The notes under the pieces: generated by a model | Told to the model about the DNA's origin: nothing | The model's database searches: none | What the model saw: the letters and a program-made list of their open reading frames with translations, nothing else | Made by a program: the position numbers and the translations under genes | Part shown: piece by piece, positions 1 through 64,000 of the stretch | Layout: every line of letters starts with the position of its first letter | How positions within the stretch are numbered: position 1 is the stretch's first letter | Source: an uncultured Acetatifactor sp. | GTDB lineage: Bacteria > Bacillota > Clostridia > Lachnospirales > Lachnospiraceae | Length of the DNA: 64,000 nucleotides | Direction: 5' to 3' | NCBI GenBank assembly: GCA_947625675.1 | Contig: CANQPH010000003.1 | Span: forward strand, 1-64,000

Positions 1-88
1 TTCCTTATTTTTTTGAGATTTTTCAAAGATGTTTATAAATAATGCATTGCCGGTGGACAGAACTGCGGAAACTCGAGGGCTTTTGAAA

Positions 89-117
89 TTGACAAGCATT
101 TTATGCTGTGCTAAAAT
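89..117 (+). promoter_or_regulatory. Sigma-A type promoter of the XRE regulator
   Basis: TTGACA (89-94) and TAAAAT (112-117) are separated by 17 bp. Transcription should begin near 124, so the ATG codons at 29 and 122 cannot be the start of the downstream gene. Confidence 0.75.
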
Positions 118-154
118 ACAAATGAAAGAAGACATCATCAGGAGGCAACAACCA

Positions 155-490
155 TTGGAACCCCAGGATCGTATTAAATATTTAAGGAAAAAAATACTGA
201 ATATGAGTCAGGAAAAATTTGCAAACGAGATCCACATATCGCGATCCAATCTTGGCAATATTGAAACTTCCAAAATTGGTCTGACCAATCGGGTAATTGC
301 GGATATTTGTCATGCATTCCATGTAAACTCAACTTGGATTACGAGTGGTCAAGAACCTATCTTTGAAAGAAATGATGATGGACAAGATAAAGAGATTTTG
401 GACATATATTCTAGACTGTCAGAAACAAACAAAAAATATCTTGTTGGCTACATTCATCGTCTGCTGGAAGAACAAAACGGCAACATATAA
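155..490 (+). CDS. XRE-family helix-turn-helix transcriptional regulator
   Basis: A 111-residue DNA-binding protein of the Cro/CI (XRE) type. The HTH occupies roughly residues 8-60, with the usual SQEKFA first helix and ISRSNLGNIE recognition-helix region. The C-terminal part is short, helical and of unknown role. I chose the TTG start at 155 because AGGAGG lies at 140-145 with a 9-base gap, and because a near-consensus promoter places the transcript start near 124. Longer versions starting at 29 or 122 would start upstream of the transcript or almost leaderless. It stands alone on the plus strand. Targets are unknown; the nearby HEPN/MNT pair has its own promoter. Confidence 0.85.
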   Translation: MEPQDRIKYLRKKILNMSQEKFANEIHISRSNLGNIETSKIGLTNRVIADICHAFHVNSTWITSGQEPIFERNDDGQDKEILDIYSRLSETNKKYLVGYIHRLLEEQNGNI

Positions 491-556
491 ATCTTGGGGG
501 AATCCAAATAGTACAAAACTTTTATTTGTCAAAATTTTTCTCAATGGTTTATAAAG

Positions 557-581
557 CCCCCAAATGATCCATTGGGTTTTT
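557..581 (+). terminator. Weak intrinsic terminator after the XRE gene
   Basis: CCCAA (559-563) pairs with TTGGG (572-576), followed by five T. The stem is short, so efficiency is uncertain. Confidence 0.4.
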
Positions 582-629
582 ACAAGTACAAAAATATTCA
601 AAATACCGTTTTTCTAACACAAAAAGTAA

Positions 630-658
630 CCAGGAACCGCTTTTTCAAGCATTCCTGG
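630..658 (-). terminator. Hairpin between the XRE and HEPN genes
   Basis: CCAGGAA (630-636) pairs with TTCCTGG (652-658), with an inner GCTT/AAGC stem. On the minus strand it is followed by TTACTTTTTG, suiting a terminator for the HEPN/MNT pair. The rest of 491-743 shows no gene. Confidence 0.5.
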
Positions 659-743
659 CTATTTTCCTAGCTTTTTCCCTGGTTATCTTTGCCGGGATCG
701 TCTCCCATCGGCATCAAAAATTCGAAAAGTCTTTATTTTATTA

Positions 744-1145
744 TTATAAAACATACTGTTCCTTTAAATAATTTTCAATCCATGCCTTGAATATCTCCGC
801 ATTCTCTATCTGTTCCTCCGCTTCCTTCTTTGACGCCACATAAAAATCAAGATAATCTGCGCTTTCTCTTTTTTCCGACGCTAGTTTGATCAACCTTGAG
901 GCCTCCTTTGAAAAGACCCCATTCTTTACATAGTGTTGATTAAAGTACGAAATCACCCCACTGTGCTTACTGCTATCAAATCCATCCAAGGCGTTCACTG
1001 CCCGCATTCCATGAAAGATTGCATAATAAGCTCGGTTTAATGCATTTTTATACCGTCCCGCCCCATACATGATCCTGGCATCCTCCAAAGCTTCAAGGCA
1101 ACAGGCGTAACGGTAACTTGATAGATCTTTTACGCTACGCTCCAT
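744..1145 (-). CDS. HEPN-domain protein, toxin half of a HEPN/MNT pair
   Basis: A 133-residue all-helical protein of the HEPN superfamily. The diagnostic motif is present around residues 37-46: Arg in NRAYYAIFH with a His seven positions on (R-x6-H), which in active members forms the RNase site. The gene overlaps the end of the upstream nucleotidyltransferase gene by 16 bp, the usual arrangement of HEPN/MNT (type VII, HepT/MntA-like) toxin-antitoxin modules. In characterised pairs MntA adenylylates HepT and blocks its RNase activity; transfer of that mechanism here is inference. The role could be phage defence or element maintenance. No mobile element borders it. Confidence 0.8.
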   Translation of the reverse strand: MERSVKDLSSYRYACCLEALEDARIMYGAGRYKNALNRAYYAIFHGMRAVNALDGFDSSKHSGVISYFNQHYVKNGVFSKEASRLIKLASEKRESADYLDFYVASKKEAEEQIENAEIFKAWIENYLKEQYVL

Positions 1146-1450
1146 AACATGACACCATCCTTTCGCACATTCTTATAGAATGGCAAAATACTTCCCCATT
1201 CTATAAAATGACTATAATCGATCAGCAATACCGATAAGACTTTGTCATATTCCAACTCCAAATCAACCGTAAGGTCGATCATCCTATCATGCATTTCTTC
1301 TGTATAAGGATGGACAATTACGGCAATATCGATATCAGAATCTTCCGTTTGGGTTCCACGGGCAAAGGATCCATATAATATTACCTGCTCCAATGAGTTG
1401 CCAAAAATATCCTGCAGCCCCGGAATCATCTTATCAAAAATATCCTGCAT
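1130..1450 (-). CDS. Minimal nucleotidyltransferase, antitoxin half of a HEPN/MNT pair
   Basis: A 106-residue MNT-fold protein (pol beta superfamily). The signature GS-x10-DxD is intact: GSFARG at about residue 27 followed by DIDIAV, so the metal-binding aspartates are kept and adenylyltransferase activity is plausible. It is first in a two-gene operon with the HEPN gene. The start at 1450 has only a poor AAGGA close to it; an alternative start is Met8. The leader of about 80 nt carries two small hairpins (1461-1480 and 1505-1519). Confidence 0.82.
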   Translation of the reverse strand: MQDIFDKMIPGLQDIFGNSLEQVILYGSFARGTQTEDSDIDIAVIVHPYTEEMHDRMIDLTVDLELEYDKVLSVLLIDYSHFIEWGSILPFYKNVRKDGVMLWSVA

Positions 1451-1535
1451 GTCCTTGCCAGTCGAGCAGACAGTCTCGACACTCCTTCCTCAATTTAATT
1501 CCAAGCGCCAAATCGGCGCACCCTCCTGTGCATCT

Positions 1536-1564
1536 ATTTTATCACACGTTCTGGAAGTGTTCAA
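1536..1564 (-). promoter_or_regulatory. Promoter of the HEPN/MNT operon
   Basis: On the minus strand TTGAAC (1564-1559) and TAAAAT (1541-1536) are spaced by 17 bp, about 90 bp upstream of the nucleotidyltransferase start. It lies just past the end of uvrC. Confidence 0.6.
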
Positions 1565-1577
1565 CCGAAAAGAGCCG

Positions 1578-3521
1578 TTATTCTTCCGCCTCCGGGCGGG
1601 ATGCTGCCCGCTCTTCCCAATCAGGATGCAGCTCCGGCCCTTCCTCCCCACCCGGACGGGGTGCAGCATGAAAATAATCATAAATCTGCCGGGCCACATG
1701 GAGCGGAATCTCCGGCAATCTCGCCAGTTCTTCTGCGGAAGCGTTCCGGATCTCTTCCATGGAACGGAATCCCCGCATCAAGGCCTTGCGCCTAGCCTGT
1801 CCCACGCCCGGGATCTGATCCAGGGAAGACTGCACCTGAGACTTGCTCCGCAGGGAACGATGATACTCGATAGCGAAGCGATGGGCCTCGTCCTGGATCC
1901 GGGTGATCAGCTTGAAGCCCTCTGAATGGGTGTCCATGGGCAGCTCCACGTTCTGATAATACAGGCCTCTGGTGCGGTGGTTATCATCCTTCACCATGCC
2001 ACAGACCGGGATGTCGATGCCCAGCTCCGCCAGCACCGCCAGAGCGATGTTCACCTGGCCCCGGCCCCCGTCCATGAGCAACAGATCCGGGAACCGGGTG
2101 AAGCTTCCGAACTCTTTCTCCAGATCCTTGGCGGCCAGCTCCCTGCTTTCCTCCATGCCGTGAACGAAGCGTCTGGTGAGCACTTCCTTCATACAGGCGT
2201 AATCGTCCGGCCCGGACACCGTGCGGATCCGGAACTTGCGGTAATCGCTGGGCTTGGGCTTGCCCTTTTCATAGACCACCATGGAACCCACGTTGGCGAA
2301 GCCGCTGATATTGGAAATATCGAAGGCTTCCATGCGGTCGGCCCTGGAAATGCCCAGAAGGGAAGCGATCTCCTTGACCGCACCAATGGTCCGGCCTTCC
2401 TCCCGTTTCAGTTTCTCCCGATCCTGACTCAGGACCAGCTTGGCGTTCTGGGCCGCCAGCTCCACCAATTTTTCCTTGATGCCGATCTTGGGCACCCTGA
2501 TATAGGTCCTGGCCCCCCGTCTGCCGCTGAGCCACTTTTCCAGAAGCTCCGTATCCTCGATCTCGTACTGCAGCATCAGTTCCCTGGGGATAAAAGGGGT
2601 TCCCGCATAAAACTGCTTCACAAAATCTCCCAAGATCTGGGGTTTCGTCCGCCCCGCTATATGGGTCATGTAATAATGCTCCCGGCCGATGAGCTTGCCG
2701 TCCCGGACGAAGAAAACCTGCACCACCGCATCCTCTTCTTCCTGGCAAAGGGCGATCACGTCCTTGTCCTCTCCGTCGCTGTCGGTGATCTTCTGCTTCT
2801 GGGCCACGGACTTCACGCTGTTGTACAGATCCCGGAACCTGGCAGCCTCCTCGAACTCCAGACACTCCGCCGCCTGCAGCATTTTTTCCTCCAGATCTTT
2901 CAAAATGGGGCCATAGTTGCCGCCTAAGAATTCCAGGGCCCCGGCCACCTGCTGCCGGTACTGCTCCTTGGAAATATAGCCCTGGCAGGGCGCCAGGCAT
3001 TGCTTGATATGATAATTCAAGCAGGGGCGGTCCAGACCGATGTCCCGGGGCAGGGAGCGGTTACAGGTTCGCAGCTGGTAAAGCTTGTTCAACAGTTCGA
3101 TGGTATCCTTCACCGCCGCCGCACTGGTATAGGGGCCGAAATATTTGGATTTGTCCTTCTTCATCTGTCTGGAAAACAGGATCCGGGGGTATTCTTCCCC
3201 CAGAGTGACTTTGATATAAGGATAGGTCTTGTCATCCTTCAGGAGAGTATTGTACTTGGGAGAATGCTCCTTGATCAGATTGTTCTCCAGCACCAGGGCC
3301 TCCAGCTCCGAATCGGTGACGATATATTCAAAGCGGGCGATCAGGCTCACCATCTTGTCGATGGCCGGTCCCCGACCGATATTTTCCCGAAAATACGAGC
3401 GGACCCGGTTATGAAGGTTCACGGCCTTGCCCACGTACAAAATCCCGTCCTGGGCGTCCCGCATGATATAGACCCCCGGCTTGCCCGGAAGCTTGCGAAG
3501 CTCTTCTTCTACCTGAAACAT
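1578..3521 (-). CDS. uvrC: Excinuclease ABC subunit C
   Basis: UvrC makes the two incisions flanking a DNA lesion in nucleotide excision repair, acting with UvrA and UvrB in the cytoplasm. At 647 residues it is of normal length. The N-terminal GIY-YIG nuclease (about 13-92, GVYIM and ILYVGKA) cuts 3' of the lesion. A UVR coiled motif for UvrB contact lies near 200-235, the RNase H-like 5' nuclease with EAFDISNI and LLMDGG spans about 385-540, and helix-hairpin-helix DNA-binding motifs end the protein. The last 25 residues are an acidic, proline-rich tail. The start is set by AAAAAGGAGAGGT next to ATG. It is separated from ftsH by a strong terminator. Confidence 0.97.
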
Positions 3522-3539
3522 ACCTCTCCTTTTTATTTG

Positions 3540-3616
3540 AAAAAAAGGGCTGGTACAGTTTGGGAAATCTCCGGGCGGCTCTGCAGGGGCCGCAGAAATC
3601 CCAGGCTGTAACAGCC
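3540..3616 (-). terminator. Long-stem intrinsic terminator after ftsH
   Basis: On the minus strand GGGCTGTTACAG pairs with CTGTACCAGCCC, with further inner pairing (TGGGA/TCCCA and GCGGC/GCCGC), followed by seven T. It ends ftsH and partly insulates uvrC. Confidence 0.8.
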
Positions 3617-3628
3617 CGCAATATCAGT

Positions 3629-5977
3629 TTAGTCTAAAGGTCTATTGGAAAACCGGCCCACCACCGGCGGATTGCCGGGATCGTCAGCGGACTGGGAACC
3701 CTCCGGGGCACCGGTCTGAGGCTGCGGTGCCTGGGGCGCAGAAGCGTCTTGCGGCAAATGTGCGTCAGCCTGTACGTCCGGCTGGAAAGTCGCCTGGCCG
3801 CCAGGCCCTATCCCTGGCTGGGATGCCTGAGAACCAAGAGCTACGGAGTCCGGCTGAGGCGCAGGAGCACCAGCCTGTGGCTGCGGTGCCTGGGCTGCAG
3901 GAACTTCCTGGGGCCGATGAGAGGCGTTCTGAACATCCAGATGATGGGTATCCGTGGGATCCTTCTCCTCCCGCTTTTCCTCGGGCTCCGGCAGGCCTTT
4001 CTCCCGGCGGAAGATCTGCATGAACTCCTTGCCGGTAATGGTCTCCCGTTCGATCAGGAACTCCGCCAGCTTATCCATCAGCTCCCGATTCTCCCGCAGA
4101 AGCCTCAGGGCCTCGTCATAACTTCTCTTCAGGATGGCGATGACTTCCTGGTCGATTTCGGCCGCCGTCTGGTCGCTGCAGTTTAACGCCGCTCTTCCTT
4201 CCAGGTACTGGCTCTCTATGGTGGCCAGCCCCATGAGGCCGAAGCGCTCGCTCATGCCGTACTGGGTCACCATGGCCTTGGCGATGGAGGTGGCCTTCTC
4301 GATATCGTTGGCGGCGCCCGTGGTCACCGTGTCAAAGACGATTTCCTCGGCGGCCCGGCCCGCCACCAGGCCCACCAGCATATCATTTAATTCTGCCTGG
4401 GTATTCAGATATTTCTCTTCCTCCGGCACGTGCATGACATAGCCCAGCGCACCCATGGTCCTGGGCACGATGGTGATCTTCTGCACCGGCTCGGAATTTG
4501 TCTGCAGGGCGGACACCAGGGCATGCCCCACCTCATGATAAGAAACGATCTTGCGCTCTTCCTTGCTCATGATGCGATCTTTCTTCTCCTTGCCCACCAG
4601 CACCTGCTCCACCGCATTGAACAGATCGGCCTGGCTCACCAACTGACGGCCCTCCTTGATGGCGTTGATGGCGGCCTCGTTGATCATGTTGGCCAGATCG
4701 GAGCCCACCGCACCGCTGGTCGCCAGGGCGATGGCGTCCAGATCCACCGTCTCATCCATCTTCACGTTCTTGGCATGGACCTTCAAAATCTCCACCCGGC
4801 CCTTCAGATCCGGCTTGTCCACGATGATCCGGCGGTCGAACCGTCCGGGACGCAACAGAGCCTTGTCCAGGATTTCAGGCCGGTTGGTGGCGCCGATGAT
4901 CAGGATACCCTTGGAACTGTCGAATCCGTCCATCTCCGAAAGCAGCTGGTTCAGGGTCTGCTCCCGCTCGGAATCTCCTCCGCCGTACCGGGAATCCCGG
5001 CTGCGGCCGATGGCGTCGATCTCGTCTATGAAAATAATGCAGGGCGCATTCTTCGTGGCTTCCTTGAAAAGATCCCGCACCCGGCTGGCGCCCACGCCCA
5101 CGTACAATTCGATAAAGTCGGAACCGGTCAGGGAAAAGAAGGGCACGTTGGCTTCCCCGGCCACCGCTTTGGCCAGCAGGGTCTTGCCGGTGCCGGGAGG
5201 GCCCACCAACAGGGCTCCCTTAGGCAGCCTTGCGCCGATGCTGGAATACCGTCCGGGATTGTGGAGGAAATCCACCACCTCCACCAGGGACTCCTTGGCT
5301 TCGTCCTCCCCCGCCACGTCCTTGAAGGTCACGCCGGTTTCCTTCTGCACGTACACCTTGGCCGTGTTCTTCCCTGCGCTGAAAGGCCCGCCGCTTCCTC
5401 CCATCCTGCGGAACAGGAAGCCCAACAGCACCCACATCAGCAGCACGGGCAGGATGAAGGACAGAATCTGCCAGAAAATGGCGGAACCGTTGGAAGGATT
5501 GTATTCAAAATCCTCCACCCCGTTATCCAACAGACGCTGGGTCAGGGTGGTGACATCTTCCATCACGTAGGTATAATATTCCCTGGTTCTGCCCTGCAGG
5601 CTCATATACAGACTTAAGGGATCCATCTGCTGGCCCTGTTGATTCTGCTGACTGCCGCTCTGTTCGTTTTTCACCGTAAAGGACAGGGACCCGTCCGTAT
5701 TCATCACGGCGCTCTGCACCTTGCCGTCCTCCAGCATGGTGATAAACTCGGCGTAGGTCACCTCTTCCCCGGAATCCGAAGAAAAGAACAGGTTGCTGAA
5801 CAAGATCACCATCATCAACACCGCCAGCCCGGACAGCAGATACACCATCCAGTTGGGCCGGTTGCCGTTTCCGCCATTGTTATTATTGTTGTGTCCGTTA
5901 TTGTTATTATAACCATTGCCGCGGTTATTGTTGTATCCGCCGCCATTGTCGTACTCGTTCATTTGATTGTTATCCAT
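3629..5977 (-). CDS. ftsH: ATP-dependent zinc metalloprotease FtsH
   Basis: Membrane-anchored AAA+ protease that extracts and degrades membrane and short-lived cytosolic proteins as a hexamer. Two membrane helices (about 44-64 and 168-189) flank an extracytoplasmic domain. Walker A GPPGTGKT is at 259-266, Walker B IIFIDEID at 314-321, and the zinc site HEVGH at 481-485. At 782 residues it is longer than the usual 600-700, because of two low-complexity tails: an Asn/Gly-rich cytoplasmic N-terminus (2-40) and a Pro/Gln/Ala-rich C-terminus from about 675 with two copies of an APQPQ-GAP motif. Transcribed alone from a near-perfect promoter. Confidence 0.97.
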   Translation of the reverse strand: MDNNQMNEYDNGGGYNNNRGNGYNNNNGHNNNNNGGNGNRPNWMVYLLSGLAVLMMVILFSNLFFSSDSGEEVTYAEFITMLEDGKVQSAVMNTDGSLSFTVKNEQSGSQQNQQGQQMDPLSLYMSLQGRTREYYTYVMEDVTTLTQRLLDNGVEDFEYNPSNGSAIFWQILSFILPVLLMWVLLGFLFRRMGGSGGPFSAGKNTAKVYVQKETGVTFKDVAGEDEAKESLVEVVDFLHNPGRYSSIGARLPKGALLVGPPGTGKTLLAKAVAGEANVPFFSLTGSDFIELYVGVGASRVRDLFKEATKNAPCIIFIDEIDAIGRSRDSRYGGGDSEREQTLNQLLSEMDGFDSSKGILIIGATNRPEILDKALLRPGRFDRRIIVDKPDLKGRVEILKVHAKNVKMDETVDLDAIALATSGAVGSDLANMINEAAINAIKEGRQLVSQADLFNAVEQVLVGKEKKDRIMSKEERKIVSYHEVGHALVSALQTNSEPVQKITIVPRTMGALGYVMHVPEEEKYLNTQAELNDMLVGLVAGRAAEEIVFDTVTTGAANDIEKATSIAKAMVTQYGMSERFGLMGLATIESQYLEGRAALNCSDQTAAEIDQEVIAILKRSYDEALRLLRENRELMDKLAEFLIERETITGKEFMQIFRREKGLPEPEEKREEKDPTDTHHLDVQNASHRPQEVPAAQAPQPQAGAPAPQPDSVALGSQASQPGIGPGGQATFQPDVQADAHLPQDASAPQAPQPQTGAPEGSQSADDPGNPPVVGRFSNRPLD

Positions 5978-6027
5978 CTGTTCAGGTTACCCTCGCTTCT
6001 TAACACATGACTTCAAACGCTCCTTTT

Positions 6028-6056
6028 ATTATATTGATTCCGGGCTTATAAATCAA
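6028..6056 (-). promoter_or_regulatory. Promoter of ftsH
   Basis: On the minus strand TTGATT (6056-6051) and TATAAT (6033-6028) are separated by 17 bp, giving a leader of about 45 nt before the ATG at 5977. Confidence 0.8.
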
Positions 6057-6127
6057 TAGTCGAAAGGTGAAAATTGTGTGATTTCTCTAAAAGATTTATG
6101 AAAAATTGCTTTATTCCCGCAGTTGTG

Positions 6128-6250
6128 GTACAATAATTCTGCTGACGCAGAATTCAAGCCGATAAAATCGGCTTGCCGCCGCCAAGGCGGCGTATTGTAC
6201 GGCAATCCACCGCACCCACGGCATAGCCGGAGTAAATGCTGCTTCGCAGC
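6128..6250. repeat. Branched palindromic element A
   Basis: GTACAATA (6128-6135) pairs with TATTGTAC (6193-6200), enclosing three hairpins: AATTCTGC/GCAGAATT (6135-6154), AAGCCGAT/ATCGGCTT (6156-6174) and GCCGCC/GGCGGC (6175-6191). A fourth hairpin, GCTGC/GCAGC, lies at 6238-6250. The fold is a cloverleaf-like four-way junction. It sits between the ftsH promoter and a gene relic and contains no gene. Elements at 13499-13631 and 61589-61680 share the GCCGCC hairpin. Confidence 0.6.
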
Positions 6251-6275
6251 GCTTCCCGGTCTGTGCTCGTGGTAA

Positions 6276-6872
6276 AATGATTCTACTATTGTAGGTTTTG
6301 TCAGGGAATTCTGGGATACCGTAAACAATCCCAACAAGGTCAGCGTGAATCTGCTCACAAGCAAAGATGTAACGATACACTACTATGGCCGTCAAGGGGT
6401 GGTAATCATCCGGGAGCCAAATCAGATTACATTTTCCAATCCCGGAGCATTTCGAATCGAAGTTGCCGCAGCCAAAAGCGGGGGAATTTCAGACCCCCGC
6501 AACAGCGCCATCCTTAAAATGTTTAATCTGATCGATATTGGTGAACGCGCCGGAAGCGGAATCCCCAACATTTACCAAGTATGGGAAAAAGAAGGATGGG
6601 GAGAACCTGTTATCGTGAAAAAATTTGCGCCGGAAAGAATTATTATATCCTTATCCATGCAGCAGGACAATAAAAAATCGGCGATAAACGAAACCATAAA
6701 AATGCAGATTGTCGAATTCCTCACTGACGTGAGGATCGCAAAGTCCTCCGAAATCGCAGCATACGTGGGGCTAAAGCCTTCCAGAACCAGAGATTATCTG
6801 AAAGAATTGATCTCGGAGGACATTATTGTTGCAAAAGGTGCCAACCGCAATCGTCTTTACTGTTTAAAGTAG
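6276..6872 (+). pseudogene. Internally deleted AlbA_2 / HATPase_c_4 ATP-binding protein remnant
   Basis: The frame is open from after a TAA at 6273 but has no start codon or ribosome site at its 5' end. It begins with a piece typical of the middle of AlbA_2 (Schlafen-like) proteins (EFWDTVNNPNKVSVNLL, 6306-6353). It then jumps within about ten codons to the C-terminal ATPase-like segment (ITFSNPGAFRI, SGGISDPRN, GERAGSGIP) and a winged-helix tail. In intact relatives a long stretch separates these pieces, so a deletion is likely. A GTG at 6345 could in principle start a 175-residue protein, but I see no ribosome site for it. Confidence 0.7.
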
Positions 6873-6900
6873 AAGCATTTTCTTCTATTTCGTTTTCCAT

Positions 6901-8223
6901 CTACTTCGCCATCAGCTCTTCCAGCACCCGCTTGGCTTCTTCCAGCTGATTGTCCGGGTTGCCGGGCTCGTTGTAATAGGCCTCGCCGTCAAAGGCACAT
7001 TCCACGTCGGGCGCAATGCCGATGCCGTGGATGTTGTTGCCCTTTGGGGTAAAATAACTGCTGATCGTGACCTTGACCGCAGAATCATCCTCCAGGGGAA
7101 TGACAGACTGCACGATCCCTTTTCCAAAAGTGGTGGTCCCCACCAGGGTCCCCAGCCCATAGTCCTTGATGGCGCCGGCCAGGATCTCGGATGCGCTGGC
7201 GGAATTGCCATTAATCAGCACTACCAAAGGCACCTCCAGCTCCCTGGTCCCATCGCAGGTATACTCGTTCCGGCGGCCGTACTTATCCTCCGTATAGACG
7301 ATCATGCCCTCCGGCAAGAGCATCTGGGCCACCTCTACCACGGCCGACAGGCTGCCCCCCGGATTGCTCCGCAGGTCCAGGATCAGCCCCTTCATGCCGT
7401 TGCCCCGGGCCATGGCCATGGCCTCTGCGAACTGGTCCACGGTAACGGTATCGAACTCCGTGATCTGGATATAGGCCATGCCGTCCTCCAGCATTTCAAA
7501 TTCCACGGTGGGAATATTGACCTTCCTGCGCTCCACGTCAATGCTCAGATAGTCGTACTCCCCGTCCCTCACGATGGTCAGGTTGACGTAGGTTCCTTCC
7601 TCTCCTTTGATCATGGCAACCACTTCCGTGGTATCCATGTCATAAGTGGAAGTCCCTTCCACCTCGTAAATGATGTCATTCTCCCGCAGCCCCGCTTCCT
7701 CCGCCGGAGTGCCGGAATAAACCTTTACGATCTTGGGATAGGCGGTCTCCGTGTCCAGCTGGACCCCGGCCCCGATGCCATAATAGATTCCTTCGGTGCC
7801 CTGCAGCAGCTCTTCCAGCTCCTCCGGCGTATAGTACTCCGAATAGGGATCTCCCAAAGAATCCACCATGCCCCGATAAATACCGGCTTCCAGATTCTCC
7901 TCCACGATATCCTCATCCTTGTAATAGTATTGCCGGATCAGCTTTTCTATGGTTTCGATCTTGGTCATCACGTCGGACGTCACCATTTCTCCGCTCTGCC
8001 CGCCAGCGTTCTGCATGGTATTGACGCTCCGTTCTATCCTCACCGCCAGGTAGGCGACACAGACGATCAAAAGCGTGAGAATCACGCCGGAAATCAGGCC
8101 TCCGTAAAAATATCCCCGATTCTTCCGCTTTTTCTCCTTCCTGATCTCTGCGGGCTCCTGCCTTTTCAGCAAAGATTCCTCGTTCAAAAAATCATTTCCA
8201 CCGTCCTGATAGTCGTTTTGCAT
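6901..8223 (-). CDS. S41 family C-terminal processing protease (CtpA/CtpB-like)
   Basis: A membrane-anchored serine protease of 440 residues. A basic cytoplasmic N-terminus leads into one membrane helix (about 37-60). A helical S41 N-terminal region follows, then a PDZ domain (about 145-225) and the S41 catalytic domain (about 245-400). The catalytic serine is in NSASASE (340-346) and the lysine is Lys368 in FGKG. Homologues trim exported proteins, for example CtpB in sporulation signalling. It is last in the ftsE-ftsX-M23-ctp cluster, so a link to processing of division or cell-wall hydrolases is plausible. Ribosome site AAAGGAG lies 8 nt before the ATG. Confidence 0.93.
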   Translation of the reverse strand: MQNDYQDGGNDFLNEESLLKRQEPAEIRKEKKRKNRGYFYGGLISGVILTLLIVCVAYLAVRIERSVNTMQNAGGQSGEMVTSDVMTKIETIEKLIRQYYYKDEDIVEENLEAGIYRGMVDSLGDPYSEYYTPEELEELLQGTEGIYYGIGAGVQLDTETAYPKIVKVYSGTPAEEAGLRENDIIYEVEGTSTYDMDTTEVVAMIKGEEGTYVNLTIVRDGEYDYLSIDVERRKVNIPTVEFEMLEDGMAYIQITEFDTVTVDQFAEAMAMARGNGMKGLILDLRSNPGGSLSAVVEVAQMLLPEGMIVYTEDKYGRRNEYTCDGTRELEVPLVVLINGNSASASEILAGAIKDYGLGTLVGTTTFGKGIVQSVIPLEDDSAVKVTISSYFTPKGNNIHGIGIAPDVECAFDGEAYYNEPGNPDNQLEEAKRVLEELMAK

Positions 8224-8265
8224 CTGTTATGCTCCTTTACAGCCTTTCAAATTACATCCGCGGCG

Positions 8266-9516
8266 TCACGGCTTTGAAATATAATTCCAGGGTGAGACGT
8301 AAGCCCCGTCCTTGCGCACGCTGAAATGCAGATGGGGGCCCGTGGATCTCCCCGTGCTGCCCACCGCCGCAATGGTATCCCCTCTTTTCACCGTGTCCCC
8401 GGCGGAAACATACAGGGCCGACGCATGCATATAGATGGTGTACAGGCCGTCCCCATGATTGATCATGACATAATTGCCCATGCTGGAATTGTAGGCGGCA
8501 GACACCACCTCCCCGTTATAAGCGGCATAAATGGCCGTGCCCTTGGGGGCGGCGAGATCCACGCCGTTATGGAACTGCTGCACCCCCAGAGTGGGGTGGA
8601 TCCGGTTCCCATAATCATCGGAAACTCTGGTACAGGAAGCCAGGGGGAACTTGAACACGCCCCCGTCATATTTCAACCGGAGCTCTTCTTTTTCCTTCTC
8701 CACCTGCTTCTCCAGCTCCGCAATCATGGCGTTCTGATCGGCGATCTCCTGTTCGTACTCCCGGATGGCTTTTTCCTTGGTGGCGATGTCCGACTCGTAA
8801 GAGGTGATCTGCTTCCTTTTTTCATCGATCAGCTCTTCCACCTGGGCCTGCTGGTTCTCCACGTTTTTCTTCTGTTCGTCCAGCAGCTGCTTCTCCAGCT
8901 CCAGCTGCTCCTTGCAGAGAGCGATGTACTGACAGTTCATCTCATATTCCGTCCACATCCGCTCGTCATATTCATACACCCGGTTCATATAATCCAGACG
9001 GTTCAGGAAATCCCCGATCCCCTGGGAAGAAAACAAAAGCTCCCACATGGTGGGCAGCGTGCCTTCCTCATAAAAATATCTTATGCTGGTCACCATGTAT
9101 TCATACTGATTCTGCGCAGTAATCTGGGCTTCCTCCAATTCCTCGGAGGTCTCCTGGATCTCCGTCTCCTTGCCGGAAATCTGGAACTTCAGATCCAGGA
9201 TGTTCTGTTCGAGCTCTTCCAGCTCCTGGTCCAGCTTGGTCACATAATTCTTCAGGTTATTTTTTTCCTGTTCCAGCTGTTTCTTGAGATCCTGAATATC
9301 GCTCAGACCCTTTTCCAGGTTCTTGATGTCCCTTTTGGCCTGATTGATCTGGCCCTCCTTCTCCCGGATGCTCTCCGAAGTCACGCCGGAGGAAGCCTGC
9401 GCCTCCATGACGGGTGCGGCCCAAAGCGCCGCTATACATGCTACGCATACTACGCACGCTACGCATGCTGCGCAGAACAGCGATCTCAGGAAAATGCCAA
9501 TCCGTCCTTTTTTCAC
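8266..9516 (-). CDS. M23 murein hydrolase with coiled coil (EnvC/PcsB-like partner of FtsEX)
   Basis: Exported peptidoglycan hydrolase or hydrolase activator. A signal peptide is followed by a long coiled coil (roughly residues 40-270) and a C-terminal M23/LytM domain with the zinc ligands of FHNGVDLAAP and GPHLHFSV. Its place directly downstream of ftsE-ftsX is that of EnvC or PcsB homologues, which FtsEX activates at the septum. I chose GTG at 9516, which has AGGAG 10 nt upstream; a TTG at 9546 lacks a site. The signal-peptide core is unusually rich in Val-Ala-Cys and is encoded by a 9-bp tandem repeat. Confidence 0.9.
   Translation of the reverse strand: MKKGRIGIFLRSLFCAACVACVVCVACIAALWAAPVMEAQASSGVTSESIREKEGQINQAKRDIKNLEKGLSDIQDLKKQLEQEKNNLKNYVTKLDQELEELEQNILDLKFQISGKETEIQETSEELEEAQITAQNQYEYMVTSIRYFYEEGTLPTMWELLFSSQGIGDFLNRLDYMNRVYEYDERMWTEYEMNCQYIALCKEQLELEKQLLDEQKKNVENQQAQVEELIDEKRKQITSYESDIATKEKAIREYEQEIADQNAMIAELEKQVEKEKEELRLKYDGGVFKFPLASCTRVSDDYGNRIHPTLGVQQFHNGVDLAAPKGTAIYAAYNGEVVSAAYNSSMGNYVMINHGDGLYTIYMHASALYVSAGDTVKRGDTIAAVGSTGRSTGPHLHFSVRKDGAYVSPWNYISKP
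9436..9471 (-). repeat. 9-bp tandem repeat inside the M23 signal peptide
   Basis: Four near-identical 9-bp units (plus strand: ACATGCTAC, GCATACTAC, GCACGCTAC, GCATGCTGC) encode Val-x-Cys steps of the hydrophobic core. Copy-number change would keep frame and alter signal-peptide length. Confidence 0.7.
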
Positions 9517-9543
9517 CCTCGCATCACTCCTACCTATATCTTT

Positions 9544-9620
9544 CAAGGCCGCCTATACACATGTCCTGCAAGGTCGTCCATGCGCACATCCCTGCAAGGC
9601 CGCCTATACGTGCAGATGCT
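9544..9620. repeat. Three imperfect 25-26 bp direct repeats at the ftsX 3' end
   Basis: Units begin with CAAGG at 9544, 9569 and 9595; units 1 and 3 share CAAGGCCGCCTATAC. The third copy contains the last codons and stop of ftsX (9604), so it looks like local duplication of the ftsX end into the gap before the M23 gene. Confidence 0.7.
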
Positions 9621-10509
9621 TTCTGACCGTGGAAATGCTTCCGAAAAATCCGATGCCCATCCCCACTAACAGGGAAACCGGCGTCAGGAAACGGAAGATC
9701 TCCGCCACCGACAGGAAGTTCAGCATATTGCTGAGCATGGGGAACCGTTCCATCACATAATTCAGCAGCCCGTTATAGCCTTCAAAAATGATCAGCAGCG
9801 GGATGCCCGCCCCCACCAGTCCGATGATCATGCCCTCCAGCACGAAGGGGGCCCTGACGAAAAAGTCCGTGGCGCCCACGTATTTCATGATGTTGATCTC
9901 TTCCTTCCGGACGGAGATGCCGATGGACACGGTGTTGCTGATCAGGAACACGCTGACCACCAGCAGAATTGCGATGATCACGATAAATCCATAGGAAATC
10001 AGACTGTTCACTCCGGTCAGGGTATTGGCGAGGTTCAGGGAGCGGTTCACGTGATCCACCTCCGGGATGGATTCAATGAAGGTCGCCAGGTTCTCCTGTT
10101 CGCCGATATCCTTCATGTAGACCCGGATGTTGTCCATGCCCTCCAGGGGATTCTCCTGGAACACCTCCGTGTTGCCGTGAAGAGAGCTTTCCGAGAACCA
10201 GGCCCATTCCTCGTCCGCCGTGCGGTATTCCGTGCGCAGCACTTCCCTGCGGTCATTCAGGGTCTGCTGGATCTCTTCCTTGCGCTCCAGGGGGGTCCCC
10301 TCCACGAAGAAGACGGAGATGCAGATGTCCTCCTGCACGGAACGCACGATATGCTGGACGTTGGCCACGATGGCGAAAAACAGGCCCAGCAGGAACAGAC
10401 AGGCGGAAATCGTGGCCACGGAGGCCAGGGAATACCATTTATTGCGGAAAATGTTCAGGATGCCCTGCCACATCGTATAAAAAAAAGTATTAATCTTCTT
10501 CATCATCAT
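9604..10509 (-). CDS. ftsX: Cell-division ABC transporter permease FtsX
   Basis: Membrane half of FtsEX, which transmits ATP-driven change to an extracellular murein hydrolase at the division site. About 301 residues: one N-terminal membrane helix after a short cytoplasmic part, a large extracellular loop, then three C-terminal helices with the FtsX core. One of three consecutive ATGs (10509, 10506 or 10503) is the likely start, with GGAGGAAGG upstream inside the ftsE end. This overlaps ftsE by about 20 bp and implies translational coupling. The next gene encodes the expected M23 partner. Confidence 0.93.
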   Translation of the reverse strand: MMMKKINTFFYTMWQGILNIFRNKWYSLASVATISACLFLLGLFFAIVANVQHIVRSVQEDICISVFFVEGTPLERKEEIQQTLNDRREVLRTEYRTADEEWAWFSESSLHGNTEVFQENPLEGMDNIRVYMKDIGEQENLATFIESIPEVDHVNRSLNLANTLTGVNSLISYGFIVIIAILLVVSVFLISNTVSIGISVRKEEINIMKYVGATDFFVRAPFVLEGMIIGLVGAGIPLLIIFEGYNGLLNYVMERFPMLSNMLNFLSVAEIFRFLTPVSLLVGMGIGFFGSISTVRKHLHV

Positions 10510-11242
10510 CGTTGTAGACACCTTCCTCCATGTCGCTGACAATCACGCCTTTTTTCATGGCGACCACCCGCTTTTTCATGGCGTTCACGATCTCCCGGTT
10601 GTGGGTCACCACCACCACCGTGGTGCCCCTCTCGTTGATCTCTTCCAGAAGTCCCATGATCTCCCAGGAATTGTGAGGATCCAGGTTGCCGGTGGGCTCG
10701 TCCGCCAGCAGGATGGAAGGATTGTTCACCAGGGCCCGGGCAAGGGCCACCCTCTGCTGTTCTCCGCCGGACAGCTGGGTGGTCTTGGCCTTATATTTCC
10801 CGGCCAGCCCCACCGTGGCCAGCATGGCGGGCACGTTCCTGCGGATCATCCTGGCGGGGGTCTCCACGATCCTCTGGGCGAAGGCCACGTTCTCGTACAC
10901 GTTCCTATCGTTCAGCAGGCGGAAGTCCTGGAAGACCACTCCCAGGTTGCGCCGGAACTTCGGGATCTTGCGGTGCTTGAGCTTGGCCAGATCCTGTCCC
11001 ATCACGTAAACGTTCCCCGTAGTGGCCGTCAGTTCTCTCAAAAGCAGCCGGATCAGCGTGGATTTGCCGGATCCGCTGTCCCCCACGACGAACACGAATT
11101 CTCCTTTGTAAATGTTCAGCGTGATCCCGTTGATCGCGGGGGAACCCGTGGAATAGGATTTCGTGACATTATCCAGATAGATGATGCCCTTTTCCTCCAT
11201 AATGCTCTGTTGCTTCTTCAATTCGTTTTCTTTTCTCGACAT
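10490..11242 (-). CDS. ftsE: Cell-division ATP-binding protein FtsE
   Basis: ABC ATPase of the FtsEX complex at the inner face of the membrane, 250 residues. Walker A is GDSGSGKST, the signature is LSGGEQQR, and Walker B is ILLADEP. A short Lys/Glu-rich extension precedes the ATPase core at MEEKGIIYL; the ATG at 11242 has AGAGGAA about 9 nt upstream and is kept as the start. The acidic C-terminus (DDDDEED) overlaps ftsX. First gene of the ftsE-ftsX-M23-ctp run; no strong promoter is visible between it and the upstream regulator. Confidence 0.95.
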
Positions 11243-11289
11243 AAGTCCGTTCCTCTCATCGAAAAGCTTCGCATGCCCCGCATGGAGCC

Positions 11290-12375
11290 TTAATACTCGT
11301 AGCTTTCCATGTATCTCATATATCTCACCACCATCATGGCGATCTTAAAAGTGATGGCGTCCTCGAACACCCTCAGGTCCAGCCCCGTGCTCTTCTGCAG
11401 CTTGTCCAGCCGGTACACCAGGGTGTTGCGGTGGATGAAGAGCTGTCTGGAGGTCTCCGACACGTTCAAACTGTTCTCGAAAAATTTCATAATGGTGGTC
11501 AAAGTCTCTTCATCGAACTCGTCAGGGCTCTTCTCTCCGAATATTTCACGGATGAACAGCTTGCAGAGCGGAATGGGCAGCTGATAAATCAGTCTCCCGA
11601 TCCCCAGCTCGCTGTAAGCGATGACCGTTCTCTCCGCAAAGAAAATCTTGCCCACGTCCAGGGCCATCTTGGCCTCCTTATAGGAACGGCTCACCTCCTT
11701 GATCTCGTTCACCGCACTGCCGATGGCGATCCGGATGTTCTTCAAGCCTTCCTTCCGCATATAGCCTTCCAGCTGGTGGGCCGCTTTCTCCGCTTCCTTG
11801 GCGCCCTCCGCATCCGTGACGTCCTTGACGATGATGATGCTGTTCTCATCCACCGCCGTGACAAAATCCCTGTTATTGGCCCCAAAATACCCCCGGCACA
11901 TCTCCAATGCGTTGCCATCCCTGCCGTTTTCCGTTTCCATGATCATGGCTACCCGAACGGCGTCCGTCTGGATGTGCAGCTTCTTGGACCGGCTGTAAAT
12001 ATCCACCAAAAGCAGGTTGTCCAGCAAAAGATTCTTGATAAAGTTATCTTTGTCAAAACGTTCCCGATAAGCGATGATCAGGTTCTGGATCTGAAAGGCC
12101 GCCAGCTTGCCCAGCATATAAACGTCCTCTCCGCTTCCGCTGACCACCAGAACATACTCCAGCTGCTGATCGTCAAATATCTTGAAGTACTGGTAATTCT
12201 GAATTTCCTGGGAATCCGCCGGTGACGAGGCGAAATCCGCCGCCGCTTTGGAACAATGCCCAAAATCCATAGTGGAGGCAATCTCTCTGCCGTCCACGTC
12301 CATAACGCTCAGTTCCACTCTGGCAATGCCCTTCAGTCCCTCCAACGTGTTCTGCATAATCTGATTTGATATCAT
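11290..12375 (-). CDS. PucR/CdaR-type transcriptional regulator
   Basis: A 361-residue regulator whose C-terminus (about 305-350) is the PucR-family helix-turn-helix: NVSETSRQLFIHRNTLVYRL. The middle region (about 130-260) resembles the GGDEF-like spacer of the CdaR family, and the N-terminal region looks like a sugar-diacid-recognition type sensor. Relatives regulate uptake or catabolism of sugar diacids, purines or amino acids. It sits 47 bp upstream of ftsE on the same strand with no terminator between, so read-through into ftsEX is possible. The ligand cannot be told from sequence. Confidence 0.85.
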   Translation of the reverse strand: MISNQIMQNTLEGLKGIARVELSVMDVDGREIASTMDFGHCSKAAADFASSPADSQEIQNYQYFKIFDDQQLEYVLVVSGSGEDVYMLGKLAAFQIQNLIIAYRERFDKDNFIKNLLLDNLLLVDIYSRSKKLHIQTDAVRVAMIMETENGRDGNALEMCRGYFGANNRDFVTAVDENSIIIVKDVTDAEGAKEAEKAAHQLEGYMRKEGLKNIRIAIGSAVNEIKEVSRSYKEAKMALDVGKIFFAERTVIAYSELGIGRLIYQLPIPLCKLFIREIFGEKSPDEFDEETLTTIMKFFENSLNVSETSRQLFIHRNTLVYRLDKLQKSTGLDLRVFEDAITFKIAMMVVRYMRYMESYEY

Positions 12376-12532
12376 ATCCAGGCTCCTTCGGCTATGTAAA
12401 ATGTAAAAAAACGGGCGACAAAATCCTATTTTTCATTTTAATACAAATTCATAAAAAAATCTACAAAAATGCAAGAAAAATTTATGCATATTTTTTGTTT
12501 TTTTACATTGATTAGCCGGAACCGGTTTCACT

Positions 12533-13381
12533 CTACTTTTTCCCGGGGACAAGGCGGATCACCTTGCCGGTCAGCTCGATTTTTCCCTCCTTCAAAAGGC
12601 GTCCCACCGCCCGCTTGAACTCGTTTTTGCTCATGCCGGTCTCCCGCTTGATGATCTCCGGGGAAACTTTGTCATTGAAGGGCAGCACCCCGTCATATTC
12701 TCCGATGATCTTCAGGAGCTCTTCGGCGTCCTTGTCCATCTGAATGTAAGCCTTCTCCCGAATGCTCAGAGTGAGCCTGCCGTCCTCCAGCACCTTGACC
12801 ACCCTGGCTTCCACGTCTTCTCCCACTTCCACCTTCCCATAAAGCTCCTTCTTGGGAATCAGGGCGGAATAAAGGTTGTCCACCGCCACGAAGGCGCCGA
12901 ACTCTTCGCTGATCAGGTATACCCTTCCGGTCACCCGGTCATCCTTCTGATACGGGCTGCTGTTCAGAAGCTCCCGGTAGACGTTCATGGTGGCGCAGAG
13001 CCGGGTGCTCTTGTCCACGTACAGGGAGACCAACACCTCTTCCCCTTCCTGCACCCTCTTGGTCTGCTGTTTGAACGGAAGCAGCAGATCCTTCTCCAGC
13101 CCCCAGTCCAGGAACGCCCCCACGCTGCCGGTCTGGGCCACCCGCAGAAGCGCCACCTGCCCCATCATCAGCTTGGGCGTATGGGTGGTGGCGATAAGAC
13201 GATCCTTGGAATCCCGATACAGGAACACCTCCAGGGAATCCCCCACCTGACTGCCCTCCGGCACCTGCTTGATGGGAAGCAGCACCCGCTCGTCCATATG
13301 CTCCTGATCCGGAGCCAGATACACCCCGAAATCCACCTTCTTGACGATCTCCAACACCTGTTTTTCACCTAATTTAATCAT
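12533..13381 (-). CDS. CvfB-like S1 RNA-binding protein
   Basis: A 282-residue cytoplasmic protein with consecutive S1-like OB folds: one over residues 1-70, one near 75-135 (GSVGAFLDWGLEKDLLLPF) and one near 145-210 (VTGRVYL, GAFVAVDNLYSALIP). A C-terminal winged helix follows (SPEIIKRETGMSKNEFKRAVGRLL). This order matches CvfB (YitL) proteins, which bind RNA and affect virulence-factor expression in staphylococci. No recognisable operon partner. The ATG follows AGGTGAGTT, a weak ribosome site. Confidence 0.9.
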   Translation of the reverse strand: MIKLGEKQVLEIVKKVDFGVYLAPDQEHMDERVLLPIKQVPEGSQVGDSLEVFLYRDSKDRLIATTHTPKLMMGQVALLRVAQTGSVGAFLDWGLEKDLLLPFKQQTKRVQEGEEVLVSLYVDKSTRLCATMNVYRELLNSSPYQKDDRVTGRVYLISEEFGAFVAVDNLYSALIPKKELYGKVEVGEDVEARVVKVLEDGRLTLSIREKAYIQMDKDAEELLKIIGEYDGVLPFNDKVSPEIIKRETGMSKNEFKRAVGRLLKEGKIELTGKVIRLVPGKK

Positions 13382-13498
13382 AACTCACCTATTAACCTTT
13401 GCTTTACTATTGTTTCTCTAACAACAGTCTGATTTTATTACAAAATTGTTTCAAATTTGTATCATAGCTCGTAAAGATTTTGTTTCGGGCGGCGGGAA

Positions 13499-13631
13499 GG
13501 GCAAAAGGGGGTCTGCCGCCGCAGGCGGCATGGACATTCTGCGTAAGAAAGCGGTTGGGAAAGCTAGCTTTCCCACACGCTTTTTCACGCAGAATGCTCA
13601 CATCACTTCGTGATGCGAGCCCCCTTTGCCC
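13499..13631. repeat. Branched palindromic element B
   Basis: GGGCAAAAGGGGG (13499-13511) pairs with CCCCCTTTGCCC (13620-13631). The outer stem encloses TGCCGCC/GGCGGCA (13514-13530), a long nested hairpin from ATTCTGCGT (13536) to ACGCAGAAT (13595) whose core TGGGAAAGC-TA-GCTTTCCCA region is a perfect palindrome (13556-13575), and CATCAC/GTGATG (13601-13615). The fold is a four-way junction. The remainder of 13382-13743 holds AT-rich leader sequence of the CvfB-like gene and the G-rich tract described next. I see no gene in it. Confidence 0.65.
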
Positions 13632-13691
13632 GGCCCCTTACTTAATCCTATTCCATCCCTTACCTACCCTTGCCCTAATCCATTACTCCGG

Positions 13692-13726
13692 CCCAGTACC
13701 CAAGCCCATTCCCCCCCCCCGGCCCC
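13692..13726 (-). other. G-rich tract with G-quadruplex potential after the thioesterase gene
   Basis: On the minus strand: GGGG, a run of ten G, then GGG, GGG and GGG, separated by loops of 2-4 nt. This fits the G3+N1-7 quadruplex rule. It lies about 20 nt past the thioesterase stop, so it would be in the mRNA 3' region. Confidence 0.5.
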
Positions 13727-13743
13727 TTATCCGGCCCTCAAAT

Positions 13744-14481
13744 TTAATTCAAATTCTCGCCCTCCTGCCGCCGCCGAAACTCCACGTTCACGTAGGGAGC
13801 TCCCTTTTCATCCCGCAGAGACACCAGACAGCTCTCCCGGGTCCGAACCACGTAGGGATACAGCACGTCGTCCAGAAACGCCTGCTTCTTGTACTCCGCC
13901 CGCAGCTGCCCCAGGCTCCCGGGAAGGCCTCCCTCCGGGAGAAATTCCTGGGCGATATCGACGTACTGGGCATTGTTCACATGATGGTTGGTATCCAAAT
14001 GGTGCTTCCGGATGACCACGGGCTCCCCCATCTCCCCGCCCTGGGGGACGGCGATCTTCCGAGGGGCATAGTCCATGGGAAGCTTTTCCTCCAGCCGATA
14101 GCTTTGCAGCATCTTTTCCGGCGGGATGGCGGGCTTCCCCTTGCTCAAATACAACAGGCTCCAAAGGGAATTGGCCCGGGCCAGCCACTCCCCGTCCTCC
14201 GTCCTCATCCAGAAATTCCGGTATCCCAGAAAGCCCTTGAATTCATAGGGGAAAGTTCCGATCTCCACCTTCTCCCCCATGGCCGGGAATCGGTCCACCA
14301 CGATCTGCCAGGAGGAAAGCACCCAGGCCAGATCCCTTTCCTTCAAATAACCTACCCCCACTCCCAAATCCTCCGAGTGGAAAGTGGAACAGTCCTGAAA
14401 ATAATCCATGAGGGACGTGAGGCTCAAAATGCCCTCGCTGTCCGTCTCGCTGTAGCGTATCCTGCTTTGAAAACTATACAC
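13744..14481 (-). CDS. Acyl-ACP thioesterase (FatA/FatB family)
   Basis: A 245-residue double hot-dog protein that would release fatty acids from acyl carrier protein. The N-terminal hot dog begins IRYSETDSEGILSLTSLMDYFQD. The second hot dog has the HHVNNAQYVDIAQE segment, matching the Asn/His catalytic strand of plant and bacterial FatA-like enzymes. The start is GTG at 14481, with GAGGTGAAGGAA upstream. It follows the CPBP protease gene by 11 bp and is probably co-transcribed with it. Chain-length preference cannot be read from sequence. Confidence 0.92.
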   Translation of the reverse strand: MYSFQSRIRYSETDSEGILSLTSLMDYFQDCSTFHSEDLGVGVGYLKERDLAWVLSSWQIVVDRFPAMGEKVEIGTFPYEFKGFLGYRNFWMRTEDGEWLARANSLWSLLYLSKGKPAIPPEKMLQSYRLEEKLPMDYAPRKIAVPQGGEMGEPVVIRKHHLDTNHHVNNAQYVDIAQEFLPEGGLPGSLGQLRAEYKKQAFLDDVLYPYVVRTRESCLVSLRDEKGAPYVNVEFRRRQEGENLN

Positions 14482-14492
14482 GTTCCTTCACC

Positions 14493-15488
14493 TCATTCCA
14501 TCAGCTGCCGCACCATCATGAACAGCCAGAAGATCAAAAAAAGAAGCATCCCCGGGTTCCCGATGACCGTGGCAAATCCCCTGCCCCGTGGAATCGTCTC
14601 CCCCGTATCCCGCAGATTGAACCGCTTGAGATTTACCAGGAGCAAAATCACCCCCGTGAGCACCAGAGCCATCACCAGGCAGCTGTAAAGCCCCACCGCC
14701 ATCAGGCCCAGACCGTTTTGCAGCAGAGCCCCCAGGGTTTCCGCCGCTCCGTCATCCTGGCCGGACAAAAGGATCCGATCCAAACCGCTCCATTTCAGCA
14801 GGGCGGAAGCCGCCACGCTAACGGAATTGATCATGACGTGGAGCAAAATCGTGTATCGAACCCGTCTGGTCCTCACGTAGAGAAAGCCCAGGAGCAGACC
14901 CAGGGAAAAGGCGTAGACGAACTGGCTCAGGTTGCCGTGGAAAAAGCCGAACAGCAGCCCTGACAGCAGCACCGAAACCCCTTCTCCGTACCGGGACACC
15001 CGGTCAATCAAAAGCTTGCGAAACAGCGTTTCTTCCCAAATGGGCGCACAGAACGCCGTGAGGAAAAAGAGCAGCGCCGTATTTCCGCCCAGCACGATTT
15101 CCATCAGATCATTGTTCACCGGACTTCCCTTGAGAACGGAAATCCCCGAAGTCAGCGCCATGCCCACCAGATTGCTGAGATACATCAAAGCGTAGGCGAT
15201 GCAAAAAGCGCATAAGAGCTGGAGAACTGTCATCCGTCCGCCCTCTGCGGGCGTCTCCGCTTTCGGGATGCGTCTGATCATCGCCGCCATGATGGGCATG
15301 CCGATCAGGTACATGGTCATCATGGACAGCAATAAATTCCAATTATAGTCCTCCAAAAGCCCGGGCCAGAGACTTCTCACCAAAGCCCCCGTCCCCAGCT
15401 GCACCCCGTAGATCACCAAGGAACCCATGAAATAAGCCAATCCAATTCTGGAAAAAAATTTCCTCTGCTCCGTTACTCTTTCGTTCAT
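14493..15488 (-). CDS. CPBP-family intramembrane glutamic endopeptidase
   Basis: A polytopic membrane protein (331 residues from the ATG at 15488) of the CAAX protease/bacteriocin-processing family, Abi. The conserved motifs are present: WEETLFRKLLID (Glu-Glu-x3-Arg) and FGFFHGNLSQF, with a later helix containing HVMINS. I prefer 15488 because the longer reading frame to 15629 begins with Pro-rich sequence and has no ribosome site. GAGGACGG lies about 11 nt before 15488. Substrate unknown; relatives process peptides or give bacteriocin immunity. Confidence 0.88.
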   Translation of the reverse strand: MNERVTEQRKFFSRIGLAYFMGSLVIYGVQLGTGALVRSLWPGLLEDYNWNLLLSMMTMYLIGMPIMAAMIRRIPKAETPAEGGRMTVLQLLCAFCIAYALMYLSNLVGMALTSGISVLKGSPVNNDLMEIVLGGNTALLFFLTAFCAPIWEETLFRKLLIDRVSRYGEGVSVLLSGLLFGFFHGNLSQFVYAFSLGLLLGFLYVRTRRVRYTILLHVMINSVSVAASALLKWSGLDRILLSGQDDGAAETLGALLQNGLGLMAVGLYSCLVMALVLTGVILLLVNLKRFNLRDTGETIPRGRGFATVIGNPGMLLFLIFWLFMMVRQLME

Positions 15489-15603
15489 CCTTCGTCCGTC
15501 CTCGATCTCCTGCGGCGCCGGCATCTGTGCGGCCCGCAACAAGTAGATTATAACCCGTTTTACAGAGGGATGCAAGCCCCCAAAAACCGGAAAGAAAGGC
15601 GAA

Positions 15604-15648
15604 GGCAGGAAGAAACGCCCCTCGTCCAATAAGACGTTCCCTCCTGCC
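15604..15648 (-). terminator. Terminator-like hairpin ending the glycan-utilisation operon
   Basis: GGCAGGAAGAAACG (15604-15617) pairs with CGTTCCCTCCTGCC (15635-15648), a 14-bp stem with a few G-U pairs. On the minus strand it is followed by a C/T-rich tail rather than a clean T run. Confidence 0.55.
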
Positions 15649-15674
15649 CTCTTTCTATTCTCGCTCTAAAATTT

Positions 15675-17423
15675 TCACCCCACATCCGGCTCATCATGGA
15701 AGACAATCTCTCCCGGAGCCTTCCCTTCCGTCTCGAAGACAACCACTTCATTGCGGCCCTTCTTCAAAAGGGGTGCGGGGATGTACAATCTCTTCTGGGG
15801 ACCGATCTCCCAGAACCGTCCGATGTGGAAGCCGTTCACAAAGACGCAGCCCTTGCCCCAGCCGGGAAGCTCCAGGAAAGTGTCTCCCGTTTCCTCCGCC
15901 TCCCATTCAAAGCGGTAAAAGGCGGGCATTCCCTCCGTATAGCCCCTGCCGTAATCCAGGGCTTCCAGATTGTCCAGGGGCAGGGGATACTGCTTCCAAT
16001 GGGTATGAATGTGTCCGTTGATCTGCACGGCCCCGTCTATGCCCTTCCTCTGGTCGTTCATCCGGGGGCCGAAATTCACCCGGCCCATGTTTTCCACCAG
16101 AATCCGAAGCTCCTGACCTTCCCGGGCCTCTTCCTCCAAGGGATGTTCCTCCAGAAGCTCCCGGTCGTACAGGTTCAGAAGCCTTTTGTCATCCAGGAAA
16201 AGATTGGCCCTGTCGTTGGCTTTCCACAGGCGGATGCGCTCCAAAGTCCGCTCATGGCGGATCGGAGAGGTGTACAGAATATAGCCATAGTTCTGGCCCA
16301 GGCGCTCCATGCTCCGGGGGGCGGCGCTCTCCACGGGAGCGGAAAGCAGCTCGAGGGACTCCATCAGCCCCACTTTTTCCTTCACGGCCACCCTGCCGTA
16401 AGCCTTCCTGGCAATCCGGGTGCTGAAAGTCACCTCCGGCACGGGGGCAAACTTCCGAACGATCTCCCGGTACCGGAAATATTTGGGGGTAAAATCCCCC
16501 GCCTCCGTCAGCACCGCATCATAATCATAGGAAGTCACGTCCGGAGTCAGCTCGTCATAATAATTGGAACCGTTCATGAAGCCGAAATTGGTGCCGCCGA
16601 TAAACATATAAATGTTGACGTGGCCCAGACGAAGCATATCCTCCAGGTCTGCGGCGCTTTTCTCCAGGTCGCCCCTCATGTGGCCGCCGTTGCCCCAGTG
16701 GTCGAACCAGCCCACCCAGAACTCGGCGCACATCAGCGGACCGTCCCCGGTAAATTTTTTCAAAATCTGAAAGCGTTCCCTGGTCCGGGAGCCGAAGTTG
16801 CCGGTGGGATAGGCTCCCGCCACGCTCCCCGCGCCCAGGCTCTCTTCCCTGGGGTCGTCCGAAGTGATCAGTGGCACCGTGATCCCGTTCTCCCGCATCA
16901 TGTCCCGCAGGTCTTCCATATATTCCGGATCATCTGCGAAATGTCCGTACTCATTTTCAATCTGCATCAGGATCACATTGCCGCCTTCCGTGATCTGCAG
17001 GGGCGCCAGTTTCGGAAGAAGCACCTGATAATATTCTCTCACATGCTGCAAAAAAACGGGGGAGGTGCTCCGCACCTGTAATTCCTCCTGCCCGAGCAGC
17101 CAGGCGGGCAGCCCCCCGAATTCCCATTCCGCACAAATATAAGGGGAAGGGCGAAGGATCACATAAAGCCCCAACTCCCCGGCCAGCTCCACGAAGCGCA
17201 CCACGTCCGCCATGCCTTCAAATCGAAACTCGCCCTTGCGGGGCTCGTGGACGTTCCAGGGAATATAGGTTTCCACCGTGTTGAGACCCATGCTTTTCAG
17301 CTTTTCCAGACGGTCCCTCCAATACTCCGGAACAATGCGAAAATAATGAATACTGCCCGAGAGGATTTGAAAGGGTTTCCCATTCAAGTAAAAAGTATCT
17401 TTGATTTCAAAGGTTCCTGCCAT
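15675..17423 (-). CDS. GH35 beta-galactosidase
   Basis: A 582-residue family 35 glycoside hydrolase removing terminal beta-galactose. Typical landmarks are SGSIHYFRI (22-30), LNTVETYIPWNVHEP, the acid/base Glu158 in IENEYG and the nucleophile Glu234 in MCAEFW. The TIM barrel covers about 1-330 and C-terminal jelly-roll domains follow. I see no signal peptide, so it probably acts in the cytoplasm on imported oligosaccharides. Last gene of the LacI-linked cluster, downstream of GH30 with a hairpin between. Confidence 0.95.
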   Translation of the reverse strand: MAGTFEIKDTFYLNGKPFQILSGSIHYFRIVPEYWRDRLEKLKSMGLNTVETYIPWNVHEPRKGEFRFEGMADVVRFVELAGELGLYVILRPSPYICAEWEFGGLPAWLLGQEELQVRSTSPVFLQHVREYYQVLLPKLAPLQITEGGNVILMQIENEYGHFADDPEYMEDLRDMMRENGITVPLITSDDPREESLGAGSVAGAYPTGNFGSRTRERFQILKKFTGDGPLMCAEFWVGWFDHWGNGGHMRGDLEKSAADLEDMLRLGHVNIYMFIGGTNFGFMNGSNYYDELTPDVTSYDYDAVLTEAGDFTPKYFRYREIVRKFAPVPEVTFSTRIARKAYGRVAVKEKVGLMESLELLSAPVESAAPRSMERLGQNYGYILYTSPIRHERTLERIRLWKANDRANLFLDDKRLLNLYDRELLEEHPLEEEAREGQELRILVENMGRVNFGPRMNDQRKGIDGAVQINGHIHTHWKQYPLPLDNLEALDYGRGYTEGMPAFYRFEWEAEETGDTFLELPGWGKGCVFVNGFHIGRFWEIGPQKRLYIPAPLLKKGRNEVVVFETEGKAPGEIVFHDEPDVG

Positions 17424-17457
17424 TTCCGTCTCCTTGCGGCTTTTTTAAATTTCCGCA

Positions 17458-17489
17458 GGCCGCCCGGCACCTTGTCCGTTCGGGCGGCC
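17458..17489 (-). promoter_or_regulatory. Intercistronic GC-rich hairpin between GH30 and GH35
   Basis: GGCCGCCCG (17458-17466) pairs with CGGGCGGCC (17481-17489). On the minus strand it is followed by AAATTTAAAAAAG, not a T run, so I read it as an mRNA-stability or partial-termination element. Confidence 0.45.
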
Positions 17490-17539
17490 CGCAGTTCAGG
17501 GTCGGATTTCAATCCCCGCCAACGTTCCATGGCTGGGTC

Positions 17540-19156
17540 TCAATCCTCGCCCGCATTCTTCGTCAGCACCACCGTGGTCACCGACCGGCCCGCAACGGTC
17601 ACCGGGGTGCCGGAATCATATTCTCCCTCCAGCACGCAGGCCAGGTCATTGGCGTCCGAGGTTTCGTAACAGGCGATGCGCTGATATCCTTCACAGCCCT
17701 CCAGCACAAACTCCTGGGCAGAAATATCCTCGTTGATGAACACCATGACCAGCTCTTCCTCCCCTGCGTCGTTCACGCCCGTAAAGGCCGTGGGGAGCAT
17801 CTCGTCCATGGCCCGGCTGGGGGCCTGGATGTCCACCCTGGTATACCCCGGGCGGACGTAGCGGCTGAAATTGCCGAAGCTCCAGAGCCGTTTCAAAGCC
17901 CGGAACTTATGGCTGGGCTCATCCACGTAGATCAAGCCGTCCCGATAGCCGCCGGGAGCCACCGCCACCCAGTTCTGCCAGGACACCACGTTCAGGATCC
18001 GCATGTCCTTGGCGATCTCCTGCGCCAGGTGGAATGCGGAGTCCATGGTCACGTCGGAACCGTTGACCATCTCGCACCACTCGCTCATCCGCAGCTTCAC
18101 ATCGGGATGATAAACCTTCATATAATTGGCAAAAGATTTCTTGGCGGTATCGTCCGACCAGTAGGAATGATTGTCAATGGCGGTAAAATGCGCCGCCAGC
18201 CTCTCATCCCCCAGAATCGATTCCGTATAATCGATGGTGGCCTGACCGCCCCATTCGCCGCTCTCCGGGCCGGACAGTTCCACCCCGGCCAGGGCTTCCC
18301 GGTTCTCCAGTTCGTCCAGGAAAGCCAGATAGATCTCCCTGGTCTGCCCGGGCTCGTAATGGGCCCCTTCCTGTCCCCCGGTCCAATCCCACTGGGGTTC
18401 ATTGATGGGGGAGATAAATTTCACGGGAATCCCTTCTCCCACGAAGTGCTCCGCCACGTCCATCACGTAAGTGGCAAAGGCCCCATAATTTTCCGCAGAA
18501 ATATTGCTCTTGGTCCCTGCCGTCAGCTGGGCCATGCCGTTGTCCGTCAGCCGCTCCAGGGGACTGTTGCAGAACAGGACCACTTCCTGCACCCCCAGCT
18601 CCACGGCCCGGTTCAGGAACCACACCGCATTGGCGTCCTTGCTCCAGTCGTAGACCCCGGGTTCCGTTTCAAAGCACTGGGCACGGCGGTGGATGTCGGA
18701 ATAAGTTCCCTTCCTGCTCTCCGCCGAACCGGCCCCCAGGTTATACCGATAGCAGGTCAGCCCGATTCCTTTTTCCCGGTCGAACAGAAGCTCGGCGATC
18801 TGCTCTCTGCTGCTGACCCCGGTCTCTTCATAAGGATCGTCATCGAAACCGCCCACGTACTGGCTCCACCAGGCGCCGCTGGTGCCGAAGCTCTCTATGG
18901 TCTGATAGGCGACGTTCACGTCCACCGTCATCTTGGGATACTGCGCAGTCTCCTGGGACTGGCCGCCGCCCTCCTGGGCACCGGCTCCTTCCTGCGTCCC
19001 GGCATCCTGGGAAGATGCTCCGCCCTGCCCGGACTGGCCCTCAGCCGAAGCTCCGGTTTCCCCTCCGGGGACGTTCGTCCCCGGAGAGCCGCAGCCGCCC
19101 AGGAGGCCAGCCAGCAGGGCCAGGCAGATTCCCGCCGCTATTGCTTTTTTCTTCAT
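17540..19156 (-). CDS. GH30-family glycosidase, secreted lipoprotein (beta-1,6-galactanase-like)
   Basis: A 538-residue exported lipoprotein with lipobox LLGGC (Cys22), a Gly/Gln/Ser-rich tether to about residue 72, then a GH30 (beta/alpha)8 domain with side beta-structure. The acid/base is Glu253 in INEPQWDW and the likely nucleophile is Glu359 in RMSEW. QTIESFGTSGAWWSQ at the barrel start and the PQWDW signature are like those of the endo-beta-1,6-galactanase subgroup; the substrate is inference. It would work on the cell surface and feed the transporters encoded next to it, while GH35 acts inside. Confidence 0.85.
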   Translation of the reverse strand: MKKKAIAAGICLALLAGLLGGCGSPGTNVPGGETGASAEGQSGQGGASSQDAGTQEGAGAQEGGGQSQETAQYPKMTVDVNVAYQTIESFGTSGAWWSQYVGGFDDDPYEETGVSSREQIAELLFDREKGIGLTCYRYNLGAGSAESRKGTYSDIHRRAQCFETEPGVYDWSKDANAVWFLNRAVELGVQEVVLFCNSPLERLTDNGMAQLTAGTKSNISAENYGAFATYVMDVAEHFVGEGIPVKFISPINEPQWDWTGGQEGAHYEPGQTREIYLAFLDELENREALAGVELSGPESGEWGGQATIDYTESILGDERLAAHFTAIDNHSYWSDDTAKKSFANYMKVYHPDVKLRMSEWCEMVNGSDVTMDSAFHLAQEIAKDMRILNVVSWQNWVAVAPGGYRDGLIYVDEPSHKFRALKRLWSFGNFSRYVRPGYTRVDIQAPSRAMDEMLPTAFTGVNDAGEEELVMVFINEDISAQEFVLEGCEGYQRIACYETSDANDLACVLEGEYDSGTPVTVAGRSVTTVVLTKNAGED

Positions 19157-19179
19157 TCTGATATCTTGCTCCCTGTTTG

Positions 19180-20187
19180 TTATCCAACCAGACCGGAATT
19201 CTCCATGTTCTCCACCAGCTTCCTCTGGCCGATCAGGTAGACGATCAGCAACGGAATCAGGAAGATCAAAGCTCCCGCCTGCTTCACCGCATCAAAGGCC
19301 AGATCCGTTACCACGGGCGCATCGTACCAGGTCCGCAGGGCGTTCAGGATGTAATCCTTGTTGGCCGAGATGAAGGTGGAGGACAGCAGAGTGCTCATGT
19401 AGTTGCCGTTCGGATTGAAATAATTGGTATAGTAGGTGTCGCTATAGTTCCACACGAAGGACAAGATCCCCACGGTGGAGATGATGGGCACGGCGTTAGG
19501 CAGCATGATCCTGAAATAGGTGCGGTAGAAGCCGCAGCCATCGATGAGGGAAGCCTCTTCCAGTTCCTTGGGAATGTTCTTGAAGAACTGACTGAACAGG
19601 AAGATGAACAGGCTCTGGTTCACGCCGAAGCCGAAGACCGCCAGCAGCACCAGCACGATGGGATTGTTGATCAGGTTGATCTCTCCCGCCGCAGTGAACA
19701 GGTTCATGATCCCCAGCACGTCAAAATGCACGAAGGAAATGTACTGGGCCAGCAGCAGGGACTGCCTGGGCAGCAGGAACACCAGGATCACCATGCCGAA
19801 CACCAGGCCCCTGCCCCAGAATTTCACCCGGGCCAGAGAATACCCCACCATGGCGGAGAAGAACACCTGCAGCACCATGATTCCCGCCGCATAGAGCACG
19901 GACTTCACCATGGTCATAAAGCCCTGGGGCATGACCAGCCTGGCCGCCGCCTTGAAGCTGACCGTGGAGAATTCCTGCGGGATCCAGATCACGTTGGGGT
20001 TGCCCAGATCATCCACGGTGGACAGCACCACCGGCACCAGGCTCACGATGGGATACACGATGGTAAAGCACAGACCCAGGATCAGCACCAGGGTGAAAAA
20101 CCGCACCGCACCCTGTTTGAATTTGTTTTTAAACAGATAGATGGCCAAACTGGCATCCATGTTGGAATATTTTGTTTTATTTTTCAT
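19180..20187 (-). CDS. Carbohydrate ABC transporter permease (MalG type), pair 1
   Basis: A 335-residue inner-membrane permease with six predicted helices and the EAA loop near the C-terminal third (LEEASLIDGCGFYRTYFRIMLP), where the ATPase docks. It overlaps the MalF-type gene by 11 bp, so the two form a heterodimeric channel. No ATP-binding subunit is encoded nearby; a shared MsmX/UgpC-like ATPase elsewhere is likely. Confidence 0.92.
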   Translation of the reverse strand: MKNKTKYSNMDASLAIYLFKNKFKQGAVRFFTLVLILGLCFTIVYPIVSLVPVVLSTVDDLGNPNVIWIPQEFSTVSFKAAARLVMPQGFMTMVKSVLYAAGIMVLQVFFSAMVGYSLARVKFWGRGLVFGMVILVFLLPRQSLLLAQYISFVHFDVLGIMNLFTAAGEINLINNPIVLVLLAVFGFGVNQSLFIFLFSQFFKNIPKELEEASLIDGCGFYRTYFRIMLPNAVPIISTVGILSFVWNYSDTYYTNYFNPNGNYMSTLLSSTFISANKDYILNALRTWYDAPVVTDLAFDAVKQAGALIFLIPLLIVYLIGQRKLVENMENSGLVG

Positions 20188-21085
20188 TCTTTTTCACCAC
20201 CTTCCTAAGAAGCAGGGCCGCCACCGCCAGCACCAGGATCACGTTGCCCACGTAGACGATGGACAGGGCGCTGCCCACGCCGATCTTGCCCTGGGTAAAG
20301 GCGAAGGCGTAGGCCTCCTCCGCAATGGAGGATTTCAGGAACAGATCCACTATGGTGTAGATCACCACGAAGAAGGTGATGTTCATAATGGAGGGAATGG
20401 TCACCTTCCAGAAGGTCTCATAGGCCGTGGCGCCTTCCATCTTGGCCACTTCGTAGAGGCTGGGGCTGATGGACTGCAGGGCCGTCAGGTAGACCAGGGT
20501 CTGAACGCCGGCCTGGGAGATCAGGTCGAAAATGTTCTCCACATAGGTCATGATGGGGTAGAGCACCCGCATGGGCACGTTCAGGGTCCGCACCAGGAAG
20601 ATGGTCACATAGCTGCCCGCCAGCAGATTGCTGCCGGTATCCAGGGTGGTGCCGCCGGTGGTGATGGTCAGCATATCCATCACCACGTCAACCCCCAGGA
20701 TGATGGGCAGGAAAAACATCAGTCTCACGATGGCCCGGCCTTTAAACTTCTGGTTGGCCAGAAGGGCCATGAACAGGCTGAAGATCACGATCAGGGGGAG
20801 GCTCAGCAGCATGGTGGAATTCTCCTCCGTGAAGAGCCTGGCCATGGTGGTATTGGTGGTGGTGACCTCCGTCGTAAACAGGTTGATGTAGTTCTGGATC
20901 CCCACCCATTCAAAGGTCATGCCGCCCTGATCGCCCACGCCCACGTTGTTGAAGGAATAATAAAACGTCTGGATCAGAGGCAGCAGGAAGAAGGCCACGA
21001 ATCCGATCAGGAAGGGGCTGGCAAAAATGAGGCCGTGAACCTTCCACATGGTCCGGAAGGATAATTTTTTTCTCTTTGTCTTCAT
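20177..21085 (-). CDS. Sugar ABC transporter permease (MalF type), pair 1
   Basis: A 302-residue permease with about six membrane helices and an EAA-type loop (YEVAKMEGATAYETFWKVTIP). It is the partner of the MalG-type protein with which it overlaps. It starts 1 bp after the DUF5696 gene ends, indicating tight co-translation and suggesting that the DUF5696 protein belongs with this transporter. Confidence 0.92.
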   Translation of the reverse strand: MKTKRKKLSFRTMWKVHGLIFASPFLIGFVAFFLLPLIQTFYYSFNNVGVGDQGGMTFEWVGIQNYINLFTTEVTTTNTTMARLFTEENSTMLLSLPLIVIFSLFMALLANQKFKGRAIVRLMFFLPIILGVDVVMDMLTITTGGTTLDTGSNLLAGSYVTIFLVRTLNVPMRVLYPIMTYVENIFDLISQAGVQTLVYLTALQSISPSLYEVAKMEGATAYETFWKVTIPSIMNITFFVVIYTIVDLFLKSSIAEEAYAFAFTQGKIGVGSALSIVYVGNVILVLAVAALLLRKVVKKNEK

Positions 21086-21086
21086 G

Positions 21087-23729
21087 TTAATTCCCCTCCT
21101 TTATCAGATACCCTTCCGCAGGCAGTTCCGTGCCGTCGGAAAGTGTCACGTCATACAGGTTGTAGTTGACCAGAACCTGCACCCCGGTTCCGTAGGTGGT
21201 CCGGCAGACGCCCTCCTGCAGCACCTCGTGGCCGGTAATCTCGCTGGTTCCGATCTGATCCCGGATGGAGGCGCATTCCTCGTAGACCGCCTTGATCTTT
21301 TCCTCCTGGAGACTGAACTGGGCGGAGAACAGATAATTGTAATCCGTGTCCTTCAGCACGTCCACGTTTTTGTAGGTCAGGAGGAACTTCGGCATGGCGC
21401 CCAGCTCCGCAGCCTGCAGCACGAAGTATGCGGCGTTCTTGCTGGAGAGATTCACGTTTTCCGTGGTATAGTCCACCAGGCCGTTCATCACCAGCTGCCG
21501 GAAAGGAATGGTGGCGGCGAAAGTAGCGTAATCGCTGCTTTCCCTGGAGATGTCCGTGGCCACGCTGCCATAGGCGATCTTGTCGATGTGGGGATTGGTC
21601 AGGGCCAGACTCTTGTCCTGGGAAAGCTTCTGCAGATTCTCATCCAGCACCTTGTTGCCCATCTCCCCGCTAATGTAGTTCTCATAGCGGTAGTCCGCAT
21701 AATACATGCCCGCCAGGTCCGAAACGGCCAGGTTCGGATAATCTCCCGCTTCCTTCAGGAAAGCGTCCGTCACGGCGCTCAGGTACTTGGGAGAAAGCAG
21801 GTAATACTCATCGTGGTTCATGCCGTCGCTCAAGGAACTGTTCAGAATCCCCAACACCGGCTGATACCGGGACAGAACCACTTCATCGTTGGCATAGTCC
21901 CGAATGGCCTGCCTGGAAGCCCGGAAACCGTTGCCCTTCTCCCACACCTGGGTCAGGGCCACCTGGAGGTACAGGAGGATATTTTTCTCCTGGGCATAGG
22001 CCAGGGCCGCTTTCAGCTTTGACCGGCTGCCGTTTTGTCCCGCCAGATCCGCTCCCCTGTTCATCTCTCCATTCCAGCCGCCGTTGAAGGCTCCGTTGTA
22101 CTGCACCTGGAGATTCATGCCGTCCAGGGTCTCCAGGATTTCCTGCAGTTCCTCATAGGTGGTCATGGAATAAGCCTTGCTGTAAGGGATTCCCACGAAA
22201 CGGGAAGCGATGTTCACGCCCCCCACCACCTCCAGGTACAGGCCGGCCTTCCCATCGTCATAGGAGGCGGAAATCCCCGCCGTCTTCTCCAGGTAGGCCT
22301 GGTATCCCTTGGCCAGGTCGAAATAAGTCACGTTCTTATCGTACAGCTTATAGCACACGGTCAGATCCAGATCCTGCATACCTACATTGGTCATGTAGGT
22401 GCCGCTGTCCGTGCTGTACTCCCCGTTGATCTTCACCCGCTTGTACTGGGCGATGTCAAAAGAGGGATAGACCTTGTTGTAATTGGAACTGTCCGCCTGG
22501 GCGCTGGCCAGCTTCACGTTCAGGAGCGCCGTCCTGGCCCCTTCCTCAATGACGCCCAGGAACCCCTTCTCCGTCTTGTCCGCAGGGCCGTACAGGGCGC
22601 CGAATATCGGCATGAACAGTTCCTCGCCGTACTCCGGCATGTAATAGTAATCGCTGTAATAATCATTGTCATACACCGGACGCTTGTAATCCGTGACGTT
22701 GGCGATGTAGGAATTGAAATCCACCAGCACGCCGCTGCCGTCCGGCAGGAGGATCTTGCCTTCCTCATACTGATCCAGGGTGGCCGCGCCGAAATTGGGC
22801 AGCAGGGCCAGATTCTGAGGGGTGTAGAAATCATTATAGGAAACGATGCTTCCGCTGGGCACGTGGGCCTTCAGATTGCCCTCTTCGTCCAGGGTCAGCT
22901 CCACCACCAAGTCGAACTGGGCGGGTTCCGTAAAGGTCACGGTGAACCCGAAGGTATCTCCATCCTCCAGCAGCATCTCCGTGGTATAGCCCACCAGCTT
23001 GGTCACCTCGATCAGCTGGTTGGTAGCGCTGGTAGGAGGATTTCCATTGTAGGTGACGGAATAGCATTCTTCCGTCAGGCTCCTCTTGTATACCAGGGAC
23101 AGGGTGGTCAAATACCGCTCCCCGGTGGCCTGGTCCAGACTGCCGTCCTCCATCAGCTTCTTCAAGCCTCCCACGAAAAACTCCTCGTAAGTCTCAATCC
23201 CCATCTTTTTGGGCATATATTCATAGAAACGGTTGGATTCGCCTTCGTTCAGATTGAGATTGATCCGCACGCCGTTCTCGATCTGCTGCAGGGAATAACT
23301 GGAAAACGCCACACAATTATCATAGGAATTCCATTCATACAGATTGTTGTCCTCCCCCAGATAAACCAGGGAAAGAAGGGCTTTCTCGCTGCCGGAACCG
23401 CCGCCCACGTAGCTGCGGAACTTGGTTCCCGCCTCATCCTGCACCTCAAAGGTCATGTCCTCCGTGTTCACCGTCAGGGTGCTGCCGCCGTTCTCGGCCA
23501 CCACCACGCTGCCGGCGTCCAGAGCGATCTCGCTTCCTTCTGCAGGCTGCCTGGAGCCAAGGGGCGAAAGCTTTTCCCCTTTCAGAGTCCATACCGGAAT
23601 GCTGATGATCACATAGATCAACAGGACTGCCGCCAGGATCGTCAGCGCAATTCTCCGGATCGTATGTTTATCGTAAAACTTCTTCAGGACTTCTTTCACG
23701 CCCTGAAGCTTTAAACCGATCGCCGCCAT
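21087..23729 (-). CDS. DUF5696-like membrane-anchored protein
   Basis: An 880-residue protein with one N-terminal membrane helix (about 25-47) and a large extracytoplasmic part. The family (which I recall as DUF5696) has no assigned function. Residues about 540-760 alternate strands and helices like a TIM barrel, with acidic and aromatic patches such as YNGAFNGGWNGEMNRG and DLAGMYYADYRYENY. A glycan-active or glycan-binding role is therefore reasonable but unproven. It lies between a permease pair and the YIP1/NHL-TPR genes, all spaced 20 bp or less, so it is part of the same transport system. Confidence 0.75.
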   Translation of the reverse strand: MAAIGLKLQGVKEVLKKFYDKHTIRRIALTILAAVLLIYVIISIPVWTLKGEKLSPLGSRQPAEGSEIALDAGSVVVAENGGSTLTVNTEDMTFEVQDEAGTKFRSYVGGGSGSEKALLSLVYLGEDNNLYEWNSYDNCVAFSSYSLQQIENGVRINLNLNEGESNRFYEYMPKKMGIETYEEFFVGGLKKLMEDGSLDQATGERYLTTLSLVYKRSLTEECYSVTYNGNPPTSATNQLIEVTKLVGYTTEMLLEDGDTFGFTVTFTEPAQFDLVVELTLDEEGNLKAHVPSGSIVSYNDFYTPQNLALLPNFGAATLDQYEEGKILLPDGSGVLVDFNSYIANVTDYKRPVYDNDYYSDYYYMPEYGEELFMPIFGALYGPADKTEKGFLGVIEEGARTALLNVKLASAQADSSNYNKVYPSFDIAQYKRVKINGEYSTDSGTYMTNVGMQDLDLTVCYKLYDKNVTYFDLAKGYQAYLEKTAGISASYDDGKAGLYLEVVGGVNIASRFVGIPYSKAYSMTTYEELQEILETLDGMNLQVQYNGAFNGGWNGEMNRGADLAGQNGSRSKLKAALAYAQEKNILLYLQVALTQVWEKGNGFRASRQAIRDYANDEVVLSRYQPVLGILNSSLSDGMNHDEYYLLSPKYLSAVTDAFLKEAGDYPNLAVSDLAGMYYADYRYENYISGEMGNKVLDENLQKLSQDKSLALTNPHIDKIAYGSVATDISRESSDYATFAATIPFRQLVMNGLVDYTTENVNLSSKNAAYFVLQAAELGAMPKFLLTYKNVDVLKDTDYNYLFSAQFSLQEEKIKAVYEECASIRDQIGTSEITGHEVLQEGVCRTTYGTGVQVLVNYNLYDVTLSDGTELPAEGYLIKEGN

Positions 23730-23745
23730 CTTCTCACTCTCCTTT

Positions 23746-24375
23746 CTACAGTCTGCGGATGAATTCCTGGCCCACCGAGATGACGAACATCACCATCTGC
23801 TCGATCAGGGTGAAAAACAGGATTCCCAGGAACATGATGATCGCCGCCGCCACGAAGGTCAGCAGGATGGAGACAAGGGTCTTGCCGAAACCATATTCAT
23901 GGATCACGCACAGGCCTGCCAGCAGCATGAACAGGGACCACACCGTGCCCACTCCCGTGATCACGTAGACGATCATGGCTTCCTCCAGGATGATAAAGTT
24001 GCTGGCGAAAACCTGGAAGATCAGGGTGGCGGTCAGGGGCACCAGGGAATAGGACACCACCGTCAGGATGTCCATCATGTTGCCTTTCCCGTTTAACAGA
24101 GTGGTCACAGACCAGTTGCTGACGATGAACAGCACGAAGCCCAACACCCAGGTCAAAAAGATGGAGATGCTGTTCATGCTGGCCAGATCGTTGGTATTGA
24201 TGATAAAGCCGGTATACTGATAGCTCACGCACTGCAGGACGCCGAAAAACAACAGGATGATCACCGCCAGGGGCACGCTTCCCTTGCCCCGGAACCGGAT
24301 CTCGTAAAAGGCGTCAAAAGGGTGGGTAATGGATCTTCCCAGATAGGATAATTTCTCTTTTACGACTTCCTTCAT
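23746..24375 (-). CDS. YIP1-family integral membrane protein
   Basis: A 209-residue protein with five predicted membrane helices and the YIP1 pattern (ITHPFDAFYEIRFRGKGSVP at the N-terminus). Bacterial members have no defined biochemical function. It overlaps the NHL/TPR gene by 4 bp and lies 16 bp before DUF5696. Tight coupling suggests these three products act together in the membrane next to the sugar transporters. Confidence 0.8.
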   Translation of the reverse strand: MKEVVKEKLSYLGRSITHPFDAFYEIRFRGKGSVPLAVIILLFFGVLQCVSYQYTGFIINTNDLASMNSISIFLTWVLGFVLFIVSNWSVTTLLNGKGNMMDILTVVSYSLVPLTATLIFQVFASNFIILEEAMIVYVITGVGTVWSLFMLLAGLCVIHEYGFGKTLVSILLTFVAAAIIMFLGILFFTLIEQMVMFVISVGQEFIRRL

Positions 24376-25916
24376 TCTTCCGTCCTCCCCTTCCGGCTGT
24401 TGAGCAGCTTCATGGCCGCCTTCGCCTTGATTTTGCTTTGCTTGTGATAGCGCACCTCAGAACCAATCACGGCGCCCACCAGGACGATGAACAGGATCAT
24501 GATGATGGCGAAGTGTCCCTCCAGCCACTCTCCCCGGAAGCCGTTGTAGGCCTTGGAATAAAAGGTCCTGTTGTTGCCCGTCTTGAAGTAATACATGGCG
24601 GTCTCGTAATCTTCCTTCATCAGGTAGTTCTTGCCGATGCCGCTGTAAGCCGCCTCGTAATTGGCGTTCAGGTCCAGGGCCTGGCGGAAGGACACCAGGG
24701 CCGCATCCCAGTCGCCGAAATAATAGCTTTCATTCCCTTCCAGCACCGCCTTGCCGAAGGCCGTGGGAGCGAGGATGTAAATATAATTCAAAATATCGTC
24801 TGAGACCACCAGCTTATCCCCCAGCCAGGCGATGCTGGTAGGACTCTTGAATTCCCCTTTCAGGTTGCCACGGCTGCCGAAAGCGTTCAGAAGCTCCCCG
24901 TCGAAGTTGTACAGGAAAATCCTTCCTTTGGTGCGGTCCAACAGGGCGTAAGTGCCGAAGTCCGTCACGGCGATGTCCACGAACTGGCTGCCGGTATCTG
25001 TGGAGCTCAGGCTCCAGGTATCCCCGATGACGGGCGTGTTGCCTTCCTCCCGGAGCACGTTTTCCCCCTTGGAATTCAGGCGGAACACCATGTCCGAGGC
25101 GGAGGAATCATAGGTCACCGCCATGACAAAGCCCTCTCCGTCCAGGGTGATGTTGTTGAAGGCCGGGGCATAAACCTTGGCCATCTGAGCCTTCTGCTCG
25201 TCGCTGGCGATGGATTTCCAGAAGTAATCCGTCAGGCTGACCATGGGAGTGTTGACGCCGTAGTAGCCGGCGAATTCCCCGTCCCGGGTGAGCTCCAGGA
25301 TTCCCTCGTAGCTGGACTGCACCACCACGTAGATGCGATCCGCCAGATCCACGGCGATCTTGGAGGGCACGAACTGGGTCACGCCTACCAGCTCCGCCGG
25401 AGCATTGATGATGCGCAGCAGTCCGTAGGTGGCCAGATCCAGCACCACGATCCGGTGGTTGCCGGTGTCCGCAATGTAGATCTCCTGCTCTTTTTCATGG
25501 ATGAACAGGCCTTCCGGAGCGTTCAGCATGATCTGAGCACCGTTCTCGTCCAGGGCGATGGTTCCCTCCACGGTACGGATCAGCTTGGTGGTGAACAGCA
25601 GGACGCCGTCCCCGTCGAACACGTTCATTCGGCTTTCCGTGGTGTCGATCATGAAGATCCGCCCGTCCTCGCTGGTGCACACGTCGTCCACGCTGGACAG
25701 GGCCACGCCGCCCAGATTTTCCACGGAAATGGTCCTCTCCAGCTGGAACATGGCGGGACTTTCCTTGGCGTTGCCGTAAAAATCATAGGTATAGCCGTCA
25801 TACACATAGCTGCTTCCGTCCGAAGCCTGGGCCTGAAGGGGAAGCATTGCGGCGCAGGTCAGTCCCAGCAGCGCCGCCAGGAGACCACTGAAATATTTTC
25901 TCGATTTCTTTCTCAT
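24372..25916 (-). CDS. NHL beta-propeller / TPR membrane protein
   Basis: A 514-residue exported protein: signal peptide (about 1-31), an NHL-type beta-propeller (about 50-395, with IYIADTGNHRIVVLDL and related repeats), a TPR-like helical part (about 400-450, GDWDAALVSFRQALDLNANYEAAYSGIGKN), then a C-terminal membrane helix (about 470-490) and a basic tail. The architecture suggests a surface scaffold or sensor. It lies 10 bp after the MalG-type permease of pair 2 and overlaps the YIP1 gene by 4 bp. Function unassigned. Confidence 0.75.
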   Translation of the reverse strand: MRKKSRKYFSGLLAALLGLTCAAMLPLQAQASDGSSYVYDGYTYDFYGNAKESPAMFQLERTISVENLGGVALSSVDDVCTSEDGRIFMIDTTESRMNVFDGDGVLLFTTKLIRTVEGTIALDENGAQIMLNAPEGLFIHEKEQEIYIADTGNHRIVVLDLATYGLLRIINAPAELVGVTQFVPSKIAVDLADRIYVVVQSSYEGILELTRDGEFAGYYGVNTPMVSLTDYFWKSIASDEQKAQMAKVYAPAFNNITLDGEGFVMAVTYDSSASDMVFRLNSKGENVLREEGNTPVIGDTWSLSSTDTGSQFVDIAVTDFGTYALLDRTKGRIFLYNFDGELLNAFGSRGNLKGEFKSPTSIAWLGDKLVVSDDILNYIYILAPTAFGKAVLEGNESYYFGDWDAALVSFRQALDLNANYEAAYSGIGKNYLMKEDYETAMYYFKTGNNRTFYSKAYNGFRGEWLEGHFAIIMILFIVLVGAVIGSEVRYHKQSKIKAKAAMKLLNSRKGRTEE

Positions 25917-25926
25917 TCTGCGCCTC

Positions 25927-26820
25927 CTATCCTTTGATGCCGGACGTAGCCATGGTCTCGATGACGTTGCTCTGCGAGAACACGAATACGCCGATGGGCA
26001 CGATCAACATCAGCAAAGATACCGCCGAAGCCACGCCGGTCCTGGAGATTCCTCCGCTGACCAGCTGGGACAGCACGTAGCTTAGGGGCTTCAGCTCTTC
26101 CGAGTAAATGAACACGCCGCCGGTGGTTCCCCACATCTGCTGGAAGGACAGAATCACCAGGGTGATCCAGGCCGGTTTACACAGGGGCATGACCACCTTC
26201 CAGAAGATCCCGAGCTCACTACAGCCGTCTATCTTGGCGGCCTCCAGCATGTCATCCGGCACCTGCACCATGAAGTTCTTCATCAGATACAGGCCCAGGG
26301 TGCCGCCCACCGCAGGCAGGATCACGGCCCAGTAGGTATCGATGATCCCCAGGGCGCTCATGATCAGGTAGTTGGGGATGGCCGTCACCGAGGTGCTGAA
26401 CATCAGGGCGTAGACGATGATATTGCTCATCAGCTTGGACCCCGGGAATTCATATTTGGCCAGAGGATAGGCCGCCAGGGAGCCCAGCAGCACCGTGCCG
26501 AAGGTGCCCACGCCGGTGATCACCAAGGTATTGAAAGCATACCTGGAAAAAGGCACCGTGAAGTCTTCAATAATGGTTCCCAGGTCGAAGAAGTTGTTCA
26601 GCGTCGGATTCTCCACCGTCAGCTTGGGCGGGTACATAAAGATTTCCGAAAAAGGCTTAAAGGCGCTGGTCAGGGTGTACAGCAGCGGGAACAGGCTGAA
26701 GATTCCGAAGAATCCCAGCACCAGGATGAGGATCAGGTCCCCGCCGATGCTGCGGTTGCGCCGTTTGAATTTTCTGCGATAGTACCAGTTTTTGACAAAA
26801 GCGATTATTTTCATATCCAT
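25927..26820 (-). CDS. Carbohydrate ABC transporter permease (MalG type), pair 2
   Basis: A 297-residue permease with six predicted helices and an EAA loop (LEAAKIDGCSELGIFWKVVMP). It forms a pair with the upstream MalF-type protein, 6 bp away. Only moderately like the pair-1 MalG protein, so it is not a recent duplicate. Confidence 0.92.
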   Translation of the reverse strand: MDMKIIAFVKNWYYRRKFKRRNRSIGGDLILILVLGFFGIFSLFPLLYTLTSAFKPFSEIFMYPPKLTVENPTLNNFFDLGTIIEDFTVPFSRYAFNTLVITGVGTFGTVLLGSLAAYPLAKYEFPGSKLMSNIIVYALMFSTSVTAIPNYLIMSALGIIDTYWAVILPAVGGTLGLYLMKNFMVQVPDDMLEAAKIDGCSELGIFWKVVMPLCKPAWITLVILSFQQMWGTTGGVFIYSEELKPLSYVLSQLVSGGISRTGVASAVSLLMLIVPIGVFVFSQSNVIETMATSGIKG

Positions 26821-26826
26821 CCCTCC

Positions 26827-27729
26827 TTAGCCCAGCTTGCGCAGCACCTTCTGCACGATGATGTTACAGAAGAGCATGATGAAGAACAGGATCACGGCGA
26901 TGGTACAGGCGTAGCCCAGCTCATATCTCACATTACCGAAGTCATGCAGGTGGGTCAGGATCGTATGGCCCGCATAGCTGACGGAAGGGAAGCCCACCAG
27001 GTCGATGGACAGCTGGGACACGGACAGGGAGCTGGTGATCTGCATCACGGCGCCGAACATCAGCTGAGGCTTCATGGACGGCAGGATGATGTACCAAAGC
27101 TCCTGCCAGCGGTTCTTGATGCCTTCCACGCTGCCCGCCTCCAGCAGGGATTTGTCCAGGCTCTGGAAGCCGGCGATGAAGGTCAGGAAGCTGACCCCCA
27201 GGCTCAGCCACAGCTGGACGATGATCAGGATGGGCATGATGTATTCCTTGGTCACCAGCCAGGTCACCGCCTCCCGGATCACTCCCAGCTTCAGCAGCCA
27301 GGCGTTCACCCAGCCGTAGGAGTCGGAGGAAAGCAGCAGCTTCCATACCAGGTAAGCGTTGCCGGAAATGGAGGGGGCGTAGAAGACCAGGGTCATGATG
27401 GCTCTGGGGATCCTGGGCAGGTCGTTGACCATCCAGGCAAACAGGAAGCACATCATATAGCTGACCGGCCCCGTAATGATCGCAAAAAACAGAGTGTTCT
27501 TAATGGCCGTCAGGAAGATCGGATCGTACACGATCAGCTTGACGTAATTTTCAAGGCCGATGAATTCCGGCGCTTCCACCATGTTGAAGCTGGTGAAGCT
27601 CAGGAATATGGCCACCAATACCGGCAGGAGGGTGAACACGATGAAGATGATGCCGAAGGGAGCGATCATCAGGTATTTATATTTGTGTTTTCTCCAGACC
27701 GTTGCAAAGGATTCTTTATAACCTGCCAT
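26827..27729 (-). CDS. Sugar ABC transporter permease (MalF type), pair 2
   Basis: A 300-residue permease with about six membrane helices and an EAA-like loop (LEAGSVEGIKNRWQELWYIILP). The start at 27729 is set by AAAGGAGG 6 nt upstream; an upstream extension to 27786 overlaps the binding-protein gene and has no site. It starts 1 bp from the end of the large solute-binding protein gene, so these are co-translated. Confidence 0.92.
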   Translation of the reverse strand: MAGYKESFATVWRKHKYKYLMIAPFGIIFIVFTLLPVLVAIFLSFTSFNMVEAPEFIGLENYVKLIVYDPIFLTAIKNTLFFAIITGPVSYMMCFLFAWMVNDLPRIPRAIMTLVFYAPSISGNAYLVWKLLLSSDSYGWVNAWLLKLGVIREAVTWLVTKEYIMPILIIVQLWLSLGVSFLTFIAGFQSLDKSLLEAGSVEGIKNRWQELWYIILPSMKPQLMFGAVMQITSSLSVSQLSIDLVGFPSVSYAGHTILTHLHDFGNVRYELGYACTIAVILFFIMLFCNIIVQKVLRKLG

Positions 27730-27730
27730 C

Positions 27731-30700
27731 TTAGTCCTCCTTTCCGGCGAGCCTGGACAGATGCAGTTCTTCCCGCTTTCTGTCAAGCTCCTCGTTGATA
27801 TCCTTAATGTTCAGATACAGCGTCTCTCTGGGATTCGCATGATCCGACACCACGTCGTTGAAGGCGTACTGCACCATACGGGTGGTCATGTAATTGCCGG
27901 GAACCGCAGGCAGGCCGACGGTATGTTCAAACTGTCCCAGCAGGCTCTGCAGCTCCGCATTGCTCCAGGGCAGCTGCTTGAGCACCTCCGGATCCGCTGC
28001 GGAATATCTGGCGCTGGTGCCCATCAGGGCCTCCAGGGCGTTGGCGAAATCCAGCTGGGTGTCCGTGCTGGTCCACCATTTCACGAATTCCCAGGAATCT
28101 TCCGGATTATCCGTGGCCGCCATGATCACGGACTGCACCGTGTCCACCACGAAATCGTTGTCGATGGTGCCGTCCTCTTTTTCCACGCCGGGCAGGGGAT
28201 GGAAGCTCCACAGACCCTTGATCTCCGGTGCGAAGATCTCCAGGGCGTTGAACATGGTATAATTGATGATGCCCACCGGCACCTCTCCGGTACGGAACCG
28301 GTTGGCGAAATCCAGCTGCACATCCAGTCCATAGCTGGTGAAGAAATCGGTGTAATCCTTGAAGGCTTCCATGGCCTCGTCGGAAGCCAGGCCGCTCTCG
28401 ATGCCGAAGTCATTGCCTTCTCCCAGGTAAACCTCTCCGCCGTTCTGCATCACCAGGGACTGATACAAGTGCATGTTGTAATCGATGGAGGTCCCGATGA
28501 GGGAGTTCTCAGTCTGCTGTACGTTGGGAATATAAACGTTGTAATTATTCTTCTGCAGCTCCGGAATCATCTCCAGCAGCTCCGTCCAGGTCTTGGGCGC
28601 TTCCAGTCCCAGCTCGGACAGGATGTCGTCCCTGGTGAACAGCATCATGAAGGAGGTCTGCTCCGGAATGCCGTACACCCCGCCCTGGAAGCTGGCGGAA
28701 GTGATGGTGCTGTCATAGAAACGCTCCGTGGCTTCTTCGAAGCCTTCCATGCCGGACAGATCCAGGATGGCGTTCCTCATGGCGAAATCCTGCATGGTGC
28801 CCTGCCACAGGCCGATGACCACGTCAGGGCCGTTGCCCGCCAGAGCCGCCCGCAGCACCACGTCCACGGGAATCAGCTGCAGGTTCACGGAAATGTCCGT
28901 ATTGGGAGCGAAATCTTCATCTATCATGTTCTGGATCATCTGGGCCTGCTCTCTTCCGTAGGAAGCCAGCCACACCTTGATGGAGTTGTCTCCGCCTTCC
29001 ACGTTGGCGGAAATCTGACTGTCCTTCACAAAGAAGGTGGAGAAGAAGCGGACCGTGCCGTACCAGGCGCTGGCGAAGAACCCTTCCTTCACCTCGGGAA
29101 GCTCGGCATTCTGTCCGGAAAGCACCAGGTAATCCACCTCCAGGGGCATATCCGCCACGTTCACCAGCCAGGTGCCCAGGGCGGAAATGTTGTTCTTCAG
29201 CTGGTTCAGCTCCTCGATGACTCCTTCCGGATCCTCTGCCAGCCGTTCCGCCTGCACCGCCATTTTTTCCAGCAAAGTGGTGTTTTCGCCTTTCTCACCG
29301 GTGATGGCCACGATCTCCTCCACCAGTTCCCTTAAGCTTTCGGCCTGTTTTGCCATGGTATCTGCGAAATCCGGCATGTTTTTCACGATCTCATAATCGA
29401 TGAACTTGCTGGGAGCCTGACCGGTCAGCTGCACTACCTTCAGATAAGTGCTGTTCAGCACGCTCAGGCACTCTTCCACCCGGGTGATGATGCTGCCCAT
29501 GGGCCCCATGACGTTCTCCAGGGTGATGGTGTTCTTCCCTTCTTTTAAATGGAAAAGATAAGGATTCCCATCGGCGTCCGTCACGGTGTAATGGGTCATG
29601 TCCGTGTGGTAGCCGAAGCCCACCGCCATCATTTCCTGATAGGGCACCTCTCCGTTCACGTAGAGCCTGCGGTAGCTGGTGACACCCCGGTTGGTATTCT
29701 GACGGCCCTTGAAGGTCAGCTCGTACAGTCCTTCCTCCGGAACCTCCACGTTCCACGTCACGGAATCCCCGGGCAGGGACCAGTTCTCGGCGCCGATGGT
29801 GTTGTACACGATATAATAAGGATGATAGGGCTCCAGGAGACTGTCAGAATAGTTCTTCTGAATGTTGATGGAAGAAGCGCTCTTCACGATATCCCTGGTG
29901 GCGCCCTCCCTGCGCTCCGCCTGGCCGATCACGTTCGCTCCGCCATAAACCGAATATTTGCTGCGCAGCGTCGAAATCGCCTCCTCATAGGCGGGTGGCA
30001 GCTCATGAGCCTTGAATACCAAAGAGGTATACTCCAGAGGCTCCTTGATGGCCTCGAAGCTGATGGTATGCTTCCCGGCTTCCAGATAGAACATCAGGGG
30101 CTCGTTGTTCCTTCTCTGATAATCCTCCAGGAACCAGTTCACTTCCGTATAGACCTCGTAACTCTCCGGCCGGATCTCATTGTTGTTCTTGGTCTTGATC
30201 TCCTCGTCCGTCCAGTACCGATTGATGGTCACCTGGGAAAGGGCCTCGTAGGGGATCTCCCCGTCGATATAGACCTTGCGCTGCATGGCGGAGGTGGTGC
30301 CCGGCAGGGTGATGTACCCCAGCTCCAGGTTGTAGAAGCCGCTTTCCTTCACCTGGAAATCCCAGCTGATGGTGCCCACGTCTTCCGTCATGATACCCTC
30401 TTCGCCCTTGTAAGCCACCAGATCTTCAGACGCCTGATACTTGTCCAGATCCACCTCTATGACATCCGAAGACATGGTTCCGTTATATTCGTGCTCCATC
30501 AGGTACTGCTGATAGCTCTCTTCATAACCGTGCTCCGTCAGATATTGCTGGTAGTTGTCCTCGTAGGCCAGAGTGCCGGCGTTGGGAACTGCGCCGCCGG
30601 TGGAGACCTCGTCTTCCCCCATAAAGGCGAACAGCAGCACCAGAACCACGATCACCGCCGCAATACAGGCTGATATTTTCAGAATTTTGCCAGATTTCAT
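27731..30700 (-). CDS. Membrane-anchored solute-binding protein with two N-terminal carbohydrate-binding-like domains
   Basis: At 989 residues this is about twice the usual length of a sugar ABC binding protein. An N-terminal membrane anchor (about 7-27, no lipobox) is followed by two related beta-sandwich modules. These contain the parallel motifs VKESGFYNLELGY...YIDGEIPYEA and VPEEGLYELTFKG...YVNGEVPYQE, and they resemble carbohydrate-binding modules. A helical spacer leads to an ordinary family-1 binding domain from about 590 (GYGREQAQMIQNMID, DDILSELGLEAPKTWTELLEM). The start at 30700 has GAGAGG 8 nt upstream. The fusion suggests that the receptor holds a polymer while passing oligomers to permease pair 2. 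Confidence 0.82.
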   Translation of the reverse strand: MKSGKILKISACIAAVIVVLVLLFAFMGEDEVSTGGAVPNAGTLAYEDNYQQYLTEHGYEESYQQYLMEHEYNGTMSSDVIEVDLDKYQASEDLVAYKGEEGIMTEDVGTISWDFQVKESGFYNLELGYITLPGTTSAMQRKVYIDGEIPYEALSQVTINRYWTDEEIKTKNNNEIRPESYEVYTEVNWFLEDYQRRNNEPLMFYLEAGKHTISFEAIKEPLEYTSLVFKAHELPPAYEEAISTLRSKYSVYGGANVIGQAERREGATRDIVKSASSINIQKNYSDSLLEPYHPYYIVYNTIGAENWSLPGDSVTWNVEVPEEGLYELTFKGRQNTNRGVTSYRRLYVNGEVPYQEMMAVGFGYHTDMTHYTVTDADGNPYLFHLKEGKNTITLENVMGPMGSIITRVEECLSVLNSTYLKVVQLTGQAPSKFIDYEIVKNMPDFADTMAKQAESLRELVEEIVAITGEKGENTTLLEKMAVQAERLAEDPEGVIEELNQLKNNISALGTWLVNVADMPLEVDYLVLSGQNAELPEVKEGFFASAWYGTVRFFSTFFVKDSQISANVEGGDNSIKVWLASYGREQAQMIQNMIDEDFAPNTDISVNLQLIPVDVVLRAALAGNGPDVVIGLWQGTMQDFAMRNAILDLSGMEGFEEATERFYDSTITSASFQGGVYGIPEQTSFMMLFTRDDILSELGLEAPKTWTELLEMIPELQKNNYNVYIPNVQQTENSLIGTSIDYNMHLYQSLVMQNGGEVYLGEGNDFGIESGLASDEAMEAFKDYTDFFTSYGLDVQLDFANRFRTGEVPVGIINYTMFNALEIFAPEIKGLWSFHPLPGVEKEDGTIDNDFVVDTVQSVIMAATDNPEDSWEFVKWWTSTDTQLDFANALEALMGTSARYSAADPEVLKQLPWSNAELQSLLGQFEHTVGLPAVPGNYMTTRMVQYAFNDVVSDHANPRETLYLNIKDINEELDRKREELHLSRLAGKED

Positions 30701-30728
30701 AAGCTTACCTCTCTTAAGCTTTTTCGGG

Positions 30729-30762
30729 AAAAAAGGGCAGGAGGCTGTTACGCCGCCTGCCC
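30729..30762 (-). terminator. Internal intrinsic terminator between the two binding-protein genes
   Basis: On the minus strand GGGCAGGCGGC (30762-30752) pairs with GCCTCCTGCCC (30745-30735) and is followed by six T. It should lower transcription of the downstream operon relative to the first binding protein. Confidence 0.8.
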
Positions 30763-30854
30763 TGATATTGCACATATTGCTCTTATTGCTCATACATTGC
30801 GCTTATCGCTTTTGCCGCTCTCGCCCCATGACGGGAGCTTCCGATCTGTCTGCT

Positions 30855-32963
30855 TTACTCGGAAACGACTTCCACGCTCACGGTGACCTGCGCCGTGTTG
30901 CCCGCATAGTCGGTAACGGTGAGGGTCACGTCATAGGTGCCGGGAGTGGTGGTATCCAGGGTGGACAGGTCAGCGGTGGCGCTGCTCTTCACGTCCAGAC
31001 CGTCAGCGTCCGTGGCGGAAGCCAGGAAGCTGCCCCAGTCAATGCTGGAGGTCTCGGTGTTCAGGGCCACGGTAGGAAGTTCTTCCGCCGCTTCCACGGT
31101 AGGAGCCGTGGTGTTGGAAGCGTCATAAACCACCACCTTGATGGACTTATTCGACTTATTGTCCGAAGAATCCGCAACTTCGGCCTTCACGGCGCCGTCA
31201 TACTGACCGGGCGTGGCCAGATCCAGATCCTCGCTGACGGTAATGTTGTCAGCCGTGATGGTGAGGACTCCATCCACGGTATCCTCCGCCGTGAAATACT
31301 GAGTCCAATCCACGGAAGCGGGATCCGTGCCTGCCTCCAGGACCGCATCATTGGAAGTCATGGTCGGAGCATAGGTATCATGCACCTCTCCGCTCTGCAG
31401 GGCGGCGGCGATGGTATCCATCTTATTGCTCAAAATGGACAGATTGGCTTTGATCGCCACGTCATAGGAGCTCATGCCTTCCAGGCCAAGCAGGGACTTG
31501 CCCAGGATCTCCGTCCAGGCGTCATGCTCCCACAAGCCCATGGAACCGGCATAGTTGGTGTTCATATGAGTCAAAATGTACTTATAGCAGTCGATCAGGG
31601 ACTGGCCGTATTCTTCATTGTAGATATCCACGCCCCGATCCACCAGTTCGGTTTCAGCCGTGGCGGAAGGATAATCCTCTGCGTTCTCCACGCCGCCAAG
31701 AGCCTGATAATAAGTGTTCCAGTAAAGGATATAGGCCTGGATCGCCAGCCTCGTCTTCTCTTCGCTGACGCCCTTCAGGATCGCCACGCTGTTGCCGCCG
31801 TTGTTGCTCTGCATGTATGCGGGATCGTCAAACGCCATGTCGTCCGGTCTCGGCCAAGGGATGATGCCGATATTTTCTCCTCTTTCCGCACAGCTGGAAG
31901 CGGCGGACTTGATCTGCCAGCCGGGGCACTCCGTAAACACGGTGTTGCCGCGTCCGAAGTCATTGCCGCCCTCGCACCACTGAGGGGTATAGCCGTCGTC
32001 ATAATATCCGCAGTCCACCAGGAGTTCGGCGTCCATCAGTTCTTTGATGAAGTTTACGCCTTCAATGGCTTCCTGGGAATCCGCCGCCACCTGGCCATCC
32101 ACGAAGATGCCGCCGCCGTTGGCATGAATGGCAGCCAGAGCCGCAAAACGATGGTCGGTCTCATAAGCGCACATGGTATCCACCTTGGCTCCGTCCACGG
32201 CGTCCATGCCGCCATAGTAAGCCTGCACCTTGGAAAGGTAATCCTTGAAAGTGGACCAAGTCCAGTTGCCTTCCTCGAACAGATCCATGGGATAGATGGT
32301 CTTGCCGTTTTCATCCTTCAAGGAATCCACCTTCTCCAGCATGGTCAGGTTCACGACCAACGGGAAATAGGTCATGCCAAATTCATCGTTCATCAGATAA
32401 TATCCGCCGAACATGGGATCCTTCAGATGCCATTCGTTGCCTTCAAACAGATCCTTGTACGGGGTCAGATCCTGCAGAACGTTCTGGGACAGGATGGTAG
32501 GCTCCACGCCCGCCCACAACAGAGCCAGATCACAAATGGGATCGCCTGCCAGCACGCTGGTCATCAAGTCGGTCTGCACATCCACGGGATACTGCAGGAA
32601 CTGGATTTCCACGTTCAGCTGATCCTTCACGGCCTGAAGGGCCACCAGGGCCGCCTGTCTCGGGGACTCTTCCATGGTGTATTCACCGGTCACTTCGTCA
32701 ACATAATTGGGATCCAAACCGTTGATCCAATGGGTACCGTAACGGATCACCACGGGTTCCGCCGGTACATCTGCGGTGTCTTCTCCGCCAGCGGGCTCAG
32801 AAGACTCTTCGGAAGGCGCAGCTTCCGAAGAAGGGGTGCTTTCCTGACTGCTCGGGGCACTGGGCTGCTGTTCACTGCTGCTGCCGCCGCCATTGCCGCC
32901 GCAGGCCGCCAGAGAAAGAACCATGGCCGCACTCAGGATAAGTGCTAATGCTTTCTTTTTCAT
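30855..32963 (-). CDS. Extracellular solute-binding lipoprotein with C-terminal Ig-like domains
   Basis: A 702-residue lipoprotein with lipobox SLAAC (Cys21), a Ser/Glu-rich tether to about 65, a family-1 type binding domain (about 65-535), then two Ig-like modules resembling DUF5011 (about 540-615 and 620-702, the last with TPGTYDVTLTVTDYAGN). Such beta-sandwich tails are rare on binding proteins and may act as stalks or glycan contacts. First gene after the LacI-controlled promoter and followed by a strong terminator, so it is probably the most abundant product of the locus. Confidence 0.85.
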   Translation of the reverse strand: MKKKALALILSAAMVLSLAACGGNGGGSSSEQQPSAPSSQESTPSSEAAPSEESSEPAGGEDTADVPAEPVVIRYGTHWINGLDPNYVDEVTGEYTMEESPRQAALVALQAVKDQLNVEIQFLQYPVDVQTDLMTSVLAGDPICDLALLWAGVEPTILSQNVLQDLTPYKDLFEGNEWHLKDPMFGGYYLMNDEFGMTYFPLVVNLTMLEKVDSLKDENGKTIYPMDLFEEGNWTWSTFKDYLSKVQAYYGGMDAVDGAKVDTMCAYETDHRFAALAAIHANGGGIFVDGQVAADSQEAIEGVNFIKELMDAELLVDCGYYDDGYTPQWCEGGNDFGRGNTVFTECPGWQIKSAASSCAERGENIGIIPWPRPDDMAFDDPAYMQSNNGGNSVAILKGVSEEKTRLAIQAYILYWNTYYQALGGVENAEDYPSATAETELVDRGVDIYNEEYGQSLIDCYKYILTHMNTNYAGSMGLWEHDAWTEILGKSLLGLEGMSSYDVAIKANLSILSNKMDTIAAALQSGEVHDTYAPTMTSNDAVLEAGTDPASVDWTQYFTAEDTVDGVLTITADNITVSEDLDLATPGQYDGAVKAEVADSSDNKSNKSIKVVVYDASNTTAPTVEAAEELPTVALNTETSSIDWGSFLASATDADGLDVKSSATADLSTLDTTTPGTYDVTLTVTDYAGNTAQVTVSVEVVSE

Positions 32964-32990
32964 GTCATTCCTCCTTGAGAATAGTTAATG

Positions 32991-33011
32991 TGCACAAGCA
33001 GCGCTTGTGCA
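32991..33011. promoter_or_regulatory. 21-bp inverted repeat in the binding-protein leader
   Basis: TGCACAAGC and GCTTGTGCA form a perfect 9-bp inverted repeat around a 3-nt centre, between the transcript start and the ribosome site of the 30855-32963 gene. It could be an operator for a second regulator or a 5' mRNA hairpin. Confidence 0.5.
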
Positions 33012-33029
33012 TTTAGAGGGTTCCGTTGC

Positions 33030-33043
33030 TGAAACCCGTTTCA
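33030..33043. promoter_or_regulatory. LacI-family operator
   Basis: TGAAAC-CC-GTTTCA is a near-ideal LacI/CcpA-family palindrome. It overlaps roughly +2 to +15 of the promoter at 33052-33080, so binding would block initiation. The adjacent LacI regulator is the likely partner; CcpA is an alternative. Confidence 0.65.
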
Positions 33044-33051
33044 TGTAAATT

Positions 33052-33080
33052 ATCATAGTCATGTTTCATGGATTTGTCAA
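33052..33080 (-). promoter_or_regulatory. Promoter of the glycan-utilisation locus
   Basis: On the minus strand TTGACA (33080-33075) and TATGAT (33057-33052) are spaced by 17 bp. A further operator-like half site, CATGAAACATG, lies in the spacer. Confidence 0.8.
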
Positions 33081-33201
33081 TAGGTTTTTTAGAAAAATGC
33101 CCAACTTTTTTTATTTTTTGTTTGCATTTTATAAATTATGCCCACCGTTTTAGTTTATATTTTTTTTAGAATTTGTTCTTTTTGTTCGTATTTGTTTACA
33201 T

Positions 33202-33235
33202 AAAAAAGGAGTGTCCTCTTAAAGAAGACACTCCT
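33202..33235 (-). terminator. Terminator of the LacI regulator gene
   Basis: AGGAGTGTC (33207-33215) pairs with GACACTCCT (33227-33235); the minus strand continues into six T. A T-rich flank on the plus side makes it bidirectional. Confidence 0.85.
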
Positions 33236-33275
33236 GTTATTTTTTTAGCAATCGGTTTCAGAATTTTACGACAGC

Positions 33276-34325
33276 CTATTCCCTTGCGGCTGCAGTGCTT
33301 TCCCGGACGACAAGCTCCGGATTGACGAGCTGTATCCTGGGCACGGCAAGCCCTTCCGCTGCGGCGATGGCCGTATCCACCAGCTTTTTCCCGAATTTCT
33401 CGTAATTATAGTCCACGCTGGTCAGGGTGGGATTGAGCAGCTCCGTCAGCTCCGTGTTATCATAGCTAGTTACGGACAGATCCTCCGGGATCCTGACCCC
33501 ATGTTCCATGGCGCTGCGCATCACCCCTGCGGCCGCATAGTCATTGATGGCGATCACCGCCGTGGGCACGGGGTCGCAGTCGAACAGTTCGTTCATTCCG
33601 CGATAACCGGTTTCAAAATCATACCCCCCGCCCCGGACATATTCCTCCGCATAGTCCAGCTGATAGTTCCTCAGGATCTGACGATACCTCTGATATTTTT
33701 CAAAGGTGGACAAAACGTCTGGCCTGCCTCCCACCAGGGCGATCCGCCTGTGCCCCAGGTCGATGAGATACTCCATCAGAAGGTCTATGGCTCTCATGGC
33801 GTCGATCTGCACCTGATAGCACATGGTGCCGTCCAGCTTGCCCGTCACCACCAGGGGTATGTTGTTGGTCATCTGGTTGACCATCTCCACGTAGCCCACG
33901 TCGCTGACCAGGTCGTCCGCCCGGCCTCCCATCTGAATGATGGCCCCCACCCTCTGCTCATAGAGCATCTCCAGCTGAGTCAGCTCCTGCTCCGTCTCTC
34001 CCAGGGAATTGCACAGCAGCACCATGTGCCCCTGTTCCCGGGCCGCCATCTCGCAGGCCACGAAGACCTTGGCGTAATAAGAGTTCCTGACGTCGGCGGC
34101 GATGATGCCGATCACCTTGCTCTTGGTATCCGTCAACCCCCTGGCCAGAGCGTTGGGCTTGAAGTTGTACTTGTTGATCAGGTACTGTACCTTCTCCTTT
34201 TTCTCCGGGCGGACGTTGGCGCTGTTGGTGAGCACCCTGGACACCGTGGAAGCGGAGACCCCCGCCTCCCTGGCGATATCATAAATTGTAATGGTCTTGT
34301 TTTCCATGCTTTTCCGAACTTCCAT
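33276..34325 (-). CDS. LacI-family transcriptional regulator
   Basis: A 349-residue repressor. The HTH is at about 11-32 (ITIYDIAREAGVSASTVSRVL), followed by the hinge region and a periplasmic-binding-like sensor domain. ATG at 34325 has GAGAGG 8 nt upstream; Met7 (34307) is the alternative. It ends just before the regulated promoter of the binding-protein operon, where a matching palindrome lies at the transcription start. It likely represses that locus until a glycan-derived sugar binds. Its own terminator separates it from the operon. Confidence 0.93.
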   Translation of the reverse strand: MEVRKSMENKTITIYDIAREAGVSASTVSRVLTNSANVRPEKKEKVQYLINKYNFKPNALARGLTDTKSKVIGIIAADVRNSYYAKVFVACEMAAREQGHMVLLCNSLGETEQELTQLEMLYEQRVGAIIQMGGRADDLVSDVGYVEMVNQMTNNIPLVVTGKLDGTMCYQVQIDAMRAIDLLMEYLIDLGHRRIALVGGRPDVLSTFEKYQRYRQILRNYQLDYAEEYVRGGGYDFETGYRGMNELFDCDPVPTAVIAINDYAAAGVMRSAMEHGVRIPEDLSVTSYDNTELTELLNPTLTSVDYNYEKFGKKLVDTAIAAAEGLAVPRIQLVNPELVVRESTAAARE

Positions 34326-34416
34326 TTTGATACCTCTCCCCCTCTCAGGTCCCGGCCTTCCGGCACATGTCTAAAATGATGTCCCGCAACGCATCCCTGA
34401 CGGCCCGCTGCCATTT

Positions 34417-34959
34417 TTACTTCTTCCCGCCTTGCTCCGTGGAAATCAGCCCGGCCTTCCGCAGGGCCAGGACGATCACCGGGACGAGGATCAGCTGGCA
34501 GATGATCCCCGGGATCGCATCCAGGAAAGCCCCGGCCAGAAAGACTTCCAGTGTGAAGGGGTTCCCCAGGATATGATACAGCACGAAGGACACCAGGCCC
34601 CAGACCGCCCTGCCCGCCAGCATGGCACCGATCAGGGACAGGTAGATGAAGCCCCTCCTGCGGGGAAGGAGGCGGTAGAGCCACCCCGTGCAGAAACCGT
34701 AGGTCGCCAGTTCAAAGGCCATGCCCACCGCCCTGGGCATCAAAGTGGGCATATTGAAAAGCAGACTCCGCAAAAGCGGAGTGACGGCCCCCACGACCAG
34801 ACCGTACACGGGCCCCGCCGCATATCCGCAGATCAGGATCGGGATATGCATGGGCGACAGCATCCGACCGATCTCCGGGATCTGACCGGTGATAAAGGGA
34901 AGCACCAGGCCCAGGGCCATGCAGACTCCCGCAGTTACAAGCTTTTTCACATCTCTCAT
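34417..34959 (-). CDS. ECF transporter S component
   Basis: A 180-residue, roughly six-helix membrane protein. It has the pattern of substrate-capture subunits of energy-coupling-factor vitamin transporters: an N-terminal VTAGVCMALGLVLPF helix and the HIPILICGYAAGPVYGLVVGAVTPLLR segment. It would use a shared EcfAA'T module encoded elsewhere. The vitamin cannot be told from the sequence, and no riboswitch is visible upstream. It lies 16 bp downstream of the M3 peptidase gene, probably in one transcript. Confidence 0.85.
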   Translation of the reverse strand: MRDVKKLVTAGVCMALGLVLPFITGQIPEIGRMLSPMHIPILICGYAAGPVYGLVVGAVTPLLRSLLFNMPTLMPRAVGMAFELATYGFCTGWLYRLLPRRRGFIYLSLIGAMLAGRAVWGLVSFVLYHILGNPFTLEVFLAGAFLDAIPGIICQLILVPVIVLALRKAGLISTEQGGKK

Positions 34960-34975
34960 TTGTCGTATCTCCCAT

Positions 34976-36679
34976 TTACATTTCCGATAACAAGGTTTCC
35001 TTCGCCCGCTTCACCGCCCTGGCCACGCTGCCCTCTTCAAAAGGAACGGACAGGTTGGCGTGCCGCAGGGTCTCTTTGTAGCTCATACTGCCGCCGCAGG
35101 TGCAGAGCTTCAGATAGTCCTCCCAGGCCTTCTCATGGTCGTCCTGATTCTTGGAAGCGAATTCCAGGGCCCCCATGGTGGTCAGGGTATAATTAATATA
35201 ATAGAAAGGATAGAGGTAAATGTGCAGCTTATGGTACCAATAGCCGCCCCTCTCCATGAATTCGTCCCCTTCATAGGTCCGCCAGGGCATATATTTTTCC
35301 TCCAGCTTGTGCCACTCATAGGTGCGCTCCCTGGGGGTCAGTCCGGGGTTGGCGTAACAGATATGCTGGAACTCGTCCACCGCCACGCCGAAAGGCACGA
35401 AGGTGACGGCCTCCTGCAGATGGGCGAAGCGGAACTTGTCCGCCTGCTCCCCGAAGAACCGCTCCGCATAAGGATAGGCGAACTGCTCCATGGCCATGGA
35501 ATGGATCTCCGCAATATCCGTGGATTCCCCATAATAATCCGAAATGGGCTGGCTGCGCATGGCCATGTAGCCCGCAAAGGCATGGCCCAACTCATGGGTC
35601 AGCACCTGCATGTCTCCGATGGTCTGGTTGAAACAGGAGAACACGAAGGGCGCTTTCAGGGACGACAAGGTGGCCATGTACCCCGTAGAGGCCTTCCCCG
35701 GCTTGTTTTGCAGATCCATCAGCTCGTGCTCGATCATGAAATCGATGAACTCCCCGGTCTCCGGGCTCATGTCATGATACATTTTCCGGGCCTGCTCCAC
35801 CATGAAGTCATCGTCTCCCGCCGGAACTGCATTGCCGTCGGCAAAAATCCTCTTTTCATCGTAGACCATGACCTTCTCCACCCCCAGCCGCTTCGCCTGG
35901 GCCTCATAGAGCTTCTGGCAGAGGGGCACGATCTCCTTCCGCACCTGTTCCCGGAAGGCCGCCACCTCTTCCATGCCGTAGTCCGTCCGGCCTTGCTGCA
36001 GGTAGCCCAAAGGGATGAAATTCTCATATCCCAGATTCCGCCCCATCTCGTTGCGGATCCGGATCAGTTCCGCCCAGATCTCCTCCAGCCTGGGCTCGTT
36101 GGCATGGTAAAAATCGGAATAGGCCTGAAACGCCTCCTTCCGCACCTGCCTGTCGTCGTCCTCAAAATATTTCTGCACCCCGTAGAGGTTCAAGGTCTGC
36201 CCCTGAAAAGGGATGGCTGCCGTCGCCATGATCTTCTGGTATTCATCCGTCAGCCTGGACTCCCGCTGCATCAGGGGGATGTTGGCCTCGCAGAAGGTTT
36301 TCTCCTGCAGCTCCATCCCCACGAAGATCTTCTTTCCAAACTCTTCTTCAAAATCCTTCCGGAAGGGACTGTCCTTAAAAGCCCGGTTCAGGGCGATGGC
36401 CGAGGGCATGATGGTGGGCATCGTCTCGTTCCAATATTCATTTTCTTTTTCATAAAATTCATCCCGGGTATCCAGGGTATGGCGGATGTACACGATGGTG
36501 GACATGTCATAGACCTCCTGGGTCTTCCGGTCCACCTCCATCATGCAGTCCCGGATCTCCCCGTAGCTGGAAGCTGCCGCCGCCTTTTCGGCGCACTCCC
36601 GCATCCATTCGCCGAAATCTTTCAGATCCGGCCTCTCATATCGTAACGTCGAAAATTTAAAGTTCTTTTCGTCCCTCAT
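34976..36679 (-). CDS. M3-family oligoendopeptidase (PepF-like)
   Basis: A 567-residue cytoplasmic zinc metallopeptidase that cleaves short peptides. The zinc motif THELGHAFAGY (HExxH) is at about residues 364-374, with the downstream glutamate in STDIAEIHSMAMEQF. Length and helical N-terminal lobe match the oligoendopeptidase F group. ATG at 36679 has GGAGAAATG 10 nt upstream. The stretch 36680-36911 upstream contains a small hairpin (36789-36826, CGTGC/GCACG) and no gene. Confidence 0.93.
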   Translation of the reverse strand: MRDEKNFKFSTLRYERPDLKDFGEWMRECAEKAAAASSYGEIRDCMMEVDRKTQEVYDMSTIVYIRHTLDTRDEFYEKENEYWNETMPTIMPSAIALNRAFKDSPFRKDFEEEFGKKIFVGMELQEKTFCEANIPLMQRESRLTDEYQKIMATAAIPFQGQTLNLYGVQKYFEDDDRQVRKEAFQAYSDFYHANEPRLEEIWAELIRIRNEMGRNLGYENFIPLGYLQQGRTDYGMEEVAAFREQVRKEIVPLCQKLYEAQAKRLGVEKVMVYDEKRIFADGNAVPAGDDDFMVEQARKMYHDMSPETGEFIDFMIEHELMDLQNKPGKASTGYMATLSSLKAPFVFSCFNQTIGDMQVLTHELGHAFAGYMAMRSQPISDYYGESTDIAEIHSMAMEQFAYPYAERFFGEQADKFRFAHLQEAVTFVPFGVAVDEFQHICYANPGLTPRERTYEWHKLEEKYMPWRTYEGDEFMERGGYWYHKLHIYLYPFYYINYTLTTMGALEFASKNQDDHEKAWEDYLKLCTCGGSMSYKETLRHANLSVPFEEGSVARAVKRAKETLLSEM

Positions 36680-36911
36680 GAAATCATTTCTCCATTCCTT
36701 TCTCCGATCTCCATTCTATTTTGACACACTTTTGAAAAAACTGCAACCATAAAATGACACGTAACGGTTCAGCCAGCCGCCTGATTTGATGGAAAATCGT
36801 GCTTGCACGAATTTGAATGTTTTCCTATGTTGTCTGTATTGTATAAAAAATATGGGTTTTATATGGCTTTTCTGGAAAATTTTCTGAAATTTTTTTATTT
36901 GAATTTTTGAC

Positions 36912-36940
36912 TTGCAAATTGGGAAAACTTACTGTATAAT
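36912..36940 (+). promoter_or_regulatory. Promoter of tRNA-Gln
   Basis: TTGCAA (36912-36917) and a perfect TATAAT (36935-36940) are 17 bp apart, about 20 bp before the tRNA. Confidence 0.75.
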
Positions 36941-36959
36941 AGCAAGGTAATCGAGACGT

Positions 36960-37032
36960 AGGGCTATAGCCAAACGGTAAGGCAGCGGACTCTGACTCCG
37001 TCATCTTCAAGGTTCGAATCCTTGTAGCCCTG
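36960..37032 (+). tRNA. tRNA-Gln (anticodon CUG)
   Basis: A full cloverleaf: acceptor AGGGCTA/TAGCCCT, D arm GCC/GGC, anticodon stem GCGGA/TCCGT around loop CTCTGAC (anticodon CTG, decoding CAG), T arm CAAGG-TTCGAAT-CCTTG and discriminator G. CCA is not encoded. Single-gene transcription unit with its own promoter and terminator. Confidence 0.95.
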
Positions 37033-37035
37033 CTG

Positions 37036-37074
37036 AAAAGCCTCCGGAAGAGATTCTTCCGGAGGCTTTTTCGT
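37036..37074 (+). terminator. Terminator of tRNA-Gln
   Basis: A perfect 15-bp stem, AAAAGCCTCCGGAAG (37036-37050) with CTTCCGGAGGCTTTT (37056-37070), ending in T's. The flanking A run also makes it work for the minus strand. Confidence 0.95.
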
Positions 37075-37083
37075 TTACCACGG

Positions 37084-37200
37084 TTATTCCTTGACCACTT
37101 CCGCATCAGGTGCGTTTTTCTTGACGGATTCCACGCCGTTCTTACAGTTCGCCAATGTCTTATACCCTTCGCCCACGGCGATCACCTGGCCGTTGGCAGG
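37084..37200 (-). pseudogene. C-terminal remnant of a DUF1508 (YegP-like) protein
   Basis: The 38 codons before the TAA at 37084 encode ANGQVIAVGEGY followed by CKNGVESVKKNAP, the signature of the YegP/DUF1508 repeat. The first half of the domain is missing. The remnant is in frame with, and directly abuts, the TGA of the GtrII-like gene at 37201, so it has no start of its own. Either a recombination joined the upstream gene to a decaying DUF1508 gene or a stop codon now splits a fusion. Confidence 0.75.
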
Positions 37201-39234
37201 TCAAAAATGTACCACGATATAATCTCCCCAATCCGCAATGGAGCCTTCCTGGGGAAAAGAGGGCATTCCCACGGCCTTCAACTCTATTTCATCGTAGAGG
37301 GAAGCGTCCTGCAGCGCCCGGAGTTCATGTCCGTGCATTTCCAGGAAACGGATCAGCTCCTGGTCCGTGTCGAAAGCCCTTCTTCCCCAATCGATCACGG
37401 ACAGGGCCGGCGTCTGGGCCACCCAGATACCGTCATTTCGATAAAATTTATCCAGCAAATGGGGATCCACCAGATTGGTCCACCGAAGCATCTTGTAATG
37501 AATTTCCGAATTATAGGGCACGTAAGCATCCTGGACAATGCTTCCGGGCGGTTCATAGGTTCCCGCGAACACCACGGGCTTTGAAACGTCGAAGGAACGC
37601 TCCAGCTCATAAGCCACCTGATTCATGGTATCCACGGCGTTCTCATACTTCATCCAATCAATGTAGAACCACTTGTTCAAATCCGTACACTGGTTCCAGA
37701 CCACCACTCCGAGGCCTGCGCAGGCAATCCCGCAGACAACCCTTCTCAGTGTCCCGGATGCGGCCCTCTCCCTGCCGGGAACAGCCCCCTTCCCGCCGGA
37801 AATCTCTTTATTTTCAGCAAGGGGCCCTTTCTTCCCGGCAAGGATCTCTTCCTTTCCGGCAGGGGGCCCTTTCTTCCCGGCAAGGATCTCTTCCTTTCCG
37901 GCAAGGGTCTCTTCCTTCCCGGCATGGGGCTCTTTCTTCCCGGCAAGGATCTCTTTCTTTCCCCGGCGGAGTCCCCAGAGCACGGACAGTTTCGCCGTAT
38001 CGAAGGATGCGGCGTTTGCCGCCACGGCTACCAGAAGCAGTCCCCAGGCGCTGAACAGGGGCAGGAATTGTGCGGAACGATAATAAGTCGCTTTGCCCTC
38101 AATCACCACCAAAATGTAAGAAGCGATCACGCTCCCCAAAAACAGCGGAAGGATCCAGGCGTCCCTTCGCCGAAAACTCCACACCACACATAACAGGAAC
38201 GCCGCCGCCCCCGCAATGACATAGATTCGGATCGGATAATACGCATAAGCGAAGACCCCGTACATCACCAAAATCCGTTTCACGATCATGCCGAAAACGC
38301 CCCTGGCCTCCGACTCCGCCATCCAGTCCGTCATCTCCGTCACGGAACGCTGTACCGCATCATCCTGCAGATATTCCAGGCCAAAGACTCCCGTCACTCC
38401 GGCGATCATCAGACTGCGGAGCACCATGCCCGCCGCCGCAATCCCCGCCGCCAGGACCAGGCTCCGCACTGCACCCGGCACAAAACCGCCCTTTTTTCCC
38501 CGGATTCTGGCGGTGCACAGCACGATACAGATTCCCACGAGATACACGATCATAAAGGATTCATAGCACCCCACGGCAATCCACAGGGCCACGGCGCTGC
38601 CGCACCAGCAGCGCAAGGCCTCCTTTTTCAAAAACCCCTTCCACGGGGACGTCTCTCCCGCCCTGCGCTTCCCGGCATCCCCTTGCGTCACATGCTCCAC
38701 ATGCTCCCCATGCTCCACATGCTCTCCATGCTTCGCTGGCTCCGCCGGCATTTCCGCCCCCTGCCAGCGCTCCAGGCCCTCCCAGAAAAAGCACAGGCTG
38801 ATCCCGGCAAACAAATATCCCGTGGCAACCCCGTTGTGGAGATAATAGGTAAAGACCTCGCTGATCAGAGGATTGGACAAAAACAAGCAGGAAAAAAGGA
38901 CGGACCCCCACATGGGGAGCTTTTCACCCAGGATCCGCCGGAACAGGGCGCACCAGACGCTCGATGCCGCCATCAGGAGAAGCACCCCGGCAAGATCCGT
39001 CAGAAAGGGGGCGAACTCCGCCACGTGCGCAATTTTGTTCAACAAATAAAAAACCCACCGGCCCACGATGGCCGCCAGTCCTTCTTCAAAATAATAGGCA
39101 TAAGGCGTGTCGTCTATTCCAACGGTCTGATGCGTTACCAGGAAACCATATCCCATTACGGCAGTCAGCGAGACGCAGAAGACATACCATTTATTTTTCC
39201 ACAAGCATCGCAGTTCTTCCACCCATTTTTTCAT
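37201..39234 (-). CDS. GtrII-like glucosyltransferase-domain membrane protein with tandem repeats
   Basis: A polytopic membrane protein (677 residues from Met at 39234, preceded by AAAGGG) resembling GtrII-type glucosyltransferases. Its N-terminus has the family GYGFLVTHQTVGIDDTPYAYYFEEG loop and about ten helices follow. Relatives add glucose from a lipid carrier to surface polysaccharide; substrate unknown. Two soluble inserts are made of tandem repeats: tripeptides HGE/HVE (about residues 167-181) and heptapeptides like EILAGKK (about 427-482). The stop abuts a DUF1508 remnant in the same frame. Confidence 0.8.
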   Translation of the reverse strand: MKKWVEELRCLWKNKWYVFCVSLTAVMGYGFLVTHQTVGIDDTPYAYYFEEGLAAIVGRWVFYLLNKIAHVAEFAPFLTDLAGVLLLMAASSVWCALFRRILGEKLPMWGSVLFSCLFLSNPLISEVFTYYLHNGVATGYLFAGISLCFFWEGLERWQGAEMPAEPAKHGEHVEHGEHVEHVTQGDAGKRRAGETSPWKGFLKKEALRCWCGSAVALWIAVGCYESFMIVYLVGICIVLCTARIRGKKGGFVPGAVRSLVLAAGIAAAGMVLRSLMIAGVTGVFGLEYLQDDAVQRSVTEMTDWMAESEARGVFGMIVKRILVMYGVFAYAYYPIRIYVIAGAAAFLLCVVWSFRRRDAWILPLFLGSVIASYILVVIEGKATYYRSAQFLPLFSAWGLLLVAVAANAASFDTAKLSVLWGLRRGKKEILAGKKEPHAGKEETLAGKEEILAGKKGPPAGKEEILAGKKGPLAENKEISGGKGAVPGRERAASGTLRRVVCGIACAGLGVVVWNQCTDLNKWFYIDWMKYENAVDTMNQVAYELERSFDVSKPVVFAGTYEPPGSIVQDAYVPYNSEIHYKMLRWTNLVDPHLLDKFYRNDGIWVAQTPALSVIDWGRRAFDTDQELIRFLEMHGHELRALQDASLYDEIELKAVGMPSFPQEGSIADWGDYIVVHF
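37791..37958 (-). repeat. 21-bp tandem repeat (about 8 units) in the GtrII-like gene
   Basis: Heptapeptide units of the form E-I-L-A-G-K-K / G-P-P-A-G-K-E are encoded by 21-bp repeats, partly arranged as 42-bp higher-order pairs. Unit-number change would keep the frame. Confidence 0.8.
38692..38736 (-). repeat. 9-bp tandem repeat (about 5 units) in the GtrII-like gene
   Basis: Plus-strand units ATGCTCCAC, ATGCTCCCC, ATGCTCCAC, ATGCTCTCC, ATGCTTCGC encode His-Gly-Glu / His-Val-Glu tripeptides on the minus strand. Confidence 0.8.
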
Positions 39235-39331
39235 TCCCGATTGACCCTTTCCAAAATCCACTTGAAAATATCTTATCACACCCCCATTCCAATTACAAGT
39301 TTGACTCTAAAAAAGCTTGGCCCGATTGCCA

Positions 39332-39363
39332 AAAAATCCCCGGCCACACTTTCATGGCCGGGG
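39332..39363 (-). terminator. Terminator of glnA
   Basis: CCCCGGCCA (39338-39346) pairs with TGGCCGGGG (39355-39363); on the minus strand it runs into ATTTTTT. Confidence 0.9.
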
Positions 39364-39392
39364 AAATCCGCATCATTTGTATTCCGTTCGCA

Positions 39393-41504
39393 TTACACTT
39401 CAAAGATCAGGTCGCCGTAGGTCGGGAACGGCCACACCTTCTTATCCACCAGCATTTCCAGGGCATCCGCAGGGGCTCTCAGGGCGTCCATGGCGGTACG
39501 CACCTCGTCCTTGTAGAAGAAGGCCTGGGCCTTGGGATCTGTCATGGCGGCGCCTTCCGCCTGCTTCTCCTCCAGAACCTTCAGAGCGGCCTTGGCTTCC
39601 GCCAGCTTCCCGGAAACTTCCTTCAGGAGGTCTGCCTGCACGGTCGCTTCCGCACCGGCTTCCTTGACCGCCAGCACCGTGTCCGCCAGGGACTTGGTAT
39701 AGCCGATCACGGCGGGCAGAATCTGCTTTCTGGCCATGTCGATCATGGTCAGGGCCTCGATGTTGATGGTCTTGGTATAGGTCTCATACAGGATCTCCGC
39801 ACGGGAGGCGAGCTCTGCCTCGGTGAAGATGCCGAATTTCTCAAAGAGGTTCACGGCCTTCTCCGTGGTCAGGGTGTCCACGGCCTCGATCATGGACTTG
39901 ATGTTGGGAAGTCCTCTTCTCTCCGCTTCCACGACCCAGTCCGCAGAATAACCGTCGCCGTTGAAGACGATCCTCTGGTGCTCGGTCATGTATTCCTTGA
40001 TCAGATCATGCACGGCCACCTCAAAGTTGTCCGCTTTTTCCAGGACGTCCGCCGCCTCGCAGAAGGCTTCCGCCACGATGGCGTTCAGGATGGTGTTGGG
40101 GCTGGCGATGGAATCGGCGCTGCCCACCATACGGAACTCGAACTTGTTGCCGGTGAAGGCGAAGGGTGAGGTCCTGTTGCGGTCCGTGGCGTCCTTCTCC
40201 AGATCCGGCAGAGTGGAAACGCCGGTCTGCAGCTTGCCGCCCTCCACCAGATGGGAGGCCTCGCCGGTCTCCACCAGCTGCTTCACCACGTCCTCCAGCT
40301 GTTCGCCCAGGAACATGGAAATAATGGCCGGAGGCGCTTCGTTGGCGCCCAGACGGTGATCGTTGCCCACGTCGGAAGCGCTCTGGCGAAGCAGATCCGC
40401 ATGAGTGTCCACGGCCTTCATGATACAGGCCAGCACCAGCAGGAACTGCACATTCTCATTGGGGGTGTCGCCGGGATCCAACAGATTCACGCCGTTGTCG
40501 GTGCCCAGGGACCAGTTGTTGTGCTTGCCGGAACCGTTCACTCCCGCAAAGGGCTTCTCATGCAGCAGGCAAGTCAGGCCGTGACGGCCGGCCACCTTTT
40601 TCATGGTCTCCATCACCAGCTGGTTGTGGTCCACGGCGATGTTGGCGGTCTCATAGATGGGGGCCAGCTCGTGCTGTGCCGGAGCCACTTCGTTGTGCTG
40701 GGTCTTGGCGGTCACGCCCAGCTTCCACAGTTCAATGTTCAAATCCTTCATGAAAGCGCCGATTCTCTCCCGAATGGCGCCGAAGTAATGATCCTCCAGC
40801 TCCTGGCCCTTGGGCGCCGGTGCGCCGAAAAGGGTGCGGCCCGTGAAGATCAGGTCGGGGCGCTTCAGATATTTTTCCCGATCCACCAGGAAGTACTCCT
40901 GCTCGGGGCCCACGCTGGCCACCACCTTGGTGGCTCCCGTGTTGCCGAAGAGACGCACGATCCTGAGGGCCTGCTGGCTCACGGCCTCCATGGAGCGAAG
41001 CAGAGGGGTTTTCTTGTCCAGAGCTTCTCCTTTATAAGAACAGAACGCAGTGGGGATGCACAGGATCACGCCGGTGGCATCCTCTTTCAAAAATGCAGGA
41101 GAAGTGATATCCCAGGCGGTATAGCCCCTGGCCTCGAAGGTGGCCCGCAGACCGCCGGAGGGGAAGGAGGAAGCGTCCGGTTCGCCCTTGATCAGCTCCT
41201 TGCCGGAGAACTCCAGCAACATCCTGCCCTCATCATCGGGATGGGCCACGAAAGCGTCATGCTTCTCCGCAGTGATTCCGGTCAAAGGCTGGAACCAATG
41301 GGTGTAATGGGTAGCGCCGTGCTCCACGGCCCAATCCTTCATGGCCTTGGCCACCACGTCGGCCGCCGCCGGAGAAAGCTCCCCGCCTTGATCCATCACT
41401 TTTTTCACTTCTTTGAAGACGTTCTTCGGAAGTCTTTCCTTCATCTTGGCCAGGGTGAACACTCTGCTGGCAAAGATTTCTTCTACATTTAAAACTTCGC
41501 TCAT
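39393..41504 (-). CDS. glnA: Type III glutamine synthetase
   Basis: ATP-dependent synthesis of glutamine from glutamate and ammonia, the main entry of ammonia nitrogen. At 703 residues it is of the large GSIII (GlnN) class rather than the ~450-residue GSI. Class features include [30 protein letters not shown], the [14 protein letters not shown] nucleotide/metal region and [16 protein letters not shown]. The start at 41504 is fixed by GGGAG 8 nt upstream. It has its own promoter, a leader of about 150 nt with a terminator-like hairpin, and its own terminator. It is therefore monocistronic and possibly controlled by attenuation. Confidence 0.96.
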
Positions 41505-41531
41505 AATACGATCTCCCTTTCTTCTCTCATG

Positions 41532-41584
41532 AAAAAATGTCCCACAGTCAGCTTGAGATAGAGAAAGCTTGCACCTATGGAACA
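41532..41584 (-). promoter_or_regulatory. Terminator-like hairpin in the glnA leader
   Basis: On the minus strand TGTTCCA (41584-41578) pairs with TGGGACA (41544-41538), with an inner AGCTT/AAGCT stem, directly followed by six T (41537-41532) and only 28 nt before the glnA start codon. That position fits an attenuator. No known riboswitch class is recognised. Confidence 0.45.
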
Positions 41585-41664
41585 CCTTCGTTCATGATAC
41601 TTATGTTCAAAGCCCGTTTTTACATTGATTGGATTCATGTATACAACTTCGCTTTGTTTCCTAT

Positions 41665-41693
41665 AAGATACTCTAAAAAAACGGAAAATGCAA
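41665..41693 (-). promoter_or_regulatory. Promoter of glnA
   Basis: On the minus strand TTGCAT (41693-41688) and TATCTT (41670-41665) are spaced by 17 bp, about 160 nt upstream of the start codon. Confidence 0.6.
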
Positions 41694-41777
41694 TACCCAA
41701 ATTGGTTTTTCTCTCTTTTTGCAAAAAAAGGCATCAAATAGGCAGTTCCCCTGTTGATTTTGTACAATTACGCTTCC

Positions 41778-43118
41778 TCACCCACAGCAGTTTTCCTGCC
41801 CGGGCTTCTCCATTCGCAGCAGATCCCCCATCCGGGCCTCTCCAGACAACTCCACCCAAAGCTTCTGCTTCGGATGGGGTGCGCTCTCCACCGGGCGTCC
41901 TTCCTCATCGTACATGGCCAGCACCTCCACGGGCACGTCGGAGCCGTCAGGCTTCATGATCTCGATGGCGTCTCCCACGCAGAATTTGTTGCGCTGCTCG
42001 ATGCGGACGAAACGGCCGGCGACCTTTTCCTCTTCAAACGGCGGATTCATCGCTTCCGGCAAGGTCTGCGCTTCCGCAGGAGCAAGCGGCAGACTCATCG
42101 CCGTCTCCTCCACAGTTCCCAGGTATACGGACTCCTGGATATAGGTGCTCTCGTCATAGATCTGGCCCTCCGGTCCCGTCTTTCCGAAATAGAATCCCGT
42201 GGAAAATTTTCGGTAGGTGCATTTGCCGATCTGGGCCCGGTACCAGCCCATATTTTGCCTGTAAAGGTCCTCCGACTGGAAATAATCGTCGATGGCCTTT
42301 CGATAGGTGCGGGCCACCGTGGCCACATAGAGGGCCGTCTTCATCCGGCCTTCGATCTTGAAGCTGTCGATCCCGGCCTCCGCCAGCTCCGGGATGTGCT
42401 CGATCATGCACAGATCCCTGGAATTGAAGAGGAAGGTCCCCCGATCATTTTCATAGACCGGCATGTATTCTCCGGGCCGGGTCTCCTCCACCACGGAATA
42501 CTTCCAGCGGCAGGGGTGGGTGCAAGCCCCCCGGTTGGCGTCCCGTCCCGCCAGGAAATTGCTCAGCAGGCACCTTCCGGAATAGGAAATGCACATGGCC
42601 CCGTGGATGAAGCATTCCAGCTCCATCTCTTCCGGGATCTTCTCCCTGATCTGTCGGATCTCCTCCAGAGAAAGCTCCCGGGCGCAGACCACCCGCTTCG
42701 CCCCCAGCCGATGCCAGAACAGACAGGTCTGATAGTTGGTGTTGTTGGCCTGGGTGGAAATGTGAATCTCCGCCTCCGGCCACACCTCCCGGGCGATCAG
42801 GAACAGACCCGGATCCGAAATGATCAGGGCGTCCGCCGCCGGTCTCATGTCCCGCAGCTGCCGGAAATATTCCCGGGCCCCTTCCAGATCCTCGTTGTGG
42901 GCCAGGATGTTGGCGGTCACGTAGACCTTGACCCCTCTCTCATGGGCGAGGGCAATGCCTTGGGCCATTTCCTCCAGGGTGAAATTCTTCGCCTTGGCCC
43001 GCAGGCCGTAGGCTTCCCCTCCTATGTAAACCGCATCCGCACCGAAGTTCACGGCGGTTTTCAGCACCTCCAGGCTGCTGGCAGGCACCAGCAGCTCCGG
43101 CCTACGCCCCTGTCTCAT
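41778..43118 (-). CDS. U32-family peptidase / tRNA hydroxylation protein (YrrO/TrhP-like)
   Basis: A 446-residue U32 protein beginning ELLVPASSLEVLKTAVNFGADAVYIGGE, with the cysteine-bearing signature ECFIHGAMCISYSGRCLLS and RDANRGACTHPCRW. Members with this domain order act in prephenate-dependent 5-hydroxyuridine formation in tRNA (TrhP/YrrO), although the family is named for peptidases. It follows the O-methyltransferase gene by overlap; in Bacillus the order yrrM-yrrN-yrrO is similar, and YrrM (TrmR) methylates that hydroxyuridine. I chose Met at 43118 because GGAGGCAGGGAGG lies just upstream. Confidence 0.88.
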   Translation of the reverse strand: MRQGRRPELLVPASSLEVLKTAVNFGADAVYIGGEAYGLRAKAKNFTLEEMAQGIALAHERGVKVYVTANILAHNEDLEGAREYFRQLRDMRPAADALIISDPGLFLIAREVWPEAEIHISTQANNTNYQTCLFWHRLGAKRVVCARELSLEEIRQIREKIPEEMELECFIHGAMCISYSGRCLLSNFLAGRDANRGACTHPCRWKYSVVEETRPGEYMPVYENDRGTFLFNSRDLCMIEHIPELAEAGIDSFKIEGRMKTALYVATVARTYRKAIDDYFQSEDLYRQNMGWYRAQIGKCTYRKFSTGFYFGKTGPEGQIYDESTYIQESVYLGTVEETAMSLPLAPAEAQTLPEAMNPPFEEEKVAGRFVRIEQRNKFCVGDAIEIMKPDGSDVPVEVLAMYDEEGRPVESAPHPKQKLWVELSGEARMGDLLRMEKPGQENCCG

Positions 43119-43785
43119 CTTCCTTCCTCCCTGCCTCCGCATCCGGAAGCTTCACGCTCAGCGCCACCCCGTCTCCGGCGGACAGCACGCAAGTCTCCAG
43201 CTGCGGATGATGCTTCAGCTCGTACAGATACTCCCGCATTCTGGCGTGAATGGTGCGGTTGCGCCTGGTCACGGCGAACCGGGACTCCGCCACGTCCCCT
43301 TCCTGCAGCACGTTGTCGCTGACCAGCAGCCCACCCGGCGCCAGCAGCCGCAGCGCTTCCGGCAGCAAAGAAAGGTACTGTCCCTTGGCCCCATCCATGA
43401 AAAGAAAATCGTAGGTTCCTTCCAGCCCGGCCAGGATCCCCGCCGCATCCCCTTCCAGCAGGGTGATGCGTTCTTCCGCCCCCGCCCGATGAAAATTCTC
43501 CCGGGCTTCACAAATCCTTTTTTCATCCCTTTCAATGGTGGTGATATGACAGTCCGCAGGGCCGTATTCGCTCATCAAAAGAGCCGAAAAGCCCACCGCC
43601 GTTCCCACCTCCAGGATCCTGGCGGGCCGCAGGAGGGCCAGCAGAAATTTCAGCAGGCTCTGGGTCTCCTTTCGGACGATGGGCACGCCCTCCGCCAGGG
43701 CCTCCCGCTCCAATTTGTCCAAAAAAACAGTGTTGCCTTTATCAAGCGAGTTAATAAAGGCAACCATTCTCTCATCTGCGATCAC
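43102..43785 (-). CDS. SAM-dependent O-methyltransferase (YrrM/TrmR-like)
   Basis: A 227-residue class I methyltransferase of the COMT-like group. The SAM-binding glycine motif is ILEVGTAVGFSALLM (about 55-69), the acidic loop ITTIERDE follows, and FLFMDGAKGQY is the metal-binding region. In Bacillus the corresponding gene trmR methylates 5-hydroxyuridine at the tRNA wobble base. Its overlap with the U32 gene and near-overlap with the MltG-like gene match that neighbourhood. Confidence 0.88.
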   Translation of the reverse strand: MIADERMVAFINSLDKGNTVFLDKLEREALAEGVPIVRKETQSLLKFLLALLRPARILEVGTAVGFSALLMSEYGPADCHITTIERDEKRICEARENFHRAGAEERITLLEGDAAGILAGLEGTYDFLFMDGAKGQYLSLLPEALRLLAPGGLLVSDNVLQEGDVAESRFAVTRRNRTIHARMREYLYELKHHPQLETCVLSAGDGVALSVKLPDAEAGRKEDETGA

Positions 43786-44228
43786 TCTTCCTCTTCCTCC
43801 GGATTTCCAGCGGTCATGGCCTCCAGCATCTCATCCGCCGTCATGGCGGTGGAAAGCTCATACACGCCGGGCTTCATGTCCACCCGGAATTCCGAGAACA
43901 GATATTGGAACATGAACAGCGTCTTGTCCCGGACCAGGCCCTCCCGCTCCAGCCGGGCGCCAAGCTTCTTCCCCAGATTGACGGCTTCCCGGATGGCTCT
44001 GGGGGAGAACTCCGATTCGTCCTCCTCCAGCTGGAACACCAGGTCCTCCGTCAGGACGAATTCCTCCGTCCTGCCGCTTCCCGTGGTCATGGGCGGTTCC
44101 GCAAAAATACGGTATCCGTATTCATAGCCGAACAAAGTGCCCCTATAGATTAATAAAATGACGAAGACCGTTATGCAGACCTTTAAAACGGTTCCAAGTA
44201 TCGTGTTGAATATGCGAAGTATCTTCAT
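43782..44228 (-). CDS. MltG-like protein lacking the catalytic domain
   Basis: A 148-residue protein with one N-terminal membrane helix (about 12-30) and a LysM-like segment (PGVYELSTAMTADEMLEAM) that corresponds to the N-terminal part of endolytic transglycosylase MltG. The roughly 200-residue catalytic domain is absent, and the protein ends in an acidic tail (EEEEE). It lies where MltG (YrrL) is found in other Firmicutes, beside ruvX and ireB. I see no frameshifted continuation downstream, so it is an old shortened form that may act as a regulator or be vestigial. Confidence 0.75.
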   Translation of the reverse strand: MKILRIFNTILGTVLKVCITVFVILLIYRGTLFGYEYGYRIFAEPPMTTGSGRTEEFVLTEDLVFQLEEDESEFSPRAIREAVNLGKKLGARLEREGLVRDKTLFMFQYLFSEFRVDMKPGVYELSTAMTADEMLEAMTAGNPEEEEE

Positions 44229-44257
44229 TTGTCCTCATCCTTTCCCGGACTAAAACG

Positions 44258-45931
44258 TTATACCTCCATAATGATGGGTAAAATCATGGGACGGCGCTTG
44301 GTCTTTTTCCAAAAATAATCGCTCAGGGCGTCCTTGGTCGCTCCCTTCAATTTTCCCCAGTCCGTAATGCCCCGATCCAGGCAGGCCGTAACCACCGCAT
44401 CCACGGTAGCCCTGGCTTCCTCGATCAGCTCGTCCGACTCCCTCACGTATACGAAGCCCCTGGAAACGATGTCCGGTCCAGCCACCAGGATCCCGCTGCT
44501 TCTCTCCAGGCTCATGACCACGATGACGATCCCGTCCTCGGCCAGATGCTGACGATCCCGAAGCACCACGTTACCCACGTCACCCACGCCCAGGCCGTCC
44601 ACCAGGATGGCTCCCACCGGCACCCGTCCCGACACCTCGGCGCTGTTCCGTCCCAGCTCCAGCACGTCGCCGGAAGACAGGATGAAAATGTTCTCCTTCT
44701 CGATCCCCAACTCCCGGGCGATCTTGGCCTGGGCCTTCAGGTGCTTGTACTCCCCGTGGACGGGGATGGCGTACCTGGGGTTCACCAGGGTATAAATCAG
44801 CTTGATCTCCTCTTCACAGGCGTGCCCCGACACATGGGCGTCCTGGAACACCACGTCCGCCCCCTTGCGAAGGAGCTCGTTGATGATCTTGGTCACCGGC
44901 TTCTCGTTGCCCGGAATGGGATGGGAGGAAAAAATCACCGTATCCCCCGGTCCGATGGTGATCTTGCGGTGCACGTTGTTGGCCATACGGCTCAGGGCTG
45001 CCATGCTCTCCCCCTGGCTCCCGGTGGTGATGATCACCTGCTGCTCGTCCGGATAATTCTTCAGCTGGTCGATGTCCACCAGCGTGTTGGCCGGGATGCT
45101 GATGCAGTCCAGGTTGGTGGCCGTCTCGATGATGCTCACCATGCTGCGGCCCTCCACCGCCACCTTCCGGCCGAATTTGTAAGCGGTATTGATGATCTGC
45201 TGCACCCGATCCACGTTGGAAGCGAAGGTGGCCACGAAGATCCTGGTGTTGCGGTGCTCCTGGAACAGGCTGTCAAACGTCCTTCCCACCGTCTTCTCCG
45301 AAGGGGTGAAGCCGGGGCGCTCCGCATTGGTGGAGTCGCACATCAGGGCCAGTACCCCTTCCCGCCCCAGTTCCGCAAAACGCTGCAGATCGATGGCGTC
45401 CCCGTAGACCGGAGTATAGTCCACCTTGAAATCCCCGGTATGCACCACCACCCCCACCGGCGTATGGATGGCCAGGGCAGCCGCATCCACGATGCTGTGA
45501 TTGGTCTTGATATATTCCACCTGAAAAGCCCCCAGGCGAACGATTTCCCCGAAATTCACCACGTGACGGTCCGTGATCTCCAGCAGTTCATGCTCTTTCA
45601 GCTTGTTCTCAATGATCCCCATGGTCAGCCTGGTGGCATAGAGCGGCACGTTGACCTTGCGCAGCACGTAAGGCAGCGCCCCGATATGGTCCTCGTGTCC
45701 ATGGGTGATGCAGATTCCCCTCACTTTGTCGATGTTGTTTTCCAGATAAGTGGTGTCCGGGATCACCAGGTCGATTCCCAGCATGTCGTCCGCCGGGAAG
45801 GACAGTCCGCAGTCCACCACGATAATACTGTCTTCATATTCGAAGGCAGTGATGTTCATTCCAATCTGCTCCAGACCTCCCAAAGGGATGATCTTCAGCT
45901 TGGAACGCTTTCCTTTCTCCTTATTATTCAA
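44258..45931 (-). CDS. rnj: Ribonuclease J
   Basis: A 557-residue metallo-beta-lactamase/beta-CASP nuclease for mRNA decay and rRNA 5' maturation, with 5'-3' exo- and endonuclease activity. The zinc motif HGHEDHIGA is at about residues 78-86; the beta-CASP inserts and the C-terminal region (RRPMILPIIMEV) are complete. The first ten residues are basic and disordered. It sits between DUF1292 and the MltG-like gene as in related Clostridia, in what is probably a long housekeeping operon. Confidence 0.95.
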   Translation of the reverse strand: MNNKEKGKRSKLKIIPLGGLEQIGMNITAFEYEDSIIVVDCGLSFPADDMLGIDLVIPDTTYLENNIDKVRGICITHGHEDHIGALPYVLRKVNVPLYATRLTMGIIENKLKEHELLEITDRHVVNFGEIVRLGAFQVEYIKTNHSIVDAAALAIHTPVGVVVHTGDFKVDYTPVYGDAIDLQRFAELGREGVLALMCDSTNAERPGFTPSEKTVGRTFDSLFQEHRNTRIFVATFASNVDRVQQIINTAYKFGRKVAVEGRSMVSIIETATNLDCISIPANTLVDIDQLKNYPDEQQVIITTGSQGESMAALSRMANNVHRKITIGPGDTVIFSSHPIPGNEKPVTKIINELLRKGADVVFQDAHVSGHACEEEIKLIYTLVNPRYAIPVHGEYKHLKAQAKIARELGIEKENIFILSSGDVLELGRNSAEVSGRVPVGAILVDGLGVGDVGNVVLRDRQHLAEDGIVIVVMSLERSSGILVAGPDIVSRGFVYVRESDELIEEARATVDAVVTACLDRGITDWGKLKGATKDALSDYFWKKTKRRPMILPIIMEV

Positions 45932-45978
45932 ATAATTCTACCTCCATATAAACGTGAAATACTGTGCCGCAAGCAGCC

Positions 45979-46233
45979 TCATACCAGATCCACGTCCTCC
46001 AGGACATTGGAAAAAATCTCCGCCACGGCCCGCAGCTCCTGGTCGTCCGTAACGATCTCATAGACTCCTTCCTCCGCATCCTCTTTCGACAGATCCTTTA
46101 AAATCAGGGCCTCTCCATCCTCTTCTTCGCTGTCCGTCACCAGGATGTACTGCCGCCCGCCTATCGTGGTCTGCTCCAACACATAAAACTCCACCGGCTC
46201 TTCTCCGTCCGGCCTAAACACAATCTTGTCCAA
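45979..46233 (-). CDS. DUF1292 protein (YrzB-like)
   Basis: An 84-residue acidic protein with the DUF1292 pattern: [21 protein letters not shown] then GEALILKD. Function unknown, but it is widely conserved in Firmicutes between ireB/ruvX and downstream genes. Its first codons overlap the ruvX end by 20 bp. Confidence 0.9.
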
Positions 46234-46666
46234 TCGAATCTTCCTTTCCGCCGCGACGATCCAAATACCCCTGCAGAATCAACGTTGCGGCGATCTTGTC
46301 CACATATTCCTTCCTGTTCTCCCTGCGGACCCCGGCTTCCATCATGATCTGGTTCGCTTCCACCGTCGTCAGGCGTTCATCCCACAAATATACCGGAAGG
46401 CCGGTCCGCCGTTCCAGCTTTTCCTTGAATTCCCCCGTCAGGGCCGCCCGCTCCCCTTCCGAGGCGTTCATGTTCCGGGGATAGCCTAGGACGATCTCCG
46501 TCACCTCGTACTCCACGATCAATTCTTCGATTCTCGCCAGCGTCTGGCGCAGCTTGTTCTCTTCCTTGCGGCGGATGATCTCCAATCCCTGAGCAGTCAA
46601 AAGCAAGGAGTCGCTGACCGCCACTCCCACCGTCTTAGACCCGAAGTCCAGTCCCATGATCCGCAT
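46214..46666 (-). CDS. ruvX: RuvX/YqgF Holliday-junction resolvase-like nuclease
   Basis: A 150-residue RNase H-fold nuclease implicated in pre-16S rRNA 5' processing. [19 protein letters not shown] carries the first catalytic Asp; DERLTTVEA and the final Asp in [10 protein letters not shown] complete the site. Part of the ireB-ruvX-DUF1292 trio, with 10 bp to ireB. Confidence 0.94.
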
Positions 46667-46676
46667 GAGGTTCCTC

Positions 46677-46940
46677 CTATTTCCAATGCTTGTTCCGAAT
46701 ATACTGGATCAAAAGCTCCTCCACCAGCTCGTCCCGCTCCACCTTCATGATGAGGCTCCTGGCGTTCTTGTGACTGGTGATGTAAGTGGGATCCCCGCTC
46801 ATAATATAACCCACGATCTGATTCACCGGATTGTACCCTTTTTCCGTCAATGCTTCATAGACGGCGGACAGAACCACCTTCGCCCCCGTCTCCGGTTCCG
46901 TCTCCACCTTGAAGTACTGCGTGTTCCCCATGTTATCCAT
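46677..46940 (-). CDS. ireB: IreB-family regulatory phosphoprotein
   Basis: An 87-residue protein of the IreB/YrzL (UPF0297) family, which in enterococci is a substrate of the PASTA kinase IreK and affects cephalosporin resistance. Motifs: TQYFKVE near the start, then [29 protein letters not shown]. The start at 46940 follows GGAGGGCAGT; a longer frame to 46988 lacks a site. A threonine-rich phosphorylation stretch is not obvious at the N-terminus. Confidence 0.92.
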
Positions 46941-47058
46941 ACTGCCCTCCATCCAGCAGGACCGACGAACCGGCCTGCAGTTTGCCAAACACCTTTCTCC
47001 GAAAAAATTTTCCCGCTTCCATACTATTTTTATATCTTACCGCATTTTGGCCAAAAAT

Positions 47059-48474
47059 TCAATGCATAGAATCAGAAATCATGATTTCATCCGTGAGAAA
47101 ACCGGCGACCTCCACTTTTTTCATGCAATTTGACAAATTTTCTTCCGTCTCCAAAGCGATCCTCACGTAATCCCCGGTATGCCCCAGCCAGAACCTCCGG
47201 CCCCCGATTTCCTTGGTCTCTTCAAACAGCACTTCTGCTTCTTTCCCTATGTAATAGCTGCGAAATTCCCTGGATTGCTCCCTCTCCAGGGAGAACAGTT
47301 CCGCACTCCGGGCGTTCTTGAGGCTCTCCGGCACCTGGTCGGGCATGTCCGCCGCCCGGGTGCCCCGGCGTCTGGAATACTTGAAAATGTGCATCTCGTA
47401 GAACCCCACCCGTTCCAGGAAACGGCGGGTGCCCGCAAACTCTTCCTCCGTCTCCCCGGGGAAGCCCACGATCACGTCCGTGGTGATGGCCGGATGGGAA
47501 AAAGCGGATCGCAGCAGCTTCACTCTCTCATAGTATTCCTCGGAAGTATAGTGTCTATTCATCCTCTTCAAAGTATCGTCACAGCCGCTCTGCAGGGACA
47601 GGTGAAAATGGGGGCACAGCTTCTCCAGGGATGCCAAGCGCTTCACGTTCTCCTCCGTAATGATGCGGGGCTCCAGGGAACCCAGGCGAATCCGGCGCAG
47701 GCCCTCGATCTCATGGATCCGCTCCACCAGGCCGATGAGGTCAATGCCGCCGGTCTCCAGCATCTGCCGCCCGGCCTCATCCGAGTTCCCGGCTCCAGCT
47801 GCCCCCGCCTCGGGCCGCTCGGCCCTGAAATCCACCCCGTAAGAACTGATATGGATGCCCGTCAGCACCACTTCCTGGTACCCGGCCGCCACCAGCCCCC
47901 GGATCTCTTCCAGAATTTTCTCCGGCTGTCTGCTGCGCACCCTCCCCCTGGCGTAGGGGATGATGCAGTAGGAGCAAAATTGATTGCAGCCGTCCTGAAT
48001 CTTGATATAGGCCCTGGTATGATCCGCCGTCTTGCGCAGCGTCATTTCCTCGTATTCGCAATCCCGGCGGTTGATATCGATGACGGCCGCATTCTTCGGA
48101 TACTCCTGCTCCCGCTCTGCCAGGTAGGCCTCCAGGATCTCCACCAAGTCTTTTTTGCGGTTATTGCCGATGGCCAGGTCGATGCACTCGTCCTCCAGCG
48201 CCTTCTCCCCGCCGACCTGCACGTAGCAGCCCACCGCCACCACTACGGCCCGGGGATTCTTCGCCTTGGCCCGGTGCAGCATCTGCCTGCTCTTGCGGTC
48301 CGCAATGTTGGTCACGGTACAGGTGTTGACGATGTAGACGTCCGCTTCCGAATCAAAAGGTACAATCTTGTAACCTTTTTCCTCTAATTTTTGTTGCATA
48401 AAGTCCATTTCGTAAGAATTGACCTTGCAGCCAAGATTATGTAGTGCCACATTTCTCATGCTAAACTCTTTCAT
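47059..48474 (-). CDS. mtaB: tRNA threonylcarbamoyladenosine methylthiotransferase MtaB
   Basis: Radical-SAM methylthiotransferase converting t6A37 to ms2t6A37 in tRNA. At 471 residues it has the UPF0004 domain with three Fe-S cysteines (NLGCKVN, CTVTNIADRKSRQ, VGCYVQ), the radical-SAM motif CNQFCSYC (about 155-162), and a TRAM-like tail. The tail is short and ends TDEIMISDSMH. A short low-complexity insert (RPEAGAAGAGN) sits in the radical-SAM region. Divergent from the HPr-like gene. Confidence 0.93.
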   Translation of the reverse strand: MKEFSMRNVALHNLGCKVNSYEMDFMQQKLEEKGYKIVPFDSEADVYIVNTCTVTNIADRKSRQMLHRAKAKNPRAVVVAVGCYVQVGGEKALEDECIDLAIGNNRKKDLVEILEAYLAEREQEYPKNAAVIDINRRDCEYEEMTLRKTADHTRAYIKIQDGCNQFCSYCIIPYARGRVRSRQPEKILEEIRGLVAAGYQEVVLTGIHISSYGVDFRAERPEAGAAGAGNSDEAGRQMLETGGIDLIGLVERIHEIEGLRRIRLGSLEPRIITEENVKRLASLEKLCPHFHLSLQSGCDDTLKRMNRHYTSEEYYERVKLLRSAFSHPAITTDVIVGFPGETEEEFAGTRRFLERVGFYEMHIFKYSRRRGTRAADMPDQVPESLKNARSAELFSLEREQSREFRSYYIGKEAEVLFEETKEIGGRRFWLGHTGDYVRIALETEENLSNCMKKVEVAGFLTDEIMISDSMH

Positions 48475-48492
48475 TTTTGTATTGTTTTCACC

Positions 48493-48521
48493 TTGACTTT
48501 ACAACCTTTTCCAAGTAATAT
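48493..48521 (+). promoter_or_regulatory. Promoter of the HPr-like gene
   Basis: TTGACT (48493-48498) and TAATAT (48516-48521) have a 17-bp spacer. Transcription would begin near 48528, giving a short leader with AAGGAGGTGAG at 48543-48553. Confidence 0.8.
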
Positions 48522-48558
48522 AGTGGCAGAAGGTAGGAAGACAAGGAGGTGAGCCAAG

Positions 48559-48789
48559 ACGAAAACAGTTCAGATTTCATTAAACTCCATTGACAAGGTG
48601 AAGTCCTTCGTCAATGACATTACCAAGTTTGATTATGACTTTGACCTGGTATCCGGCAGATATGTCATCGATGCCAAGTCCATCATGGGAATCTTCAGTC
48701 TGGATCTGTCCAAGCCTATTGACCTGAACATCCATGCGGAAGAGTGCCTCGACGAAGTCATGACGACGCTGAAGCCCTATCTGATCTAA
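48559..48789 (+). CDS. HPr/Crh-like protein, apparent ACG start codon
   Basis: A 76-residue HPr-fold protein. The regulatory serine region KSIMGIFSL is intact (Ser41, equal to Ser46 of HPr). The phosphocarrier histidine loop (normally GxHARPA) is replaced by LNSIDKVKSF, so PEP-dependent phosphotransfer is not possible. This resembles Crh-type proteins that serve only as HPr-kinase targets or CcpA corepressors. No ATG, GTG or TTG lies between the in-frame TGA (48550) and conserved residue 13. GGAGG (48545-48549) is 9 nt before ACG at 48559, where relatives have ATG. A GTG at 48598 would cut off the first strand. Confidence 0.8.
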   Translation, partial: TKTVQISLNSIDKVKSFVNDITKFDYDFDLVSGRYVIDAKSIMGIFSLDLSKPIDLNIHAEECLDEVMTTLKPYLI

Positions 48790-48990
48790 GGACTCGGGGA
48801 ATCGAGCCCAGGATTCAAATTCGGGATTCCAAGATCCCAGGCCGTGAACGTTTTCCATGTTCTCCGGCCGCATTACCAAAGAACCTTCACCACGGCGGCT
48901 GCAAGGGGAACCTCCCCGATGCAGACGCCGTTTTTCAATCTGCAACTCCGTCCTCTGCACCTGCGTCCGCTGCAACCCAACGGCTGCCGG

Positions 48991-49104
48991 GCCTCATTGG
49001 GCAACAGCCTCATCGCCCGTCAGTTCCCATCAAGTGACGGCCTCATCGAGCGACGCTCTCATTGGACAACGGACCAATCGTGCCACAACCTCATCGGCTT
49101 GCCG
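48991..49104. repeat. Degenerate 16-17 bp tandem repeat between the HPr-like and thiI genes
   Basis: Seven successive units resemble GCCTCATCGNGCNACG, starting at 48991, 49007, 49023, 49040, 49056, 49072 and 49088. A shorter set of about 15-bp CTGCA-type units precedes them near 48942-48985. The gap 48790-49151 holds no convincing gene. A plus-strand open frame there continues antisense into thiI and I reject it. Confidence 0.55.
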
Positions 49105-49151
49105 GGAAGCCAGACACAAAGCATTTCCCGACAATACGGAAAGCACAAAAT

Positions 49152-50336
49152 TCACTCCACAACAATCAGTTCCTTCGTCTCCAGGGCGGTCCGCACCAGC
49201 TCGTCGATCTTTTCCTCCAGATTCTGTTCATGCCTGCGGATGATCTTCGCATTGGGCTTGGTCACGGGATGCTTGGCCACAAAAATGGTGCAGCAATCCT
49301 CGTAGGGCAGAATGGAGGTTTCAAAAGCCCCGATCTTCTGGGACACTTCCACGATCTCCTGCTTGTCGAAGCCGATCAGGGGACGGTACACGGGCAGGGT
49401 GCACACCTCGTTGGTGGACACCAGGGAAGCCATGGTCTGGGAGGCCACCTGGCCCAGGCTCTCGCCCGTGATCAGCCCCAGGCACTCCGTCTCTTTGGCG
49501 ATGTGCTCCGCAATCCGCATCATGTAACGGCGCATGATGATGGTGAGCTCCTCGTGAGGACATTTTTCATAGATATACAGCTGGATATCCGTAAAATTAA
49601 TGACGTGGAGATAAACGGGACCGCAGTAGCGGGACAGGATCCTGGCCAGATCCACCACCTTCTGCTTGGCCCTCTCGCTGGTATAGGGCGGCGCATGGAA
49701 ATACACCGCATCGATCTTCACGCCCCTCTTGGCGATCATGTACCCGGCCACGGGGGAGTCGATGCCGCCGGAAAGCAGGAGCATCCCCTTGCCCCCGGTT
49801 CCCACCGGCATCCCTCCCGGCCCCGGAATGACCTGGGAATAAATATAAATCTTTTCCCGAACCTCGATATTCAGAAACACATCCGGATGGTGCACATCCA
49901 CCTTCATCTCCGGATAAGCGTTCAAAATGGCCTCTCCCAGATCCGCATTGATCTGATTGGAGTCCAGGGGATAATCCTTCCTCGCCCGCCTGGCCACCAC
50001 CTTGAAGGTCATATGACGATCCGGATAAACCTCCGCCAGGTATCCGATCACCTTTTCGCACAGCTTTTCAAAGCCTTCATCCTCCTCATAGGCCACGGGA
50101 CAGATGCCGGATATGCCGAAGACCTGCTGCAGGCGCCCCACCACTTCCTCATAGTCAAAATCGCTCTGGGCGTCCACGTAGATGCGCCCCTGGGTCTTGT
50201 GAATGTAAAACCTGCCGTCGCAGCTTTTCAGGGCGAACTTGATCTGATGCACCAGGGCATCCTCGAACAGATACCTGTTCCTCCCCTTCACGCCGATCTC
50301 GGCATATTTGATCAAAAAAGCCGTAAAATGATACAT
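49152..50336 (-). CDS. thiI: tRNA 4-thiouridine synthetase ThiI
   Basis: A 394-residue enzyme adenylating U8 of tRNA for sulfur transfer; it can also supply sulfur for thiamine synthesis. It has an N-terminal ferredoxin-like/THUMP region (1-165) and a PP-loop ATPase with LLSGGIDSPVAGYM (about 185-198). There is no C-terminal rhodanese domain, as usual in Firmicutes, where the paired cysteine desulfurase supplies sulfur. The nifS-type gene lies 21 bp upstream and fits this pairing. Confidence 0.96.
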   Translation of the reverse strand: MYHFTAFLIKYAEIGVKGRNRYLFEDALVHQIKFALKSCDGRFYIHKTQGRIYVDAQSDFDYEEVVGRLQQVFGISGICPVAYEEDEGFEKLCEKVIGYLAEVYPDRHMTFKVVARRARKDYPLDSNQINADLGEAILNAYPEMKVDVHHPDVFLNIEVREKIYIYSQVIPGPGGMPVGTGGKGMLLLSGGIDSPVAGYMIAKRGVKIDAVYFHAPPYTSERAKQKVVDLARILSRYCGPVYLHVINFTDIQLYIYEKCPHEELTIIMRRYMMRIAEHIAKETECLGLITGESLGQVASQTMASLVSTNEVCTLPVYRPLIGFDKQEIVEVSQKIGAFETSILPYEDCCTIFVAKHPVTKPNAKIIRRHEQNLEEKIDELVRTALETKELIVVE

Positions 50337-50357
50337 GCTAACGTCCCGCCGTTCTTT

Positions 50358-51521
50358 TCAATATCTGGTATATCGTCTCAACATAGGAATCATATCATAC
50401 ATTTGCTGCAAAGTATAGTGGATTTCTTCTTCCGTGGTAAAAATAGAGGTGCTGAACCGCAGGGTGGAGGACAGGAGATTTTTGTCCACCCCCATGGCCT
50501 TCAGGGTCTCGGAAGGCTGGGGCTTATGGGCGGAACAGGCGCTGCCCGCCGACACATAGATCCCCCGTTCCTCCAGGGCGTGGAGCATGACCTCGCTGCG
50601 CACCCCCGCTATGGAAATGCTGGTCACGTGGGGAGCGGTTCCCTCCACCCGTCCCTCCGGCAGGGCATTGATCCGGATCCCTTCCAGGCACAGAACCCCT
50701 TCTATCAGCATTTTTTTCAGCCGGTACAGCCTCTGCACGTCTTCCTCCATATGGCCGTACACGAGCTCCGCCGCCTTGGCCAGTCCGGCGATGCCGGGCA
50801 CGTTTTCCGTGCCGGAACGCAAGCCCCTCTGCTGCCCCCCGCCGAACAGGATGGGACTCAGCTTCACGTTTTCTCCCGCATACAGAAGCCCCACACCCTT
50901 GGGCCCATGGATCTTGTGGCCGCTGACGGACAGCAAATCCACGTTCATCCGCTTGGGATACAGCTTTTCCTTGCCGAAGCCCTGCACTGCGTCCACGTGG
51001 AACAGGGCGCAGGGATTTTTCCTCTTGATCAGGCTCCCCGCCTCCGCAATGGGCTGAAGGGAGCCCACCTCGTTGTTGGTATGCATGATGGACACCAGGA
51101 TGGTATCCGGGGTCATGGCCCGCTCCAGATCTTCCAGACGGATGCGCCCGCTGCGGTCCACAGGCAGATAAGTCACCCGGAAGCCGCTGTTTTCCAGCTC
51201 TCCGCAGGTCCTGAGCACCGCCGGATGTTCGATCTGGGTGGTAATGATATGGCTGCCCCTTCTCCTGTTCGCCCTGGCGGCCCCGATCAGGGCCAGGTTG
51301 TCGGACTCCGTCCCTCCTGACGTGAACAACAGCTCTTTTTCCCCCACCTTTAGGAGACGGGCCAGGGTCTGGGTACCATAGCGAAGATACTGCTCCGCCT
51401 GCACGCCCTTGCTGTGAAGGCTGGAAGGATTCCCGTAATCCTCGCACATGATCTTCGTCATCAGCTCCGCCACTTCCGGGAACACTTTCGTAGTGGCGGA
51501 ATTATCAAGATAAACTTCCAT
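50358..51521 (-). CDS. Cysteine desulfurase (NifS/IscS family)
   Basis: A 387-residue PLP enzyme releasing sulfur from cysteine. Start MEVYLDNSATTKVFPEV; PLP lysine in SVSGHKIHGPKGVG; active cysteine in SAGSACSAHKPQPS. The short linker near the active cysteine matches the NifS-like proteins paired with ThiI in Bacillus (NifZ). The start at 51521 follows GAGGAG; the longer frame to 51644 has no site. It forms a two-gene unit with thiI. Confidence 0.95.
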   Translation of the reverse strand: MEVYLDNSATTKVFPEVAELMTKIMCEDYGNPSSLHSKGVQAEQYLRYGTQTLARLLKVGEKELLFTSGGTESDNLALIGAARANRRRGSHIITTQIEHPAVLRTCGELENSGFRVTYLPVDRSGRIRLEDLERAMTPDTILVSIMHTNNEVGSLQPIAEAGSLIKRKNPCALFHVDAVQGFGKEKLYPKRMNVDLLSVSGHKIHGPKGVGLLYAGENVKLSPILFGGGQQRGLRSGTENVPGIAGLAKAAELVYGHMEEDVQRLYRLKKMLIEGVLCLEGIRINALPEGRVEGTAPHVTSISIAGVRSEVMLHALEERGIYVSAGSACSAHKPQPSETLKAMGVDKNLLSSTLRFSTSIFTTEEEIHYTLQQMYDMIPMLRRYTRY

Positions 51522-51727
51522 GAAGATATTCTCCTCTTTCCGCTTCCTTATTAAAATATGCCGGAAACGGGAATTGCGTGTTTTCCATCCCTTTTTCCGA
51601 ATGCAAAAAAAGAAGGATTCTTTTACATTATAACACGTTCCCAAAATTTTGCACGCAAAAACTGCCTGTCCCTCGATATTTCAAAAAGTTTCCCGATATT
51701 CCCGGCGACAAAATCCTGCGGGAAACA

Positions 51728-51767
51728 AAAAAGACCCGGAAGGAAACACAAAATTTCCCCTCCGGGT
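51728..51767 (-). terminator. Terminator at the 3' end of the surface-fibre/regulator block
   Basis: On the minus strand ACCCGGAGGGGAAA (51767-51754) pairs with TTTCCTTCCGGGT (51746-51734) and runs into CTTTTTTG. It ends the run of genes from the fibre locus. The gap 51522-51808 otherwise shows only AT-rich leader sequence for the desulfurase. Confidence 0.85.
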
Positions 51768-51808
51768 TCCTGCTCCCCCAGCCTTTCCTCAATCCCCCCG
51801 TCCCGCCA

Positions 51809-52339
51809 TCAGTCTCCCCAGGACGGGATACTTGGTTCCTCTTCCTGTGCGCTGACCGTGTCCAGGGCGCTGGCAATCAGCTTGATCATTTCCCAAATGG
51901 ACCGAAAATACAGAGTTTTGTTCTTTTCCATCCAGGTGATGCGTCCCTGCCAGCTGCTGTTCTGACGATGCTGTACCTTGATGATAAAAGTTCCAAGATC
52001 TCCATGTTTGCTTAAAAGCTGCTCGTCACTCATAACTTTCAACCTCTCTTGTTTTATCTTTTCCGCCACCCGTCTCTGATTGGCGGTTTCCTTTCCCTCC
52101 GCCCGAAAGCTTCGCTCCCGGAGGGTACGCTGGGGAAAATCAATACTGTCATAGAACTGGTCTAATTCAAAGAGCATCTGATCCATATTGGAAAACGGCA
52201 CGGCGCATTTATCATAAGAATGATAAAAAACCCCTTCCATCCGTTTGTCCCGGATCTTCTCCACACACAGGATCACTCCGTTGGGTGCGCCAATATACCA
52301 TTGTGTCTGATTCACTCGCGCTTCCTCCTTTTTTTCCAT
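51809..52339 (-). CDS. Uncharacterised protein downstream of the BTAD regulator
   Basis: A 176-residue soluble protein I cannot assign. It has an N-terminal alpha/beta part (QTQWYIGAPNGVILCVEKI, GVFYHSYDK), a charged coiled region (about 75-110) and a C-terminal segment (SWQGRITWMEKNKTLYFRSIWEMIKLIASALD) that could form a small beta-helix module. No signal peptide or membrane helix. It starts 6 bp after the regulator gene ends, so it is almost certainly co-expressed and may modulate the regulator or be a target-locus adaptor. Confidence 0.7.
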   Translation of the reverse strand: MEKKEEARVNQTQWYIGAPNGVILCVEKIRDKRMEGVFYHSYDKCAVPFSNMDQMLFELDQFYDSIDFPQRTLRERSFRAEGKETANQRRVAEKIKQERLKVMSDEQLLSKHGDLGTFIIKVQHRQNSSWQGRITWMEKNKTLYFRSIWEMIKLIASALDTVSAQEEEPSIPSWGD

Positions 52340-52345
52340 GCGCCA

Positions 52346-53563
52346 TCATCGGACATCAAAGGGACGAAGCGCATCGCTCACATAATACTGGATCCTGGTA
52401 CGCTGCCTGCCTCTGATAAATTGACTGTTAATCCGTTTCTGAATAACCTTGCAGCCTTCCCTGGTGACGTTGGTCAGGAGAATCAAATACTGTCCCTTTC
52501 CATAACAATTCACGGCGTCGCCATGGCGGACTGATTTCAAAATAGCCTGTTCCAACCGTTCGGAAAGCTCGTCCAGCATGGAACCTCCCCGCATGGGGTT
52601 CCCCTTGCAGTCCACCACGGTGCACAGCATCAGATAGACCGACTGGCCGCCTCTCTCCAGCATCCGTTCCAGGAGCTGATAAATCCCCTGAAACACGGGA
52701 TAGGTACAAAGAAATCCTCCCGAACCTCCCCCTTCCTCTCCGCATTCTTCGGACAATTCGGTCTGGATCTCTTCCAGAGTGGAGTGTCTGTGCTGGATCT
52801 GTTCCCCCAACTTCTGGTAAAAAGAGGTGAATTGTTTGGAAGGTTTCAGTCCCTGTTGTTGAAAATAATAGTCCACGGTATCCTCGTAGAACCTTTGGGC
52901 TTCCTCGAAACGGCCCTCGGCGACCATGGCTTCCATGGTGATGACCTCCCAATCCGCCAGGGGCTGGATCTGGGACGCATACAGTCCCAACTCTCTCATC
53001 CTTTCGAAATCCCCGGAACGCCGCAGGAGAATATGGGCGGATTCCACGCATTCGCAGAACCTCTCCCGATACCTTCTGGCTTCCTGGGCCACCCAGATCA
53101 TCCCGCTCTGCATGGGCAGGAACTCTCCTTTGTAAACCTGGCAGGCCTCTAAAAACAGCTCCCTTTTCCGATCCGGATCTTCTTCCTCGTTCGCCCGGGC
53201 ACAAAGACTCTCGAACCAGTCCCCGTCTTCCGTCACAGGGATCTGATCGGTCCAATAAATCACTCCCTTGCGCTGTTTAAAGTAATCCATTTCCGGCAAT
53301 CCCATTTTTCTCAAGCTTTTCTTGGCGTTGTAGAGAACGCTCTGCAAGGTATGATGGACGTTGGCAAGCTCCTTGTCCCCGAAGAGATACTCTTCCACCT
53401 TGCCCTTCTCGATCCCGGTACGCCGATAGTGCAGGATGATCTGCATCAGGTAGATAAACTGGGACTCTCTGGATTTCTTGTCGCTCAGCAGGGATTTTCC
53501 ATTCCATTCCAGGGAAAAATTCCCCAGGGTATTCATATGCAATTCATTCTCCAGGACATCCAC
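52346..53563 (-). CDS. BTAD-domain (SARP-like) regulator with degenerate GGDEF-like tail
   Basis: A regulator of about 405 residues: N-terminal winged helix (LGNFSLEWNGKSLLSDKKSR), a bacterial transcriptional activation domain of TPR-like helices (about 110-255, WFESLCARANEEEDPDRKRELFLEAC), and a C-terminal domain (about 300-400) with the helix-strand pattern of a GGDEF/cyclase fold but no GG(D/E)EF. The coding frame opens at GTG 53563, or better at ATG 53536 (GGAG 12 nt before). The strongest start signal, AGGAGG then ATG at 53573, is out of frame because of a nine-G run. It lies 25 bp after the signal-peptidase gene, so it likely controls the fibre operon. Confidence 0.82.
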   Translation of the reverse strand: MDVLENELHMNTLGNFSLEWNGKSLLSDKKSRESQFIYLMQIILHYRRTGIEKGKVEEYLFGDKELANVHHTLQSVLYNAKKSLRKMGLPEMDYFKQRKGVIYWTDQIPVTEDGDWFESLCARANEEEDPDRKRELFLEACQVYKGEFLPMQSGMIWVAQEARRYRERFCECVESAHILLRRSGDFERMRELGLYASQIQPLADWEVITMEAMVAEGRFEEAQRFYEDTVDYYFQQQGLKPSKQFTSFYQKLGEQIQHRHSTLEEIQTELSEECGEEGGGSGGFLCTYPVFQGIYQLLERMLERGGQSVYLMLCTVVDCKGNPMRGGSMLDELSERLEQAILKSVRHGDAVNCYGKGQYLILLTNVTREGCKVIQKRINSQFIRGRQRTRIQYYVSDALRPFDVR

Positions 53564-53571
53564 CCCCCCCC
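53563..53571 (-). repeat. Homopolymeric G9 tract at the start of the BTAD regulator gene
   Basis: The minus strand reads AGGAGG, nine bases, ATG (53573-53571), then the G run continues to 53563 before TGGATG. With nine G the ATG frame ends after nine codons at TGA 53546-53544. With eight G it joins the regulator frame as Met-Gly-Gly-Val-Asp. This is the layout of a slipped-strand phase-variation switch, or of a homopolymer sequencing error. Confidence 0.6.
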
Positions 53572-53588
53572 ATATAACCTTTCCTCCT

Positions 53589-54116
53589 TTACCCGTCCGT
53601 CCTTCTCCTGGAACGCAGCACGCTGGCCAGAAGGTTCAGCATTACCCCGGAAGCCGCAAAGCAAATCACGTAAAGCTTCCCGATGTCGTTGGTAAACAAA
53701 AACAACAGCCGTCCCAACACCGGAACGTGATACGTCACCCTCCCGATCACATCCCCATAGGGCACCGCATTCAGATCCTCTCCCGCATTGGCGTCCCCCT
53801 TGGTGGTCAGCTCTCCCTCCACCCTGTTGTTGCGCACCAGGCGGTGGCTGACCACGGAATTGCCGCTGCGAAAGGCGATTACCTCCCCTTCCGGCAGATC
53901 CTCGGGTTCCGCATGCTCCACGTATAGGAGACTTCCCACGGGGATCGCCGGTTCCATGCTCCCGCTCACCACGCTGTAGATCTCATAGCCCAGGAAGCGG
54001 GGAACCGTCACGGGCAGGGCGCAAAGGATCACGGACAACAGGATCAGCGTTCCCAGCAGATTGCAGAGGAAGGGAACGAAGCCGCCGGTTTTGCCGCTTT
54101 TCCGTCCCTTACTCAT
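53589..54116 (-). CDS. SipW-type signal peptidase I
   Basis: A 175-residue membrane-bound signal peptidase of the ER-like (SipW) class. A first membrane helix (about 18-38) leads to VVSGSMEP with nucleophile Ser53. The general base is histidine, in VVSHRLV (His91), rather than the lysine of ordinary SPase I. TKGDAN (106-110) and a second membrane helix near the C-terminus complete the fold. SipW enzymes mature TasA-like fibre proteins with distinctive signal peptides. At least two such proteins are encoded upstream (56101-57006 and 57044-57580). It overlaps the preceding gene by 8 bp. Confidence 0.92.
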   Translation of the reverse strand: MSKGRKSGKTGGFVPFLCNLLGTLILLSVILCALPVTVPRFLGYEIYSVVSGSMEPAIPVGSLLYVEHAEPEDLPEGEVIAFRSGNSVVSHRLVRNNRVEGELTTKGDANAGEDLNAVPYGDVIGRVTYHVPVLGRLLFLFTNDIGKLYVICFAASGVMLNLLASVLRSRRRTDG

Positions 54117-55221
54117 CCTTTTTCTTTTCCCGCTTCCTTCCGAATTTCAAGAGCAGGAAGAACCCCGTCAGGATGCATCCGGCGGAAATCGCCGCCACCA
54201 CCGCATTGGCCGCCAGATTTATCCGCACCGCGTCATTGCCTATCTGGAGAGGCCTGTCACTTTGTCCCGGCACAATCCCTCCCGCCTGGGGCACCTGCTG
54301 ATCGTCAATGTCCAGGTATTCGTCAGGGCCCAAAGGCGTGTCATTCTCGTCGATTTCCACGTCGTCAGGATTGGCATCCTGGCCGCCGGGCTGGGCTTCC
54401 CCGCCTGCGCCCCCCGCATCGTCAAAGTTGGTGCCGCCCTGATCGATCACTCCGGTCCCAGGCTGGCCTTCTCCAGCCTGCTGGCCTTCCCCGCCAGGCT
54501 GCGCTTCCCCGCCGGGCGGGTTTCCTTCCGTCCCCCCGGGCTGAACCGTCCCGGGCTGTGCGGGAGCTGCCGGAGTCTGAATCCTGGTGTATTCGAAATT
54601 GATCTCATTGCTCTCGCCCTTGACCAGAGTCTTTCCAATATTGTAGGCCTGCGGCTGGTACCCTTCGATATACAGATAGGCCACCACCGCCTTGTCGCCG
54701 GCGTTGCCATAGTAGGTGCGGCTGGGCGCCAGCTCTGCGCCGGTTCCCGCTTCCACGTAATTGACCTGATAGGATACCAGGTCGCCGCTGATCCCATAGG
54801 CCACCACGAAATCCTGGTCCTCGGTCACGGTAAAAGCGTTCAGGGACACGGTGCTGTTGTCCATGCCGCTTTCCCGGATGCCCTTGACATAATACTTGCT
54901 CCCGTCAGAGGGTTCCGCCATCTCCTGATAGAAAATCAGCGTATCGCCCCTCATCAGGCCTTCATATACCAGCACCTCGCCCTTTCCGTCGGGATCCACT
55001 CCCCGGATCTGGGTCAGGGCCCCGTCCCGGATCACGTTCAGGGTATCGCCGTTATGGATCGAACCCTGCTTACCGGCATAAAATCTCACCGTGTATGTGT
55101 ACCCTTCTGCCCGGGCCTCCAGACCGCAGTTCACCATCATGCCCAGAACCAGGCAAAGAGCGCAGGCCAGGGCCAGGCATCTGGCGCCAATGGGAAAAAA
55201 TCGCTGCTTCCAAGGTCTCAT
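54109..55221 (-). CDS. Surface protein with MucBP-like domain and Pro/Gly-rich stalk
   Basis: A 370-residue exported protein. A signal peptide (about 1-38) is followed by beta-rich modules; the second (about 150-210, VSYQVNYVEAGTGAEL to GYQPQAYNIGKTLVKGESNEINFEYT) looks like a MucBP-type repeat. A Gly/Pro/Gln-rich stalk (about 215-325) and a C-terminal membrane helix with a Lys/Arg-rich tail follow. No LPxTG-like motif is seen before the helix, so it is probably membrane-anchored. Overlaps its neighbours on both sides, so translationally coupled in the fibre operon. Confidence 0.75.
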   Translation of the reverse strand: MRPWKQRFFPIGARCLALACALCLVLGMMVNCGLEARAEGYTYTVRFYAGKQGSIHNGDTLNVIRDGALTQIRGVDPDGKGEVLVYEGLMRGDTLIFYQEMAEPSDGSKYYVKGIRESGMDNSTVSLNAFTVTEDQDFVVAYGISGDLVSYQVNYVEAGTGAELAPSRTYYGNAGDKAVVAYLYIEGYQPQAYNIGKTLVKGESNEINFEYTRIQTPAAPAQPGTVQPGGTEGNPPGGEAQPGGEGQQAGEGQPGTGVIDQGGTNFDDAGGAGGEAQPGGQDANPDDVEIDENDTPLGPDEYLDIDDQQVPQAGGIVPGQSDRPLQIGNDAVRINLAANAVVAAISAGCILTGFFLLLKFGRKREKKKDE

Positions 55222-56087
55222 TCTTTCCCCTCCTTCCGATTTCTCCTAAGGTTCACCAGGGCGAAAGCCATAAGCGTCGCCCCGGCAACGGTCAAGCCGA
55301 TCAAAAGCGGCAGGGGCAGGCTCTCGTCTCCGGTCTGCACCGGTGCGATATGGGATTCCACGGCGGCAGAGCTGGGCGAAGAAGGCGAAGGAGTCTCCGA
55401 CGGCGTCGTCGTATTCGTGGTCGAAGCCGGCGCATTTCGGGAGAGCTCCACCGCAAAATTCATTTGCAGCTGCGCCCAGGTGTCCTGATAAGCGTTGCCC
55501 TGCGTCTCCCCGTCCAAGGATACCTGGAGAGTGACGGAGCCGCTTTCTCCTTTTTCAAGGGTATCCAAATAGAAATAATTCTCCAGACTGTCCGTGGCCT
55601 CGTGCAGACCCTCTCCGGCGTTTTCAATATCTTCCTCCGATTGTTCGCCGCCCACCGTGTCGCTGGAAAAAAGAGTGTTGACCACACCGTCCTTGTCCGT
55701 GTAATCCAGGATGTAGGTATAAGCGCCCCCTGCGGCGCCCGCATTATCCACGCTCTCTTCCAGGGAAGAAAGCACCTCGTTGGTCATGTACCAATCCGTG
55801 GCGGAATCGTTCTCATTTTTCAGATTCACCACAATGACCGCAGTATCGCCGGGCTGCAGGCCCGTGACCACATCTACCAAATCCTGGGTTTTGAAATTGC
55901 TGTCCAGGACAGGATTCTCTCCTGCCGTGAACGTCACCGTCCAATCCGACCCGCCATAAGAGGTCTCGGCCCGGGCCGTCAGGACCCCCGGCTTCCAGGA
56001 CAACCCTGCCGCAAGCGCCAGGCAGAGGGCGGCCAGGCTCAAGAGCGGTGTTTTCGTCCACCCCAGATCACATTTCATCTTCCTCAT
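55218..56087 (-). CDS. Surface protein with PVQTGD-type sorting signal
   Basis: A 289-residue exported protein: signal peptide (about 1-40), a beta-sandwich fibre-like domain (WTVTFTAGENPVLDSNF, GLQPGDTAVIVVNLKN), a Thr/Ser/Pro-rich stalk (about 220-245), then PVQTGDE, a hydrophobic helix and the basic tail RRNRKEGKE. This is a sortase-type C-terminal anchor, although the motif is a variant of LPxTG. The domain pattern is like camelysin/TasA-style proteins. It overlaps the MucBP-like gene by 4 bp. Confidence 0.75.
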   Translation of the reverse strand: MRKMKCDLGWTKTPLLSLAALCLALAAGLSWKPGVLTARAETSYGGSDWTVTFTAGENPVLDSNFKTQDLVDVVTGLQPGDTAVIVVNLKNENDSATDWYMTNEVLSSLEESVDNAGAAGGAYTYILDYTDKDGVVNTLFSSDTVGGEQSEEDIENAGEGLHEATDSLENYFYLDTLEKGESGSVTLQVSLDGETQGNAYQDTWAQLQMNFAVELSRNAPASTTNTTTPSETPSPSSPSSAAVESHIAPVQTGDESLPLPLLIGLTVAGATLMAFALVNLRRNRKEGKE

Positions 56088-56100
56088 TCCCGCAACCTCC

Positions 56101-57006
56101 TTACTGCGCCCCGTCGAGCAGCCGCAACGTGCCGTCTTCCACGGCGACTTTCTGGCCCCAGGCGCTCAGGATGGCGTCCGGCGCATTATGCTCCTGCACC
56201 GCATCCACCCGCACCTCCAGCTGGAACCGAGTCCCATCGTACTGATAAGCGGTGGTAATCGTCGTCCTGCCGCCCTCCTTGCGGATCTCCTGGCTCACCC
56301 GTCTGGCGGCTTCCCCGTCAATGGTCAGCGTGTCCGCAAAAGGCTCCGTCACGCAAGGGCCCGCCTCTTCCGGATCCTCTTCCCCGGGCGTCCTGTAAAC
56401 CAGGCCGCTGTAGTAGAGCACGGTTCGCTCATCGGTGGAAGACGCCTTATCCAGCAGCCAGCCATTGTTCACGCCGGTGGCATCACAGAGCAGATGCAGA
56501 TCGATCAGGGCGGGATCCAGATCCTGGGAATCCTTCTCCCCGTCCCCTTCTCCCTTGACGTAGGTCACCGTGCCGTCGCTTGCCGTCTTTTTCACCATCC
56601 AATATTTATAAATGCTGACCCGGACGTATTGATTGATGGTGCCGGTGTTCCGCACCGTCAGGACCTCCGGGTAAACCTGGCCGACCTTCAGCTCCTCGCC
56701 CTCGGCCAACATGCCGCTCAGCAGGACGCCGGTACGCTCGTCCCAGGTGCCGTCCCTGTTTTCCTTGTCATAATTTCTCCAGGCGACGGGTGACCCGTTT
56801 TCCTCCAAGGTCACGCCGATGTCATCCATCTGAATCTGCGACGCATAGGTGGAGCTGTTGTAGGTCAAAGCGGCCCTCGCCCCGCCGATGGAACTGGACA
56901 GGAGCAGCGCTACCGCCAGGAGGAACAGACCTGCGGTTCCCACCGGGGAGCAAAAGATTTTTTTCAGCTTTCCTCCGATTCCATTATGCTTTGTTTCCTT
57001 CTTCAT
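56101..57006 (-). CDS. TasA-like protein with SipW-type signal peptide
   Basis: A 301-residue secreted protein. After a basic N-terminus (1-17) the signal helix (about 22-45) ends GARAALTYNSSTYAS, a layout typical of SipW-cleaved substrates. The mature part is beta-rich with EVLTVRNTGTINQYVRVSIYKYW, as in fibre-forming proteins of the TasA/CalY group. There is no sorting signal and no C-terminal helix, so it would be released or polymerise. The gene is in the same operon as the SipW-type peptidase. Confidence 0.78.
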   Translation of the reverse strand: MKKETKHNGIGGKLKKIFCSPVGTAGLFLLAVALLLSSSIGGARAALTYNSSTYASQIQMDDIGVTLEENGSPVAWRNYDKENRDGTWDERTGVLLSGMLAEGEELKVGQVYPEVLTVRNTGTINQYVRVSIYKYWMVKKTASDGTVTYVKGEGDGEKDSQDLDPALIDLHLLCDATGVNNGWLLDKASSTDERTVLYYSGLVYRTPGEEDPEEAGPCVTEPFADTLTIDGEAARRVSQEIRKEGGRTTITTAYQYDGTRFQLEVRVDAVQEHNAPDAILSAWGQKVAVEDGTLRLLDGAQ

Positions 57007-57043
57007 CGCCCGTCACCTCCCGTCACCGCACTTTTTTCCTTCC

Positions 57044-57580
57044 TCATTGGACACCTCCCGTCACCAGGGGCGCCGACCATATCTCGGGATTCGGCTCTCC
57101 CTGCAGCAAAGAGGCCAGGGGCGTTCCGTCCGCACCGTATCGAACCGGTGCGCTCTCATAGATCACCACCACGTTGAAGCTGTCCCCGTCCTCCAGTTCT
57201 TCGTCCGCCGGGATGCCCTGAATCCTGACGAGCAGCTCTTCCGCAGTCTCTCCGCCGTTCAGGATATCGCCATAGTAATAGTAACCGTCCCCGCCCGGCT
57301 CCCATTTGCCGCTTTCGCTGGAGTACTCCAGGAGATAGTCGCCGCCGCAAAACGCTTTCGCCCGAATATAGACGGGCTGGGAACCCGGTTCGCTGACAAT
57401 CGACACATGCTTGGTCCAGTCATAGAAATCTTCCTCTATTTCCGTCCAGTCTCCCAGTTCCAGATTCTGTCCGCCCTGGGCCTCCGCATAGGTGGTAAAA
57501 TAAGCCCAGGCGACTCCCGTGCCGGACCCGATCGCCACCACCGCCGCAAGGGCTGCCAGAACAACGCCAATCTTCTTCAT
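57044..57580 (-). CDS. Small secreted protein with SipW-type signal peptide
   Basis: A 178-residue protein with a clear SipW-type leader: MKKIGVVLAALAAVVAIGSG then GVAWAYFTTYAEAQG. The start at 57580 is set by AGGAGG 9 nt upstream. The mature part is beta-sandwich-like (KHVSIVSEPGSQPVYIRAKAF) and resembles TasA-family subunits. No sorting signal. Likely a minor or anchoring subunit of the SipW-dependent fibre. Confidence 0.82.
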   Translation of the reverse strand: MKKIGVVLAALAAVVAIGSGTGVAWAYFTTYAEAQGGQNLELGDWTEIEEDFYDWTKHVSIVSEPGSQPVYIRAKAFCGGDYLLEYSSESGKWEPGGDGYYYYGDILNGGETAEELLVRIQGIPADEELEDGDSFNVVVIYESAPVRYGADGTPLASLLQGEPNPEIWSAPLVTGGVQ

Positions 57581-57597
57581 CCGATGGCCCTCCTTAC

Positions 57598-58740
57598 TCA
57601 CTGCCTGGTCCAGCTCCAGCCGGACTCTTCCTCGTATTCAAAATGGTTCTGGATGCCGCTTCCGCTGCGATCCTCCCAAGTGTATTCGTTCTCAAAGGAC
57701 ACGGAGACCACCTGATCCGCCGCAATCACCGCACTCCGGACCCCCTCCGCCGTCAGTTCATAGGAGGAACCGGAATACACCTCCGTCACCGTCACCTCGG
57801 CCCCCACGGGTATCCCCTCGATCAGGAGGGACTGGCTTCCCGCATCGGAGAAGGTCAGCGCCGCCACGTCGCTGTACACCCTCTCTCCGTCCAGCATGGC
57901 TTCGATGGAAAAAACGAAGGTCGCCTTTTCTCTTTCCCCGTGTCCCCCCAAAGACTCGTGAGCAAGCAAGGTCTTCACAATTTCCAGGGAGCCGAGACGG
58001 AGCTCCCGGGACGGCTTCAGGGAAATCCCCATCTCATAAAGCCATTCACCGGAATTCGCACTGCTCACGACGCCGTCCTCCGCTTCCTTGGAAGGAAGGG
58101 CCACCAATTCCGGCCGGAAGGTATAAAGATATTCCTCGGAATGGGCAACCGTGAAAATCTGTTCCCGGGCGCTTTCCGGGTCAGCGTCCTCGGCCGCACC
58201 CTCCGTTTCCTCCGCCGGAACCGTGATCACGTAGTCTTCCGCTTCCGCATCCCGGGCGATGATCAGGTACAAACCGGCCGACAGGAGTTCTCCGGAATCC
58301 AGGTGCGCTTCCTCCCCGGGCTGAAGCCCTCGTACCACCGGTTCCACCCCTTTCTCCAACAGGGCGATCCTGGCCGCCTCCTGGGCCAGGACATTCCAGG
58401 TCTGGTCGTCCGTCTCTTCCGGAAGGGTCAATCCTGCGAAATCCTCCCGCACTGCGAAACGATAGGCATCGTAACCGCTCTCTTCCACCGCATCCGCAAT
58501 CTGATACAGATCGAACACCACATGGTTCCCGTCCCCGCCCGTCAAATCCTGGGTAAATTCTTCGCTGCCGGGGCGAATCTTCAAAGAGCAGCCTTTCTCC
58601 AGATCCACCGCTTGCGCCGTCATGGAAAAGGTCTGCACCATCGCCCCAATCGTCAGTGCCAATGTCAATGCCAGCGCCAGGGCACGGCGCTCCCTATGAT
58701 TCACAGCCCCGCCCCTCCGGCTCAAATCACTTTTTCGCAT
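57598..58740 (-). CDS. Minor pilin-like protein (Cna-B/DUF7601-type), no sorting signal
   Basis: A protein of about 380 residues. The signal peptide (about 15-43, ending TAQA) is followed by a DLYQIAD-containing beta domain that resembles the N-terminal pilin domain, and a C-terminal Cna-B-like module (SLEIVKTLLAHES ... ATFVFSIEAMLDGE ... EVTVTEVYSGSSYEL). The protein stops at WSWTRQ without LPxTG, membrane helix or basic tail, which is odd for a sortase pilin. ATG 58740 is preferred over 58746 because AGGAGG is then 8 nt away. Perhaps a secreted adaptor between the sortase pilus and the TasA-like fibre. Confidence 0.75.
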   Translation of the reverse strand: MRKSDLSRRGGAVNHRERRALALALTLALTIGAMVQTFSMTAQAVDLEKGCSLKIRPGSEEFTQDLTGGDGNHVVFDLYQIADAVEESGYDAYRFAVREDFAGLTLPEETDDQTWNVLAQEAARIALLEKGVEPVVRGLQPGEEAHLDSGELLSAGLYLIIARDAEAEDYVITVPAEETEGAAEDADPESAREQIFTVAHSEEYLYTFRPELVALPSKEAEDGVVSSANSGEWLYEMGISLKPSRELRLGSLEIVKTLLAHESLGGHGEREKATFVFSIEAMLDGERVYSDVAALTFSDAGSQSLLIEGIPVGAEVTVTEVYSGSSYELTAEGVRSAVIAADQVVSVSFENEYTWEDRSGSGIQNHFEYEEESGWSWTRQ

Positions 58741-58762
58741 AAGCATTTCCTCCTCATAGACT

Positions 58763-59644
58763 CTACTTGTCTTCCATCCCTTTGCGGAACTCTTCCACCA
58801 ATCGCCTCTGATCCCGTCGGACGGGCTTGAAGCTGTAATAAATCAGCATTATGGCAAGCACCACAAACAACAGGGGGATCCCCACTGCGGGCATCACCAG
58901 ATAGGAAGGGATCCGCACCGCTTCGTTGACGACTGCCGCCGCCTCTCTGATGTTTTCTATTCTGGTTCCCCGGACCAGGATCCGGTGGGTATTGACCCCA
59001 TAGGGGGTACAAGTGATCAGCGTGCAGTAATCCTTCCCCTTCTCGATGGACAGTTCGGAGACCTCGTAAGGGAGCACGATCCGGATCTGGTCCACCATGT
59101 ACGTCACCACCTGGCCCAATATGGTTATGGTAAAAATATCTCCTTCCACCACTTTGTCCAGATCGGTGAACAATCTGGCGGAGGGCAGGCCCCGATGGCC
59201 GGAAATGGCGGCATGGGTGCTTTCTCCCCCGATGGGAAGGGACGTCCCCTCCAGGTGCCCTGCGGCAATCTGGAGGACCGCTTCGTCCGTCCCATGGTAA
59301 ATGGGAAGGTTCACATCGATGGCCGGGATCTGAATATATCCCATGACGCCGGTCCCCGTAGGATCCAGCAGACTGTTATATTCTTCCAGCTCCTCCTGGG
59401 ACAGTTCAAACTTCACGCCTTCCAGGGCCAGCTTCTCGTTGTATTTTTCTGCCGCCTCCAGCAGAGCGTTTCCCTCTTCCCCGGAAATGTTCTCCACCGC
59501 TTCCACGTAAGAAGCGATGGCCCTGGACTGGTGCATGGAATTCCACCAGTCGCTGACGGTAGGATACAACAGTAGGCAAAGCCCTGCGCATAAGATCAGG
59601 AGCAACACAATCGTCGTCCAATGCTTTTTGAGAAATTTCTTCAT
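58763..59644 (-). CDS. srtC: Class C sortase (pilin polymerase)
   Basis: A 293-residue membrane transpeptidase linking pilin subunits through LPxTG and a pilin lysine. An N-terminal helix (about 9-28) is followed by a region with the lid-like DPTGTG, catalytic His150 (ISGHRG), Cys212 (TLITCTP) and Arg221 (THRILVRG), then a C-terminal helix and basic tail. That two-helix layout is class C. The start at 59644 follows AGGGAG 9 nt upstream; the longer frame to 59719 overlaps the upstream hairpin. It is immediately downstream of the major pilin. Confidence 0.94.
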   Translation of the reverse strand: MKKFLKKHWTTIVLLLILCAGLCLLLYPTVSDWWNSMHQSRAIASYVEAVENISGEEGNALLEAAEKYNEKLALEGVKFELSQEELEEYNSLLDPTGTGVMGYIQIPAIDVNLPIYHGTDEAVLQIAAGHLEGTSLPIGGESTHAAISGHRGLPSARLFTDLDKVVEGDIFTITILGQVVTYMVDQIRIVLPYEVSELSIEKGKDYCTLITCTPYGVNTHRILVRGTRIENIREAAAVVNEAVRIPSYLVMPAVGIPLLFVVLAIMLIYYSFKPVRRDQRRLVEEFRKGMEDK

Positions 59645-59704
59645 TTCAGGACACTCCCTACCAATGTATACTAATTCCTGATTGTTTTCAGGTTCCTCAC
59701 CGCA

Positions 59705-59734
59705 CCGGCCCCTCCCCACAGGGAGGGGAGCCGG
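59705..59734 (-). promoter_or_regulatory. GC-rich hairpin between major pilin and sortase genes
   Basis: CCGGCCCCTCCC (59705-59716) pairs with GGGAGGGGAGCCGG (59721-59734), with a small second hairpin (CGGCG/CGCC) beside it. There is no T run. It could stabilise the pilin transcript and reduce sortase expression. Confidence 0.6.
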
Positions 59735-59791
59735 AGCGGCGAAGCAACGCCTATTTCTTTTTCATTCGAGCTTTCCGCCGAGCCGGAATCC

Positions 59792-61498
59792 TTAAGATTC
59801 CTTGCTCATGCGCTTCTTGGTCACCAGCAGGACAATGGCTCCCAGCACCAGGATGCTGCCCACCACGTAGAAAATCGTAGTGCCGATGCCGCCAGTCTCG
59901 GGAAGGGTGACGCCCCTGTGGTTCACAATGATGTTCTCGGTGACAGAATCGTCTCCGTTGTCACTGTTCGTCATCGTTATATCAGTATACGCCGCCTTTT
60001 GGTTTTCACCAGTCGTCTCACTATGTGTCGCCTCGATCGTCACCGTAATGCCAGCAGTCGCCAGTCTATTATATCCGGCAGGAGCCTCCGTCTCCACCAA
60101 GGTATAGGTTCCGGCATCCAAGCCCCGAACGTCAAATCTGCCATCGCTTCCGGATACCAAAACCTGAGTGGCACCCTTGGTTCCTTCGGTCGCCAGGGAA
60201 TAATATGTAATCTGATTCCCATTCTCATCCGTATCTGACTTTTCTACAAACCAAAGAACCATATTGCCGTTCTTTAAATTAAACTTCGCTCCGGCCAGGG
60301 CGGGATGGGTTCCATCCTGCTCTTCCACGTCTCCATCCACCTTCTGATTCTTCATCTCATAGGTGAACACATAGACCGTATCTTCCGTCGCCCGTCCCAT
60401 ATCCGTAGAGACATTGGGATTGTTGGAATATTCCAAATACACCTTGTTGGTATTGACATCTACGTCGCCAACCACTGCGTCCTCCGTCAGTTGGGCGTCA
60501 TAGGTGATTTCTATCGTAACTCCCTTGGTGATATCGCAGAATTCCTTCAGGTCGTTAAAGGTTACGTCAAACGTGGTGATGCCAGTCTCCTCATTCGTAA
60601 CCGGCTCAGAAACCACATAGTAATTTTCTTCCACCTGTTTATTTTTCTGAAGAACACCCTGCAGATCCGTATAAGTGGCGGTCACATTCATGTTCCCCAG
60701 GTAGTCTATTCCCTTGGCAATGGTATCGTGGAACACCATCTTATAAGTATCGTAATACTTGAAACCGGGATCCTCAGGCAGCTCACCGATCAGTTTAAAC
60801 TGGAAAGTCTCATACAGATCGTGATCCGCCGTCTCTCCCCAGCCATCCACTGCACCCGCTTCCGCATTATTTCCCTCGTCCTGCACTTGCTTATCAACCG
60901 TAGGAACCTGGGTCTTAACCACCGCTTTCGCATCTTCATCCAATACGCTCAAGATAAATTTGGTATAGGCTTCGCCCTCTCCCACTGATTGATCCGCATC
61001 TTTAATGAAGTAATAACCGGAAGTCAGGCCAGAAATGGTGTAGGTATATTTTCCATTCACCACTTCCGGAGCAGTATCATTCACTTTTTTTGACGTCGAT
61101 TTCAAATGATCCGCAATGATTTGTGCAAATAACTCGGCGTTATCGTGATCATCTTCCAATCCATTCAGTTTGCTGGCCACGCCATAGGCAGTTACGGGTT
61201 CTGAATCTGGAATTGCGAACAAAACCCTTAATTGCCCCAACAATGTATCATTTACTTCAATGCCGTCGCCCCAATCGATGTTTACCAATACGGACTTCCC
61301 CTCCAGCGTAGACACCTCGCCACTGAAAATCTGATAGGCTTCATACTGATAGCCATCGCCCGGAACATTGGAGATCGTGACCTTCAAATCCGTTTTCTTC
61401 TCCGATGTTCCCGCCTCCGCTGCCATCGCCGTCATTCCCATGGCCATTACCATGACCACCGCCAGCAGCAAGCTGGCTAACTTTTTCATCTTCTTCAT
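59792..61498 (-). CDS. Major pilin subunit, isopeptide-forming, LPETG-anchored
   Basis: A 568-residue SpaH/EbpB-like fimbrial shaft protein. A signal peptide (about 1-27) precedes an N-terminal domain. VPTVDKQVQDE (about 185-195) probably carries the pilin lysine joined by the sortase. Fimbrial isopeptide domains follow, with E-box TYTLVETEAPAGYN near the C-terminus, then LPETGGIG, a hydrophobic helix and the tail TKKRMSKES. Its polymerisation by the adjacent class C sortase is the standard mechanism. It lies downstream of the putative tip pilin, separated by a triple hairpin. Confidence 0.93.
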   Translation of the reverse strand: MKKMKKLASLLLAVVMVMAMGMTAMAAEAGTSEKKTDLKVTISNVPGDGYQYEAYQIFSGEVSTLEGKSVLVNIDWGDGIEVNDTLLGQLRVLFAIPDSEPVTAYGVASKLNGLEDDHDNAELFAQIIADHLKSTSKKVNDTAPEVVNGKYTYTISGLTSGYYFIKDADQSVGEGEAYTKFILSVLDEDAKAVVKTQVPTVDKQVQDEGNNAEAGAVDGWGETADHDLYETFQFKLIGELPEDPGFKYYDTYKMVFHDTIAKGIDYLGNMNVTATYTDLQGVLQKNKQVEENYYVVSEPVTNEETGITTFDVTFNDLKEFCDITKGVTIEITYDAQLTEDAVVGDVDVNTNKVYLEYSNNPNVSTDMGRATEDTVYVFTYEMKNQKVDGDVEEQDGTHPALAGAKFNLKNGNMVLWFVEKSDTDENGNQITYYSLATEGTKGATQVLVSGSDGRFDVRGLDAGTYTLVETEAPAGYNRLATAGITVTIEATHSETTGENQKAAYTDITMTNSDNGDDSVTENIIVNHRGVTLPETGGIGTTIFYVVGSILVLGAIVLLVTKKRMSKES

Positions 61499-61588
61499 TT
61501 CTTCTTCCCTTTCTCCTTTTATTTTGCTTTGTTTTATATTGCACCGTCATGTTTTGTTGTTTCAGTTATGGCATCTTTCCTCGCACTC

Positions 61589-61680
61589 TGCCGCCGATTA
61601 GGCGGCATTTGAATTTAGGGGACTTTGTGCGGCAGCACAAATCCCGAGATTGGAAATAGCCGAACGGCTATTTCCAATCT
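61589..61680. repeat. Triple-hairpin element C between the two pilin genes
   Basis: Three hairpins in a row: TGCCGCC/GGCGGCA (61589-61607), GGGA-TTTGTGC/GCACAAA-TCCC (61619-61645, one bulged base) and a 14-bp GATTGGAAATAGCC/GGCTATTTCCAATC (61648-61679). The last overlaps the final codons and stop of the upstream pilin gene. The first is the same hairpin as in elements A and B. No outer closing stem was found. Confidence 0.65.
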
Positions 61681-64000
61681 TTCCTCCTTCTGCGGTTTAC
61701 GATACCGCTTACGAGGAACAACGCTCCCAAGGACATCAAGGTCAGTCCCCCTGCGGTAAAGCCCGCAGTGCCTATGGAACCGGTCTTGGGCAATTCATAT
61801 TGAGGGAGCCAGGTGTTGGAAACCGTCACCTTGACATCGCCCTGTTCTATGAAAAGATTCGTGTTGCCATTGCCGCCGTTGCCATTGCCGCCGCCATATC
61901 CCACCTGATACAATTCTCCGTTCAAGTAGAATCTTCCAGAGTCCTCAATGGGATTCCCGTTTTCGCCGTCCAGCTCATACACGCCATAGGTCTTTCCCGG
62001 CGACAAGTGAGTTACAAAGGTTGCACTGAGCGGCCAAACGCTCTCCTCTGACACCTCGATTGAAATTTTGTCTATAGGTTCATTGCCCCTGACGCCATCC
62101 ACCATTTCATATAAGCCGAACCAATAGGTTCCGTTCACGGTTCCGCTGAAATTTTTCAGCGTCTGCCCCGTCTGACCGTCAATGAAGAATTTGTTCACGC
62201 TGATCCGGTACGGGGTGTTCAAAACAGATACCGAATAATTTGCGTTAGCGTACACATTCACGACATCCACATTATATCCAACATTTTCCAGTTTTCCCGC
62301 AACCTCATTATCATTGATGAATATGACATATTTTACTATGTCATCCTTTTTATAACCTTCGGGAGCTTTCGTCTCAACCAAGCGATAAATCGTATTCAAT
62401 TCCAAGCCACTAGCTATCACCGCTTTGCCCTGCTCACCAGTTTTTGCGTGAATCACCTGGGGATCCGATATCGATTCGAACTCACCACTCTCCTCGATAT
62501 AACGAGCGACTTCCGTTATGTCAAATTTAGCGCCCGGCAGGAATCTCTGCCCATCATCCACGTCTACTTTCGTAATGGTGATCTGTGGCTGACCCGCTAT
62601 TTGGCCTGCGACTTCATAAGTAAAATCGTCCTTTTCCACGATGCCCGATTGTGGAGCTTGCTGTCCCTCATAATGAGCTATATTGCTAAAAGCAACCTGT
62701 ACTCCAGGGGCCACGTATACCCGGGTAGTGTACTCAATATAGAGCTTCTGATCATCCGGAACCGTAACCATGACCACGGTACCGGCATCTTCCGAATCCC
62801 CTGTAGTTCCAGGTGTCTCAAAACGATATTTCCAGCTTCCTTCTTCAAGCTCATAAGCTTTCTTTTCCTCAGGAGAAAGCTTTTTCAGAGCCTCCAAAGT
62901 AATACCATTGGCCCTATACACCTTTATACTATCCGGATTGAAGGTAAGAGCGGCATTCATTTCATCGATCACCGTTATCGTTCCATCCTCTGTTCCGAGA
63001 TCCGTATTCAATTCGTTTACCGTGATGTAGAAGGTAATCTCGCCCGCTTTCGCTTCATCGGTAGGAGTCTCCAGCATCTCCTTACTCAGGGATTCTACCG
63101 ATTGGATTTCAACCGTAGCCCTATCTTGATCTAACGGTTTCTCCAAATCTTCGCCGTTATAAATCGTAACTTGGTTTGTTAATTCCTTTTCCACACCTCC
63201 CTGCAGAATCTCTGGATCCGTGACCCGACAGACCACTCGGAAATCTACCGTTTCTTTGCCTCCTTCACCAAAATCCAAGGCCCAGCATACGGTCTGATTT
63301 CCCTCCTCGTCCAGCTTGGTATAATAATTTTCACCATTTATCTCATCGTTGGTTGCAGGATGAAGAGTCCAGCTGGCTTTTCCATCCACAAAGAAGCTCT
63401 CCTCAGGTTCCGCTGCAGCCGGTATATTACTATCCGGCGAAGCAGCCCGAATCCCCGCCAACTCCAAACCTGGCGGCAAAGTATCCACCACGGTAATCTT
63501 ACCTTTCAAATTCTTCGCCGTGTTCACCTTAACGCTCCAGGACACATACAAGCCGCTCTCCCTAAACAACCCAAAATTTCCAGCAGAGATGGAACTGCCT
63601 GCAATATCCGTCACTTGTCCCTTTTCCTCATCCCAGACGTGAACCCCGTAAACCTCTTTAGAAACGCCATCGCTGCCGTACTTCGTATATTGGGCCCCTC
63701 CATCGGGAATCAAATGTTCATCCTCTCCCGTCAAAAGGTCATTCATATAAGTTTCGGAAGCATCCTTCACGGGAACCTTGGTCACATCGCTTCTTACAAT
63801 AAAGTATAAATACAAGTTCTCCTTCTCTTTGTCAGGCTTCAGTTCTCGAAGTATCTGAATGAGAAGGGATTTCCCGCCATCCTCCAGAGACCACTCATAG
63901 ACGTCCGGTTCAGCTCCCTCTCCGCCATCCGTTCCGCCGCCGGTTCCTTCTCCGCCCGCACTTTCCTTCCGTCTGCCGTTCAACAGAGAAGCTTCATAGT
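61668..64000 (-). CDS. Tip pilin / large Cna-B adhesin, partial at window edge
   Basis: At least 777 codons, open to the right edge with no start in the window. The visible part has isopeptide-type domains (GNFGLFRESGLYVSWSVKVN, DTLPPGLELAG), then Cna-B-like modules with E-box RLVETKAPEGYKK. It ends in a VYELDGENGNP module, LPKTGSIG, a hydrophobic helix and RRRRKDWK. Order (large protein, then major pilin, then sortase) is that of a tip adhesin in sortase pilus operons. The promoter and true N-terminus lie beyond 64000. Confidence 0.88.
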   Translation of the reverse strand, partial: YEASLLNGRRKESAGGEGTGGGTDGGEGAEPDVYEWSLEDGGKSLLIQILRELKPDKEKENLYLYFIVRSDVTKVPVKDASETYMNDLLTGEDEHLIPDGGAQYTKYGSDGVSKEVYGVHVWDEEKGQVTDIAGSSISAGNFGLFRESGLYVSWSVKVNTAKNLKGKITVVDTLPPGLELAGIRAASPDSNIPAAAEPEESFFVDGKASWTLHPATNDEINGENYYTKLDEEGNQTVCWALDFGEGGKETVDFRVVCRVTDPEILQGGVEKELTNQVTIYNGEDLEKPLDQDRATVEIQSVESLSKEMLETPTDEAKAGEITFYITVNELNTDLGTEDGTITVIDEMNAALTFNPDSIKVYRANGITLEALKKLSPEEKKAYELEEGSWKYRFETPGTTGDSEDAGTVVMVTVPDDQKLYIEYTTRVYVAPGVQVAFSNIAHYEGQQAPQSGIVEKDDFTYEVAGQIAGQPQITITKVDVDDGQRFLPGAKFDITEVARYIEESGEFESISDPQVIHAKTGEQGKAVIASGLELNTIYRLVETKAPEGYKKDDIVKYVIFINDNEVAGKLENVGYNVDVVNVYANANYSVSVLNTPYRISVNKFFIDGQTGQTLKNFSGTVNGTYWFGLYEMVDGVRGNEPIDKISIEVSEESVWPLSATFVTHLSPGKTYGVYELDGENGNPIEDSGRFYLNGELYQVGYGGGNGNGGNGNTNLFIEQGDVKVTVSNTWLPQYELPKTGSIGTAGFTAGGLTLMSLGALFLVSGIVNRRRRKDWK

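What the first reader, a model, noticed from the sequence alone, without database searches (positions are those of the whole stretch)
53536..53590. Poly-G tract placed like an on/off switch at the start of the pilus-linked BTAD regulator
AGGAGG followed after nine bases by ATG (53573) is the best start signal for this gene, but nine G make it out of frame, giving a nine-codon peptide ending at TGA 53544. Eight (or eleven) G would put that ATG in frame with the regulator. A second start, ATG 53536, lies 8 nt after the TGA and could give low-level translation by reinitiation. Homopolymer slippage at regulators of surface structures is the classic contingency-locus design. I know of no description of it for a BTAD regulator of a clostridial pilus.
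Basis: partly seen in the sequence, partly recalled or inferred. Interest (0 to 1): 0.78.

Follow-up and report, generated by a model that had tools for sequence, protein, structure and literature searches.

The report
Poly-G frame switch in pilus regulator
In a bacterium related to gut Lachnospiraceae, the regulator gene near the end of a pilus operon begins with a run of nine Gs that leaves its strongest start codon out of frame, so slippage of that run would likely turn the regulator up or down; three related regulator genes in two sister species change frame exactly at G runs of their own.

Summary
In detail: AGGAGG, nine bases, ATG 53573 and G9 (53571-53563) open a nine-codon ORF, and the regulator frame is one base out. 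This AGGAGG is the strongest ribosome site there; in 33 other loci no site that strong serves only an out-of-frame ATG. One G fewer would give a 10-residue extension, the commonest in 119 homologues. Against: relative L037 has a stretch of the same length without a long run, its ATG equally out of frame (but with no Shine-Dalgarno). The gene belongs to a conserved sortase-pilus/SipW operon, present in three copies here; only this copy has the tract. In the genus, 6 of 7 runs of 8 or more G around 60 BTAD domains lie in the gene. Three other BTAD genes change frame exactly at a run; for one, the aligned run in a relative is G7 and in frame. Length variation of this tract is untested: no close strain was found and there are no reads. 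Precedents: Bifidobacterium breve pilin G-tracts, bvgS, inlA. A probable contingency locus, a new variant of a known kind.

The parts
53563..53571 (-). G9 tract; its first G is the third base of ATG 53573
   Evidence: the only run of 9 or more in the window besides 13711-13720
53583..53588 (-). AGGAGG Shine-Dalgarno, 9 nt before ATG 53573; duplex with anti-SD -10.7 kcal/mol, the strongest of the candidate starts
53544..53573 (-). Leader ORF of nine codons (MGGGGCPGE, then TGA) opened by ATG 53573 while the tract is G9
53561..53563 (-). GTG, first possible start codon of the regulator frame in the G9 state; its only SD-like partner is the G run itself (-7.3 at spacing 3, -4.3 at spacing 4 or more)
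53533..53559 (-). Second out-of-frame ORF: ATG 53559 with the G run as possible SD (-9.7, spacing 4), 8 codons, TGA overlapping ATG 53536
   Evidence: ATG and SD; codons read
53540..53542 (-). TTG start, one base after the leader stop; GGAG 53549-53552 six bases upstream; start of predicted protein P0001
53534..53536 (-). ATG start, seven bases after the leader stop; a protein from here lacks residue Leu 8
52346..53563 (-). Regulator: winged-helix + BTAD + degenerate GGDEF-like C-terminal domain (AfsR/EmbR-like fold plus GGDEF fold)
   Evidence: Pfam BTAD 2.6e-9, GGDEF 1.2e-4 below its cut-off; Foldseek AfsR 3.9e-10, EmbR 1.9e-8, GGDEF domains
53589..54116 (-). SipW-type signal peptidase I gene, directly upstream; its stop codon abuts the regulator's Shine-Dalgarno region
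   Evidence: TIGR02228 5.9e-23
54109..57601 (-). Four predicted secreted proteins of the operon (54109-55221, 55218-56087, 56101-57006, 57044-57601); two resemble SipW-dependent matrix proteins weakly
   Evidence: TIGR04090 6e-4 and 3e-5, below cut-off
57598..58746 (-). Predicted secreted protein with DUF5979 domain, probable accessory pilin
58763..59719 (-). Class C (pilin) sortase
   Evidence: NF033745 4.3e-82
59792..61498 (-). LPXTG major pilin (isopeptide/SpaA domains)
51809..52339 (-). Conserved gene after the regulator, unknown function, part of the conserved order

Best explanation
The nine-G run overlaps the strongest start codon of the pilus-operon regulator and leaves that codon one base out of frame, so replication slippage at the run would likely act as a contingency switch that sets how much regulator, and through it probably how much pilus, a cell line makes. 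Shown by sequence: in the assembled (G9) state the strongest start, ATG 53573, makes a nine-codon peptide, and the regulator frame is open but one base out. Supported by comparison, not settled: ATG 53573 is the intended start, because its Shine-Dalgarno is among the best in the family and one G fewer gives the commonest N-terminal length. Inferred: G9 is a low state. Ribosomes that finish the leader could restart at TTG 53542 (one base on) or ATG 53536, giving a shortened or weakly made protein. One G fewer would be the full state. One G more would end the leader at a TGA overlapping ATG 53536, another coupled low state. Also inferred: the regulator acts on its own operon, because it keeps its place there in relatives. 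Untested: that tract length really varies in the population. Supporting this at family level, other BTAD regulators of the genus carry G runs inside the gene more often than chance, and three change frame exactly at such a run.
For: Arrangement. SD energies: ATG 53573 -10.7, GTG 53563 -7.3, TTG 53542 and ATG 53536 -6.4. In 33 other homologous loci (40-61% identity) the best in-frame site has median -7.15, and the 2 loci with an out-of-frame ATG at -9 or better (L038, L040) use the same SD for an in-frame ATG. In 119 homologous proteins, with starts as called by the sources, the extension before the core residue aligned to Leu 8 has median 9; 83 of 119 have 8-10 and 36 have 10. ATG 53573 with one G fewer gives 10, GTG 53563 7, TTG 53542 0, ATG 53536 -2; 5 of 119 are at or below 1 and 5 have exactly 7. 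Leu 8 is invariant in 32 aligned sequences: the window and 31 of the 119 that I picked, none with the shortest called starts. The gene order from secreted proteins through SipW to BTAD was found in 15 of 16 distinct loci, including two further full copies in the same genome. Family level: of 7 runs of 8 or more G in 294 kb around 60 BTAD domains of the genus, 6 lie in BTAD footprints that make up 75 kb; without the window it is 5 of 6, binomial P 0.005. In G023, 3 of its 4 runs of 8 or more are at BTAD genes. Frame change exactly at the run: G023:C27 G10, G023:C146 G8, G535:C9 G8. At the last, relative G496:C127 has G7 in frame and G497:C118 G8 in frame.
Against: No length variation was seen at this tract: the predicted protein stands alone in its 90% cluster and the next relative is 61% identical. 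Relative L037 (56%) has ATG 31 nt before the core residue, out of frame in the same phase and with the same spacing as the window, with only five G and no SD there (-0.4); its likely in-frame start is a GTG. So the present length matches at least one relative without slippage, and the run could have grown by substitution. Nearer relatives (L034, L007, L093, L100) show no comparable stretch. In the operon copies examined no other regulator start has a run of 8 or more G. SD-ATG-G8+ is not enriched in the genus, 13 against 17 reversed. In 30 loci with runs of 9 or more G (31 tracts) no frame change was called and 19 of 31 looked non-coding on both sides. Two BTAD genes of the genus carry runs of 8 in frame. 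The regulator departs from otherwise invariant positions at 5 of 89, the most of 32 sequences, others 0 to 3, which could mean relaxed constraint. The family statistics were framed after seeing the data; in the eight-genome count all three non-window cases are in G023, and its C146 tract is 26 bases from a contig end. Pilus control by this regulator rests on gene neighbourhood alone.
Confidence: 0.52

Rival explanations
1. The tract is a fixed leader feature, not a switch. G9 is the normal state, translation starts at TTG 53542 by coupling to the nine-codon leader (or at ATG 53536), and run length does not vary meaningfully.
For: The stop and TTG are one base apart, GGAG stands six bases before TTG, and the gene caller picked TTG. 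The ORF is intact over 405 codons. L037 has the same ATG-to-core spacing.
Against: These starts give extensions of 0 and -2 residues where 113 of 119 homologues have 5 or more, and both lose Leu 8, invariant in the 32 sequences aligned.
Confidence: 0.19
2. The G run itself serves as the Shine-Dalgarno for GTG 53563, and its length only tunes spacing or strength.
For: GTG gives a 7-residue extension, within the family range (5 of 119 have 7). L037 has GTG at the same place and a likely GTG start two codons on, served by its five G (-8.4). Duplex energy of the window's run before GTG is -7.3 at spacing 3. In relatives runs of 6-8 G stand 2-4 bases before the ATG of BTAD genes: G023:C18, G527:C146 and G527:C25.
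Against: The run abuts GTG, so spacing is short (energy only -4.3 at spacing 4 or more), and the stronger AGGAGG-ATG pair just upstream would compete. The window lacks L037's second GTG (it reads GTC).
Confidence: 0.14
3. Recent loss of function: a single slippage has inactivated this copy, the cell keeps two other intact pilus operons, and the gene is starting to decay.
For: Two other full operon copies in the genome. Most deviations from invariant positions among 32 sequences, 5 of 89.
Against: No stop or second frameshift in 405 codons. A run of nine G is itself prone to change again, so the loss would not be permanent.
Confidence: 0.08
4. Assembly or sequencing error, or an unresolved mixture: the true major allele has another length.
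For: G runs are error-prone; the B. breve study found annotated lengths that differed from the true populations (PMC9187656, passages read).
Against: The genome is in 101 contigs, which suggests short reads, where an 8-9 base run is usually called correctly (general knowledge). The cases in relatives come from other assemblies.
Confidence: 0.05

Closest known systems
Bifidobacterium breve UCC2003 sortase-pilus G-tracts bbr_0113 and bbr_1889 (PMC9187656; abstract, sections 15 and 21 and passages read)
   Same: Gut commensal, sortase-dependent pilus, intragenic G run, upstream ORF out of frame with the main ORF; run length decides whether the full product is made; lengths vary within a culture.
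   Different: There the run is in the first pilin gene and breaks the structural subunit; here it is at the start of a transcriptional regulator near the far end of the operon, in a Clostridia lineage, with possible internal restarts. Variation is shown there, not here.
Listeria monocytogenes inlA 5' poly(A) tract (PMC2831843; abstract and section list read)
   Same: Homopolymer close to the start codon; frameshift gives a truncated 8-aa peptide; high-frequency variation measured.
   Different: Poly(A), and the gene is a surface protein, not a regulator.
Bordetella pertussis bvgS poly-C tract (PMC1891110; passages read)
   Same: Homopolymer slippage in a regulator of surface and other virulence genes (C6 full length, C7 truncated).
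   Different: Sensor kinase, tract inside the coding region, unrelated protein family.
SARP/BTAD regulators AfsR and EmbR
   Same: Predicted fold of the regulator's first two domains matches both.
   Different: The regulator here has a degenerate GGDEF-like C-terminal domain and sits in a pilus operon.

Membership tests
Homopolymer contingency locus (phase variation by slippage) | Long homopolymer in the coding or leader region of the gene | tested here: met
   G9 overlapping the strongest start codon
Homopolymer contingency locus (phase variation by slippage) | Change of run length changes the reading frame or start used | tested here: met
   Follows from the sequence by reading codons; translation itself not measured
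Homopolymer contingency locus (phase variation by slippage) | Run length differs between strains or within a population | not testable with these tools
   No relative above 61% protein identity found and no reads. For another BTAD gene of the genus, aligned G7 (in frame) and G8 (out of frame) relatives were found
Homopolymer contingency locus (phase variation by slippage) | Switching is reversible and changes a phenotype | not testable with these tools
   Needs cultures
Homopolymer contingency locus (phase variation by slippage) | Tract conserved at that place in related genes (supporting, not required) | tested here: not met
   No other operon copy examined has it at the start; tracts in related BTAD genes are at other places
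BTAD (SARP-type, AfsR/EmbR-like) transcriptional regulator | BTAD domain above the curated cut-off | tested here: met
   38 bits against 22.1
BTAD (SARP-type, AfsR/EmbR-like) transcriptional regulator | N-terminal winged-helix DNA-binding domain | tested here: inconclusive
   No Pfam hit for it in the window protein; the predicted structure matches AfsR and EmbR over about 255-383 columns; a G023 relative scores just below the Trans_reg_C cut-off
Active GGDEF diguanylate cyclase | Intact GG(D/E)EF motif and family score above cut-off | tested here: not met
   22.3 bits against cut-off 23.8; by my reading the place of the motif holds YGKGQY
Sortase-dependent pilus operon | Pilin-class sortase with LPXTG major pilin | tested here: met
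   NF033745 4.3e-82; LPXTG anchor and RrgB-type isopeptide domain

The most novel reading that the evidence does not exclude
BTAD regulators of surface-structure operons in this Lachnospiraceae genus are a recurrent class of poly-G contingency loci: G runs have arisen independently at the start codon, near the start of the BTAD domain, in the BTAD-GGDEF linker and at the GGDEF-like domain, switching the regulator instead of the pilin, so that a cell with three pilus operons can set each one's regulator separately.
Probability: 0.4. Interest if true: 0.74.

Novelty: new variant of a known kind. Interest (0 to 1): 0.58.

Why it matters
If true, a group of gut Clostridia uses slippage switching, best known from Campylobacter, Neisseria and Bifidobacterium, at the level of a regulator of sortase pili and SipW-secreted proteins. 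It would make pilus heterogeneity in uncultured Lachnospiraceae readable directly from metagenomic reads, and it gives a defined gene family (BTAD plus GGDEF-like regulators) in which to look for frame-broken but otherwise intact copies. It also warns that a gene caller can pick a downstream TTG and hide such a switch.

Tried and rejected
A reading of my own that I withdrew: I first took L037 as starting MGNVDV, in line with the window read one G shorter. Recounting showed five G there. Its ATG is out of frame and its spacing equals the window's G9 state. That evidence now stands against the switch, and confidence went from 0.6 to 0.52; the GTG and fixed-leader rivals went up by 0.04 and 0.02, and the novel case went from 0.42 to 0.40. 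I also dropped L034 and L007 as support for ATG 53573: their likelier start is a second ATG with a 9-residue extension.

A general rule that SD-ATG-poly-G is used as a start switch in the genus: rejected, 13 matches against 17 for the reversed control in 138 genomes; none of the other 12 is clearly at a start.

A general rule that long G runs in this genus are switches: not supported. In 30 loci with runs of 9 or more G (one per genome, 31 tracts) a codon-usage screen called no frame change and 2 in-frame coding cases. In 30 of the 54 tracts of 8 or more G in seven relatives it called 3 frame changes: L166, L168 and the BTAD gene G023:C27. The same screen called the G023:C146 tract in frame, because only 26 bases follow it; direct reading shows that the conserved YLCTYPVF lies in the other frame. 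In the window its 'frame change' is just the step from the SipW gene to the regulator, so it is no evidence.

The tract as a conserved feature of the operon: rejected.

Sister strains: none found. Transcriptional slippage at G9 was considered; nothing here tests it.

Papers: nine searches. 'BTAD' with 'pilus', 'regulator' and 'Lachnospiraceae' gave 0 papers; 'BTAD' with 'phase variation' gave 12, and the 8 listed look, from titles and DOIs, like chance matches ('btad702') or unrelated work. The library lacks most subscription journals.

Full report
What is there. On the minus strand the regulator's start region reads AGGAGG (53588-53583), nine bases, ATG 53573, with nine G in a row at 53571-53563 counting the ATG's own G. 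In this register ATG 53573 opens nine codons (MGGGGCPGE) and stops at TGA 53546-53544. The regulator frame is open from GTG 53563 for 405 codons.

Chance. The genome (G000, 3.1 Mb, 101 contigs) has only 20 runs of 7 or more G: ten of 7, three of 8, three of 9, three of 10, one of 11. The window alone has 13 runs of exactly 6 and 106 of exactly 5, G or C. So long G runs are avoided, and those that exist are flat in length. One of seven runs of 9 or more in the whole genome sitting on the start of a regulator is unusual, but the arrangement is not a habit of the genus: 13 matches to SD, ATG and 8 G in 138 genomes against 17 for the reversed pattern.

The gene and its neighbours. The regulator has a BTAD domain (Pfam 2.6e-9) and a GGDEF-like C-terminal part below the Pfam cut-off. 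A predicted structure (mean pLDDT 77) matches AfsR (3.9e-10) and EmbR (1.9e-8), and separately GGDEF domains. Upstream in the same direction are a SipW-type signal peptidase, four predicted secreted proteins, a DUF5979 protein, a class C sortase and an LPXTG pilin. I examined 17 loci, two of which (L034 and L151) are the same contig. In 15 of the 16 distinct ones the secreted proteins and SipW precede the BTAD gene; the sortase was found in the 8 loci whose sequence reached that far (L148, L149, L151, L152, L153, L155, L156, L157). Two full copies besides the window's lie in the same genome on contigs 15 and 33. The exception is the more distant C37 gene. Control of the pilus by the regulator is inferred from this linkage only.

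Which start is meant. ATG 53573 has the best anti-SD pairing, -10.7 kcal/mol, against -7.3 for GTG 53563 and -6.4 for TTG 53542 and ATG 53536. In 33 other loci of 40-61% identity the best in-frame site has median -7.15, and no site of -9 or better serves only an out-of-frame ATG; the two that serve one (L038, L040) also serve an in-frame ATG. In 119 homologous proteins the stretch before the core residue aligned to Leu 8 has median length 9; 83 of 119 have 8 to 10, and 36 have 10 (starts as called by the sources). ATG 53573 with one G fewer gives 10, GTG 53563 gives 7 (5 of 119), TTG 53542 gives 0 and ATG 53536 gives -2. Leu 8 is invariant in 32 aligned sequences, 31 of which I picked from the 119, and opens the first predicted strand.

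The result that cuts the other way is L037, a relative (56%) in the same operon context. Its ATG also lies 31 nt before the core residue, out of frame in the same phase, with five G where the window has nine, and the two stretches align without a gap. It has no Shine-Dalgarno before that ATG (-0.4), and its likely start is a GTG. So the window's present length need not be a slipped one, and a GTG start is a real rival. The nearer relatives L034, L007, L093 and L100 have no comparable stretch and do not decide it.

How it probably works. With G9 most ribosomes would start at ATG 53573 and stop after nine codons. Some would restart at TTG 53542 or ATG 53536, or start at GTG 53563, and give regulator at low level (inferred). 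With one G fewer the strong start would be in frame and give the full protein. With one G more the leader would end at a TGA that overlaps ATG 53536 (read), another coupled low state. So the likely output is high or low, not strictly on or off. That slippage really happens here is not shown.

Evidence from relatives. No strain close enough to compare this tract was found: the protein is alone in its 90% cluster, and the next is 61% identical. At family level the result is stronger. A Pfam BTAD search of 138 genomes of the genus gave 60 places in 31 genomes. I took 294 kb around all 60. It holds 7 runs of 8 or more G; 6 of the 7 lie within BTAD footprints (gene plus 60 nt of leader) that make up 75 kb, all with G on the coding strand. 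Leaving the window out, 5 of 6 gives a binomial P of 0.005. In G023, which has only four such runs in 2.4 Mb, three are at BTAD genes: in the leader (C18), in a gene next to a serine-rich repeat protein (C27, G10; not found by the Pfam search, so not among the 60), and in the linker of the pilus-operon BTAD gene (C146, G8). The gene at the fourth run was not identified. At C27 and C146 the frame changes exactly at the run while the conserved sequence goes on in another frame. In G535:C9 a BTAD gene (77-79% identical before the run and 82-86% after it to two intact relatives) changes frame at a G8 run; the aligned place is G7 in frame in G496:C127 and G8 in frame in G497:C118. For eight genomes with complete counts, 0.07 runs were expected in BTAD genes and 4 seen; without the window gene 3 seen, all in G023, Poisson P about 4e-5 (1.25 kb per gene, C27 included). 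These tests were framed after seeing the data.

Results against. None of the other operon copies examined has the run at the start. In 30 sampled loci with runs of 9 or more G no frame change was called. Two BTAD genes of the genus with runs of 8 (G497:C118, G014:C110) are in frame. The window's regulator deviates at 5 of 89 otherwise invariant positions, the most among 32 sequences. A contig end lies 26 bases from the C146 run.

What is known. Poly-G slippage that switches sortase pili is published for Bifidobacterium breve, with the run in the first pilin gene (PMC9187656; abstract, sections 15 and 21 and passages read). A 5' homopolymer whose frameshift leaves an 8-residue peptide is published for inlA (PMC2831843, abstract read), and a homopolymer switch in a regulator for bvgS (PMC1891110, passages read). 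I found no paper on such a switch in a BTAD regulator or in Lachnospiraceae (an open-licence library, capped listings). The mechanism is therefore known; its place, a BTAD regulator of a clostridial pilus operon, looks new.

Verdict. Observation confirmed; interpretation partly supported. A probable contingency locus, confidence 0.52, with read-level length variation as the missing proof.

Noticed in passing
G535:C9 (L249, tract from base 2486): BTAD regulator that changes frame at a G8 run; relatives G496:C127 (G7) and G497:C118 (G8) are in frame at the aligned place.
   Followed up: yes
G023:C27 (L188, + strand 3887-3896): BTAD-type regulator that changes frame at a G10 run, next to a very long serine-rich repeat protein.
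   Followed up: yes
L107 (G503:C44), L108 (G505:C33), L166 (G527:C382), L168 (G033:C2): ORFs that change frame exactly at a run of 8-9 G: a protein mannosyltransferase (Pfam), a large protein that reads like a secreted surface protein (no Pfam match), a sensor histidine kinase and a family 2 glycosyltransferase piece (Pfam). These are the usual kinds of contingency gene.
   Followed up: partly
G000:C13:57695-57705 (L052): G11 between TTGACA and TAGAAT (spacer 21 nt) upstream of a gene whose product, by my reading, has a lipoprotein-like start: looks like a promoter whose spacer length could vary.
   Followed up: no
G000:C13:12260-12267 (L051): G8 where a 198-codon ORF gives way to a 408-codon ORF in another frame, both membrane-protein-like by reading; possibly one split gene. 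No Pfam match and weak codon signal.
   Followed up: partly
window 13711-13720: Second long run in the window, G10 on the minus strand, about 24 bases after the end of a 247-codon ORF on that strand.
   Followed up: no
G000:C100:26969-26978 (L060): Ten-base run at the last codons of an NAD-dependent epimerase gene, so length changes would alter its C-terminus.
   Followed up: no
G000 contigs 3, 15 and 33: Three full, diverged copies of the same pilus/SipW/BTAD operon in one genome.
   Followed up: partly
L037 (start region, about bases 2985-3025): Same ATG-to-core spacing as the window and the same GTGGATGT, with five G and no Shine-Dalgarno before the ATG: either chance or a shared older layout.
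   Followed up: partly
G506, G543, G547, G465: These genomes carry 16-27 runs of 9 or more G each, while 59 of the 138 genomes in the genus carry none.
   Followed up: no
window 51809-52339: Conserved gene of unknown function after the BTAD regulator, found in 13 of 15 distinct operon loci; in the other two the contig ends first.
   Followed up: no
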